Of a stretch of 39,951 bases of DNA, positions 1 through 39,951 are shown one piece after another. Location of the stretch: NCBI GenBank assembly GCA_021462845.1, contig JAJTXU010000012.1, forward strand, positions 1 to 39,951. Reading direction: 5' to 3'. The notes beneath the pieces are model-generated. The model had not been told where the DNA came from, made no database searches, and was given only the letters and a program-made list of their open reading frames with translations. Position 1 is the first letter of the stretch. Each line of letters starts with the position of its first letter. A program made the position numbers and the translations under genes. The DNA comes from Anaerolineales bacterium (GTDB lineage Bacteria; Chloroflexota; Anaerolineae; Anaerolineales; Villigracilaceae).

Positions 1-994
1 GCTGACGATTCTGCACATCGAGTTGTTGCGCAAGTTGACCCGCGCGCATGAAGTCGGTGGTGGTGAGCAATTCAAACGACGCCAGCGCGGACTCGAGTCT
101 GCCCGAGGCGTTCAAGCGTGGACCAAGCATGAAGCCGATATTGCCTGCGGTGATCTTGTCAATCTTGACCTGCGCGACTCCCGCGAGTGAAAACAATCCC
201 TGCCGCTTCGTTTCGCGGAGTTGTTTGAGTCCGTTGCGGACGAGGGTGCGATTCTCGCCGACAAGCGGCGCGAGATCGGCGACAGTTCCGAGGGCAACTA
301 AATCGAGGAAAGAAGAAAGAGGAAAGACTTCATCATTACCATTTTCTTTCTTCTTTCCTCTTTCGTTCGCTATCGCTTCCACAATCTTATAAGCAATCCC
401 CACCCCCGCCAAGTCTTTATCAGGATACGTATCGCCATGCTGTTTGGGATTGATCACTGCGAACGCTGGCGGCAAGTTCTCGCCGTCGGGGTGGTGGTGG
501 TCGCTGATGATGAGGTCCAGCCCGATGGTCCGCGCGTGAAGCGCCTCGTCGGGCGAGCGGATTCCGCAATCTACAGTGATCACCAATTTCACGCCGTCCG
601 CTTTCAATGAATCCAGCGCGTCTTTGTTGAGTCCATAGCCCTCCTCGAATCGATTCGGGATGTAACCGCGAACTTGCGCTCCAAATTTTTGCAATGCCTC
701 CACGAGCAGAGCGGTCGCGGTGACGCCGTCCACATCGTAATCGCCATAGACCGCGATCGGCTCATTGTGATCGAGCGCGAATCGAATGCGATCCACTGCC
801 GCTTGCATCCCGATCATCTGAAACGGATTCGTGTCTGCCAGAGTTTTCGCGGCAACGAACGCGCGCGCTTCCTCTTCCGTGCCGATGCCGCGATTGAATA
901 ACACCTGCCGCAGAATCGGCGGCACGACAGCCAATGCTTCTAGCGCTTGTTGTGTGATCGGCTTTGCGATTTCCCAGCGTTTGTTGTGTGTCAT
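1..994 (-). CDS. recJ: Single-stranded-DNA-specific exonuclease RecJ (3' part beyond window)
   Basis: This is the N-terminal 331 codons of a 5'-3' single-strand DNA exonuclease of the DHH phosphoesterase superfamily, used in recombination and mismatch repair. The reading frame was translated by eye from the minus strand. It starts MTHNKRWEIAKP at the ATG complementary to 992-994 and stays open to base 1, so the C-terminal part (DHHA1 and OB domains) lies outside the window. Visible motifs are the metal-binding GDYDVDG motif I, the ITVDCG motif, and SDHHHP, the family's name motif. A later GFMLGPRLNASGR segment also fits RecJ. It follows the DUF2723 gene on the same strand after 84 bases that contain two inverted repeats, so co-transcription is uncertain. 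The assignment is secure from the DHH motifs; only the missing end limits it. Confidence 0.93.
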   Translation of the reverse strand, partial: MTHNKRWEIAKPITQQALEALAVVPPILRQVLFNRGIGTEEEARAFVAAKTLADTNPFQMIGMQAAVDRIRFALDHNEPIAVYGDYDVDGVTATALLVEALQKFGAQVRGYIPNRFEEGYGLNKDALDSLKADGVKLVITVDCGIRSPDEALHARTIGLDLIISDHHHPDGENLPPAFAVINPKQHGDTYPDKDLAGVGIAYKIVEAIANERGKKKENGNDEVFPLSSFLDLVALGTVADLAPLVGENRTLVRNGLKQLRETKRQGLFSLAGVAQVKIDKITAGNIGFMLGPRLNASGRLESALASFELLTTTDFMRAGQLAQQLDVQNRQ

Positions 995-1011
995 TTTATC
1001 CAATGTTGTAA

Positions 1012-1065
1012 CGGCAGTTGCACTGCCGCTTGCCGCTGAACTCGACGCAGTACAACTGCGTCGAG
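1012..1065. repeat. Two adjacent short inverted repeats between recJ and the DUF2723 gene
   Basis: CGGCAGT (1012-1018) pairs with ACTGCCG (1022-1028). CTCGACGCAGT (1041-1051) pairs perfectly with ACTGCGTCGAG (1055-1065) across a 3-base loop. There is no T tract, so these are better read as REP-like or mRNA-processing hairpins than as intrinsic terminators. Confidence 0.5.
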
Positions 1066-1078
1066 AACCAGAAACATA

Positions 1079-2632
1079 TTATTTTCTATTGATCCTAAAT
1101 AGCGTATCGTTGATTTTCGTCACTTGATATAACTCGGAAAGTTCGGGAATATCAATGGCAAAATAAATCGGGCGCGTATCAATGTTCGCGTCAATGTAAT
1201 TAATCATCGTCGTCGGAAGAATCTGATCTTCCTCATCGAGAACCTCGTGAAAAGAAACATCCTTCTTTCCTTCTTCGATCTGCGCAGTGTAAACGTACGA
1301 ATACAGTTTATCCCAATTCGTGAAAACGATCGCGTTATCTTCCACGCGGTTGATCACCCGCTTCGCCTCGCGGATGGCTTTATCGGGCGCGAACACGGGA
1401 TAGATATGATTATCGCGGATGAATGTTGTAAATCCTTTTTCGATTGCGAGACTCAAATTCTGACGCGAATTCCAGATGGGCAAGACAATCAAAACAATGG
1501 AGATGAAAACCCGCGTCATTCGCAGGGACGGCTGATTCAGTTTCGTCAGCCTCTCCCACGCTGAGACTAACGCGCCCGCCCCCGCGCCGAACCACACGGA
1601 TGTGATGACCGTCGTTGGCACATAAAACTCGCGATAGATCGAAAATGAAACGGTGATGGCGAGTCCCCAAATGAGAAGAAACGCGATCAGCGGATACAAT
1701 CCCTCGCGCCACCTGCCGCCGAAGAATAGCCAAACGATTCCGACGAGTGTGAGGATCAACTGCCACCATGGAAAATATGAAACGTACTCGATCAATCTCT
1801 CGCGCATGGCGTCAGGTGTGGCGGTGAAATAATAGGACGATGCGCGATTGGCGGGAAAGATAAACTTGAAACGATCCCACGCGGAATCATATTCGCTTTC
1901 GATGAGTCCCACCGCGCTGAGGTTCGGGCGGAAGACCGTGTTATGCACGCTCGAAGGCGGGTTGTTGTAATCGAGGAAGAAAAAGAATCCGAGGAAGAGC
2001 GCCACGCCGAGGATCGCGCCAGCCGCCGCGCTGAACCACTCCGCGCGTTTACGCGCCGTGAACGCCATCACCGCCAGCACGGACGCGCCCGTCATCACAA
2101 CGGTGCTGTGGATGCCTAAACTTAATCCGCCTGCCAAGCCCGATAAGAAAAGATATTGCGGCTTGCTAGTGTTTCGCCATAATAAAAATAACAGCCACAC
2201 GGTTGCCAACATCCCTGCGGCGGGAGCGTAGGATTCGGCGACAAGCGCGCGCCACCAGAATCCGTCGGTGAGGGCGAGGACGAACGCGGCGGAAGATGCG
2301 GCAACGCGCGAACTCGTCAATAACTTCACGATGAGGAATGTATTCGCCACCGCCAACGCGCCAAAAAACGCGGACATCAAATTAACGCGCCACGCGATGT
2401 CCTTGATCGGGATCAATGTGAAGATTTTTCCAAAGATGATCTGAGTTGCGTAGCCTGTTTGGTGAGTCATGCCGAGGGTGTAGGAGAGAGTCTGGAATTC
2501 GGCAGAGTCTCCCCATAGCAGAGACGGCGCAAGCGTGCGGACGTATAAGGCTAGGGCGGCGAGTCCGATGAAGAGGGCGAGGCAGATGTCAATGGGGGAA
2601 AGAGGCGAGAGTCGCCCGTGGCGGTCATCCAT
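1079..2632 (-). CDS. DUF2723 family multi-pass membrane protein (glycosyltransferase-like)
   Basis: A 517-residue integral membrane protein. The N-terminal segment (residues about 15-75) contains the DUF2723 signature: a first membrane helix, then LAPSLLWGDSAEFQTL and a conserved Thr-Gly-Tyr stretch (HQTGYATQ) before another hydrophobic segment. About ten hydrophobic segments follow, up to about residue 370. The last 110 residues (IRDNHIYPVFAPDKAIREAK onward) look soluble. The family is related to GT-C type, dolichol- or polyprenol-phosphate-sugar dependent glycosyltransferases (compare TMEM260). The acidic pair DSAE in the first extracytoplasmic loop would be the catalytic or metal site in that model. 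The specific sugar and acceptor cannot be told. It ends 84 bases before recJ on the same strand and is divergent from the 172-aa gene at 2705. Confidence 0.8.
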   Translation of the reverse strand: MDDRHGRLSPLSPIDICLALFIGLAALALYVRTLAPSLLWGDSAEFQTLSYTLGMTHQTGYATQIIFGKIFTLIPIKDIAWRVNLMSAFFGALAVANTFLIVKLLTSSRVAASSAAFVLALTDGFWWRALVAESYAPAAGMLATVWLLFLLWRNTSKPQYLFLSGLAGGLSLGIHSTVVMTGASVLAVMAFTARKRAEWFSAAAGAILGVALFLGFFFFLDYNNPPSSVHNTVFRPNLSAVGLIESEYDSAWDRFKFIFPANRASSYYFTATPDAMRERLIEYVSYFPWWQLILTLVGIVWLFFGGRWREGLYPLIAFLLIWGLAITVSFSIYREFYVPTTVITSVWFGAGAGALVSAWERLTKLNQPSLRMTRVFISIVLIVLPIWNSRQNLSLAIEKGFTTFIRDNHIYPVFAPDKAIREAKRVINRVEDNAIVFTNWDKLYSYVYTAQIEEGKKDVSFHEVLDEEDQILPTTMINYIDANIDTRPIYFAIDIPELSELYQVTKINDTLFRINRK

Positions 2633-2678
2633 AAGGGTCAGTCCGAGTATACGCCGGGAGTGGAAGGGCGGGCAAGTG

Positions 2679-2684
2679 TATAAT
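2679..2684 (+). promoter_or_regulatory. Possible -10 box for the 2705 gene
   Basis: A consensus TATAAT lies 21 bases before the start codon of the unknown gene at 2705 in the divergent spacer. I see no convincing -35 box. Confidence 0.35.
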
Positions 2685-2704
2685 CCAATTAACCCGGAGG
2701 CATC

Positions 2705-3223
2705 ATGTATATCTTACGTCCCGATGAAAAATCAACTTCTGTGATGTTGTATTCGAACATATCGTTTATTCGCGGGGAGGCGGTGACGAAGCAAAACGTG
2801 CGCGTGAACATCTGGTTGCGCACTGATGGCGCGCCGAAGCACATCCATGTGTTGAAACCGCAGACCCTGGTATTCGGCGGAAGCCCGGCAAAGATGATGT
2901 CGTTTGAGGAGATTTATTTTCCCGTGTCGGAATTGGCGGCGTTCCACCCGCTTCCGCCATCCGATGATCCGTTGGATTATGACGCTTCGGAAATCAACCG
3001 TCAGATGCAGGACGTTGTAGTGATGGCAGGCACGTTTTTGATGAAGGGCAAGATCCGCATTTCGACCCAGACCGAAATGTCGCAAAGCCTGGAGGTGTCA
3101 CGCGTGTCGTGGATGTCGCTATACGAGGCGGAAATTTCCAACCCGTTCCTACCGCAGATGACCCCGTTACATGTGCCGTTGGTATTGGTGAACCCTTCGC
3201 ATGTGGCATTTGCCTCGCAATAA
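2705..3223 (+). CDS. Conserved-looking hypothetical protein, 172 aa
   Basis: I do not recognise this protein. It begins at an ATG seven bases after a strong ribosome binding site (CCCGGAGG, 2693-2700) and runs 172 residues. It has no membrane segment or signal peptide. Most of the sequence alternates hydrophobic and polar residues in a beta-rich way (NISFIRGEAVTKQNVRVNIW, LKPQTLVFGG, MKGKIRISTQTEM, PLVLVNPSHVAF), which suggests a small soluble beta-barrel or sandwich. Coding potential is supported by the good ribosome binding site and a full frame without nearby competitors. It sits 38 bases before the homocysteine methyltransferase gene on the same strand, so the two may be co-transcribed. 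Confidence 0.7.
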   Translation: MYILRPDEKSTSVMLYSNISFIRGEAVTKQNVRVNIWLRTDGAPKHIHVLKPQTLVFGGSPAKMMSFEEIYFPVSELAAFHPLPPSDDPLDYDASEINRQMQDVVVMAGTFLMKGKIRISTQTEMSQSLEVSRVSWMSLYEAEISNPFLPQMTPLHVPLVLVNPSHVAFASQ

Positions 3224-3282
3224 TCGAGTAATGTAAAGATTTCATTCGCCGGCAAAGCAACATGAATGTTGCCGTACTTTTT

Positions 3283-4239
3283 ATGAACCCCATTGATACC
3301 ATCCTAAACGATCATCCCGCTCTCGTGATCGACGGCGCGCTTGCCACTGAGTTGGAACGGCGCGGGCACGACTTGAAGAACGATTTATGGTCGGCTAAGA
3401 TCTTGCTCGAACAACCCGAGGCAATTCAACAAGTGCATTACGATTATTTCAGCGCGGGAGCAGATTGCGCCATCACCGCCAGTTATCAAGCGACAGTGGA
3501 AGGATTTAAGCGGCGCGGCCTGAACGAAACAGAAGCCATCGAGTTGATTCAAAAATCTGTGCGGATCGCAACGGCGGCGCGGGATGAATTCTGGGCAGAG
3601 GGGTCGAATCGCGCGGGCAGGTCGAAGCCTTTTGTCGCCGCGTCGGTGGGACCGTATGGCGCGTTCCTTGCGAACGGCGAGGAATATGTGGGCAACTATG
3701 GTTTGAGCGAAGCCGAGCTGATGGATTTTCACCGCGGGCGCATGCAGGCGCTGATCGAAGCGGGCGCCGAACTGCTGGCTTGCGAAACCATCCCATCACT
3801 GATCGAAGCGCAGGCAATCGTAAAACTTCTCGATGAATTTCCAAACATCACCGCATGGCTCAGCTTTTCAGCGCGGGATGATAAACACATTTCTGAAGGT
3901 CAGCCGTTCGCCGATTGTGTGCGATTGCTTGAAGATCATCCGCAGGTCGCGGCGCTGGGTATTAATTGCACCTCGCCGAACTATGTCTCGTCACTGATCC
4001 GCGCGGGTAAACAATACACAAGGAAACCTATTCTGGTCTACCCCAACCTGGGCGAGGGGTACGATGCGACCAAGAACGATTGGGACGGACATGCGGCTGT
4101 CGAATCGTTTGGCGAGGAGGCGCGGGTCTGGTTCAACGCGGGCGCGCGCATGATCGGCGGTTGTTGCCGCACCACGCCGGAGGATATCCGCGTGATTGCG
4201 GCATGGGTGAGAGGAATGATTGGCGCGCCGGGAAATTAG
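3283..4239 (+). CDS. Homocysteine S-methyltransferase family protein
   Basis: A zinc-dependent methyltransferase that moves a methyl group, in the characterised members from S-methylmethionine or S-adenosylmethionine, onto homocysteine to give methionine. The product is a TIM barrel of 318 residues. The N-terminal LVIDGALATELERRG motif, the mid-barrel ACETIPS, and the three zinc-ligand cysteines (GINCTSP, Cys229; GGCCRTTPEDIR, Cys294 and Cys295) are all present. This is the MmuM/YhcT length, without the cobalamin and folate domains of MetH. I chose the internal ATG at 3283 (MNPIDTIL) because family members start near this point. An in-frame ATG at 3262 would add seven hydrophobic residues, and neither start has a good ribosome binding site. 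The substrate donor is not determinable here. Confidence 0.87.
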   Translation: MNPIDTILNDHPALVIDGALATELERRGHDLKNDLWSAKILLEQPEAIQQVHYDYFSAGADCAITASYQATVEGFKRRGLNETEAIELIQKSVRIATAARDEFWAEGSNRAGRSKPFVAASVGPYGAFLANGEEYVGNYGLSEAELMDFHRGRMQALIEAGAELLACETIPSLIEAQAIVKLLDEFPNITAWLSFSARDDKHISEGQPFADCVRLLEDHPQVAALGINCTSPNYVSSLIRAGKQYTRKPILVYPNLGEGYDATKNDWDGHAAVESFGEEARVWFNAGARMIGGCCRTTPEDIRVIAAWVRGMIGAPGN

Positions 4240-4250
4240 ATAGGCAAGCT

Positions 4251-4293
4251 GGGGTTTAGAGAATTAGAGGATTAGAGGATTTGAGAATTGGAG
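4251..4293. repeat. Word-like degenerate repeat (TTAGAGAATTAGAGGATTAGAG)
   Basis: Five imperfect copies of an 8-9 base unit around AGAGGATTAG/AGAGAATT run through the spacer between the methyltransferase and dehydrogenase genes. The pattern belongs with the other word-like repeats at 12046, 12684, 37567 and 39385. Confidence 0.5.
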
Positions 4294-4313
4294 ATGGCGT
4301 GGAGGTTGCGATA

Positions 4314-5342
4314 ATGAAGGCAGTACGGATGGTGGACACCGGCAAGCCGCTCGAATTACAGGAAATTCCCACGCCGGACATCGGCGAGCGCGACATTCTC
4401 GTGCGCGTTTGCGCGGCGGGGATTTGTCACTCAGACGCGCATTACCGCGCGGGCAGGTCGACGATGGGGCAAATGCCCATCACGCTTGGGCATGAAGTTG
4501 CGGGAGTCGTTGAAAAGACAGGCTCGCAAGTAACGAACGTCAAAATCGGGGATCGCGTTTGTTTGCATTACAACATCACGTGCGGCGATTGCTATTCTTG
4601 CAGTACCGGCAACGAGCAATTTTGCGACTCGGTGAAGATGCTCGGACATCACGTGGATGGCGGCTACGCGGAGTACATCGCCGTGCCTGCGCGAAACGCG
4701 ATTCACTTGCCCGACGAGATTCCGTTCGAGGCAGGCGCGACGTTGATGTGCGCCTCGGCGACCGCGTTGCACGCGCTGACGAAGAGTAGGATCAAGGCTG
4801 GGGAAACTGCGGCAGTCTTCGGCGTCGGAGGACTCGGTCTGTCCGCCATCCAGTTGGCAAAAGCGATGGGCGCGGTCGAGGTCTACGCGGTGGACATCCA
4901 GCAGGACAAACTTGAACTCGCGTCGGAATATGACGCCATCCCGATCGACGCGAGCCGTGTGGACGCGGTGGAGGAGATCCGCAAGTTGACGAAAGGCAGA
5001 GGCGTGAATGTTTCTGTGGAGATGATCGGCTTGCGGAAGACGATGGAGCAGGCGATTGATTGCCTCGGCAATCTAGGACGCGCCGTGATGGTGGGATTGA
5101 ACCAACAGCCCATCTCGATCAACACGTACGCGCAAGTGCTCGGCAAAGAAGCGGAGATCATCGGCTCGAACGATCATCTGCTGAGCGAGTTGCCCTTGCT
5201 CGTGGAGTGGGCGCGGCGAGGGATTCTGGATACCTCGCGCGTGGTGTCGCAGGTGATTCCGCTGGATGCGAGGAAGATCAATCAACGATTGGACGACTTG
5301 GAAAATTTCACAAGCGATGTGCGCGTGGTGATCACCCCATGA
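4314..5342 (+). CDS. Zinc-dependent alcohol dehydrogenase (MDR family)
   Basis: A medium-chain NAD(P)-dependent dehydrogenase of 342 residues. The catalytic zinc site is seen as Cys38 (AAGICHSDAHYRAG) and the GHE motif at 59-61. The structural zinc lobe is complete, with Cys90, Cys93, Cys96 and Cys104 (CGDCYSCSTGNEQFC). The Rossmann motif GVGGLG lies at 170-175, followed by an acidic residue at the end of beta-2 (AVDIQQ), which favours NAD over NADP. The start was set at the ATG at 4314 because it lies nine bases after a GGAGG sequence. An upstream ATG at 4281 would add 11 residues with no family match. The substrate is unknown. The gene ends 11 bases inside the 3' end of the convergent cyclase gene. 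Confidence 0.9.
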   Translation: MKAVRMVDTGKPLELQEIPTPDIGERDILVRVCAAGICHSDAHYRAGRSTMGQMPITLGHEVAGVVEKTGSQVTNVKIGDRVCLHYNITCGDCYSCSTGNEQFCDSVKMLGHHVDGGYAEYIAVPARNAIHLPDEIPFEAGATLMCASATALHALTKSRIKAGETAAVFGVGGLGLSAIQLAKAMGAVEVYAVDIQQDKLELASEYDAIPIDASRVDAVEEIRKLTKGRGVNVSVEMIGLRKTMEQAIDCLGNLGRAVMVGLNQQPISINTYAQVLGKEAEIIGSNDHLLSELPLLVEWARRGILDTSRVVSQVIPLDARKINQRLDDLENFTSDVRVVITP

Positions 5343-8300
5343 GTTTGAGAACGCCATCCAATTCGCGCGCCGTGCCTATTGCCTCAAACACCTGACGCGC
5401 CCGCGCCAGGTGTTCGGCTCGCGCGGTTGGGTTCGCTTCCAGGTTTTGCGCCAACTTTATTCGCAAGATACCTTCCTCATATCGCAAACCGAACTTCTCT
5501 GCCGCCTCCAACGCTTTGGACCATGATCTCATCGCGGCAGTCGGCTTTACGATCAGTGATTCATGCCAGCCTTTGAAATACCCAAAATACGCCTGACCGA
5601 TCGGAAAAACGTTCTGATAGGAATGTAACAGGGTCAGCGCTTCTTCAGCGGAAGCCCTCAAATCGGCGGCATCAAACATCCCGTCGCGCGCGCGAACCGC
5701 TTCGTCCCACAAAGTGAAATAGACTTCCGCCGCGGTAGAGAACCCAATGAGCATGGCGTAATTGGTCGGCGAACTTCCCCGCGCCAGCCTAAGCGCTTCC
5801 GCCGCGTGCAATTTTGCCTTGCGCGTGTCGCCGGTCTTCAACAGCGCCAGGGCAAGTTCGCCATTCGTATTGATGGAGGAAGCGCGGTTTGGAATCTTCT
5901 CAAGGATCTGCAACGCCTCCTCCAACATCGGGATGGCTTCCGCTTCGTTCCCCAGCCTCACGCTGTTTGCCGCAACGCCGGCCAGTCCCCATTCGATGTG
6001 AAGCGGGCTGTTACGTTTCCGCGCATCGTCTAACAACGTTTTCTGGAGGTTCAATCCGAAATCGAGATCGCCGCTGAGATAGGCGCTCTCTGCCAGCAAC
6101 ACCGTGCAATCGCCCCACTGACGGGAATCGCCGAGTTCCTCGCACAGCATTTTCGACTCGGTCACCTGTTTGCGAATCTCAGCCCACTGCCCCACGCTCA
6201 CGCGGTACACGCTGGTCACCACACCCACCGTGATGAGGTTCGACGGCTGGTTGACCTCTTTTGCCACAGTTAACGCGCGTTCCACATATCGCTCCGCCAG
6301 CGGGTGTAAGCGGGCAAACCCGGAAAGCACCGCCATGCCCGAATATGCGTTCGCCAATTCCGGCGAGGCGCCAACTTTCTCCGCCGAGTTGAGGAACTGT
6401 AAGATCGAATACATGATCGGCAAAGTTTCGTTGGCATAAAAATACATGCGTCCGATCAATTCATATAATCTTGCCAGCTCCAAAGAGGCATCCCGTTCGC
6501 TTCCACGCGCCGACCCAATCCGCGATGGAACAAACCAGTGAAACGCCTGGCGGATGACAGGCACGATCAACCCCAGGGCAAACTGCCACGGCGACTTCGG
6601 CAGTGGTTTGCCCAGTGTTCGAAACGCCTCGCGGATATTTTTCTCGCAATCTGGCAATAACCCCAAGCCGTAATAAGCCAGTCCGATCTGCCCATACCAG
6701 CGCGCTCGCTTCACTTTGCGGTCGCGGGCTTCGTTCACACCGGCAGGTTTTGGGAGGCGCGAATCCCAGATGAGCGCGTCCTTGAAAAATTGGATCGCCT
6801 CGCGGTTGGCGTTGTTTTCCACCGCTTGGACGCCGGCTTTATCTAAAAATTCCACTGCTTTCTCGATGATCCGATCGTTCCGGGAAGTTTCAGGTGTTTC
6901 GGCGGCTTGCGACCAGTGATAGGCAAGCAGGGGGTAATACGAATCAAGATTGCCTTCATTGCTTGTTTCGATCCATTCCGCCACCGATTGGTGCAACTGC
7001 CGACGCTGTGAGAAAAGCATTAAGTTATAGGCAACTTCCCGCGTAACGGCATGTTTGAAGATATATGCCAGGTCGGGGGTTTCCGATTCGACCAGCGTGA
7101 GACTCAAGCGTGTTAGCGATTCCATGTACTCGCGCAACGCGGGTTTGTCCGAATCGATCGGGTACACGGCTTGAAGCGCGCGAAAGGCGAATATGCGACC
7201 AATTACACTTGCCACCTTGAGGGCAAGCTGTTGCGAGGGATCGAGGCTGTCAATACGGTTGGTGATGGCGGCTTGAAGCGTATCGGGCAGGGTCAATTCG
7301 GCGAAGTCGGTAAACGATTCGTTGATCGCCGCTTCGTGCTCGCGGATGACCAACAAGCCGGTCTCGCGCAAGGCATACGCCAATTCCTCGGCAAAGAAGG
7401 GATGTCCCTCCGATTTTTCGCGGATCAAACTTCCAATGGCAGGCGGTATGGAGCGCACACCCAGCCGTTGGCAGACCAACGCCTCCACATCATCGAGCGG
7501 CATGGCTTCGAGTCGAATCAACCGCGCGCCCGGCGCCGCCACGATCTGCTTGAAAGTCTCGGGCAACGGTTCCGAGAGAGGACGGGTATTCAAGGTTAGC
7601 AAAAGCGGTCGCACTTTTTGTTGCGCGTCGATGAGCAACGCCCAAGATGCCGAATCGAACCAATGCAGGTCTTCCATCACGATCAGGAGCGGGGCATCGC
7701 TTGCCGCCTGATTAAGCAGGCGCGTCAACAATTCGCGCGTGTTGCTCGCGCGGATCTCGCCCGTCATCGCGGAGGTAAGTTCATTGTCGGGAATTGGGAC
7801 AGGCAACAGCACGTCGAGCAGCGGGGCGTACCGCGCCAGATCGGGGTCGATGCGGGTAAGCGCTTCGGCTACTTTTGCATGAATCAGCGAGCGGTCATCG
7901 TCGCTAAATTCCTGTTGCAGGGTGATCTCTTCCACGCCAAGGATGCGGTGAAAGATGGGTCTCCATGCGTGATACGGGCTGTTCTTTTCGATAGCGTCGC
8001 CTTCGCCGCGAAACATATGCACGCGCAGGGTTTCAGCCTGGCGAATCAAATCTTCGAACAAGCGCGACTTTCCGATTCCCGCCTCGCCTTGAAAGATAAT
8101 CGTCTGGTGCGGGGCGCCGCGCGATAGTTCCTGCAGGGCGTTGCCGAGCAGAATCTTTTCATCCTGCCGCCCGATCAGTTCTGCCTTTGAGCGGATGATA
8201 CCGCGCTTCACATCCAACGGATGGAAGACCTCCACCGGTTCAGCGCGGCCTTTGATAGATTGAGGTTTGATCGTTTGGAATTCGATTGCGTCTTTTGCGC

Positions 8301-9573
8301 TGTCGTAGGTGGCGCGGTCGCATAGGATGGGTATCTTATGTTCGCCAATGATCTCGTCTTGAAGCCCCGCCGCGCCCATCAACCGCGCGGACATGTTCAC
8401 CGCGTTGCCGATGGTTGTATATTCGCGGCGTTCTTCGTTGCCCACCGAGCCGCAAAAAATGCGTCCCGTAGCAACGCCAATAGAACTGCGCGCGCCAAGC
8501 GCGTTGAGTTCTCTACGAATCATGAGGGCGGCTTGCACTCCGCGCGCGGGATCGTTTTCGTGCGAGAACGGCGGCAACCCCAATGCGGCGACCAGCGTGA
8601 TGCCTTTATCGTCCACGTTGATCTTGTTGATACTCCCCTCGTAGCGATAGACCGAACGCTGAAGCAGGCGGGCAATCTCCTGGGCGACTTCCAGTTTGGT
8701 GCTTTGATCGAGGTTAGGCAGGTTGATGAACAACACGGTCACACGCCGCAGTTCGGCAATCCACGCGGTTTGACCGGCGGTAAGGCGGTTGATGATCGCG
8801 CCGGGGATGTAGGGACGCAGGGAGTTTTCCACGCCGCTGGGGATGGCTGGCTTTTCGGGGGTGTTGAAGATCGAGGATGGTTTGTTCAACCCTTCCAGCC
8901 GCCCGCCCTGGGCAATGGTCTCTTTTAATTCAAATTCGATGGGCTCGCCGATGCTGTCATTACGGATCAACTTCCACGCGGAGGGGGTGACGAGTATCTC
9001 GCTGGCTTGCGCCAGATTGTTGGCGATTCCCACCTCTACAAGCGGGTTGCCGGTGAGGAGGAATTCCCAGCGGTTGAACACTCCACCCACGTGCGAGGAG
9101 GTGATGTGCCCCATGCTGATGGCAAGTTTGAGGTAGAGGCTGGCATCCTCTGCTTTGTAGTTGGTGAGTTTTTCGCGGATGCGGAGGGCGCACTCGGCGG
9201 CGCGCATCGTCCACTGCCACTGGTCGGCGCGGGTGGGCGAACCAGCCGTCCCGTCGTCTGAGGCGATATTCCAGACGGCGATGACCGCGTCGCCGGCAAA
9301 CTTCACCACGTCCCCACCGTATTCGTGGATGATGTCGATCAATTGACCGAAATATTCGTTGAGGATGCGCGCCAGACTCTCGACGCCGGTTGGTCCTTTT
9401 TCCGCGAGGTGTTCGGTGAGCAGGGTGAAACCGGAAATATCGGCAAAAAGCACCGCGGCGTGAAAGTCATCGGAGGCGGGCGTTTCGATGGGCGACGGGT
9501 CGGCGATGACTCGATGTTGGATGAGGCGCGGCACATAACTGGCAAGTACATTTGCCAACGCGGGGTTCGGCAT
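5332..9573 (-). CDS. Two-domain adenylate cyclase / AAA ATPase / TPR protein (soluble-AC-like)
   Basis: A 1413-residue cytoplasmic protein. Residues about 37-200 are a class III cyclase domain with both metal aspartates (FADISGF, Asp45; KFAGDAV, Asp95). Residues about 275-440 are a second cyclase domain in which the first aspartate is lost (LFINLPN). That domain keeps the adenine-contacting lysine (INKIN, Lys317) and the transition-state Asn/Arg (GNAVNMSAR, Asn393 and Arg397). Next is an AAA/STAND-type ATPase with Walker A GEAGIGKS (496-503) and Walker B LLIVMEDLHWFD. The C-terminal half is a long helical array of TPR-like repeats. The order matches mammalian soluble adenylyl cyclase and many bacterial signalling proteins. 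The product is predicted to make cAMP in response to a ligand sensed by the ATPase/TPR part. The start at 9573 was chosen for its AGGAG at seven bases; an ATG 24 bases upstream is less likely. Confidence 0.9.
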   Translation of the reverse strand: MPNPALANVLASYVPRLIQHRVIADPSPIETPASDDFHAAVLFADISGFTLLTEHLAEKGPTGVESLARILNEYFGQLIDIIHEYGGDVVKFAGDAVIAVWNIASDDGTAGSPTRADQWQWTMRAAECALRIREKLTNYKAEDASLYLKLAISMGHITSSHVGGVFNRWEFLLTGNPLVEVGIANNLAQASEILVTPSAWKLIRNDSIGEPIEFELKETIAQGGRLEGLNKPSSIFNTPEKPAIPSGVENSLRPYIPGAIINRLTAGQTAWIAELRRVTVLFINLPNLDQSTKLEVAQEIARLLQRSVYRYEGSINKINVDDKGITLVAALGLPPFSHENDPARGVQAALMIRRELNALGARSSIGVATGRIFCGSVGNEERREYTTIGNAVNMSARLMGAAGLQDEIIGEHKIPILCDRATYDSAKDAIEFQTIKPQSIKGRAEPVEVFHPLDVKRGIIRSKAELIGRQDEKILLGNALQELSRGAPHQTIIFQGEAGIGKSRLFEDLIRQAETLRVHMFRGEGDAIEKNSPYHAWRPIFHRILGVEEITLQQEFSDDDRSLIHAKVAEALTRIDPDLARYAPLLDVLLPVPIPDNELTSAMTGEIRASNTRELLTRLLNQAASDAPLLIVMEDLHWFDSASWALLIDAQQKVRPLLLTLNTRPLSEPLPETFKQIVAAPGARLIRLEAMPLDDVEALVCQRLGVRSIPPAIGSLIREKSEGHPFFAEELAYALRETGLLVIREHEAAINESFTDFAELTLPDTLQAAITNRIDSLDPSQQLALKVASVIGRIFAFRALQAVYPIDSDKPALREYMESLTRLSLTLVESETPDLAYIFKHAVTREVAYNLMLFSQRRQLHQSVAEWIETSNEGNLDSYYPLLAYHWSQAAETPETSRNDRIIEKAVEFLDKAGVQAVENNANREAIQFFKDALIWDSRLPKPAGVNEARDRKVKRARWYGQIGLAYYGLGLLPDCEKNIREAFRTLGKPLPKSPWQFALGLIVPVIRQAFHWFVPSRIGSARGSERDASLELARLYELIGRMYFYANETLPIMYSILQFLNSAEKVGASPELANAYSGMAVLSGFARLHPLAERYVERALTVAKEVNQPSNLITVGVVTSVYRVSVGQWAEIRKQVTESKMLCEELGDSRQWGDCTVLLAESAYLSGDLDFGLNLQKTLLDDARKRNSPLHIEWGLAGVAANSVRLGNEAEAIPMLEEALQILEKIPNRASSINTNGELALALLKTGDTRKAKLHAAEALRLARGSSPTNYAMLIGFSTAAEVYFTLWDEAVRARDGMFDAADLRASAEEALTLLHSYQNVFPIGQAYFGYFKGWHESLIVKPTAAMRSWSKALEAAEKFGLRYEEGILRIKLAQNLEANPTARAEHLARARQVFEAIGTARELDGVLKLMG

Positions 9574-9656
9574 GGATTCTCCTAAATGCACGCCCAAGAT
9601 GATACCCCTTCAATCTGGGTTTGCACAGGGAAATTTGCCGACAGGAATGTTATGTT

Positions 9657-9686
9657 CCTGCGTCTCCCCTAACGGGGAGGCGCAGG
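9657..9686 (-). terminator. Stem-loop after the lipoprotein gene
   Basis: CCTGCGTCTCCCC and GGGGAGGCGCAGG form a 13-bp stem with one mismatch or wobble and a TAAC loop, 14 bases beyond the lipoprotein stop. On the minus strand there is no clear T run, so it may be a processing hairpin; T-rich sequence follows on the plus side. Confidence 0.5.
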
Positions 9687-9699
9687 TTTCATTCTTCGA

Positions 9700-10488
9700 C
9701 TAATCGTTCGGGAAAAAAGCGTGGATGTCCGTCATCTCACAGCGAGTACCGAAATCCTTGTTTGTGCCGGAAAGCAGTGTAAGACCGAGAGCGCCGTTCA
9801 GGTTCTTGCTTTGCGAGAGGGTGTATTTGCCAATCATTTCATCATCAACAAGCACATAGGCGATGCCATCGTTGACCACCAGCGTGAAATCCGCTTCGAC
9901 GGGTTGATCGGCGGGATTATCGAACTTCACGCGCCCAGTGCCGCTGGTTACACCGACGCGGCGGGAGAATCCGGCGGCAAGGTCGGCATAGAGCATAAGC
10001 ACTTGTGTGCGGTCAAGAAAGACCGCATAGTGATCGCCATTTTCCTGCGCGGCGAACACAAAGCCGCAACCTGAGATATCCGCATTTCGATACGCGCTCG
10101 ACCATTTCAAGCGCGCGCTCAGGGAAAAGTTCTGTGCCTTTTCGCTAAAGTGCCAGCGCTGATACCACCCAAGTTGCGCCCATTCTTCGCGGAAATCATC
10201 GTATTCTTTGAAATTTCCCTCCGCGCTGGAAAGATAGCCAAGTTCCACATATTTTTGCGCTTCCGCGAGGATCTCCTCCGCTTTTTGGGTTGCCGCCAAA
10301 TTGGGGGTGCGGGTAGGGCGAGGTGTGTTGGTTGCCGTGGCAGTGGCTGTTGGAACTAGCGTTTGGGTGGCTGTAGGATTTGGCGTGCTGGTAGCTGTTG
10401 GCTCGGCGAGAGCCCCTCCACAGGCATACGCCGCCACGCTTAGGGCAAAAATGAAAAGCAGGAAAGGGTTCGATCTGAAAGGTCTCAT
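9700..10488 (-). CDS. Putative lipoprotein with Thr/Pro-rich linker
   Basis: A 262-residue exported protein. The N-terminus has basic residues, a hydrophobic stretch (FLLFIFALSVAAYA) and then Cys-Gly-Gly, which reads as a weak lipobox (AYAC). A linker rich in Thr, Pro and Ala (residues about 25-60) follows, typical of surface lipoproteins in Anaerolineae. The rest, about 170 residues, is a predicted beta-rich domain containing FSLSARLKWSSAY, a VFAAQENGDHYAVFLD stretch and GALGLTLLSG. It resembles the DUF1080/concanavalin-type fold seen in cell-surface binding proteins, but this is not a firm match. The start at 10488 is supported by AAGGAG seven bases upstream; the longer reading frame upstream has no ribosome binding site. 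Its function is unknown. It is divergent from the iron transporter gene. Confidence 0.8.
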   Translation of the reverse strand: MRPFRSNPFLLFIFALSVAAYACGGALAEPTATSTPNPTATQTLVPTATATATNTPRPTRTPNLAATQKAEEILAEAQKYVELGYLSSAEGNFKEYDDFREEWAQLGWYQRWHFSEKAQNFSLSARLKWSSAYRNADISGCGFVFAAQENGDHYAVFLDRTQVLMLYADLAAGFSRRVGVTSGTGRVKFDNPADQPVEADFTLVVNDGIAYVLVDDEMIGKYTLSQSKNLNGALGLTLLSGTNKDFGTRCEMTDIHAFFPND

Positions 10489-10817
10489 TGAATTCTCCTT
10501 TTGGAACAAATATGATGTGCCTACAGTATTTCTGTTGGTTGCCCAAGGAAAGCCATGTGCTGCCACAAACCGTCAAAATCACTCAGTATGAATGAACTGT
10601 TCGATAATTTTTGACTGCAACACAGGCATTGTCTTCGATCTGTACCTCCCAATTGGGTTATTAACATGATACGACCTGTTCGATAAAATTTCAAGAGGAT
10701 GGTCATTAATAACAAGTTACAAGCCCAGATGTAATACCGTCAATCCGCATATATATGGCTGCACATGATCCGTTATAAAATGGCTTACAATACAAACACA
10801 GCCTCAAGGAGACAAGC
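10489..10817. other. Divergent spacer between lipoprotein and iron transporter genes
   Basis: No gene is seen in these 329 bases. A 14-base direct repeat with small differences, CTGTTCGATAATTT (10597-10610) and CTGTTCGATAAAATT (10676-10690), lies mid-spacer, 79 bases apart, and could be a regulator site. TTATAAAAT and TACAAT stretches at about 10772-10791 are possible -10 boxes for the plus-strand gene, and a good AAGGAG precedes its ATG. Confidence 0.35.
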
Positions 10818-11690
10818 ATGCAACTTCCTGCAGACGTGCAACAAAAAATTTTAGATTTTCAACGCGCCGAGATCACCGAATATCATATTTACTCAAGGCT
10901 TGCGAAACGGATCAACTCGCCTGAAAACGCGAAGTTGCTGGAAAAAATCTCGCAGGATGAACTGCGCCATTACAATGAATGGAAGGGACACAGCGGCAAG
11001 GACGTGAAGCCGCAATGGCTAAAAGTGTGGTGGTATTACCTCATCAGCCGCATCTTCGGGTACACCTTCGGCGTCAAACTTATGGAACGCGGCGAGGAGA
11101 AAGCGCAAAAGGGTTACGCGGAAATCGCGGCGATCATCCCCGATGCGGCGCGGATTCAACACGAGGAGGATGAACACGAAGAGCAATTGATCGCCATGTT
11201 GAGCGAAGAACGACTCGAATACGCGGGCTCGGTCGTGCTGGGACTCAACGACGCACTCGTGGAACTCACCGGCGCTCTCGCCGGGCTGACGCTTGCTTTG
11301 CAAAACGTGAAGTTGATCGCCCTTTCGGGATTGATCACGGGCATCGCCGCGGCGATGTCTATGGCGGCGAGCGAATACCTATCCACGCGCTCGGAGAACA
11401 CAACCAAGAATCCCGCCCGCGCCGCGCTCTACACGGGCATCGCTTACATCTGCACGGTCTTTCTGCTCATCCTGCCGTATCTTTTATTCGAAAATTATTT
11501 TTTCGATCTGGCATGGGCATTGACGACCGCCGTGATCATCATCGCCGCGTTCAATTATTACATCTCGGTGGCGAAAGATGAATCATTCCGCGCGCGGTTT
11601 TTGGAGATGGCGGGGCTGAGTCTCGGCGTGGCGTTGTTCTCATTTATCATCGGTTATTTCATTCGAATGTGGCTGGGCATCGAGGTGTAG
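10818..11690 (+). CDS. Ferritin-like domain fused to VIT1/CCC1 iron-manganese transporter (MbfA-like)
   Basis: A 290-residue membrane protein. Residues 1-135 form a rubrerythrin/ferritin-like domain with the expected iron ligands: two Glu near ILDFQRAEITEYHIY, the EKISQDELRHYNEW helix (Glu-x-x-His type), and a late HEEDEHEEQLIAML helix. Residues about 140-290 are a VIT1/CCC1 transporter with five hydrophobic segments. They begin with the family signature GSVVLGLNDALVELTGALAG and include ISGL-type and AAAMSMAASEYLSTRSE motifs. Characterised fusions of this type export iron or manganese under oxidative or iron stress, the ferritin part acting as a metal sensor or loading site. The start has AAGGAGA seven bases upstream. 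A 20-base palindrome overlaps the last base of the stop codon. Confidence 0.9.
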   Translation: MQLPADVQQKILDFQRAEITEYHIYSRLAKRINSPENAKLLEKISQDELRHYNEWKGHSGKDVKPQWLKVWWYYLISRIFGYTFGVKLMERGEEKAQKGYAEIAAIIPDAARIQHEEDEHEEQLIAMLSEERLEYAGSVVLGLNDALVELTGALAGLTLALQNVKLIALSGLITGIAAAMSMAASEYLSTRSENTTKNPARAALYTGIAYICTVFLLILPYLLFENYFFDLAWALTTAVIIIAAFNYYISVAKDESFRARFLEMAGLSLGVALFSFIIGYFIRMWLGIEV

Positions 11691-11709
11691 GACGAACTTA
11701 AGTTCGTCC
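11690..11709. repeat. Perfect 20-bp palindrome at the iron transporter stop codon
   Basis: GGACGAACTTAAGTTCGTCC reads the same on both strands and begins at the last base of the transporter stop codon. It can fold as an 8-bp stem with a TTAA loop. No T run follows. It may be a REP-like element or a protein site. Confidence 0.6.
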
Positions 11710-11718
11710 CACGGCATT

Positions 11719-12879
11719 ATGAAAATCCTCACGGTAGACATCGGCACAGGCACGCAGGATATTTTTCTGTACGATTCGAATCTCGACCTTGAGAACGGAT
11801 TCAAACTCGTCCTGCCTTCGCCGACCATGATGGTTCATCGGCGACTCAAACAATCGCTTCATTCGCGGATCCCGATCCTGCTCACCGGGCATCAAATGGG
11901 TGGCGGACCCTCGGCGTGGGCAATCGAGGAATATGCGCGCGCTAGGATTCCCGTCTACATGACCGCGTCCGCCGCGACGACGATCAACGACGAGTTGGAG
12001 AAGGTGGAGGGGTTGGGGATTAAGATCGTGGGGGAAGAGGAAGGTAAAAAGTTGCAAGTTACAAGTTACGAGTTACGGGATTTTGATTTCGAGTTGATTT
12101 CCAAGACGTTCAACGATTATGGCGTTTTGTTGGATGATCTTTCCGCAATCGCTGTCGCTGTGTTCGATCATGGCAACGCGCCTGCGGGAGTTTCTGATCG
12201 GCAATTCAGGTTCGATTATTTAGATGAGAGGATCAAAGCAAAGAACTCGCTTTCCGCGTTTGCCTATCTTTCAACCGATGTTCCGAAAATTATGACGCGC
12301 TTACAATCAGTTGTTGATTCGGCGGGCGAGTTGCCCTGTCCGCTCGTGGTGATGGATACCGCGCCTGCGGCGGTGTTGGGCGCGGGGTTCGATCCCATTG
12401 TGGCGCAACGCAAGCAAAAGATCATTTGCAATGTGGGCAACTTCCACACGCTGGCGTTTCGTCTGGGCGAAAAGGGAATCGAGGGAGTCTTCGAGCATCA
12501 CACGGGCGAGATTGGCTTGCCGAAACTTGAAGGGCTGATCTACAAGTTAGCGGACGGCTCGCTGAAACACGAAGATGTCTTCAACGATATGGGTCACGGC
12601 GCGTTGATGTATTCGGATGATGTATTTGAATTTGGGAAAGATGAGTTTGATGTGGTGGTCACAGGTCCGCGACGTTCGATGTTCAATCGCAAATCGTCAA
12701 TCGAAAATCGTAAATCGCTTCGCCCTTATTTCGCCGTTCCATTTGGCGATATGATGATCGCGGGATGTTTCGGTCTGCTGGCGGCGACGGGGGAAATCCA
12801 GCCGGGGTTAGGCGAGGCAGTTCGAAGGTCGTTGAGAGGCGAGGGTGGGCGCGGCGTCGCTCCGTGGGATGGAATATAA
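11719..12879 (+). CDS. DUF1786 family protein (ASKHA-like fold)
   Basis: A 386-residue protein. It opens with ILTVDIGTGTQDIFLYDS, a phosphate-binding loop of the actin/sugar-kinase/Hsp70 (ASKHA) type. Later come a TGHQMGGGPSAW stretch, VVMDTAPAAVLGAG, and ICNVGNFHTLAFRLGE, a second nucleotide-binding loop. This matches the DUF1786 family, sometimes annotated as a pyruvate formate-lyase activating enzyme homologue without biochemical support. It has no radical-SAM cysteine motif, so that label should be distrusted. Two short low-complexity repeats lie inside the frame and add residues around GKKLQVTSYELRD (about 112-124) and FNRKSSIENRKS (about 323-334). These look like in-frame insertions of word-like DNA repeats. 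The ribosome binding site is weak. Confidence 0.75.
   Translation: MKILTVDIGTGTQDIFLYDSNLDLENGFKLVLPSPTMMVHRRLKQSLHSRIPILLTGHQMGGGPSAWAIEEYARARIPVYMTASAATTINDELEKVEGLGIKIVGEEEGKKLQVTSYELRDFDFELISKTFNDYGVLLDDLSAIAVAVFDHGNAPAGVSDRQFRFDYLDERIKAKNSLSAFAYLSTDVPKIMTRLQSVVDSAGELPCPLVVMDTAPAAVLGAGFDPIVAQRKQKIICNVGNFHTLAFRLGEKGIEGVFEHHTGEIGLPKLEGLIYKLADGSLKHEDVFNDMGHGALMYSDDVFEFGKDEFDVVVTGPRRSMFNRKSSIENRKSLRPYFAVPFGDMMIAGCFGLLAATGEIQPGLGEAVRRSLRGEGGRGVAPWDGI
12046..12080. repeat. Word-like repeat inside the DUF1786 gene (AAGTTACAAGTTACGAGTTAC)
   Basis: Four near copies of the heptamer-octamer (A/G)AGTTAC(A/G) in a row, in frame within the DUF1786 gene. They encode a KLQVTSYELR stretch that looks like a surface-loop insertion. 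Confidence 0.55.
12684..12717. repeat. Word-like repeat inside the DUF1786 gene (AATCG-A-AATCGT type)
   Basis: Five copies of AATCG separated by 2-3 bases, in frame, encoding FNRKSSIENRKS. This is the second insertion of simple-repeat DNA in the same gene. Confidence 0.55.
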
Positions 12880-12920
12880 TCTGAACGTCTGCGCAGTCAT
12901 CAGACAGAAGGATGCGCAAA

Positions 12921-13457
12921 ATGATCTCTCGGGCAAATCGCGTGTTGACCGCAGCGGTCACCTGGCTTGTGATCGTATTCGGTTGTTACTACTTCACTGT
13001 GGCGCGCCCGGGGCTGGGGACGAGATGGGAGCCGCTTTCACTCCTCCCCGAACGGGCAACCACCATCGAATTGACCGATTCCGGGTTTATCCTTGCCACG
13101 ACGGAAAGCAGTAACGTGTACAAGAGAGAGCTGTGGCAGACTGCTGAGCCATGGATGCTCTATGATGAAGCAACCGAGGACCTAAATGCCACACCCTGCC
13201 AAGTAGGCGAGAGTCGATTCAGCGTCTCTTCGCCGCCGGGGAAAGTCGTCGCGCGCTCGAGCAGGAACTGCGTCGCGTCTGCGGAGAATTCGGTTCATGT
13301 AGAAGCGGCGCTGCTCGAAAACGGCGAGGTGTGGATGTGGACATATCTGTATGGCGGAATTGGCGAAGTATTCACTTGGTTGCTTGTGCTTGCGGGAGGC
13401 GCCTTGGGGGTGATTCTGTTGGGGATTGGCGGGATAATGAAGTTTCGGGAAACATAA
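12921..13457 (+). CDS. Hypothetical membrane protein with two membrane segments
   Basis: A 178-residue protein of unknown function. It has an N-terminal hydrophobic helix (LTAAVTWLVIVFGCYYFTVA) and a C-terminal one (FTWLLVLAGGALGVILLGIGGIM), with a roughly 110-residue domain between them that contains two cysteines (about residues 96 and 118) that could form an extracytoplasmic disulfide. The start at 12921 was chosen because AGAAGG lies nine bases upstream; the in-frame ATG at 12912 abuts that sequence. It follows the DUF1786 gene by 41 bases, so the two may share a transcript. Confidence 0.65.
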   Translation: MISRANRVLTAAVTWLVIVFGCYYFTVARPGLGTRWEPLSLLPERATTIELTDSGFILATTESSNVYKRELWQTAEPWMLYDEATEDLNATPCQVGESRFSVSSPPGKVVARSSRNCVASAENSVHVEAALLENGEVWMWTYLYGGIGEVFTWLLVLAGGALGVILLGIGGIMKFRET

Positions 13458-13460
13458 ATT

Positions 13461-13592
13461 GACCTCTTGCGAAAGTCATTTTTGCCACAGAGAACACAGA
13501 GAAAAAGAGAATTTCTCAAAGGTCTCTGTGGACTCTCCCGAAGGAGATCGGGACGATGTGTGGCTGAGCAAGAGACGCTTATGCAAGAGGTC
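13461..13592. repeat. Small non-coding element with 10-bp inverted ends, carrying a REP-like segment
   Basis: This covers most of the 343-base gene-free stretch 13458-13800. GACCTCTTGC (13461-13470) and GCAAGAGGTC (13583-13592) are perfect inverted ends around 112 bases. Inside are GCCACAGAGAACACAGAG, and a CTCCCGAA-GGAG-ATCGGGACGATGTG segment (13534-13560) that recurs near tuf at 39727-39753 on the opposite strand. There is no reading frame. The remainder, 13593-13800, holds a GntR-like palindrome and the hydrolase ribosome binding site. Confidence 0.45.
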
Positions 13593-13742
13593 TAACGAAA
13601 TTAATTGAATGCTTGAACTGCTTGTCGAGATTCTCTCCTGCCTTTGATTGCAAATCTATCTCAGACCACCGTGATATAAATTTCCTGGCGAGAACGATGG
13701 TAACCGAATGTCGTCATCCTGCTTTTATGCTGGACACACTAC

Positions 13743-13752
13743 GGTCTGACCA
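13743..13752. promoter_or_regulatory. GntR/FadR-like half-perfect palindrome upstream of the hydrolase gene
   Basis: GGTCTGACCA with the preceding C gives CGGTCTGACCA. This matches the TGGTC-N-GACCA palindrome found in front of the E1 gene at 35470 in 10 of 11 positions, ignoring the centre. It lies 58 bases before the hydrolase start codon. Confidence 0.3.
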
Positions 13753-13800
13753 ACAGTAAAATTTTCCGATGAATTCACCGAAAACATCGGAGGTGGATGG

Positions 13801-14865
13801 ATGCGACCTATTTTCCCCTATATACTCCGCCTGTTGGGTATTCTTCTTGCCCTGCCTCTGCTGGCGTTGATCGTATTAGCCTTCAGACTGCCGATCACAA
13901 GTTCGGGGGTGTTATATCTGCTCGCAGGCTCGCTGCTTGTACTTGGATTAATCGCTGTTCCTGTATCGCGCAAACAATCTCTGTTCCTGATTTTCGCTGG
14001 TGTGATCGGATTCGTACTGGTCGTCGTTGCCCGGTTGATTCTCTTGGGACAAAACCAGTCATCCGAGATTCGCATGATCACACTGCCTGAGGGAAACGCT
14101 CCGCGCTGGCTCGGTTCTATCATAGACGAACAGGACGCCCTCATTTTTGGAGAGGAGTTATTTCATTTCATTGGAGGCGACTCCACTCGCGAGCATGAGG
14201 GTCTCATCCCCGCTTTTCAAACTGCATACTCCGAGATGAGAACCCAAGGCATGTTCCCGTCTCCTATTCTCAGCACATATCTGAACCTTCAACAACCGGA
14301 CGGCTTCGATGCGGTCATTATTCAGCCGCAGGAACAGCCTACCTTTGGAGTGATCTTTCTGCACGGCTTTATGGGAAACGTCACAGCGCAGTGTTGGGAA
14401 ATTGCGCAACCCGTAAAAGAACTTGGCGGCGTGACCGTTTGCCCATCCACAGAATGGACAGGTCAATGGTCGAAGCCGCGCGGTCACGAGATACTGAAAC
14501 GTACTTTTGAGCATCTTAGAAAACAAGGGATAACAAGATTCTATCTCGGCGGTTTTTCCAATGGAGGCTTTAGCATGGGGCGATTGACTTCCGAATTGAG
14601 CGCTGAAAGCGGACTTGTCGGCTTATTCTTTATTGACGGCTTCACGAACGGGACTGGTGTCAGAGGGCTGGGTTTGCCCGTTCTCATGATCGAAGGCGCA
14701 CAGGATGAACGAGTCCCACCTGCCATGGCGCGTCAATTTGCGGCGGAGGTCGGAGATTTGGGAACTTACGTGGAGATAGATAGCGATCATTTTCTGATCA
14801 TGAAAAAGCCAGATGAGATACAGAATGTTATCCGTCTTTGGCTGAACGAACAAATCCCTGATTAG
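13801..14865 (+). CDS. Membrane-anchored alpha/beta hydrolase
   Basis: A 354-residue protein. The first 85 residues contain three hydrophobic segments (LGILLALPLLALIVLAF, GVLYLLAGSLLVLGLIAV, LFLIFAGVIGFVLVVVARLI), which should anchor it in the membrane. The C-terminal 200 residues form an alpha/beta hydrolase fold. It has the oxyanion-hole segment GVIFLHGFMG, the nucleophile elbow GFSNGG (catalytic Ser), an acid candidate in MIEGAQDERVPP, and a late His in IDSDHFLIM. The substrate cannot be told; esterase, lipase or thioesterase are all possible. The start has GGAGG ten bases upstream. It is preceded by a GntR-like palindrome at 13743. Confidence 0.82.
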   Translation: MRPIFPYILRLLGILLALPLLALIVLAFRLPITSSGVLYLLAGSLLVLGLIAVPVSRKQSLFLIFAGVIGFVLVVVARLILLGQNQSSEIRMITLPEGNAPRWLGSIIDEQDALIFGEELFHFIGGDSTREHEGLIPAFQTAYSEMRTQGMFPSPILSTYLNLQQPDGFDAVIIQPQEQPTFGVIFLHGFMGNVTAQCWEIAQPVKELGGVTVCPSTEWTGQWSKPRGHEILKRTFEHLRKQGITRFYLGGFSNGGFSMGRLTSELSAESGLVGLFFIDGFTNGTGVRGLGLPVLMIEGAQDERVPPAMARQFAAEVGDLGTYVEIDSDHFLIMKKPDEIQNVIRLWLNEQIPD

Positions 14866-14934
14866 CGCGCAAGATTCATGCACTCCGCCCCTCTCAATAA
14901 GAGCAAAGAGTCAGCAAAAATCATCATCCATCGG

Positions 14935-14963
14935 TTGATAAAAAGATTCTTTTCGAGTATTCT
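14935..14963 (+). promoter_or_regulatory. Sigma70-like promoter of the LysM gene
   Basis: TTGATA (14935-14940), a 17-base spacer and TATTCT (14958-14963) lie 73 bases before the LysM start codon. Confidence 0.55.
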
Positions 14964-15035
14964 TAAGACACTCGCCGCGCGAGAAACGCCGAAGTTGTTT
15001 GGTCCTGCGGTCGAGCCAACCAAGGAGAAGATGCA

Positions 15036-15776
15036 ATGACGAAGAGAATTGTTCAAGTCACGCTGGTTTTCATGCTCCTGATCGCGTCCTTCGCTTCGGC
15101 GAGCGGGGCGCGGGCGTGGGCGCAATGTCCTGCTTACCTCACTGTCCAATGGGGCGACACGCTCGGCGGCATCGCCCTGACGTGCGACACGACTGTGGAT
15201 GCCATCCGCGCCGCTAACCCCGGGCTGGGATGGTGGCTCTACGCGGGGCAAGTCCTCAACATCCCGTCGGGATACACGCCTCCCGCTCCCGCCCCGACGT
15301 ATGGCGGGACCTACACCGTGCAATGGGGCGACACCATCGGCATTATCTCCCAAAAGACCGGGGCGAGCGTAGCGAGTCTGCTGGCGGTGAATCCGCAGAT
15401 CACGAACCCGAGTCTCATTTACGCGGGGCAGGTGATCTATCTGCCTGTTGGCGCTGTCACACCGCCGCCAAACTATCCTCCACCTCCACCGCCACCCCAG
15501 CCCACCCAGCCTCCCACCACTGACTTCTTCAAACTCGTGAAGATCACATACAAAGACGGGCTGTACATTCGCAACGCGCCCGGCGGGACGAAGATCCTTT
15601 CCTCCGCCATGCAGAACACGTATTGGTACGTCAACACCGGCAAGGTACAACGCTTCGCAGACGGCTCGATATGGATCGAGGTCAAACTCGGCGAGCAAAT
15701 TGACGGCTGTTGGACCGGCTGGATGCTGGTGAAAGATTTCCTCGGCAGATACTTCACTTCGCCGAGAATTGAGTGA
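15036..15776 (+). CDS. Secreted LysM-repeat protein with C-terminal SH3-like domain
   Basis: A 246-residue exported protein. A signal peptide (VTLVFMLLIASFASASGARAWA, cut near residue 28) is followed by two LysM peptidoglycan-binding domains. They lie at about residues 30-76 (YLTVQWGDTLGGIALTC to AGQVLNIPSG) and 88-137 (YTVQWGDTIGIISQKTG to AGQVIYLPVG). A proline-rich hinge (PPPPPPPQPTQPP) leads into a C-terminal domain of about 80 residues with LYIRNAPGGTKILS, which looks like a bacterial SH3 or SH3-like domain. It probably sits at the cell wall or envelope, and no catalytic domain is visible. AAGGAGA lies eight bases before the start. It is bounded by its own promoter upstream and a terminator hairpin at 15808. 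Confidence 0.88.
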   Translation: MTKRIVQVTLVFMLLIASFASASGARAWAQCPAYLTVQWGDTLGGIALTCDTTVDAIRAANPGLGWWLYAGQVLNIPSGYTPPAPAPTYGGTYTVQWGDTIGIISQKTGASVASLLAVNPQITNPSLIYAGQVIYLPVGAVTPPPNYPPPPPPPQPTQPPTTDFFKLVKITYKDGLYIRNAPGGTKILSSAMQNTYWYVNTGKVQRFADGSIWIEVKLGEQIDGCWTGWMLVKDFLGRYFTSPRIE

Positions 15777-15807
15777 CGGTTTCTAATTTCAAGATCAAAA
15801 ATCAACA

Positions 15808-15830
15808 TGCCCCGATTTGTAATCGGGGCA
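15808..15830 (+). terminator. Intrinsic terminator of the LysM gene
   Basis: TGCCCCGATT and AATCGGGGCA form a perfect 10-bp stem with a TGT loop, followed by TTCTT, 31 bases after the LysM stop. Confidence 0.7.
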
Positions 15831-15839
15831 TTCTTGCTG

Positions 15840-15848
15840 TGTTATACT
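15840..15848 (+). promoter_or_regulatory. Extended -10 promoter of the toxin-antitoxin pair
   Basis: TGT followed by TATACT (15843-15848) is an extended -10 box 19 bases before the antitoxin ATG. No -35 is required by this type. AAGGA follows as ribosome binding site. Confidence 0.45.
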
Positions 15849-15867
15849 TTTTCTCAAGGAACGACTT

Positions 15868-16098
15868 ATGACCAAATCCCTTACACCCCAGCCTGTAGAT
15901 TTCAACGATCTGACGCGCATGCTAAAAAAGTACGAGCGCAAGTTCGGTTATTCCACCATCGAATTCTTCCGCCGCTATTCAGACGGCAAACTCGGTGACA
16001 ACGACGAGTTTATGATGTGGGCTGGAATCTATCACTTGTATCTAACATCCCTGCCCATCCGCAAGTTCATGCGAGAGGATGCGGCTCTAGCGGGATGA
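15868..16098 (+). CDS. TumA-like antitoxin
   Basis: A 76-residue soluble protein. The segment LKKYERKFGYSTIEFFRRYSDGKLGDNDEFMMWAGIYHLY is predicted helical and has the F/Y-G-x-S-x-x-E-F plus GDxxEFxxW pattern of small antitoxins found directly upstream of DUF6516 (TumE-type) toxins. The pairing is what identifies it. Its stop codon overlaps the toxin start in an ATGA arrangement, so the two are translationally coupled. The start has AAGGA seven bases upstream and an extended -10 promoter just before it. No DNA-binding motif is obvious. Confidence 0.65.
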   Translation: MTKSLTPQPVDFNDLTRMLKKYERKFGYSTIEFFRRYSDGKLGDNDEFMMWAGIYHLYLTSLPIRKFMREDAALAG

Positions 16099-16478
16099 AA
16101 ATCGGGGATTATTTTTCGGGTATAGAGCGCAGTCTGCGCCGCATGAAAGGCGCGGAAATTCAAGGTGAAGTTACTTGCCTGGCATCGGATGAGTACAATG
16201 GACTTATTCGGTGCCGGGTTTTGTTTTGGGAGAAAAGTTATCTGGATATTTACGAAGTCGTCAGCACCGAGTTGGGATATCCGGTTAAGGTACATTACTC
16301 GTATACTTTTATGCAAAACGGAAAACGTATTTTTCGTTACGACAACGCGCCTCATCACCCCGAAATCAGCACGCATCCTCATCACAAGCATAACGGTCCG
16401 CGTGATGAGTTATCCTCCGCTCATGAACCAACACTATCTCACATCTTGAACGAGATAGAAAAACTATTGCCTAAATGA
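16095..16478 (+). CDS. TumE-like toxin (DUF6516 family)
   Basis: A 127-residue protein beginning at the ATG that overlaps the antitoxin stop by four bases. It carries the hallmark of the DUF6516 family near residues 77-100: FRYDNAPHHPEISTHPHHKH. This stretch is rich in histidine and probably forms the active or metal-binding site. The N-terminal half (IGDYFSGIERSLRRMKGAEI, then a DEYNGLIRCRVLFWEKSYLDIYEVV strand pattern) matches the usual start. The TumE type is reported as a toxin paired with an upstream antitoxin; its cellular target is not evident from sequence. It could alternatively be a solitary accessory protein, but the gene order and overlap argue for a toxin-antitoxin module. Confidence 0.75.
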   Translation: MKIGDYFSGIERSLRRMKGAEIQGEVTCLASDEYNGLIRCRVLFWEKSYLDIYEVVSTELGYPVKVHYSYTFMQNGKRIFRYDNAPHHPEISTHPHHKHNGPRDELSSAHEPTLSHILNEIEKLLPK

Positions 16479-16496
16479 CTCAAAGGAGACAACCTC

Positions 16497-18305
16497 ATGC
16501 CCACTCCCCTGCCCCGCTCGAAAGTAAAAAAGAACCAAACATGGAACGCCGAAAGCGTGTTCGCATCAGCGAGTCAATTCGACGTTGAAGTGAAAAGCGT
16601 CCTCGATGCTCTTCCCTCGATCCAAAAATACAAGGGACATCTCGGCGATAGCGTGGATACGTTCATCGAAGCGATGAACGCGATGGACGCGCTCGAACAG
16701 CGCTCGATGAAGGTCCGCGTGTATGCGACGATGTCGAGTTCGGTGGATGCGAACGATGAACAGGGCGCGGCGATGAACGGGAAGGCGATGTCCGCGCTGG
16801 CTCAGGTGGGAGCGGCGGCTTCCTACGTGGAACCAGAACTCCTGTCGGTGGGCGAGGCGAAGTTACGTCAGTGGATCCAATCGGACCCACGCATGAAAGT
16901 CTACGAGCATTTCGTCAATGATCTCTTCCGCAAGCAGGCGCACGTCCGCAGCGCCGAAGTGGAGGAGTTGATGGGCATGTTGCGCGATCCGTTCGGCACG
17001 GTGCGCAACACCGCGAGTTTGTTGGCGAATGCCGATTTCAAATTCAAGCCCGCGAAAAACAGCAAGGGCAAAAAAGTGGAGTTGACCCAAAGCACGTTCG
17101 ACGCGATCCTCAACGGGTCAGACCGCAAGGCGCGGCAAAGCGCGTGGGAAAATTACAATGATAAATATCTCGAAGCCAAGAACACGTTGTCGAGCAACCT
17201 CACCGCTTCGATCAAAGCCAACGTGTTCAACATGAAGGCGCGCAAATTCAACTCCGCGCTTGAAGCCACGCTTTTCAACGGGGACGTGCCTGTCGAGATG
17301 TTCCATAATCTCATCAACATCTTCAAAAAGAATCTTCCGCTCTGGCATAAGTATTGGAAAATTCGACGCAAGGCGTTGGGCGTGAAGACGTTGAATCCAT
17401 ACGACGTGTGGGCGCCGCTGACAACGAAGACTCACAAAGTGCCGTTTGAAAAAGCAGTGGATTGGATCTGCGAAGGACTCGCGCCGATGGGAGAGGAATA
17501 CGTCCGCGTCATGCGACGGGGATGCTTGGTTGACCGATGGGTAGATTGGTCGCCCAACGCGGGCAAACGCCAAGGCGCGTTCTCGACACGCGTGCCAAGC
17601 GACACGCATCCGTTCATTATGATGAGTTACACCGACGATGTGGGAAGTATGAGCACGCTCGCGCATGAACTCGGTCACTCGATGCACGCCTATTACGCCA
17701 GCCGCGTCCAGCCGATGATCTATTACACGTATCCGTCAATCATTTCGGAGACCGCGTCGAACTTCAATCAAGCGATGACGCGCGCGCATCTGCTCAAAAC
17801 GAATCAAAATAAATTTTTCCAAACGGCATTGCTCGAAGAGGCAATGGATAACTTCCATCGTTACTTCTTCATCATGCCCACGCTCGCGCGCCTCGAACTC
17901 GAAACGCATCAGCGCGTGGAAAAGGGTCAGCCTCTCACCGCAGACTCGATGATCGAATTGATGGCAGACTTGTTCAGCGAAGGCTTCGGCAACGAAATGA
18001 ATCTGGATCGTCAACGTGTTGGCATCACGTGGGGAACGTTCACCACGCATCTTTATATTGACTTCTACTCGTTCCAATACGCCATCGGCATCTCCGCCGC
18101 GAACGCCATCGCCAAGCGGATCCTTGACGGAGTCGCGAACGCCGCGCAAGATCACATCAACTTCCTCAAGGCTGGCTCATCGAAATCTCCGATGGACGTG
18201 TACCGCCTCGCTGGGATTGACATGACCACTACCCAACCCATCGAAGACGCATTCTCCGTGCTGGAGGAGTATGTGGATCGGTTGGGTGTTTTGACAGGCA
18301 AGTAA
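16497..18305 (+). CDS. pepF: Oligoendopeptidase F (M3 family metallopeptidase)
   Basis: A 602-residue cytoplasmic zinc peptidase that trims oligopeptides. The zinc motif HELGH lies at residues 390-394 (LAHELGHSMHAYYAS), and the third ligand Glu is in YPSIISETASNF about 25 residues later. The length and the N-terminal helical oligopeptidase region fit PepF, as do the C-terminal GTFTTHLYIDFYSFQYAIG and the AGSSKSPMDVYRLAGIDM ending. The start has AAGGAGA eight bases upstream. The gene begins 18 bases after the toxin, so read-through is possible, and it ends at a strong hairpin at 18311. Confidence 0.95.
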   Translation: MPTPLPRSKVKKNQTWNAESVFASASQFDVEVKSVLDALPSIQKYKGHLGDSVDTFIEAMNAMDALEQRSMKVRVYATMSSSVDANDEQGAAMNGKAMSALAQVGAAASYVEPELLSVGEAKLRQWIQSDPRMKVYEHFVNDLFRKQAHVRSAEVEELMGMLRDPFGTVRNTASLLANADFKFKPAKNSKGKKVELTQSTFDAILNGSDRKARQSAWENYNDKYLEAKNTLSSNLTASIKANVFNMKARKFNSALEATLFNGDVPVEMFHNLINIFKKNLPLWHKYWKIRRKALGVKTLNPYDVWAPLTTKTHKVPFEKAVDWICEGLAPMGEEYVRVMRRGCLVDRWVDWSPNAGKRQGAFSTRVPSDTHPFIMMSYTDDVGSMSTLAHELGHSMHAYYASRVQPMIYYTYPSIISETASNFNQAMTRAHLLKTNQNKFFQTALLEEAMDNFHRYFFIMPTLARLELETHQRVEKGQPLTADSMIELMADLFSEGFGNEMNLDRQRVGITWGTFTTHLYIDFYSFQYAIGISAANAIAKRILDGVANAAQDHINFLKAGSSKSPMDVYRLAGIDMTTTQPIEDAFSVLEEYVDRLGVLTGK

Positions 18306-18310
18306 ACAAA

Positions 18311-18345
18311 CAGACCCCCGAAGTTTTGAAAACTTCGGGGGTCTG
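18311..18345. terminator. Strong bidirectional terminator between pepF and an MFS gene
   Basis: CAGACCCCCGAAGTTTT and its exact complement form a 17-bp stem around a single central G, followed by TTTT on the plus strand and by TTTGTTTACT on the minus strand. It sits between convergent pepF and the MFS gene ending at 18391. Confidence 0.85.
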
Positions 18346-18390
18346 TTTTCACTTGACGAGAGGATTCTAGAGTCCTCAGCCTGTTCAATT

Positions 18391-19830
18391 TTATTGCTGT
18401 TTTGGGCTGTTTTTCGAGCGGGGTTTTGTCGCGCGTTTCTTTTTGGCGGGGACATCGGACTGAACGGGGTTTGGAATCTTCGGCAGGGTATCGAAATCAG
18501 GGAGGATCACATCCACATCGCGGATGGCGCGGACGAGGTAGCCGGAGAGTCCCACCAGCGTGCCAGCCATGCCACACAGGAAGATCATCAAGCCGAAACC
18601 GGAACCGGGTCCGGTGCCAACGATCCAGCCGAAGTAGCGGGCGAGTTGTCCGCCCTCTACCATGGCAGGTTCGAAGATTCCTTCGCCTAAGAAACCAGCC
18701 ACAAGGGGCGTAAGAGGAATCATGGCTTGCGCCAAAAAATCACTGGCGGCAAAGACGCGTCCCTGCACGTCGGGAGGGACCTTCGCCTGCAGGAAAGAAT
18801 CCAGCGAAACATTCACCACCGGTTCAAATGCCGCGTCTACAATGGCGGCGATCACCCAGAAGATCAATATTTTTCCAATGCCAAGCAACGACAACCCAAA
18901 CAGACTCGACAATACCCAGCCTAAAATGATGGCGCGTACCGGGCGTCGAATTCCGCCGAGGGTGGTGAGAACGATTCCCACAGCAAGCGCGGCAAATGCC
19001 GCCGCAGACTGCGCTGTGCCCGCCGAACTGGGGTCGCCGCCAGTACGGAGTGAAACCATCGTGAACAGGGATGTGACCGAAAGCGCCACTCCCGAGAAAA
19101 AGTTACCGAAGAGGAAAATAAGCGTTACGCCCAGCAAGCCCGGGCGTTGCAGAATGTAACGGATGCCATACATCGCTTCTTTGAGGAAACCGTGCTGCGC
19201 GCGCTCCCCTTCCGGGGTGTGCGGGGTTAGCGGGACATCGACGATCAACAACGCTGTGATAGAAACCGCATACGAGAGCAGGTTGACAATCAGGATGCCA
19301 GCCAACCCGATGGATCGAAACAGAAATACGGCAAGGAGGGGCCCGATGATGCCTGGCGCGCTATCGAGCAGGGCAAGGAAGCCGTTGGCGCGCACAAAAT
19401 ATTTTTTCGAGACCATGGTGGTGATCGCCGCCGAGTAGGACGGCGATTGGAAAGCGTAACCGATCCCTTGTAAGATTCCCGCCAGATAAAGATGCCAGAT
19501 GGAAAGAATCCCTGCGCGTTCGAAGATCAGCAAGAGCGCCGCCGCAATGAGCGAGAGCACATCGTACACCAGCATCATGGCTTTACGCGGGTAGCGGTCT
19601 ACGAACACGCCGGCAAAAAGGATGACAATGAGGTAGGAGGCGAAGTACAACGACTCCCACGAGCCGAGGGCGTTGCCGCTCGATTCGGTGTTGCTCAAAA
19701 TCCACGCGGGGAGCGCAAAAAAGGCGATGGTAGAGGCGATTCCGGAGACCATCTGCCCAGACCAAATGATGAAAATTCCCCGCAAGCCTCGCGGACGCTG
19801 GAAGGGCAAAGTCCAATTCAATAATGACAT
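18391..19830 (-). CDS. MFS transporter (EntS/MFS_3-like)
   Basis: A 479-residue transporter with about 12 membrane segments. The loop between segments 2 and 3 carries FVDRYPRKAMMLVYD, the major facilitator motif A variant (G/D-x-x-x-D-R-x-x-R/K). The N-terminal IIWSGQMVSGIASTIAFFALP opening and the overall pattern are those of drug or siderophore exporters close to the EntS/MFS_3 group. The cargo is unknown. The C-terminal tail is basic (Lys/Arg/Ser-rich, about 20 residues). It resembles the neighbouring transporter at 19918 in layout and sequence pattern (for example FAASDFLAQAM versus FSARRLIAWLT, both after a GRVF), so the pair is likely a duplication. A terminator at 19864 separates it from the upstream operon, and no strong ribosome binding site is seen. 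Confidence 0.85.
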   Translation of the reverse strand: MSLLNWTLPFQRPRGLRGIFIIWSGQMVSGIASTIAFFALPAWILSNTESSGNALGSWESLYFASYLIVILFAGVFVDRYPRKAMMLVYDVLSLIAAALLLIFERAGILSIWHLYLAGILQGIGYAFQSPSYSAAITTMVSKKYFVRANGFLALLDSAPGIIGPLLAVFLFRSIGLAGILIVNLLSYAVSITALLIVDVPLTPHTPEGERAQHGFLKEAMYGIRYILQRPGLLGVTLIFLFGNFFSGVALSVTSLFTMVSLRTGGDPSSAGTAQSAAAFAALAVGIVLTTLGGIRRPVRAIILGWVLSSLFGLSLLGIGKILIFWVIAAIVDAAFEPVVNVSLDSFLQAKVPPDVQGRVFAASDFLAQAMIPLTPLVAGFLGEGIFEPAMVEGGQLARYFGWIVGTGPGSGFGLMIFLCGMAGTLVGLSGYLVRAIRDVDVILPDFDTLPKIPNPVQSDVPAKKKRATKPRSKNSPKQQ

Positions 19831-19863
19831 CTCGCAGGGAGAATAACACAGCCCAAAAAAGAA

Positions 19864-19886
19864 AACAACCCTTGATTAGGGTTGTT
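19864..19886 (-). terminator. Terminator of the MFS/SHOCT operon
   Basis: AACAACCCT and AGGGTTGTT form a perfect 9-bp stem around TGATT. On the minus strand a T-rich run (TTTTCTTTTTTT) follows directly, so it ends transcription coming from 21267. Confidence 0.85.
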
Positions 19887-19917
19887 CGTTGTAAATTTAT
19901 TGTAAATTTTCCCGGCT

Positions 19918-21267
19918 TTAGGCGAGTTCCGGTTCCTGCGGCGGGAGGCTGTCGTGATCGGGCAAAATGGATTCGGCATTGCGGATGGAATTGAAAAAGT
20001 AACCAGCCATACCGGTCAATGCGGAAGCCAGCCCGCAGAAGACGATCAAAGTTCCCATCCCGGCTCCCGCGCCCATGCCAACGAGATTGGATAATACGGA
20101 TGGCAACCCGGTGCCTGCGAGCGCGGCCGGTTCAAGCACAAAATCTGCCAATGCGCCGCCGATGAGCGGGGAGATAGGGTTCGTAAGCCAGGCGATCAAA
20201 CGACGGGCGGAAAAGACGCGCCCTTGCAGATCCGATGAAACTTTCGACTGCCAGATCGCCTGATTAGATGCATTCACTAAAGGACTGGCAATTGCGGTGA
20301 TTGCCACACCCGTGATCCAAATCGGCAGACCGCCTGTAAAACCGATGATCGCCATACCGATTCCGCTGATCATCCAGCCCAGCAAAACGCCATGGACACG
20401 ACGCTTGAAGCCCCCCCACGCACTCATCATCACACCGCCCACCACGGCGGCAATGGCTCCGGCGGATTCAACGGTTCCGAATACAAGGCTGTCTCCGCCT
20501 GAGCGCGTCAGGATCATGGGCGCGAGCACGGTGAAGCCAATTCCCGCGAAAAGATTCCCAAAGAAGAAGACCATCTGCAAACCCAACAAACTCGGGCGCG
20601 CAAAAATATATTTGAACCCATACGCGGCTTCGCTAAGAATTCCTCCGGTTTGCGACTCTACCCCTTCTTCCGAACGCACCGGTTGCGGAATATGAACGAA
20701 CAATAACGCGCCGATAGCCAGCAAAAATGAGATCACATCGAGAAACAGGATGCCGGTGAGCGCGATCACGGGCAATAATGCTCCAGTTAAAATGGGGGCG
20801 ATCACTTGAGGTCCCGCCTCGATCAGCGACATCATGCCGTTCGCCCGACCCAGTTGTTCCTTCGGCACCATCGTGGAGATCGCGGCGGAATATGCGGGCC
20901 ATTGGAAAGCCATGCCCAACCCATAAATAATGGATGCGCCGTACAAGTGCCAATACTCAAGGATTCCCAGCGCCTGCAAAACCAATATGATAATTGTGGC
21001 AATACCCGCGCCGATATCGCTGACCATCATCATCAATTTGCGGTTGTAGCGGTCCACCCACACGCCGGCGAGCGGCGAGATCAACAGAAAAGGCGTGATG
21101 AAAAACACCTGCATCGTCCCCATCGCCAGCGCGCTGCCGGTCTCGTTGAACATGAAGATAGTCAGCGCGAACTGACTCATCGAACTGGCAAGCACCGAGA
21201 CGATCTGCCCGATCCAGACGATGGTAAAGCCGAACATCCCGCTTGGGCGGTTGGAGGTTTTCTCCAT
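19918..21267 (-). CDS. MFS transporter (EntS/MFS_3-like)
   Basis: A 449-residue major facilitator protein with about 12 membrane segments. Motif A appears as AGVWVDRYNRKLMMMVSD. Segment 1 reads FTIVWIGQIVSVLASSMSQFAL, typical of the EntS/MFS_3 exporter group. The start at 21267 (MEKTSN) was chosen because GAGGAG lies eight bases upstream; the ATG six bases earlier has too short a gap. It is the last gene of the operon that begins at 26513, 31 bases after a SHOCT-like gene and just before a terminator. Its cargo is unknown; drug, lipid or metallophore export are all possible. Confidence 0.85.
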   Translation of the reverse strand: MEKTSNRPSGMFGFTIVWIGQIVSVLASSMSQFALTIFMFNETGSALAMGTMQVFFITPFLLISPLAGVWVDRYNRKLMMMVSDIGAGIATIIILVLQALGILEYWHLYGASIIYGLGMAFQWPAYSAAISTMVPKEQLGRANGMMSLIEAGPQVIAPILTGALLPVIALTGILFLDVISFLLAIGALLFVHIPQPVRSEEGVESQTGGILSEAAYGFKYIFARPSLLGLQMVFFFGNLFAGIGFTVLAPMILTRSGGDSLVFGTVESAGAIAAVVGGVMMSAWGGFKRRVHGVLLGWMISGIGMAIIGFTGGLPIWITGVAITAIASPLVNASNQAIWQSKVSSDLQGRVFSARRLIAWLTNPISPLIGGALADFVLEPAALAGTGLPSVLSNLVGMGAGAGMGTLIVFCGLASALTGMAGYFFNSIRNAESILPDHDSLPPQEPELA

Positions 21268-21298
21268 GCGCATCTCTCCTCGTGTGAAGTTGGTCCGG

Positions 21299-21676
21299 CT
21301 ACTCGACGTAAATCTCCACGTGTTCGCCGTCTTCTCCGTCGGTCACGTCGATGATCTTGCCGGTCATGCCGGAGCGAATGGCTTCCATCACGTTAGACAT
21401 ATCCACGCCTTCCACTTCGGGGGCGAAGTGCGCGCCGATCTTCAGACCCGCGTCTACCAACGCGAGCGGGATCTGCACCGATGCCTTCGACCTGCCCGTG
21501 CGCGTGTCGGTGACGCGAATCCGCAGCCACTTGGCGCCGCCAGGCATCCCGGGCGCGCGAGGCGAAAGCGGACGTTTGGCGCTCAACGCCGCGAGCAGTT
21601 TCGTCCCTTCCTCCGCGCTGAGTTTGCCTTCCTCGATCATTTTCAAGATCTTCATTCGTTCTTCTGTTGATGCCAT
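21299..21676 (-). CDS. SHOCT-like domain protein, 125 aa
   Basis: A small cytoplasmic protein. The N-terminal helical hairpin EERMKILKMIEEGKLSAEEG (residues 5-24, continuing to about 32) is the SHOCT-like/YvlB-N type module, also found in the three proteins encoded just upstream. Residues 48-125 are a separate domain with a WLRIRVTDTRTGRSKASVQIPLALVDAGLKIG pattern, ending in GKIIDVTDGEDGEHVEIYVE. This matches the second half of the 217-aa protein at 22980 (IYVDVDRRDAK ... MVNVDDDNAHVQVYIG), so the two are paralogous in that part. Function is unknown; it probably binds partners in an envelope or transporter complex. It lies between two MFS genes with gaps of 11 and 31 bases. Confidence 0.8.
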   Translation of the reverse strand: MASTEERMKILKMIEEGKLSAEEGTKLLAALSAKRPLSPRAPGMPGGAKWLRIRVTDTRTGRSKASVQIPLALVDAGLKIGAHFAPEVEGVDMSNVMEAIRSGMTGKIIDVTDGEDGEHVEIYVE

Positions 21677-21687
21677 GACGACCTCCG

Positions 21688-22971
21688 TTACGACCCCAGT
21701 TCAGGGGTGAGGGTGGTGGATTCTTTGACGGGTTCTTCGGCTGTATTTAACGGTGTTGCCGATTTTGGAAGTTTGAACTTAAACCAGATCGGAACGACCG
21801 TCAACAACAGGGCGATCGCGGTGATTGTAAACGGGAATTGCGGGCTGACGCGATCCCATAGTTGCGCGCCAATCCACGGGGCTGGGAGAGAAATGATGCC
21901 GAGGCTGGTGCTGAACAAACCAAACGCCGTTCCGCGCAAATGTTGCGGCACAGATTTACTGATCAACGATTGATAGGCGGGCGACATGAGACCAATTCCA
22001 GTCCCTGCCATGCCCCAACCTACGAAATACAATACCGAACTTCCCTGTGGGATGTTGATCAAAAGGAACAACGATGCCGCCATCAGAATCATGCCAGAGG
22101 CAATACCCACCCGCTCGCCGACTTTGTCAGACAGCCAGCCGCCGGGAATCATAGTCAGCATCATGCACAAGCCGAACAACGAATTCACCCAGCCGATCTG
22201 TTGAATGCTCAAGCGGCCGAATTCCTGCATATAAACCGGGAACAGGTTCCCCGAGAGTTGAAACGAAACATCGCGGAAGCCGTCGGTGATCAAAATCCAC
22301 GTGATCACCCCGCCGGAGAACATCAACCCGAACATCGCGCCGAGGTTCGATTTCAACCCCGCGAACGACAACGTTGGTTTGGATGTTTGTCCCTTCGCGG
22401 CTTCGCGCGCCATGCCGATTCTCATCACCGCGCCGATCAAGTAAAAGATGCCCGCAGTCAGCAACATGAATTTGAATCCGTACGAACCAGCCAGCCACGC
22501 GCCTACCGGCGGACCGACAACCATCACGATCATAAAGATCGCCTGCGAAACGCCGTACACTTTGCCGCGATTCTCCTCTGTGGAATGTTCTGCAATGAAC
22601 GCGTCGAAACTCGGTCCCACCAGCGCGCGCGCTACCGAACCTACAGCCGCCGCCAGCAACAGCCAGTGCCAGGTATCTGCCAACACCAACGGGATGAAAC
22701 CGATCACGCCGAACACGCTTCCGATGGCGATTGCGCGCAAGCGCCCGAGCGAATCGGAGACCCACCCGCCGAGGATCTGCAACAACAGCGGCACAACCTG
22801 TGAAAGCGTGAAGAACAACCCGATCTGCGGAATCGACGCGTTCAAATCCTTTAAATACAACGGCAACAAACCATCGTACATATTCCCGCCGATGTTCGCA
22901 AAGATCATCGCGATAAGAAACAGGATCAGCAAACCGCTCAACAACGGTTGTTTTTTTACTATCTCTGTCAT
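21688..22971 (-). CDS. MFS transporter
   Basis: A 427-residue major facilitator protein with about 12 membrane segments. Motif A reads GGWVSDSLGRLRAIAIG between segments 2 and 3, and a second copy GGWLSDKVGERVGIASG occurs between segments 8 and 9, as expected for the internal repeat. It is of the drug-proton antiporter general type (MFS_1), distinct in sequence from the two EntS-like neighbours. It starts eight bases after the 217-aa SHOCT-like protein and ends 11 bases before the next one, so it is firmly inside the operon. The cargo is unknown. Confidence 0.87.
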   Translation of the reverse strand: MTEIVKKQPLLSGLLILFLIAMIFANIGGNMYDGLLPLYLKDLNASIPQIGLFFTLSQVVPLLLQILGGWVSDSLGRLRAIAIGSVFGVIGFIPLVLADTWHWLLLAAAVGSVARALVGPSFDAFIAEHSTEENRGKVYGVSQAIFMIVMVVGPPVGAWLAGSYGFKFMLLTAGIFYLIGAVMRIGMAREAAKGQTSKPTLSFAGLKSNLGAMFGLMFSGGVITWILITDGFRDVSFQLSGNLFPVYMQEFGRLSIQQIGWVNSLFGLCMMLTMIPGGWLSDKVGERVGIASGMILMAASLFLLINIPQGSSVLYFVGWGMAGTGIGLMSPAYQSLISKSVPQHLRGTAFGLFSTSLGIISLPAPWIGAQLWDRVSPQFPFTITAIALLLTVVPIWFKFKLPKSATPLNTAEEPVKESTTLTPELGS

Positions 22972-22979
22972 TTCAACTC

Positions 22980-23633
22980 CTAGCCGATATAAACCTGCAC
23001 ATGCGCATTGTCATCGTCCACGTTGACCATCAACGGTTCATCAGATGTCATCGCGGCTTCCATCAGGTGCGCAATCGCCCTGCCTTTGCCTTCGCCCATG
23101 CCTTCGATGTTCCGCCCGAACGTGCTGAAGAACCAACCCAACAAGCCAAGCGGCGCGGGGAGTCCCAGCGTAATATGCCGCGGGCCGTCACCGGACTTCG
23201 CGTCGCGGCGATCCACATCGACATAGATCCAACGCGCAGAACGTCCGCCCGAACCGAGCGCGATCAATAACACGCCCAACATCAACGGCAGGATCATGCA
23301 GTAAAACCAAAAATTTACGCCGGCATTTTGCTGAATGGCATAAATTACCCACGCGCTGAATACCGTGACGACGACACCCACCCACAACGGGATCAACGCA
23401 AAGCGACGCGCCCGCGCTTTGATCTGATCGAACTCGGGCGCGGCGGTCCGCCTCGTCTCACTCGACGCATCGTTTTCCCAGCCTGAGCTTGATTCCGGTT
23501 GGATGATTTCCATCTCAGCCCCGGCATCTTCCGCGTCGTCATCGAGCGCGCGCATCAGGCTCGCGGCATCTTCGGCAGAGATCTTCCCCTCCTCCACCAT
23601 TTGCAAAATCTTCTGGCGTTCTTCCGATGACAT
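22980..23633 (-). CDS. SHOCT-like protein with two membrane segments
   Basis: A 217-residue protein. The N-terminus EERQKILQMVEEGKISAEDA (residues 4-23, extending to about 30) is the same helical hairpin as in its neighbours. A charged linker follows. Two membrane helices then come (ALIPLWVGVVVTVFSAWVIY and FWFYCMILPLMLGVLLIALG, about residues 78-127), and a C-terminal domain with RWIYVDVDRRDAK and MVNVDDDNAHVQVYIG. That last part resembles the 125-aa protein at 21299. The start codon overlaps the preceding stop in TAATG, so translation is coupled. It could be a membrane adaptor for the transporters or part of an envelope-stress circuit like the Bacillus Yvl proteins; that is inference. Confidence 0.78.
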   Translation of the reverse strand: MSSEERQKILQMVEEGKISAEDAASLMRALDDDAEDAGAEMEIIQPESSSGWENDASSETRRTAAPEFDQIKARARRFALIPLWVGVVVTVFSAWVIYAIQQNAGVNFWFYCMILPLMLGVLLIALGSGGRSARWIYVDVDRRDAKSGDGPRHITLGLPAPLGLLGWFFSTFGRNIEGMGEGKGRAIAHLMEAAMTSDEPLMVNVDDDNAHVQVYIG

Positions 23634-24841
23634 TATTTACCTCCATCAAGCGCGTTCAACAGTTCTTCCGCTTGCTGGGCGGTGATCTTTTTCTCCGCAA
23701 GCATTTTCAGAATCGCCATACGTTCCTCTTCTGAAACGGGTTCAGAGGGAGGTTCGGGAGGAGTCGGCGGTTTGGGCGCGCCTTTGAAATCCCAATTCCA
23801 GCGACCGATGACCAATCCCCTTTTTGAATGACCGGCGTGCCGCGCGGCATGACGTTCCGCCCGGCGTACCGCTTCATCTGCCCGTTTGGTTGCGCGCGCC
23901 GTAGCCTGCTCCACCTTGCGTGAAATGCGTTCGCCAAAATCGGACCAGTCGAAGTTCAAACCCGCGAAGTTGCCCCACTCGTCCGCAGATTCGCCGGCGT
24001 CGGTGCGATTCGAAACCCGCACATCCCCGCCCGCATTCAGCGAGATCTTTGCCACACCATCGCCAAGTACAACCACGCGCTCGGTCGAATCGTCGTTTTG
24101 GAAGCCGTTCCATTCCATGGAGATTTCATCGCCGCGAATATCGAGAGTGGCGTTCGCATTCTTGGGCAGTACGAGCAGAATATCCTCCCCGGCATTAATA
24201 GAGTACTCAGCCTCCGGCTTCGGGTCGAGGTACACCACCACATCCTCCCCCACATTTACCCGCACATCGCCGCGCGTGCCGCGCAAGGCAAGATCATCCG
24301 CCACCGAATCGAGAATAACGCTACCGTCCACGCTATGGATGGATGCGTCGCCGTCCAGGTTCATCACGCGCAGGTTGCCTCGCACTCCGCGCAGGCTAAG
24401 ATCTTCAGCCAGCATTTCAATCGTCACATCGCCATCCACATCGCGCAGAGACGCGTCGCCGTGGATATTTTTGACGAACACGTTTCCCCGCGCATTGGAT
24501 AATGACATATCGCCATGGACCGTGTCGATCGAGATCGAGCCGATATCGCGAATCGACAAGTCGCCGCTCACTTCCTTGAGTTCACACCCTCCCGTTAAGC
24601 CCCGAAGCGACACATCTCCGCCGACCTTGACGAATTCGATGTAAGCGGCGCGGGGAACGCGCAAGGAGAGATCGTCGGCGGAGGAAACGGAAACAGCCTC
24701 ACTTGTCGATTCGACGCGGGTATCATCATTATCACCTTTGATCAACAGTTCACTCCCCTCCCAGCCGACCACACTGAGATCGCCGCCAGCCAACTCCACA
24801 CGAATTTTGGCATTCCCTGAAATTGGGTATGAGCGCGACAT
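23633..24841 (-). CDS. DUF4097-type beta-repeat protein with C-terminal SHOCT-like hairpin
   Basis: A 402-residue soluble protein. Residues 1-270 consist of repeated units of about 19 residues (for example GDASLRDVDGDVTIEMLAED and RGNLRVMNLDGDASIHSVDG), the pattern of DUF4097/YvlB-like right-handed beta-helix or beta-roll proteins. Next is a Lys/Arg/Ala-rich helical stretch (about 300-345), a proline-rich hinge (PKPPTPPEPPSEP), and a C-terminal hairpin EERMAILKMLAEKKITAQQA. In Bacillus YvlB a similar combination belongs to the LiaRS cell-envelope stress regulon. Here it is encoded three bases after the DUF2089 regulator and overlaps the next gene by one base. It may be a scaffold that polymerises or binds membrane partners; that role is a guess. 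Confidence 0.8.
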   Translation of the reverse strand: MSRSYPISGNAKIRVELAGGDLSVVGWEGSELLIKGDNDDTRVESTSEAVSVSSADDLSLRVPRAAYIEFVKVGGDVSLRGLTGGCELKEVSGDLSIRDIGSISIDTVHGDMSLSNARGNVFVKNIHGDASLRDVDGDVTIEMLAEDLSLRGVRGNLRVMNLDGDASIHSVDGSVILDSVADDLALRGTRGDVRVNVGEDVVVYLDPKPEAEYSINAGEDILLVLPKNANATLDIRGDEISMEWNGFQNDDSTERVVVLGDGVAKISLNAGGDVRVSNRTDAGESADEWGNFAGLNFDWSDFGERISRKVEQATARATKRADEAVRRAERHAARHAGHSKRGLVIGRWNWDFKGAPKPPTPPEPPSEPVSEEERMAILKMLAEKKITAQQAEELLNALDGGK

Positions 24842-24844
24842 GGT

Positions 24845-25228
24845 TTATTGCTCCTCTCCGCGCAGCATACGCATGGCTTCGTCCGCCGAGATTTTCCCAG
24901 ATTCCAAATCTTCGAGCACGGTGTTTCGTTTTTCCGGGGTGACTTCGACAGGCTCATCCTTGCCCGGTTCATACCCAAGCGCGCGAATCACTTCGTGCAA
25001 TCGGTTGCGAATGGTTGGGTAGGAGAGATCGAGTTCCTGTTCCATGCGATTGATCTTGCCTTCGCAGCGGACAAACGTGATGATGAAATCGAGATGTTCT
25101 GGCGTGAGATGCGCAATTGGCCCGCCATTGAAATGACCCTCGATAGAAGTATCGCAGGCGGAACAGTGCAGACGGGCAATCTCCAATTCAGATTGACAGA
25201 CCGGGCATCGAGTGGGCGCGGAATACAT
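24845..25228 (-). CDS. DUF2089 family regulator (zinc ribbon, HTH, SHOCT-like tail)
   Basis: A 127-residue putative transcription factor. It begins with a zinc ribbon CPVC ... CSAC (Cys8, Cys11, Cys22, Cys25). A predicted helix-turn-helix follows (LDFIITFVRCEGKINRMEQE, then LDLSYPTIRNRLHEVIRALGY with SYPTIRNRL as recognition helix). The tail EKRNTVLEDLESGKISADEA is the SHOCT-like hairpin shared with three other proteins of the operon. The ATG at 25228 was chosen because GGAGG lies eight bases upstream; the longer frame into the MFS gene is spurious. It is the likely regulator of this operon, possibly acting on the paired repeats at 26613 and 26644, and may sense a signal through the shared hairpin. 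Confidence 0.85.
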   Translation of the reverse strand: MYSAPTRCPVCQSELEIARLHCSACDTSIEGHFNGGPIAHLTPEHLDFIITFVRCEGKINRMEQELDLSYPTIRNRLHEVIRALGYEPGKDEPVEVTPEKRNTVLEDLESGKISADEAMRMLRGEEQ

Positions 25229-25253
25229 TGTGGACCTCCAGATTTTGTTTTTT

Positions 25254-26513
25254 CTACACAGGTTCAGACATAACCTGCGATGATGATTGTTCCTTATGGC
25301 GATATGCAATTGCCCGGCCGAGGTTGAGGAAACCGAGCGCCGAAAGTAAGCCGATAAAGCCGGCGATGTACCACAATCGTTCCGGGCGCGGTCCGTCAAT
25401 GATCAGACCGGCAAGGTAAGGTCCAATCATAAAAGGAATTCCCCACGCCAAACCGGCAACCGCCATATAGCGTCCGCGCATCTCTTCAGGAGCGAACTTT
25501 GCGGTGAGCGCTTGTTGCACCGGCGCAGTGATCATTTCACCGATCGTAATGATAACCATTGCGACAATGAACATTATATAACTGGAAACGTATCCGTACA
25601 TGCTAAAACCAACCGCATACAAGAAAGTTCCCAACGCCAGCATCAGTGTGGGCGACAATTTTTCCACACGGCGAGTGATCGAGAATTGAAAAAGCACAAC
25701 CATCGCGGCATTGATGCTGAGAAGTAATCCATATCGGGATGCCGAGGTGCCAAATTGGTCTCGCAGATAGACGCCCAAAGTTGTGTTCATGTTCATGTAA
25801 GCCAAGACTTGCAAGAGCACAAACCCGAGGAAGAGCATGAATGTCAGGTCACGGAATACCTTGCCATAGCCGGCAAACGTCTTGGCAACCGTTTCTTGAG
25901 GAGCATCGGCATGGCGTTGCGGCTTTGTTTCCGGCAAAAGAGTGGCAACCAACACAACCGTGAGCAGGGATATGACTGCATCTGATGTGAATAACAGCAG
26001 ATAGGAAACGCCCGCAAGCAAACCGCCAATGGCCGGGCCAATCGTCACAGACAGGTTGAACGCAACCCGCAGGATTCCATATCCGCCGGCGCGCTTTTCT
26101 TCGGGAAGAATATCGGCGATCATGGCTTCACGCGCAGGTCCAGCCACATCGGCAAGGATGCCGATGAAGAGGGCGAGCACAAAAAAGGTCTGGAACGAAG
26201 CGGCGAAGCCCATGGCAACAAGGCTAAACGAGGAGGTGATCAGCCCAAAAATGATAATCTTCTTCCGTCCGAAGCGGTCTGTTAATGCGCCGCCGATGGC
26301 ATTTCCGGCAAGACCAGAGAGGGAGAATGTGGCAAACAGGATACCCACATCTGCCATGCCAACGTTGAATTTGCTGGTAAGATACAACGCAAAGAATGGA
26401 AAGATCAACGCTCCGCCGACCCGGTCAATGAACGTGATAAAAACCACCTTCCAGAACGTGCGCGGGTATTCGTTGAACGTTCCGATCACCTTTTCTATTT
26501 GTGTTTGAAGCAT
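25254..26513 (-). CDS. MFS transporter, first gene of the operon
   Basis: A 419-residue major facilitator protein with 12 predicted membrane segments. Motif A is well kept as GGALTDRFGRKKIIIFG. The opening TFWKVVFITFIDRVGGALIFPFFALYL and the segment-5 PAREAMIADILPEEKRAGGYG are typical of MdtH/MDR-type drug exporters. AAGGAG lies seven bases before the chosen ATG at 26513; an upstream ATG at 26555 has no ribosome binding site. A sigma70-like promoter is found at 26633-26660. The DUF2089 gene follows after 25 bases. The cargo is unknown. Confidence 0.87.
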   Translation of the reverse strand: MLQTQIEKVIGTFNEYPRTFWKVVFITFIDRVGGALIFPFFALYLTSKFNVGMADVGILFATFSLSGLAGNAIGGALTDRFGRKKIIIFGLITSSFSLVAMGFAASFQTFFVLALFIGILADVAGPAREAMIADILPEEKRAGGYGILRVAFNLSVTIGPAIGGLLAGVSYLLLFTSDAVISLLTVVLVATLLPETKPQRHADAPQETVAKTFAGYGKVFRDLTFMLFLGFVLLQVLAYMNMNTTLGVYLRDQFGTSASRYGLLLSINAAMVVLFQFSITRRVEKLSPTLMLALGTFLYAVGFSMYGYVSSYIMFIVAMVIITIGEMITAPVQQALTAKFAPEEMRGRYMAVAGLAWGIPFMIGPYLAGLIIDGPRPERLWYIAGFIGLLSALGFLNLGRAIAYRHKEQSSSQVMSEPV

Positions 26514-26612
26514 AGTCAATCTCCTTAGACTGGAGCGATTTGGCATAAAAAACAAACTGTAAATCGAGATTCTTTTGAAAACCGATTGAAAACATCAATT
26601 TTCTCATCCTTA

Positions 26613-26657
26613 TATTCATAATTCGTGATTGCATTTTACTCATTATTCATAATTTGT
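26613..26657. promoter_or_regulatory. Two 14-bp direct repeats flanking the MFS operon -10 box (putative operator)
   Basis: TATTCATAATTCGT (26613-26626) and TATTCATAATTTGT (26644-26657) differ at one base and are 31 bases apart start to start, close to three helical turns. One overlaps the spacer and -35 of the minus-strand promoter; the other lies around the expected transcription start. Confidence 0.5.
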
Positions 26658-26660
26658 CAA
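26633..26660 (-). promoter_or_regulatory. Sigma70-like promoter of the MFS/DUF2089/SHOCT operon
   Basis: On the minus strand: TTGACA (complement of 26655-26660), a 16-base spacer, and TAAAAT (complement of 26633-26638). It reads toward the MFS gene at 26513 through an AT-rich leader of about 110 bases. Confidence 0.65.
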
Positions 26661-26735
26661 GGATAAATCAATTAAATGAAGTTTTTGTTTTGGAATATTT
26701 AACTTTAAGTAAAAACCTTGTTTTTTGGAGAACCC

Positions 26736-27722
26736 ATGATCCGTTCGCTGTACTATTCACCCGGCAAGCCTATACGCAAGGATATCCCTCCTCAGGAATT
26801 TACAAAACTTATCCGTGACCGCCGCTCATTGCTCTGGGTGGATTTCGTCAACGAGCCTGACGAGAACTCCCTCCCCATTTTGCAGGATTTCGGCTTTCAT
26901 TCGCTGTCCATTGAAGATGCTCTGCAACAGACCCATTCACCTAAACTCGATGACTGGGGAAACTATCTCTACATTGTCATGAATTACATGGACGTTAAAG
27001 AAAATGGCACATTGTGGGAAAGCGAAGTGGACGAATTGGATATTTTCCTCGGACCTAACTACATCGTTACTCATCACGAATTCCCCATCTCTGCAGTCGA
27101 GGAAACTTGGGCTTCTTGCGACCGCGACATCCGCAACGTGCAAGACGGCGCTGATCACTTGCTTTACAAGATCATGGATTTTCTCGTGGCGGGCTATATG
27201 CCCACCGTCGAGCGAATCGACTCTGCAATTGACGAACTCGAAGACCACATCTTCGACAAACCCTCGCCTCGGACGCTGGAGAGGCTGTTTGCCCTCAAAC
27301 GCGTTCTGCTCTCCATGCGGCGGATCCTCCTCCCTCAACGCGAGGTGCTGAACAAACTCGCCCGCGACGATTACCGCGTGATCGATCCCAAAGATCGCAT
27401 CTTCTTCCGTGACATTTACGACCACCTCGTCCGCCTGCACGATCTGAACGAAAACCTGCGCGATCTCGTCGGCGGCGCGTTAGACACATACCTCTCCGTG
27501 GTCAATAACCGCATGAACGACATCATGAAAACGTTGACGATCATCACCACCATCTTCATGCCGCTGGCATTCGTTACAGGTTTCTTTGGAATGAACTTCT
27601 TCGAACCCCAGGGAAGATTAACCGATTGGACAACCAATCCCGTTTTCTACATCACGCTGGGAATTAATATTCTTTTACCCATCGGCATGTTCTTCTGGAT
27701 GCGCCGCCGCACATGGATCTAG
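26736..27722 (+). CDS. corA: CorA family magnesium/cobalt transporter
   Basis: A 328-residue divalent-cation channel. The long N-terminal cytoplasmic domain is followed by two C-terminal membrane helices (TLTIITTIFMPLAFVTGFFG and FYITLGINILLPIGMFFWM). The selectivity motif GMNF sits at the end of the first, giving FFGMNFFEP. The stalk helix before it, with VNNRMNDIMKTL, is also typical. The closing basic tail MRRRTW is shorter than in some members but normal. GGAG lies six bases before the ATG at 26736; the in-frame ATG at 26718 lacks a ribosome binding site. Members take up Mg2+ and sometimes Co2+ or Ni2+. Confidence 0.95.
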   Translation: MIRSLYYSPGKPIRKDIPPQEFTKLIRDRRSLLWVDFVNEPDENSLPILQDFGFHSLSIEDALQQTHSPKLDDWGNYLYIVMNYMDVKENGTLWESEVDELDIFLGPNYIVTHHEFPISAVEETWASCDRDIRNVQDGADHLLYKIMDFLVAGYMPTVERIDSAIDELEDHIFDKPSPRTLERLFALKRVLLSMRRILLPQREVLNKLARDDYRVIDPKDRIFFRDIYDHLVRLHDLNENLRDLVGGALDTYLSVVNNRMNDIMKTLTIITTIFMPLAFVTGFFGMNFFEPQGRLTDWTTNPVFYITLGINILLPIGMFFWMRRRTWI

Positions 27723-27816
27723 AAACAGCGCTATCGAGAACGCAGGACGCTCTGAGAAAAAATCTCCGAGCCGTCTGTGGCTAAAATCCTGTAACTTTGC
27801 ACTTTCAAAATCGGGC

Positions 27817-27845
27817 TTGACACAGAACAGGCGTTCGGGTATTAT
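27817..27845 (+). promoter_or_regulatory. lexA promoter
   Basis: TTGACA (27817-27822), a 17-base spacer and TATTAT (27840-27845): a near-consensus sigma70 promoter 49 bases before the lexA start. Confidence 0.8.
27825..27836. promoter_or_regulatory. LexA box in the lexA promoter spacer
   Basis: GAACAGGCGTTC fits the palindrome GAAC-N4-GTTC, the form used by LexA of Gram-positive bacteria. It lies between the -35 and -10 boxes, so bound LexA would block its own promoter. Confidence 0.75.
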
Positions 27846-27893
27846 TCATAGCACAAATGAGCGAAGAATGCCCACTTTGGGCTGGAGGTTGCT

Positions 27894-28580
27894 ATGATGA
27901 TGGTTCGAAAAAGCAAAGGTTTAGGCGAACGCCACCAACGGATTTTGGATTTTCTCGCAACATACCAGCGTGAAAACCGCTACCCGCCTTCCATCCGCGA
28001 GATTGGCGAGAAGACCGGCATTACATCCACATCGGTTGTAAATTACTATCTCGACCAACTTGAAAAGATGGGAAAGATCGAACGCGACCGCAAGATCTCG
28101 CGCGGTGTTCGCGTTTCCGGATACAACGCTTCGGCAGATACACTGCGTGTGCCGATTCTCGGACCGATTGCGGCTGGTATCCCTCTCCCCGAACTTGATC
28201 CCAACGTCAGCTTTATCTCCGATAACGAAGCCAATGCCGTAGATATTGCGCGGACTCTTCTCCCTTCCAAAGAAAAAGGCGATAATCTCTTCGCTCTCGA
28301 GGTCAAGGGAGATTCCATGATCGACGCCATGATCAACGATGGCGATATCGTCGTGATGAAGCCCGCCAGCGAGGCTCGCAATGGCGAAATGGTTGCTGTG
28401 TGGCTTCCCCGCGATAACGAAGCAACTTTGAAATACTTCTTCAAAGAGAAGGAACGTTTCCGCCTGCAACCCGCCAACCCCACCATGAAGCCGATCTTCA
28501 TCAAAAAGTCTGAGCCGCTGGAGATTAAAGGCAAGGTGGTCATGGTCATCCGCAAAATGGAACGACCACTGGCGGCCTAA
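27894..28580 (+). CDS. lexA: LexA repressor
   Basis: A 228-residue SOS repressor with self-cleaving protease activity. Residues 10-75 form a winged helix-turn-helix (RQ-type ERHQRILDFLATYQREN, then GITSTSVVNYYLDQLEKMG as recognition region). The cleavage site is Ala94-Gly95 (IAAG), and the catalytic Ser141 (GDSM) and Lys180 (EATLKYFF) are in place, so RecA-stimulated autoproteolysis should work. GGAGG precedes three consecutive ATG codons; I give the first, and the second fits the spacing slightly better. A LexA box lies within its own promoter. Compared with E. coli LexA (202 aa) it is slightly longer, with a short insert between the cleavage site and the serine. Confidence 0.95.
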   Translation: MMMVRKSKGLGERHQRILDFLATYQRENRYPPSIREIGEKTGITSTSVVNYYLDQLEKMGKIERDRKISRGVRVSGYNASADTLRVPILGPIAAGIPLPELDPNVSFISDNEANAVDIARTLLPSKEKGDNLFALEVKGDSMIDAMINDGDIVVMKPASEARNGEMVAVWLPRDNEATLKYFFKEKERFRLQPANPTMKPIFIKKSEPLEIKGKVVMVIRKMERPLAA

Positions 28581-28595
28581 TCAAGTCCCATCAAA

Positions 28596-28625
28596 AAAGA
28601 GGCAACCCAGCGGGGTTGCCTCTTT
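28596..28625 (+). terminator. Intrinsic terminator of lexA
   Basis: AAAGAGGCAACCC and its exact complement form a 13-bp stem with an AGCG loop, ending in CTCTTTAT, 16 bases after the lexA stop. The A-rich 5' flank makes it able to work on the minus strand too. Confidence 0.85.
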
Positions 28626-28642
28626 ATAAATCGTCTCTCTAC

Positions 28643-28672
28643 AAAACGACTGGCTTTTACGCCAGTCGTTTT
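28643..28672 (-). terminator. Terminator of the ubiquitin-like operon
   Basis: AAAACGACTGGC and GCCAGTCGTTTT form a perfect 12-bp stem around TTTTAC, 11 bases beyond the stop of the vWA gene. On the minus strand it ends in GTCGTTTTGT. Confidence 0.8.
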
Positions 28673-28683
28673 TGTTACAAATA

Positions 28684-29817
28684 TTATTTGAGCTTGATTC
28701 GCCCGCTTGCAGGTTTGGCTGATTGTTTGCCAAGCCCGAATCCTGAACCGGGTTTTCTCCCGCCTGCCAGGTTCGAGATTCCGCCGATCAATCCGGGCAG
28801 GAACAGCAGAGCCAGCAAGCCAGCCAGAATGGAAAGGAACAGGGGCAGGGAACTGGTAGTGACTTCCGGTAACACACCACCGGGGTTATACGTTCCTTCC
28901 GCGACTGTGGGCGCCCCAGTCAGCGCAACTGAGAGGTTACGGTTTACGCCATCTCGTAAAGTGAACGGAGATACATAGGTGACGGCATATTCGCTTTGAT
29001 ATGCCTTGCCGGTCTGTTGATAAAGAGCGGTCAATGTGGCGGCATCGGTAACATAGGCATATTGGCCGCCGGTGCGACTCGTCAACGACTGTAGCCCGGC
29101 TTCATCGATCCCAGCCTGCCCAGTGCCCGATGGATCGCCAAAGCCGATGGCGGAAACTGTCAATCCGCTGGGTCCGACATTGCTTACGATATCTTCCTCC
29201 GTAGCAACACTCTGGTTATCCAAACCATCTGAGAGAACCAGAATTGCCTTGCGACCCGAAATACCTTCAAGGGCTTTAGTGGCTTCCATGATACCTTCGT
29301 ACATGGCGGTATCACTGCCGGTGTGAAGACCATCGATGGCGGCGGTCAGCACGGCTTTGTCTGAGGTTACTTCTTGAATTCGATACACTTGCGTATCGAA
29401 AGCGATCACGCCTGCCTGGTCAACGTCGCGCATCCCGCTGACGTAGGTCTTTGCCGCGTCTTTGGCGGCGCCGATTTTATTCCCTTTATCCATACTGCCT
29501 GAGATGTCGATGACCAGCATGGTGGTGATGGGAATAGCCTCGCCACCCAGCGCCTCCCCGCCGCCCCTCACATCTGTCAACTGCATCAGTTGTCCGTTTT
29601 CTTGAATCTGGATGGTTGCCGGATCGATGCCGACGGGTTCGCCTGCCGCGTTCGTGGCAGAGATATACACCGTGACGTTCGGGAAGTTGGAGTTGTCCAC
29701 TTGTGTGATGCGGACTTGCGGAGTCTCCGGTTCCTGCGCGTAAACCGTCAGGGCAGAACCAAATATCAGGGTGAGAATCAGGCTCAAATTGAGAGAGATG
29801 CGAATCATCCTACTCAT
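28684..29817 (-). CDS. vWA-domain protein, exported with C-terminal membrane helix
   Basis: A 377-residue protein, the last gene of the ubiquitin-like operon. A signal peptide (MIRISLNLSLILTLIFGSALTVYA, cut before Gln-Glu-Pro) is followed by a short beta-rich region. The von Willebrand A domain then carries a complete MIDAS: DISGSMD (Asp104, Ser106, Ser108), a Thr in TGSDTAMYEG and Asp in LSDGLDN. Near the C-terminus is a membrane helix (LPLFLSILAGLLALLFLPGL) and a basic tail. The vWA domain therefore faces outside and is expected to bind a metal-dependent protein ligand. The start codon lies two bases after the FHA gene stop, and its ribosome binding site (AAAGGAGA) covers that stop, so translation is coupled. 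Confidence 0.9.
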   Translation of the reverse strand: MSRMIRISLNLSLILTLIFGSALTVYAQEPETPQVRITQVDNSNFPNVTVYISATNAAGEPVGIDPATIQIQENGQLMQLTDVRGGGEALGGEAIPITTMLVIDISGSMDKGNKIGAAKDAAKTYVSGMRDVDQAGVIAFDTQVYRIQEVTSDKAVLTAAIDGLHTGSDTAMYEGIMEATKALEGISGRKAILVLSDGLDNQSVATEEDIVSNVGPSGLTVSAIGFGDPSGTGQAGIDEAGLQSLTSRTGGQYAYVTDAATLTALYQQTGKAYQSEYAVTYVSPFTLRDGVNRNLSVALTGAPTVAEGTYNPGGVLPEVTTSSLPLFLSILAGLLALLFLPGLIGGISNLAGGRKPGSGFGLGKQSAKPASGRIKLK

Positions 29818-29819
29818 GG

Positions 29820-30677
29820 TTATCTCCTTTCGTGGTACACCAGATCGGTGTTGCCCATGCGAATCTTTTGTCCGTTCGTCAATTGCGCGATCTCGATCTT
29901 ACGGTTATTGATAAACGTGCCGGCGAGACTCATGTCTTTCAGAGAGAAAGCCGCGCCGTTTCCGGTCAGCATGGCGTGTTGCGGGGCTACATCGGGGTCG
30001 GGCAAAACGATTTCCGATTTGAGGGGCGAGCTTCCGATGGCGACGGCGGGACCGCCCGCGCGCATGAATTTGTCGAGGATGAACTCGGTGCCTTTGAGTT
30101 TGCCCGATGCCACCTCGAGCCAGGCGCGTGAGAGCAGGACGACGATTAGCGAGATGAACGCGCCCACCGAGGCGCCGAGTAAAACCAGACCGACGGCTTT
30201 GCCGGTTAACGGGTCTTGAAGACGGCTGTGGACCACTTCCAGCAAGATGCCGCCCAACACGCCGCCTAATGTACCGCCCAGCATGCCTTTCCATGCTTGC
30301 GATTTGCCGACGATGCCTTCGGCAAGCCCGATCAACAGACCGAACACGCCCCAACCGAGCGCACGACCGGCAATGCCCGCGCCGACAGATTGAAAGAGGA
30401 ACTCGCTCAACGGCAAACCAAGCGCGCCCGCGCCCGAGCCGAGCAATCCGCTAAACACGCCGGATTTGATCGCTTGTACCGGGTTGCGTGTGACTGCTCC
30501 TTCGGTGAGACCGATGAACAACCCCACACATAGCCCAACCAGCGCGCCGACGACCGCTTCGCTCAGGTATAGGTTCGAGGAGAACGATAAACCGATCTGA
30601 TCGCTCACCTGCCAGCCGAACAATCCGCCCATCGCTCCAAGTAGTGCATAGTAATAGGAACGCATACGTCTATTCAT
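29820..30677 (-). CDS. Membrane protein with C-terminal FHA domain
   Basis: A 285-residue protein. The first 190 residues contain many Gly/Ala-rich hydrophobic stretches in a repeated pattern (YYYALLGAMGGLFGWQVSDQ, SEAVVGALVGLCVGLFIGLTEGA, GALGLPLSEFLFQSVGAGIAG, SLGGVLGGILLEVVHS, VGLVLLGASVGAFISLIVVLLSRA), an internally duplicated membrane region. The C-terminal 90 residues form a forkhead-associated domain: an IGSSPLKSEIVLPDPDVAPQHAML core with the conserved Ser and His, then LAGTFINNRKI and LTNGQKIRMGNT. FHA domains bind phosphothreonine peptides, so the protein could recruit a phosphorylated partner to the membrane. AAGGAGG precedes the ATG at 30677, which overlaps the end of the JAMM gene by eight bases. 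Confidence 0.88.
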   Translation of the reverse strand: MNRRMRSYYYALLGAMGGLFGWQVSDQIGLSFSSNLYLSEAVVGALVGLCVGLFIGLTEGAVTRNPVQAIKSGVFSGLLGSGAGALGLPLSEFLFQSVGAGIAGRALGWGVFGLLIGLAEGIVGKSQAWKGMLGGTLGGVLGGILLEVVHSRLQDPLTGKAVGLVLLGASVGAFISLIVVLLSRAWLEVASGKLKGTEFILDKFMRAGGPAVAIGSSPLKSEIVLPDPDVAPQHAMLTGNGAAFSLKDMSLAGTFINNRKIEIAQLTNGQKIRMGNTDLVYHERR

Positions 30678-31326
30678 AGGGGGTACCTCCTTGGTCTTCA
30701 TTTTCAGATTTGTGCAAGTTCTGCCAGTGGACGACACTCCTGCGTCCATTGGCTCCATCCATTTCGTAAAACCCAAAGTAGCGGGTGGGGTCGAGCGTGC
30801 CATCGTTCTGGCGGATAAAAAATCCAGCCACCGATGAGAATGGCTCAACCACTAATGCCACCTGCCAGGGATCGGGGAAAAAATTATTGTGCAGGAAGGT
30901 GTCGTAATGCGAGAGGAAAACTCCCATGCGCGGGTGGGTGTGGTACCACCCCACAATTTTTTCGCCGGGGTAGAGGTTTTCAATTTGATCGTGAACGTCG
31001 AGCAGTGTGTCTTTGGTAAAGGTCAGGTAGACCGCGCCCTGCCGGGTGTGTCGGGCGGGGATCATGTGATTGATTACAATAAATTGACTGCCGCCGGGCG
31101 TTTCTTCACACCACTGACCAATCAACACGCCGCCCACTTCCACTTCCGCGCTCTCGGCATGAGCCGTGATACGGAAATATGCGAGCCGATTTAGAAAGAC
31201 AGCCACGGTTGGCTGAAGGTCGCCACGATCAAAGGGAGAGTCCCAACGTCGGGCAAACTCCATTGGCGGCGGTGTGGTGTCGGGCTTTCCAACTTCGGGC
31301 GGGGCAATTCGAATAAGAGCTGGCAT
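30670..31326 (-). CDS. JAMM/MPN metalloisopeptidase (deubiquitinase-like)
   Basis: A 218-residue zinc isopeptidase of the Mov34/MPN/PAD-1 (JAB1) family. The JAMM signature is complete: Glu63 in EVEVGGVLIG, His129 and His131 in WYHTHP, Ser139 and Asp142 in FLSHYD. In bacterial ubiquitin-like operons this enzyme cleaves the Ubl from targets or processes its precursor. Here the free Ubl already ends in Gly, so deconjugation is the likelier task. The start at 31326 fits the family, although the ribosome binding site is weak; a longer frame upstream is not supported. It follows the Ubl gene after an 82-base spacer with a stem-loop, and its stop overlaps the FHA gene start by eight bases. Confidence 0.93.
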   Translation of the reverse strand: MPALIRIAPPEVGKPDTTPPPMEFARRWDSPFDRGDLQPTVAVFLNRLAYFRITAHAESAEVEVGGVLIGQWCEETPGGSQFIVINHMIPARHTRQGAVYLTFTKDTLLDVHDQIENLYPGEKIVGWYHTHPRMGVFLSHYDTFLHNNFFPDPWQVALVVEPFSSVAGFFIRQNDGTLDPTRYFGFYEMDGANGRRSVVHWQNLHKSENEDQGGTPYE

Positions 31327-31362
31327 GGGTGTTCTCTTTATGAAGGTAATCAGTGGAAGGTT

Positions 31363-31399
31363 GCGCGGACCGCTCCGCTTGTGACGAAGCGGTCCGCGC
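31363..31399 (-). promoter_or_regulatory. Stem-loop between the Ubl and JAMM genes
   Basis: GCGCGGACCGCT and AGCGGTCCGCGC form a perfect 12-bp stem with a 13-base loop. An alternative inner stem (CCGCTT/AAGCGG, 31375-31392) uses part of the same right arm. No T run follows on the minus strand, so it is more likely an mRNA-stability or attenuation element than a terminator. Confidence 0.5.
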
Positions 31400-31408
31400 G
31401 CAGGGAAA

Positions 31409-31675
31409 TTACCCCGCGGTGACATCGGCGGTCATCATCAGACGGTCGCCTTCAGGGATTCCTGCCTGGGACAGGGTCTCTTCTTCTTTCAATTCGCGAC
31501 CCAGCGCTTTGCTATCCAGGCGATAGGACATGGGGCGACCATCCGGACCAGTGACGGGGAGTTCGAGCGAGGTCGTCAACTCGGGGATCAACTCCTTCAC
31601 CGCCACCTCAGAGGGTACCTCCGCATTGCGGCTACCTCCGGAGGGAAGAACGATCGTAACGGGTATGTCTGCCAT
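31409..31675 (-). CDS. Ubiquitin-like protein (YukD-type beta-grasp)
   Basis: An 88-residue protein with the beta-grasp pattern of the YukD/ubiquitin-like superfamily: two strands (VTIVLPSGG, RNAEVP), a helix (VAVKELIPELTTSLEL), and LGRELKEEETLSQAGIPEGDRLMM at the end. It closes with Thr-Ala-Gly and then the stop, so its C-terminal residue is a glycine, as an E1 would need, but without the usual Gly-Gly. About 58 of 88 positions are identical to the N-terminal domain of the adjacent E2 fusion. AAGGAGA lies seven bases before the start. It is inferred to be the protein that is attached to targets in this system. A role in type VII secretion, as for YukD/EsaB, is less likely because no secretion ATPase or WXG100 gene is present. 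Confidence 0.9.
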   Translation of the reverse strand: MADIPVTIVLPSGGSRNAEVPSEVAVKELIPELTTSLELPVTGPDGRPMSYRLDSKALGRELKEEETLSQAGIPEGDRLMMTADVTAG

Positions 31676-31759
31676 TGTTTATCTCCTTTCTTACTAAGTA
31701 TGGTTTAGGCTGAACCACAGCCACGTCAAAGTTCCGCTATTGCGAAGCAGTGCGCACTG

Positions 31760-32659
31760 TCAACGCAATTTAATTTTGGGTTTGTCGATCGCTTTCGGCG
31801 CGGCAGGCTGAAGTTTCACCTGCACGGCTGGCTTGCTCTTCGCCGGTTCAGATAGATTCAATTTCACGCGCTCTGGTCTCAGCAATTCACGGTGATCGAC
31901 CGGGAAATCATTGGGATGTTTCTTGCGATATTCACGGCTCCAGCGCGCCGCTTCGGCATCCCATGGGAAGGGAGGTTTGGTCGGGTCGTCGTGGAAATTT
32001 TTCCACTGGAGCATTTCGCCAAGCATCAGCACAAGCCTGTCCAGTGAGCGGCTTGCCGCCCACCATGCCGCATCGATACACACGCTACCGTTGACGTGAT
32101 TGATATTCGGATGCCAGATCGGGGTTAACCACTTCATGCCGGGCCAACGTTGCGGATACTGATTGTGCAAATAAATTTCCACTTGATGATGTTCGGAAAA
32201 TTTTGGGTTGCCCTGCCGATCCACATTCGAGATACTCTTGCACTTGAAGGTGACGATGTATCGTTCGGGAGGCAGGTTTGGGTTCGGAGAGGAAGCGACG
32301 AAGGAAATCAAATCGCTGCGGGAGGATAGCTCCATCATCAATTCATAATCGCCGCGCAACCGCCGCATACGAGGCGTTTCTGCCACAGACATCGCGCCAG
32401 CCGTAATATCCGCAGTCAACATCAAGCGATCATTCTCCGGGATACCGGCTTCCGTGAGCGTTTCGTCTTCTTTGAGTTCGCGCCCAAGCGCCTTGCTGTC
32501 CGCGCGATACGTCATCGGGCGTCCGTCGGGACCAACGGTTGGGAGGCTCAACACCGAAATTAACTCGGTCATTAAGTCTCGCATTTTCACATCGGCGGGC
32601 ACTTCAGCAGTGCGCACGCCTCCGCTCGGCATAACAAGGGTTACATTCATTTCAGACAT
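31760..32659 (-). CDS. Ubiquitin-like domain fused to E2 (UBC) conjugating enzyme
   Basis: A 299-residue two-domain protein. Residues 1-88 are a YukD-type ubiquitin-like domain, a close paralogue of the free Ubl gene (31409). Residues about 98-245 form a UBC fold with the E2 signature: HPN at 183-185 and the catalytic cysteine at 194 (NGSVCID). Proline-rich positions around 170-180 (QYPQRWPGMKWLTPIW) and the C-terminal FPWDAEAARWSREY helix also match E2 enzymes. The last 45 residues are basic and proline-rich with VKLN/IKLR ends. It should accept the Ubl from the E1 as a thioester and hand it on. The gene lies 16 bases after the RING gene, with GGAAGG eight bases before its start, and 84 bases before the free Ubl gene. 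A UBC domain with an N-terminal Ubl is unusual in bacteria. Confidence 0.92.
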   Translation of the reverse strand: MSEMNVTLVMPSGGVRTAEVPADVKMRDLMTELISVLSLPTVGPDGRPMTYRADSKALGRELKEDETLTEAGIPENDRLMLTADITAGAMSVAETPRMRRLRGDYELMMELSSRSDLISFVASSPNPNLPPERYIVTFKCKSISNVDRQGNPKFSEHHQVEIYLHNQYPQRWPGMKWLTPIWHPNINHVNGSVCIDAAWWAASRSLDRLVLMLGEMLQWKNFHDDPTKPPFPWDAEAARWSREYRKKHPNDFPVDHRELLRPERVKLNLSEPAKSKPAVQVKLQPAAPKAIDKPKIKLR

Positions 32660-32675
32660 AATTTAACCTTCCAAG

Positions 32676-33617
32676 TCAAGAATTTAGATGCGGCACCTGG
32701 CAAAAGCCGGTGATCGCCCAACAATCTGCGTGATGAAGCGTGTGACACACGTCGCATTCCTGCACGCCGCGCGCATCGTTTCGATTGACAGGATCAAGAC
32801 AATACGGACAGCGATGCTCTTCAACCACAGCCAACTGGATATTCGGTCGACGCCGCGAACGGCTCTTTCGTGGAGCGCTTGCCTTCGCCGCCTTCCGCAC
32901 CTCGGTCCTGCTTCTGTTCTTTGTGCGGATTCGGGGCCTCGGCGCCGGGCTCGGCGCGGGACTGCGAAACCAGGTGACAGGTTGGCGGGGTTCGTGCGTT
33001 TCCACCGGCGAGACGCTCACACCGATATTACGCGGCTCCACTTCGATCTGCGCGTGCCCCAGCGGCTCGACCTCGATCACCTGCCGCGACGATTGCCTCC
33101 AAGCCTGTAAAGACAGCAGGGTCAACAACAAACTCACGGCAAGGTGCGCCACATCGCTCGCTTCCATTTTGCTGAAGTCAAACAAAGTCAGCGGATCGAG
33201 ATTCAAATCACGTAACTGAGTTGATAACGTGCTGTCAAAGCTAAGATTGCGAATCTGCGCGGAAGCATCGCGCTCAAACCCAAGCGGACCTATGCCTAAC
33301 ACCGATTTTGTCAACGAACCGATCAAGATCATTCCGACAAGCGCCGCAAGGATGGCAGTGATGTACTGCGCCGCCAAATTCCAATTGCGATACACGAACC
33401 GCGCCCCATATCCCGCAATCAATCCAATACACGCATCCGCAAAAAACGTGGGGAGCAGCAGCGGCAGGTCACGATCGAGGCGGAACCACAACACAATACC
33501 CAGCGAAGCGTTGACAACCAGCAAGAGTAAGATCGTCAGCTTACGCATGAACGAATCGGATTCTCTCGCATACATAGAAGCATGAATGGAACTCATCGTC
33601 GCGGCATGGGTCGCCAT
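32676..33617 (-). CDS. Membrane-anchored RING-like finger protein (putative E3)
   Basis: A 313-residue protein. The first 170 residues contain about four hydrophobic segments (KLTILLLLVVNASLGIVLWF, LLLPTFFADACIGLIAGYGA, AAQYITAILAALVGMILIGS, VAHLAVSLLLTLLSLQAW), so it is membrane-embedded. A Pro/Arg/Lys-rich linker (about 180-260) leads to a C-terminal zinc domain with Cys270, Cys273, Cys288, Cys291, His295 or His296, Cys299 and Cys306. The spacing (CPYC, ECDVC, LHHADCW, C) resembles the prokaryotic RING finger family 1. In eukaryotes such domains bring an E2 and a substrate together. Its position between E1 and E2 genes supports an E3-type role, but no catalytic proof is possible from sequence. 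It starts three bases after the E1 stop, with a poor ribosome binding site, so coupled translation is likely. Confidence 0.85.
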   Translation of the reverse strand: MATHAATMSSIHASMYARESDSFMRKLTILLLLVVNASLGIVLWFRLDRDLPLLLPTFFADACIGLIAGYGARFVYRNWNLAAQYITAILAALVGMILIGSLTKSVLGIGPLGFERDASAQIRNLSFDSTLSTQLRDLNLDPLTLFDFSKMEASDVAHLAVSLLLTLLSLQAWRQSSRQVIEVEPLGHAQIEVEPRNIGVSVSPVETHEPRQPVTWFRSPAPSPAPRPRIRTKNRSRTEVRKAAKASAPRKSRSRRRPNIQLAVVEEHRCPYCLDPVNRNDARGVQECDVCHTLHHADCWAITGFCQVPHLNS

Positions 33618-33620
33618 CGG

Positions 33621-35450
33621 CTATTCTTTCGCGGGTTTCGGCGCGTCATCCGCGTTGGCGAAAACGATCTTCTTCGAGGGCTGTCCTTCGCCTTTCGCCT
33701 GAACCGTGTTGGGTTGGGCATCTGCAAGTTTGACGAGGCTCTTCTTGCGGAGGTGTACCGGCTCAGAGGATACAGGTCGAACAGAAACAACTTCCTTCAC
33801 CGCGTGATCCTTGATCCGAATTCGATCACGAACCGCGCCGCTGGCCGGATCCATGATTCGAATCTCGTCCTTCAACCGCACGCGACTGCCAACTTTCAAA
33901 GGATCTGCTCCAGCCAGTTTGATCGTCTGCTCGAAGTGACGGAAGTGAAGCGCATCAGGCAGATCACCGGTCAACTCGTAGAAGCGATATTCCATCCCGT
34001 TTTGCGCGCGGATGATATGCAAAGCCGGGATGCCCACACTTGCCAAAGTCCGATGCAGGAAGTTCTCCTCGCCGGTGATCGTGTGCGTGAAACTCGCCTC
34101 GCGCAGGGTACCGCAGGTCGGGCAGTGTCCAGCCTCAAATGTGATATCGCTTAGCGGTTTCAGCACATCTTCCTTCGTCTGGCATTTTGGGCATTCCAAC
34201 GACGTGACCAGTTCCTGGTCGAGTTCGATAAAGGCGTGCTGTCCCAGATCGGCGCGCGCAATACGAAGCAGGTCATGAAGCGTGGCGCGTTCGGCGCGCG
34301 CCGGCAGTTCGGTGATGTCGCCATACGTCCAGTGGCTTTCGCAATCTTCGCGCGGCACGTAGGCAGTCGTGTGCATGTGGTTGGTGAGACCATTGAAGTG
34401 TGTGACCTTGCCCGGCTCCACCGTCATGCTGTGAATCAACTTCAATCCTTCCTGCGATTGCATGCCGCCGATGATCGAAGCAATCGTCGGCGTCGTCGGA
34501 ACTTTGCCAAGCAGAACATTTTGCCGCGCCAACAATTGACATGAATAGCGCAGGGAAAGGTCGCGCAAAGCCGCCTCGGTGAGCGTGCATTCATAGCACG
34601 CGCCTTCGCCGGGGACGAACACGCGCATCAACCCGAGCAGTTCTTGAATCGCGCCATCCACCCAGGATTTGTTCATCCAATAGCAGAAGCGGTTGACCGC
34701 CAGCCGCGCCTCGCGGTTATCGAGACAGCCAATGATCACATCCATGCGGCGGATGATTCCCAGCCCCAGACCGGTCGTCACATCGGCGTTCAAATATTGC
34801 ACGCGCACATCCGGGTTCACCGACTTCGCGCGCGCCGCCGCCACCTCGGCTTTACTGCGATTGTTATCCGTTTCGCGGAACAACACCGAACGGCTAAGGT
34901 TGGCGGCTTCGATCTTGTCGAAATCGATAATGAAGATGTTGCCCACGCCCATCAGCGACAGGTTCTTGATCACTTCGTTACCGAGCGCGCCAGCGCCGAT
35001 CACCAACACTTTCGCATTCTTCACTTTCTCGCGTTCCCACCACGAGATGAACTCAAACGTGCCAAGCCGATCTTTTTGAAGGTTGGGAATGCGGATCGGT
35101 TTCTCCGGCGAGACCGGGATTCGGCGCGGACCCGTCAACGGCTCGCTTGCCGCAGAGTTCGACGCTTTTAGATCTGCGCCTCCAGCCAGTTCTTTTGCCT
35201 GCATAATATTCGACTCCTCGATCGTTCGCGCAAACCATCCCACATGTGGGCGCGACTCAACCAAACGGCTTTCTTCCATCATCTTCAACGCTTCGCGCAA
35301 CGTAGCGCGGCTGATCCCCAACTGACTCATCAACTCACGCTCCGGAGGGAGTTGCGCGCCCTGCGGCAACGCGCCATCCAGCAGGGATGCGGCAAGCCTG
35401 CCCGCCGCAGTTCTTACAAGTGACTTCTGTGAAATTTTTTGTATTTTCAT
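33621..35450 (-). CDS. E1-like ThiF adenylating enzyme with N-terminal GntR-type winged helix
   Basis: A 609-residue fusion and the first gene of the operon. Residues about 9-75 are a GntR-type winged HTH (LPPERELMSQLGISRATLRE, then ALKMMEESRLVESRPHVGWF); its recognition helix resembles the FadR subgroup. Residues about 120-345 are a ThiF/E1 domain with GAGALG at 152-157, the NLSRS arginine loop (184-188), Lys200, and Asp244 (CLDN). The candidate catalytic Cys304 (RYSCQLL) lies in the crossover loop after CYEC (285-288). A C-terminal region holds a zinc ribbon, CPKC (420-423) and CPTC (443-446), and ends in a basic beta-rich tail. It is expected to adenylate the Ubl C-terminal Gly and pass it to the E2. 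The start at 35450 includes the whole HTH; the ribosome binding site is weak. The fused HTH likely autoregulates the operon through the palindrome at 35470. Confidence 0.9.
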   Translation of the reverse strand: MKIQKISQKSLVRTAAGRLAASLLDGALPQGAQLPPERELMSQLGISRATLREALKMMEESRLVESRPHVGWFARTIEESNIMQAKELAGGADLKASNSAASEPLTGPRRIPVSPEKPIRIPNLQKDRLGTFEFISWWEREKVKNAKVLVIGAGALGNEVIKNLSLMGVGNIFIIDFDKIEAANLSRSVLFRETDNNRSKAEVAAARAKSVNPDVRVQYLNADVTTGLGLGIIRRMDVIIGCLDNREARLAVNRFCYWMNKSWVDGAIQELLGLMRVFVPGEGACYECTLTEAALRDLSLRYSCQLLARQNVLLGKVPTTPTIASIIGGMQSQEGLKLIHSMTVEPGKVTHFNGLTNHMHTTAYVPREDCESHWTYGDITELPARAERATLHDLLRIARADLGQHAFIELDQELVTSLECPKCQTKEDVLKPLSDITFEAGHCPTCGTLREASFTHTITGEENFLHRTLASVGIPALHIIRAQNGMEYRFYELTGDLPDALHFRHFEQTIKLAGADPLKVGSRVRLKDEIRIMDPASGAVRDRIRIKDHAVKEVVSVRPVSSEPVHLRKKSLVKLADAQPNTVQAKGEGQPSKKIVFANADDAPKPAKE

Positions 35451-35469
35451 ATTTTTTCTCGTGGTCTTG

Positions 35470-35480
35470 TGGTCAGACCA
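35470..35480. promoter_or_regulatory. FadR-type operator upstream of the E1 gene
   Basis: TGGTCAGACCA is a perfect palindrome of the TGGTC-N-GACCA type bound by FadR-like GntR regulators. It begins nine bases downstream of the -10 box, at the expected transcription start, where a bound protein would block initiation. Confidence 0.7.
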
Positions 35481-35489
35481 ATTGCAGTC

Positions 35490-35518
35490 ATTATAGGAAC
35501 CGCCAGAGTGAAAATCAA
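35490..35518 (-). promoter_or_regulatory. Promoter of the ubiquitin-like operon
   Basis: On the minus strand: TTGATT (complement of 35513-35518), a 17-base spacer and a perfect TATAAT (complement of 35490-35495), directed at the E1 gene about 40 bases on. Confidence 0.8.
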
Positions 35519-35564
35519 CAAAATTCATAGGACATGTGTCGTGGCGACGCGCTTGCAGAAATGA

Positions 35565-35595
35565 AAAGACGACCCGCTGGTACTGGGTCGTCTTT
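35565..35595 (-). terminator. Terminator after rplL
   Basis: AAAGACGACCC and GGGTCGTCTTT form a perfect 11-bp stem around a 9-base loop, 31 bases after the rplL stop. TTTTCATTTC follows on the minus strand. It separates the ribosomal block from the ubiquitin-like operon. Confidence 0.8.
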
Positions 35596-35626
35596 CCTTG
35601 TTCCTTCTTATGAAGAAGAGATTTTC

Positions 35627-36007
35627 TTACTCGAGCACAACGTTCGCGCCGGCTTCCTCAAGTTTCTTCTTGGCTTCGTTGGCGGCATCCTTGCCCACGC
35701 CAGCCAGAACTTTCGAGCCGGCGGTCTCCGCCATGGTCTTGGCTTCGCCGAGACCGAGGTTGGTCAACTGGCGGATCACTTTGATCACATCGATCTTCTT
35801 CGCGCCGGCGTCCTTGATGACTACATCGAATTCGGTCTTCTCTTCGACGGGTTCGGCGGCCGCGGCGGCGCCAGCCGCGGCGGCAACAGCCACCGGCGCG
35901 GCGGCAGAGACGCCCCACTTCTCTTCAAGTTTCTTGACGAGTTCGGCGGCATCGAGCACAGACAGTGTGGAAAGTTCTTCCACGATTTTATCGAGCTTTT
36001 CAGACAT
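35627..36007 (-). CDS. rplL: 50S ribosomal protein L7/L12
   Basis: A 126-residue stalk protein of the large subunit. The N-terminal dimerisation helices ([34 protein letters not shown]), the Ala-rich hinge and the C-terminal factor-binding domain ([38 protein letters not shown]) are all intact. The start at 36007 gives the normal length and has GGAG nine bases upstream. Two upstream in-frame ATGs are not needed. It follows rplJ by 60 bases, as in the usual rplJ-rplL pair. Confidence 0.97.
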
Positions 36008-36067
36008 TTCTAAATACTCCATTACGTATGAGATAGATTTTGTGTTATTGCGCAATAAACTTGCCGA

Positions 36068-36598
36068 TTACGCCGCGGCAGGCGCTTTCTCAGAGAAAGC
36101 CTTGATAACAGCCGCCAAACCGCGAGCGGGCTCAGCGATCGTGCGGACGAGCTTGCCAGCGGGAGCCTGCAACACACCCAGCAACTGGGCGCGCACAACA
36201 GGCAACGGCGGCGTATCCGACAGGGCTTTCACCTGCGCGGCATTGAGCGATTTGCCGCTCATGTATCCGCCTTTGACCTTGATAAAATCCTTGCCTTTCA
36301 TCGCATCGGTCAGGGCTTTCGCCGTGGATGCCGGGTCGGTAAAGGCAAAGGAAATTGCCGTGCTTTTCACAAGGTAATCAGCCGGGAATTCCATTCCACT
36401 TGCGGCAAAGGCGCGGCGGACAAGCGTATTCTTTACCACATGGAATTCGCCGCCTGTTTCACGCACCTTGGCGCGAATACCATCCAAATCTTTCATTTTG
36501 GCGCCGGTATATTCCACAAGGATCACCGCCTGGCTCTTCTTCAACCACTCATCGTAGGTTGCCAGCACTTCCCCTTTACGTTCTTTTGATACTGCCAA
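36068..36598 (-). CDS. rplJ: 50S ribosomal protein L10
   Basis: A 176-residue stalk base protein. It begins MAVSKERKGEVLATYDEWLKKSQAV, the usual L10 opening, and ends in a long helix that carries L7/L12 (ADAVIKAFSEKAPAAA type). The start appears to be TTG at 36598, with GGAGG nine bases before it. The in-frame ATG at 36619 sits on that ribosome binding site and would add seven atypical residues. An L10 leader with an attenuator hairpin lies in the 199 bases upstream, consistent with autogenous control by the L10-(L12) complex. Confidence 0.94.
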   Translation of the reverse strand: MAVSKERKGEVLATYDEWLKKSQAVILVEYTGAKMKDLDGIRAKVRETGGEFHVVKNTLVRRAFAASGMEFPADYLVKSTAISFAFTDPASTAKALTDAMKGKDFIKVKGGYMSGKSLNAAQVKALSDTPPLPVVRAQLLGVLQAPAGKLVRTIAEPARGLAAVIKAFSEKAPAAA

Positions 36599-36620
36599 AG
36601 GACATTCACCTCCTTTCAAT

Positions 36621-36654
36621 AAAAAGTCTTTGCCACGCGCGCGGCAAAGACTTC
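36621..36654 (-). terminator. Attenuator hairpin of the L10 leader
   Basis: AAGTCTTTGCC and GGCAAAGACTT form a perfect 11-bp stem around ACGCGCGC. On the minus strand TTTTTA follows directly, 20 bases before the L10 start, so it works as a transcription attenuator. Confidence 0.75.
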
Positions 36655-36800
36655 AGCAAACCCCAAAGGAGGGGACGGTATGCTTGTCGTCTTCACCTGG
36701 GCAGGAAATTAAGTGGCGCTCGTTGGTTGAATAGAGCGGCGCTTTTCCGCTCGTATCGAAACCCAGCCCCACACCCGCCGTCTTTGGCGAAGTGGCTTTT
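36625..36800 (-). ncRNA. Ribosomal protein L10 leader
   Basis: The rplA-rplJ spacer, read on the minus strand, contains CCAAAGACGGCGGGTG, then AATTTCCTGCCCAGGTGAAG, and then the hairpin at 36625. These match the order of conserved elements of the L10 leader (AAGACAGCAGGUG ... UUAAU-CCUGCCGAGG ... terminator) known in Firmicutes and other phyla. It is the binding region for the L10-L12 complex. The outer boundaries are approximate. Confidence 0.7.
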
Positions 36801-36818
36801 AGGATTAACGAGTATATT

Positions 36819-37541
36819 CTACTCGGATACCTCGATCTTCAGTGTGTCGCTGGCGTTGACCTTGATACCAGGACCCATCGTAGTGGTCAGAGTGATCCGC
36901 TTGATGTAATCACCCTTCGCCCCAGACGGACGCGCTTTGTGCACAGCGTTCATCAACGCGCCAAAGTTTTCATACAACTGATCGGCAGAGAACGATGCCT
37001 TGCCCACAGAAACGTGGATATTGGATGTCTTGTCGAGACGGAACTCAACACGTCCCGCCTTCGCCTCTTTGATCGCGCGCGGCAGATCATCGGCGTTGAC
37101 GACTGTTCCAGCCTTGGGGTTCGGCATCAGCCCGCGCGGACCAAGCACGCGCCCGAGACGACCAACCTTGCCCATCGCATCCGGCGTCGCAATCGCAACG
37201 TCGAAATCCAACATGCCGCCTTCGATCTTCTTCAACGTATCATCGTCATCGGCAACCAGATCCGCGCCCGAAGAACGAGCATTGGAAGCGCCTTCGCCTT
37301 GCGCAAAGACCAGCACGCGAACAGTCTTGCCCAACCCATGCGGCAGGACAACCACATCGCGCACCTGCTGGTCCGACTGACGCGGATCAAGACCGGTGCG
37401 GATATGCACTTCAACCGTCGAATCAAATTTCGTCGTAGTAGTTTCCTTCGCGAGCGCAACCGCGTCGCGAACCGAATATTCCTTGTCTAGATCCACCTTA
37501 GCCAATGCGGCTTTGTATTTCTTACCGTGTTTTGTAGCCAT
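36819..37541 (-). CDS. rplA: 50S ribosomal protein L1
   Basis: A 240-residue protein at the E site of the large subunit. It begins [17 protein letters not shown] and contains the L1 signature [21 protein letters not shown], followed by the [19 protein letters not shown] type region and the closing [23 protein letters not shown] lies five bases before the ATG. Gene order is as expected after rplK. Confidence 0.97.
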
Positions 37542-37566
37542 GTTTTCCTCCGTGGTGCAAGCAGGT

Positions 37567-37640
37567 TGTAGTTCGATAGTTCGTTAGCCGAATAGTCTTG
37601 TAGTCTCACGATGAGACTATAAAACTAAGCAACTACAAAA
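37567..37640. repeat. Word-like repeat with an inner inverted repeat in the rplK-rplA spacer
   Basis: TTGTAGTTCGATAGTTCGTTAG-type units (variants of TAGTTCG/ATAGTC) on one side face ACTATAAAACTAAGCAACTAC on the other. A perfect TAGTCTCA-CGA-TGAGACTA hairpin (37601-37619) marks the centre. It is the same kind of sequence as at 39385. Confidence 0.55.
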
Positions 37641-37664
37641 CCAACTAACAACCCTCCCACAAAA

Positions 37665-38090
37665 TTAATCGGTCACCGTAATGCCCATCGAGCGGGCGGT
37701 GCCTTCGATCTGTTTCATCGCGCCTTCGAGGTCGATCGCATTGAGGTCTTTCAACTTCGTTTCCGCGATCTCACGAATTTGCTTGCGCGTCACCTTGCCG
37801 ACCTTATCCTTATTCGGCACGCCAGAGCCTTTCGCCACGTTCGCGGCTTTGCGCAATAGCACTGCCGCAGGCGAAGTCTTCAACACGAATGTGAACGAGC
37901 CATCGGTGTATACCGTGATCTCAGCGGGCAACACCTCACCGGGCTTGTTCGACGTGCGCGCGTTGTACTCCTTGCAAAACGCCATGATGTTGATACCATG
38001 GCCCGCCAACGCCGGGCCCACCGGGGGGGCGGGGTTGGCTTTTCCAGCCTCAAGCTGGAGACGAACGATTGCCTTAAACTTCTTTGCCAT
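37665..38090 (-). CDS. rplK: 50S ribosomal protein L11
   Basis: A 141-residue GTPase-centre protein. It contains the signature [21 protein letters not shown] and ends in the RNA-binding half ([20 protein letters not shown] pattern) and MGITVTD. AGGAG lies six bases before the ATG at 38090. Length is standard. Confidence 0.97.
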
Positions 38091-38102
38091 TTCTACTCCT
38101 AT

Positions 38103-38144
38103 GTGGTTTTAGCGGGCGATTTCTTGTGCGGGACGCCCTCCCAC
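38103..38144 (-). promoter_or_regulatory. Possible rplK leader stem-loop
   Basis: On the minus strand, the rplK leader contains GTGGGAGGGCG ... CGCCCGCTAAAACCAC, with nested GTGG/CCAC and GGGCG/CGCCC pairs just before the ribosome binding site. It may be an L11-related leader, but I cannot match it to a family with certainty. Confidence 0.35.
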
Positions 38145-38220
38145 TGCATCAGACTCTGGACTGCGCTTTCGCTTCTATCCCAGCCCAAGCCTGCTTCTGC
38201 CTAGATAATTTTTTCTCAGC

Positions 38221-39006
38221 CTACGCTTTTTCAACCTGTAAAAAGTCCAACTCCACCGGCGTTTCACGACCAAAGAAGTTGACAAACACACGGACCTTCG
38301 TGCGCTCAAGATCGATCTCCGATACATTGCCGCGGAAATCGTTGAACGGACCATCCACAATGCGGACGCGCTCGCCAACCTTGAATGAAACCTTCACCAT
38401 CGGCGCTTCGGCTTCCATACGTTTGATGATCTGCGAGACCTCTTCCGGGCGCAGGGCTGTGGGCGTGTTGCCCATGCCAACGAATCCGGTCACTCCGGGC
38501 GTGTTACGGACCACGTACCACGACTCTTCGCTCAAGGCCATGTTCACAAGCACATAGCCAGGGAAGATGTGTCTCTCCACGGTGCGGCGTTTCCCATCTT
38601 TGACTTCGACTTCTTCCTGGGTCGGGATGACCACATCGAAGATCCGGTCTTTCATACCCATCGTTTCGATGCGCTGCTCGAGGTTATGGCGGACCTTATT
38701 CTCGTAACCGGAATAGCAGTGAATAACATACCACGCCGGCCCTTCCACCTCTCCAAGATGAGGAGACGCATCCGAAGCCGGGGCGGGTTTCCCGGAAGAG
38801 TGAGGCGTCGGTTCAGCTTCCCGCGCAGACTCAGGCGATTCTTCAACAGGGGCGGGCGTTTCATCTGCAGGAACGTCAACAGCCTCAGGCTCGCTGGTTT
38901 GCGCCTGAGATTCCGATTCGACGAGCGTAGAATCCATTGTAGTCAACTCTTCGGTTGACTCAACGGGTTCACCCTCAAATTCTTCCTGCGGTTCCAGCAC
39001 TGACAT
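38221..39006 (-). CDS. nusG: Transcription termination/antitermination factor NusG with acidic extension
   Basis: A 261-residue protein. Residues about 90-185 are the NGN domain (AWYVIHCYSGYENKVRHNLE, then YVLVNMALSEESWYVVRNTPGVTGFVG). The KOW domain closes the protein (FKVGERVRIVDGPFNDFRGNVSEIDLERTKVRVFV). The first 88 residues are an acidic, Pro/Ser/Thr-rich low-complexity extension (23 Glu by eye and many Pro) that standard NusG lacks. It is probably disordered. GAGG lies five bases before the start at 39006. It follows secE by 14 bases, as usual. Confidence 0.95.
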   Translation of the reverse strand: MSVLEPQEEFEGEPVESTEELTTMDSTLVESESQAQTSEPEAVDVPADETPAPVEESPESAREAEPTPHSSGKPAPASDASPHLGEVEGPAWYVIHCYSGYENKVRHNLEQRIETMGMKDRIFDVVIPTQEEVEVKDGKRRTVERHIFPGYVLVNMALSEESWYVVRNTPGVTGFVGMGNTPTALRPEEVSQIIKRMEAEAPMVKVSFKVGERVRIVDGPFNDFRGNVSEIDLERTKVRVFVNFFGRETPVELDFLQVEKA

Positions 39007-39020
39007 GATTCCTCAAATTT

Positions 39021-39239
39021 CTATTGGACGCCAAAGATTAGATTCAGCAACTCGCGCGCGCCGCCATCTGTAAGGCCGAGGACGATGCTCATCGCAACCA
39101 TAACGACCAAGACCAGCCCGGTTAACTGCTTGACTTCGGGCCAGGTGGGCCACGATACTTTGCGAAGTTCTCCGGCGGTCTCTTTGAAGAACGCGGTGAA
39201 GGCGTTCGGTTTGCTGACTTTCGCTTTCCTATCTGCCAA
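39021..39239 (-). CDS. secE: Preprotein translocase subunit SecE
   Basis: A 72-residue membrane protein of the Sec channel. The C-terminal helix LTGLVLVVMVAMSIVLGLT and the conserved amphipathic stretch FKETAGELRKVSWPTWPEV are intact. The start is TTG at 39239, with AAAGGAG seven bases upstream; the longer frame would run into the tRNA. It lies between the tRNA-Trp gene and nusG as in most bacteria. Confidence 0.93.
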   Translation of the reverse strand: MADRKAKVSKPNAFTAFFKETAGELRKVSWPTWPEVKQLTGLVLVVMVAMSIVLGLTDGGARELLNLIFGVQ

Positions 39240-39305
39240 GGTATTGCTCCTTTGTTTTACGGCTAAAACGCCGCGCTTCTCACAGCGGCGTTGCTTTGTT
39301 TCAGG

Positions 39306-39378
39306 CAGGCCAGGCAGGACTTGAACCCACAACCGCTCGTTTTGGAGACGAGTGCTCTACCAATTGAGCTACTGGCCT
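39306..39378 (-). tRNA. trnW: tRNA-Trp (CCA anticodon)
   Basis: A full cloverleaf is seen on the minus strand: acceptor AGGCCAG/CTGGCCT plus discriminator G, D-arm GCTCAATTGGTAGAGC, anticodon stem CTCGT/ACGAG around the loop CTCCAAA with anticodon CCA, and T-arm TGTGGGTTCAAGTCCTGCC. The 3' CCA is not encoded. Its position between rpmG and secE is typical. Confidence 0.95.
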
Positions 39379-39384
39379 TCGGTT

Positions 39385-39472
39385 TTAGTCAGATAGTTCT
39401 TTAGTCTATTAGTTCGATAGTCAGCGCTTGCCGACCACCAAACTATTGAACTATCCGACTATCAAACTATTT
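39385..39472. repeat. Imperfect inverted word-like repeat between tRNA-Trp and rpmG
   Basis: ATAGTTCTTTAGTCTATTAG and further GTTCGATAGTC units face AACTATTGAACTATCCGACT-type units, giving an imperfect inverted repeat of about 30 bases around AGCGCTTGCCGACCACC. The right arm runs a few bases into the rpmG stop. It is the same family as 37567. Confidence 0.55.
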
Positions 39473-39637
39473 CGTTTCGCGGTGCATGGTATGTTTCTTG
39501 CAACGCGGACAAAACTTGCTGAACTCGAGCCGATTCGGATCGTTGCGGCGATTCTTCTCGGTGGTGTAATTTCGCTCTTTGCAATCACTGCATTGAAGCG
39601 TGATGACGGGGCGAACATCTTTCTTTTTAGAAGCCAT
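39467..39637 (-). CDS. rpmG: 50S ribosomal protein L33
   Basis: A 56-residue zinc-ribbon ribosomal protein, read by eye because it is short: [16 protein letters not shown], then [20 protein letters not shown], then [20 protein letters not shown]. The cysteine pairs Cys16/Cys19 and Cys43/Cys46 make it the zinc-binding (C+) form. AAGG lies before the ATG at 39637. It sits between tuf and the tRNA-Trp gene, as in the conserved block. Confidence 0.95.
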
Positions 39638-39666
39638 GCTAACTACCTTATTTTCTTTTCAATTTA

Positions 39667-39753
39667 TGTCACCCTGAGCGATAGCGAAGGGTCTCTTATG
39701 CTGTGACAGAGATTCTTCGCTCCGCTCACATCGTCCCGATGTTCTTTCGGGAG
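39667..39753. repeat. REP-like intergenic element between rpmG and tuf
   Basis: GTCACCCTGAGCGATAGCGA (39668 onward) and its continuation AGGGTCTCT face AGAGATTCTTCGCTCCGCTC (39708-39727) as imperfect inverted arms. CACATCGTCCCGATGTTCTT (39727 onward) then matches, on the opposite strand, the segment at 13534-13560 with one gap and a few mismatches. Confidence 0.6.
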
Positions 39754-39770
39754 AATGACATTTTCGATAA

Positions 39771-39951
39771 TTATTCAATGATCTTGGTAACGACACCGGC
39801 GCCGACGGTGAGGCCGCCTTCGCGGATGGCGAACTTGGAGCCTTGTTCGAGCGCCACAGGAACAATGAGTTCCACCGTCAGGTTCACGTTGTCGCCCGGC
39901 ATCACCATCTCGACGCCTTGCGGCAACTCGATGTTGCCCGTCACATCCATC
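39771..39951 (-). CDS. tuf: Elongation factor Tu (C-terminal end; rest beyond window)
   Basis: The last 59 codons of EF-Tu, ending at the TAA complementary to 39771-39773. The residues [20 protein letters not shown] and [20 protein letters not shown] are diagnostic of its third domain. The gene is cut by the window edge. It heads the conserved tuf-rpmG-trnW-secE-nusG block. Confidence 0.96.

Follow-up and report, generated by a model that had tools for sequence, protein, structure and literature searches.

A Chloroflexota operon joining a GntR-type winged helix to a ubiquitin-type E1: a candidate self-regulated, membrane-tethered Ubl-conjugation module

Does a run of seven genes in an Anaerolineales bacterium (Villigracilaceae) encode a ubiquitin-like (Ubl) conjugation cascade, and, if so, what controls it and what might it serve? 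The window, by which we mean the whole stretch of 39,951 nt that was analyzed (GCA_021462845.1, contig JAJTXU010000012.1, positions 1-39,951 of the forward strand), carries seven minus-strand ORFs at 28684-35450, at the place and on the strand where a first-pass annotation had put a complete Ubl system. In 5′ to 3′ order, their products are a GntR-E1, a membrane PHD/RING-like protein, a Ubl-E2, a Ubl, a JAMM, a membrane FHA protein, and a vWA protein. Our best reading, which we consider fairly probable, is that of a chromosomal, membrane-tethered, self-regulated Ubl-conjugation module. Its features are as follows.

35490..35518 (35518-35490), minus strand: promoter-like TTGATT-17-TATAAT (sequence match)
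35462..35480, minus strand: operator TGGTCTGACCACAAGACCA, predicted target of the E1 winged helix, lying after the -10-like hexamer and before the E1 start (motif comparison)
33621..35450, minus strand: E1 with N-terminal GntR/FadR-type winged helix, 609 aa (Pfam, model, structural matches)
32676..33617, minus strand: 313-aa membrane protein, PHD/RING-like zinc domain at its C-terminus (invariant residues, model)
31760..32659, minus strand: Ubl-E2 fusion, 299 aa (Pfam YukD and UQ_con; UBE2K active-site alignment)
31409..31675, minus strand: free YukD-like Ubl, 88 aa, TAG at the C-terminus (YukD, PF08817, 3.4e-13)
30670..31326, minus strand: JAMM/JAB peptidase, 218 aa from M34 of the ORF (JAB 1.2e-11)
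29820..30677, minus strand: multi-pass membrane protein rich in glycine, FHA domain at its C-terminus, 285 aa (FHA 1.3e-11)
28684..29817, minus strand: vWA protein (VWA_2 8.8e-16)
28596..28672 (28643-28672; 28596-28625), minus strand: a pair of perfect, terminator-like hairpins (13 and 12 bp) separating vWA from the convergent lexA (hairpin search)

The gene arrangement is not due to chance. The order is kept in 68 of 80 GTDB loci (six with an extra JAB gene), a count that includes gene fragments at contig ends, while 11 loci are broken at contig ends and one deviates through an ORF-start call. It is also kept in every genome with the E2, 17 of a 61-genome sample that includes the source genome (12 operons whole, five interrupted by contig ends). 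Adjacency in related genomes, on which the first-pass annotation had let its reading depend, is thus what we observed. The operon is present in the named isolates Leptolinea tardivitalis, Leptolinea sp. HRD-7, and Pelolinea submarina as well.

Profile search gave the domain identities proposed earlier, with Pfam matches for E1, Ubl-E2, Ubl, JAMM, FHA, and vWA. The catalytic residues previously named (E1 C304; E2 HPN and C194; JAMM E63/H129/H131/D142) proved correct and are invariant among aligned relatives. In the Ubl-E2, a YukD-like Ubl (residues 1-88; 1.4e-6) precedes an E2 domain (UQ_con, 1e-10) bearing H183, P184, N185, and C194 and a C-terminal KIKLR tag. Its HPN...C site is invariant across 81 aligned rows and aligns with the active site of UBE2K, on the eukaryotic HPN...C site. 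The JAMM protein likely begins at M34 of its ORF (31326), and E96, H162, H164, S172, and D175 (ORF numbering) are invariant in 77 aligned sequences. TAG forms the C-terminus of the free Ubl in 75/78 sequences, with the terminal Gly already exposed. A point against conjugation is that B. subtilis YukD is reported as unconjugated in an excerpt of PMC1779556. Since both Ubls match PF08817 (YukD), they could instead serve a T7SS-like secretion apparatus unconjugated, in a YukD/EccD role. However, WXG100, the T7SS part searched, was over cut-off in 5/17 operon genomes versus 9/44 others, showing no link, and an intact E1, E2, and JAMM together with an exact Gly terminus would be useless to such a role. 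We rejected it on the WXG100 distribution and regard it as highly improbable.

The E1 likely starts at 35450 (M27 of the ORF), where it had been placed before, and comprises a winged helix at ∼11-89 (GntR 4.1e-16), a ThiF adenylation domain at ∼140-375 (5.6e-54), a beta-rich domain at 379-500 with four further Cys, and a disordered tail at 511-609. The winged helix matched the PdhR DNA-binding domain (5kvr) at 4.8e-15, and Pfam returned no FCD ligand domain in the E1 at E 0.1, with ThiF in its place. The structure model has a mean pLDDT of 72, falling below 50 at 296-318 and 511-609, and its structural matches include ThiF, UBA5, and UBA3. R128, D176, R187, K200, D244, and C304 are invariant (38/38 aligned), and the first five align with R14, D62, R73, K86, and D130 of E. 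coli MoeB, residues that we take to act in adenylation. Cys304 sits 7 positions off MoeB C187 in the sequence alignment, within a stretch modeled at low confidence. The E1 thus combines adenylation residues with an invariant loop cysteine. With ThiF and MoeB among its closest folds, the E1 might instead form a Ubl thiocarboxylate for sulfur transfer, the JAMM trimming the Ubl; yet the E2 keeps HPN and Cys invariant, and no sulfur-metabolism family is found in the 25 commonest Pfam families of 123 flanking ORFs from 16 loci, leaving this reading only a very slim chance.

FadR/PdhR regulators bind the consensus TGGT-N3-ACCA. We found this FadR-type core at the E1 start in 54/67 loci, or 57/67 counting ACTA, with 0.017 expected per region. 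In 16 of the 17 operon genomes, the extended operator with ≤1 mismatch has a single place, the operon promoter, and the window holds a sole match at ≤3 mismatches (0.16 expected). One-mismatch matches elsewhere were present in 3/44 operon-less genomes, and a reversed control pattern gave 1 match. By eye, seven of the ten remaining loci carry close operator variants, L122 has outer half-sites only, and no operator was seen at the E1 start of L115 and L124. L160, of another class, carries the operator, and none lies within 300 bases of the sister E1s that lack a winged helix (L158, L159). Judged from these sequences, E1 probably represses its own operon. A promoter and a terminator had been said to bound the operon. 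Two perfect hairpins follow vWA; promoter-like matches in the region were not enriched over shuffled sequence (6 found against 5.0 expected). TTGAC...TATAAT-like stretches precede the operator in many relatives, as judged by eye.

Three of the seven proteins have hydrophobic segments. In the first, C270, C273, C288, C291, H296, C299, C306, and H310 are invariant in 80 aligned sequences, and zinc domain and E2 were found in the identical 17/61 genomes. As to the RING-like label given to it earlier, a zinc domain is confidently modeled (pLDDT 89), but its match to prokaryotic RING finger family 1 (PF14446; E 0.0016, 18.8 bits) falls under the Pfam cut-off of 29.1. Foldseek returned nothing at E 0.001 or better, with PHD fingers ranked first, and the top PDB sequence match was the ribosomal zinc protein eL43 (7.4e-4), followed by HOIL-1 (9.4e-4). 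Because the best, weak structural neighbors are PHD fingers, E3 activity for this protein is a guess. The FHA protein likely begins at M58 of its ORF (30677; conserved 76/76) and has four hydrophobic segments. Phosphothreonine-binding FHA domains usually carry a conserved Arg in a GR motif; here Ser273 occupies that position, as set by that motif, in all 76 rows. The vWA protein has two hydrophobic segments in total, one N-terminal (a probable signal peptide) and one C-terminal, an RIKLK tail, and an intact MIDAS (D104, S108, T170, and D197 invariant; S106 in 71/72).

These membrane segments are in keeping with a role in envelope stress and proteostasis, whereby membrane clients carrying the Ubl would go to repair or to an ATP-dependent protease, for example Lon. 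A Redoxin-HSP20-Lon block lies a few kilobases from the operon in one clade (5/80 loci), and the sister operon adjoins a dynamin-like GTPase. Against this, the Lon linkage is confined to that one lineage, and no proteasome was over cut-off in the 61 genomes (one sub-threshold match, G032). We consider this rather unlikely; it is a role, and as such is compatible with a self-regulated conjugation mechanism. Proteasome-coupled tagging of the Pup or SAMP kind was rejected on the same 0/61 count, 10/14 control genomes being positive.

What could hold the cascade together? E1, E2, and vWA, three unrelated proteins, have in common a C-terminal tag, [RK][IV][KRH][LI][KRH]. It lies within the last 12 aa of 30/79 E1s, 60/81 E2s, and 37/68 vWA proteins versus 1/457 flanking ORFs. 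Among the ten orders of three basic and two aliphatic residues, the tag order occurred 31, 61, and 39 times (E1, E2, vWA) and the others ≤6 times each. All three proteins are tagged at once in 12/67 loci, and the strict tag is absent from the last 60 aa of 39/79 E1s and 27/68 vWA proteins. In the window, E2 and vWA terminate in the tag and the E1 copies lie 67-87 residues upstream of its C-terminus. This shared terminus suggests a common docking partner. FHA as the sole tail receptor is weakened, since in the sister operons, which lack FHA, the E2s terminate in GIKFG and GIKIG. A broader tail motif was dropped as it also matches 43/76 FHA proteins.

Where the operon resides bears on what it is for. 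Of the 12 operon genomes from the home family, 11 carry it at the rplL-lexA site, which is empty in 11 of the 14 relatives without the operon that were examined. The operon's distances parallel those of the ribosomal proteins: with n = 21, Mantel r was 0.77, and 2000 permutations gave at most 0.35. We sought Ubl-E2 relatives in plasmids, phages, and viral contigs and found none, and the idea of a mobile element was discarded on that ground. The families that recur in the flanks belong chiefly to the rplL-lexA site, with no family present in more than 18/80 loci; an ABC-transporter-like family flanks 11/80, on either side. These data weigh on anti-phage defense, in which, as in Bil, CBASS Cap2/Cap3, or Bub, Ubl would be put on phage or host proteins upon infection. 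The enzyme classes are identical, the E1 scores 1.7e-16 with PADLOC E1-E2 models and the JAMM a weak 1.3e-5 with JAB models, and presence is patchy (17/61 genomes), all-or-none at one site. Among the 123 ORFs that flank 16 other loci, PADLOC matches include mad3 (10), mad8 (5), AriA (4), BrxL (3), and type II and type III methyltransferases (2 each), within the best 25 of 138 families, so that a few loci may lie in a defense neighborhood. However, several of these matches are common ABC/AAA-type domains, no defense neighbor recurs across loci among the matches listed, and PADLOC gave no hit for the Ubl-E2, Ubl, RING-like, FHA, or vWA protein. The constant site, the ribosomal-type divergence, and the absence of Ubl-E2 relatives from the plasmids, phages, and viral contigs searched also speak against defense, which we deem improbable. 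In most of its home family the operon keeps a steady chromosomal place, which suggests that bacterial Ubl conjugation is not solely a phage-defense weapon.

In the self-regulated conjugation module that we favor, E1 would adenylate the C-terminal Gly of the free Ubl, exposed at ...TAG; the Ubl would be loaded onto Cys304 and handed to the Ubl-E2 at its Cys194. The membrane PHD/RING-like protein may act as E3 or scaffold, and the JAMM would take the tag off. The E1, E2, and vWA tails would dock on a single shared cytosolic partner, gathering the cascade at the membrane, while vWA could connect it to something outside. The E1 winged helix is predicted to bind TGGTCTGACCA across the transcription start, repressing the operon. 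As the FadR ligand domain is replaced by E1, the likely signal to this repressor is the E1's own Ubl-loading state. Sequence comparison shows the gene set with its order, the invariant active sites, the TAG terminus, the nearly unique operator, the shared tails, and the empty site; what concerns thioester transfer, E3 function, topology in the membrane, the docking partner, DNA binding with repression, the signal, and the targets is predicted. Tentatively, and expecting it to fail somewhat sooner than to hold as a whole, we propose jointly that E1 serves its own pathway as a dedicated transcription factor and senses Ubl charge, the winged helix reading perhaps one operator per genome and the adenylation domain gauging Ubl loading; that a membrane-bound conjugation machine is put together through an R-I-K-L-K tail code shared by E1, E2, and a vWA receptor facing outward; and that the JAMM may cut at the conserved TAG to free the fused Ubl from E2, which would yield two modifiers. 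If true, an E1 doubling as transcription factor would be a new wiring of a conjugation pathway. The cascade offers a chromosomal E1, E2, E3 candidate, and JAMM in named isolates, the predicted operator makes operon regulation directly testable, and a specific contact between proteins is to be expected from the shared tail.

The broad class of bacterial Ubl-conjugation operons is already known; the operator, the shared tail, and the empty rplL-lexA site are new relative to the first-pass annotation. No title on a GntR-E1 Ubl operon was among the matches listed from open-licence literature. Burroughs, Iyer and Aravind reportedly predicted, in 2011 (Mol Biosyst), bacterial operons with RING, YukD-like Ubl, E1, E2, and JAB, and these have the same YukD-like Ubl, E1, E2, and JAB core; we know of neither operator nor shared tail from that work. 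The sister operon of the same class (L158, L159) likewise has E1, YukD-like Ubl, E2, JAB, and a RING-like protein, which in L158 passes PF14446 at 33.7 bits. In contrast, its E1 has neither winged helix nor tail, its E2 is unfused to Ubl, there are two JABs, and profile models give no FHA or vWA protein; the genes upstream of L158 are dynamin-like and CAP. FadR/PdhR-type GntR regulators share, by sequence, the winged helix and the TGGT-N3-ACCA operator, whereas their C-terminal ligand domain is here replaced by a ubiquitin-type E1. Complete operons of the general class occur in some bacteria according to an excerpt of PMC5654768. The archaeal operon of Candidatus Caldiarchaeum subterraneum likewise comprises Ub, E1, E2, a small RING E3, and an adjoining Rpn11/JAMM, but, as excerpted there, is without regulator-E1, FHA, or vWA, and its pro-ubiquitin is trimmed to di-Gly, whereas here the Gly is already exposed (PMC5654768). 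BilABCD also places Ubl, E1, E2, and JAMM in one operon; in the excerpted account, BilA has two Ub-like domains, BilB a CEHH motif, and BilD an inactive and an active adenylation domain (PMC11354881), whereas here we find a YukD-type Ubl, an HPN-C rather than CEHH E2, and a single adenylation domain (one ThiF stretch). Lastly, CapW, CapH+CapP, and CapK+CapS, regulators of Bub/CBASS operons, exert local control of a Ubl-type operon as predicted here, but are, in the excerpt of PMC13373217, separate proteins answering DNA damage, whereas in this operon regulator and E1 form one fused protein.

The seven genes of the operon follow one another on the minus strand between 35450 and 28684, all in the same direction, as the first-pass annotation had described. 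Two perfect hairpins lie between the vWA gene and the convergent lexA. A promoter-like site is present 5′ of the operon, although matches of this kind are no commoner in this region than in shuffles (6 found vs 5.0). Because the upstream gene rplL has its own hairpin 3′, the operon appears to be transcribed separately.

We compared the window's own genome with 60 relatives and found the Ubl-E2 in 17 of the 61, each with the second Ubl as well. Gene order is unchanged in these 17 over whatever length their contigs cover, 12 being whole (including the window) and 5 broken at contig ends. From 119 loci found in a GTDB scan, we analysed the best 80; among these 80, all titles name Chloroflexota lineages, and the named carriers include Leptolinea tardivitalis, Leptolinea sp. 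HRD-7, and Pelolinea submarina. The E2 of one Anaerolineales MAG (locus L048) reaches 99% against that of the window. The survey for the same order across Chloroflexota, suggested earlier, found all seven genes in order at 68 of the 80 loci; 6 of the 68 have an additional JAB gene, and in some a contig end truncates one of the genes. At 11 loci some genes are missing, only at contig ends, and L101 deviates because the start assigned to its FHA ORF lies further upstream. Across 400 genomes of the phylum, the E2 profile matched 30 at 0.001; matches were strong (best E below 1e-100) in 10, 9 of them from the window's own taxonomic order. A relative from another class (locus L160) has all seven genes with an E2 that is not fused to Ubl, which speaks against a need for the fusion. 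At L160:1820-3049, adjoining the unfused E2, lies a RING-like protein whose membrane region is duplicated.

The extra JAB gene precedes JAMM in L109, L111, L113, L117, L124, and L126, and L122 has the long JAB only. In L109 (4667-5752), an FHA match (2.9e-5) at the N-terminus of the extra JAB links FHA and JAB in one protein; the extra JABs of L111 and L126 have no FHA match at 0.001, and L126 has PF16697 at 6.8e-4. In the FHA protein (29820-30677 of the window), glycines of the membrane region are invariant at 16 positions and nearly so at 7, resembling a glycine zipper.

The catalytic residues assigned to the core enzymes were recovered in the relatives aligned. In E1, the adenylation residues of MoeB are retained, a loop cysteine (C304) is invariant, and the predicted model matches ThiF, UBA5, and UBA3. 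However, C304 aligns seven positions away from C187 of MoeB and the E1 model is poor at that stretch, so C304 is no more than a likely catalytic residue. The HPN motif and Cys of E2 align with UBE2K, and the JAMM metal ligands are invariant among relatives. The free Ubl terminates exactly in TAG in 75 of 78 cases, the other three comprising one cut by a contig end and two with one or two extra residues. In the fused Ubl, T-A-G sits at the same position in every row aligned there and is followed by a variable linker, an arrangement that would allow JAMM to release it. Sequence agreement is 81% within the free Ubls, 75% within the fused ones, and 70-72% between the two groups (62 loci), which makes them separately conserved paralogues.

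The membrane protein's zinc domain occurs in exactly the same 17 of the 61 genomes as E2, and its eight Cys/His positions (C4-H-C2-H) are invariant across 80 aligned rows. Its predicted model is confident (pLDDT 89), and no Foldseek match to it reached E 0.001. The best-placed Foldseek neighbours are PHD fingers (0.058), with RINGs lower, and the top matches of a sequence profile against the PDB include ribosomal eL43 (7.4e-4), HOIL-1 (9.4e-4), and TRIM5 (0.011). Given this mixture and a score under the Pfam cut-off, we call the domain PHD/RING-like.

Three of the proteins often share a C-terminal tail, [RK][IV][KRH][LI][KRH], found within the last 12 residues of 30/79 E1, 60/81 E2, and 37/68 vWA proteins. 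In controls it occurs once among 306 proteins of the other four operon families and once among 457 mechanically chosen flanking ORFs. Shuffles of the last 14 residues gave at most 4, and each alternative arrangement of three basic plus two aliphatic residues at most 6, vs 31, 61, and 39 observed for E1, E2, and vWA. When the last 60 residues were considered at 67 loci, the tail was present in three proteins at 12, in two at 38, in one at 14, and in none at 3. In the window it ends E2 and vWA, and the E1 copies lie 67-87 residues before the E1 end. The vWA tail is probably cytosolic, as it comes after the C-terminal hydrophobic segment. The simplest reading of the three tails would be one common docking partner.

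The winged helix of E1 matches the PdhR DNA-binding domain (4.8e-15), and its predicted FadR-type operator, TGGT-N3-ACCA, lies near the E1 start at 54 of the 67 loci with enough upstream DNA, or 57 if ACTA is included, against a chance expectation of 0.017 per region. By eye, the other ten comprise seven close variants, L122 with outer half-sites only, and L115 and L124 without the operator. A further half-site, consensus ATACCA, comes after the operator. Scanning the 61 genomes with a longer operator pattern at up to one mismatch gave matches in 19, and a reversed control pattern gave one match across the scan. In 16 of the 17 operon genomes the longer pattern has one place, the operon promoter, and in the remaining one the contig breaks off within E1; among genomes without the operon, 3 of 44 have it at one other place. 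These single-place matches suggest that, at up to one mismatch, E1 has one predicted target, its own promoter. In the window the 19-bp operator directly follows a -10-like hexamer, and from the operator's position we infer that E1 represses the operon.

Within the home family, 11 of the 12 operon genomes hold the operon at secE-nusG-rplK-rplA-rplJ-rplL-[operon]-lexA, to the extent covered by their contigs; the exception (G027, locus L036) has none of these site genes nearby. Of 22 operon-less relatives with rplJ located, 14 were examined at the site: in 11, lexA directly follows rplL and a search at E 1e-5 detected none of the operon genes, and 3 showed no lexA, one of these ending early. For the window and the 20 of the 80 loci having all four flanking proteins, operon distances track ribosomal-protein distances (Mantel r 0.77), and the two trees have 10 of 18 splits in common. 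Among well-supported splits, 8/10 and 11/15 are compatible; the remainder conflict, which makes some exchange possible. Beyond the rplL-lexA site the module has other neighbours, none constant. In one clade (L091, L095, L097, L099, and L106; 5 of the 80 loci), a Redoxin-HSP20-Lon block lies at most about 5.5 kb from the operon.

A role in defence would accord with the PADLOC models matched by some flanking ORFs (123 ORFs at 16 loci, 138 families), but no match recurs as a partner among the 25 families listed of the 138, and we consider this role unlikely. Searches of plasmids, phages, and viral contigs found no relatives of the Ubl-E2. Coupling to a proteasome was rejected, as no proteasome scored over cut-off in the 61 genomes, as was a type VII secretion link, the operon having no association with WXG100.

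Bacterial RING-type Ubl operons are a known class. Complete Ubl-conjugation operons occur in some bacteria (PMC5654768). No title listed in the open-licence literature searched deals with an E1 that doubles as regulator and its operator, with the shared tail, or with the strict seven-gene arrangement that includes FHA and vWA. In family f41, L161:142-2687 holds another, distant E2 together with a 109-aa ORF and an E1. Large genomes of the phylum from this family (e.g. G108, G162, G413) have a YukD-like domain in open frames some 300-600 aa long, which may encode EccD-type membrane proteins. Two loci hold a sister operon:

L158, 5994-15821: sister operon, from a Pfam scan of the locus
L159, 2896-12707: sister operon, resembling L158 by sequence and length

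That of L158 comprises a dynamin-like GTPase, an unknown 416-aa gene, a CAP-domain gene, an E1 without wHTH, a YukD-Ubl, a separate E2, two JABs, and Prok-RING_1. Both sister E1s are without the winged helix and also without the operator, and L160, from the other class, has both.
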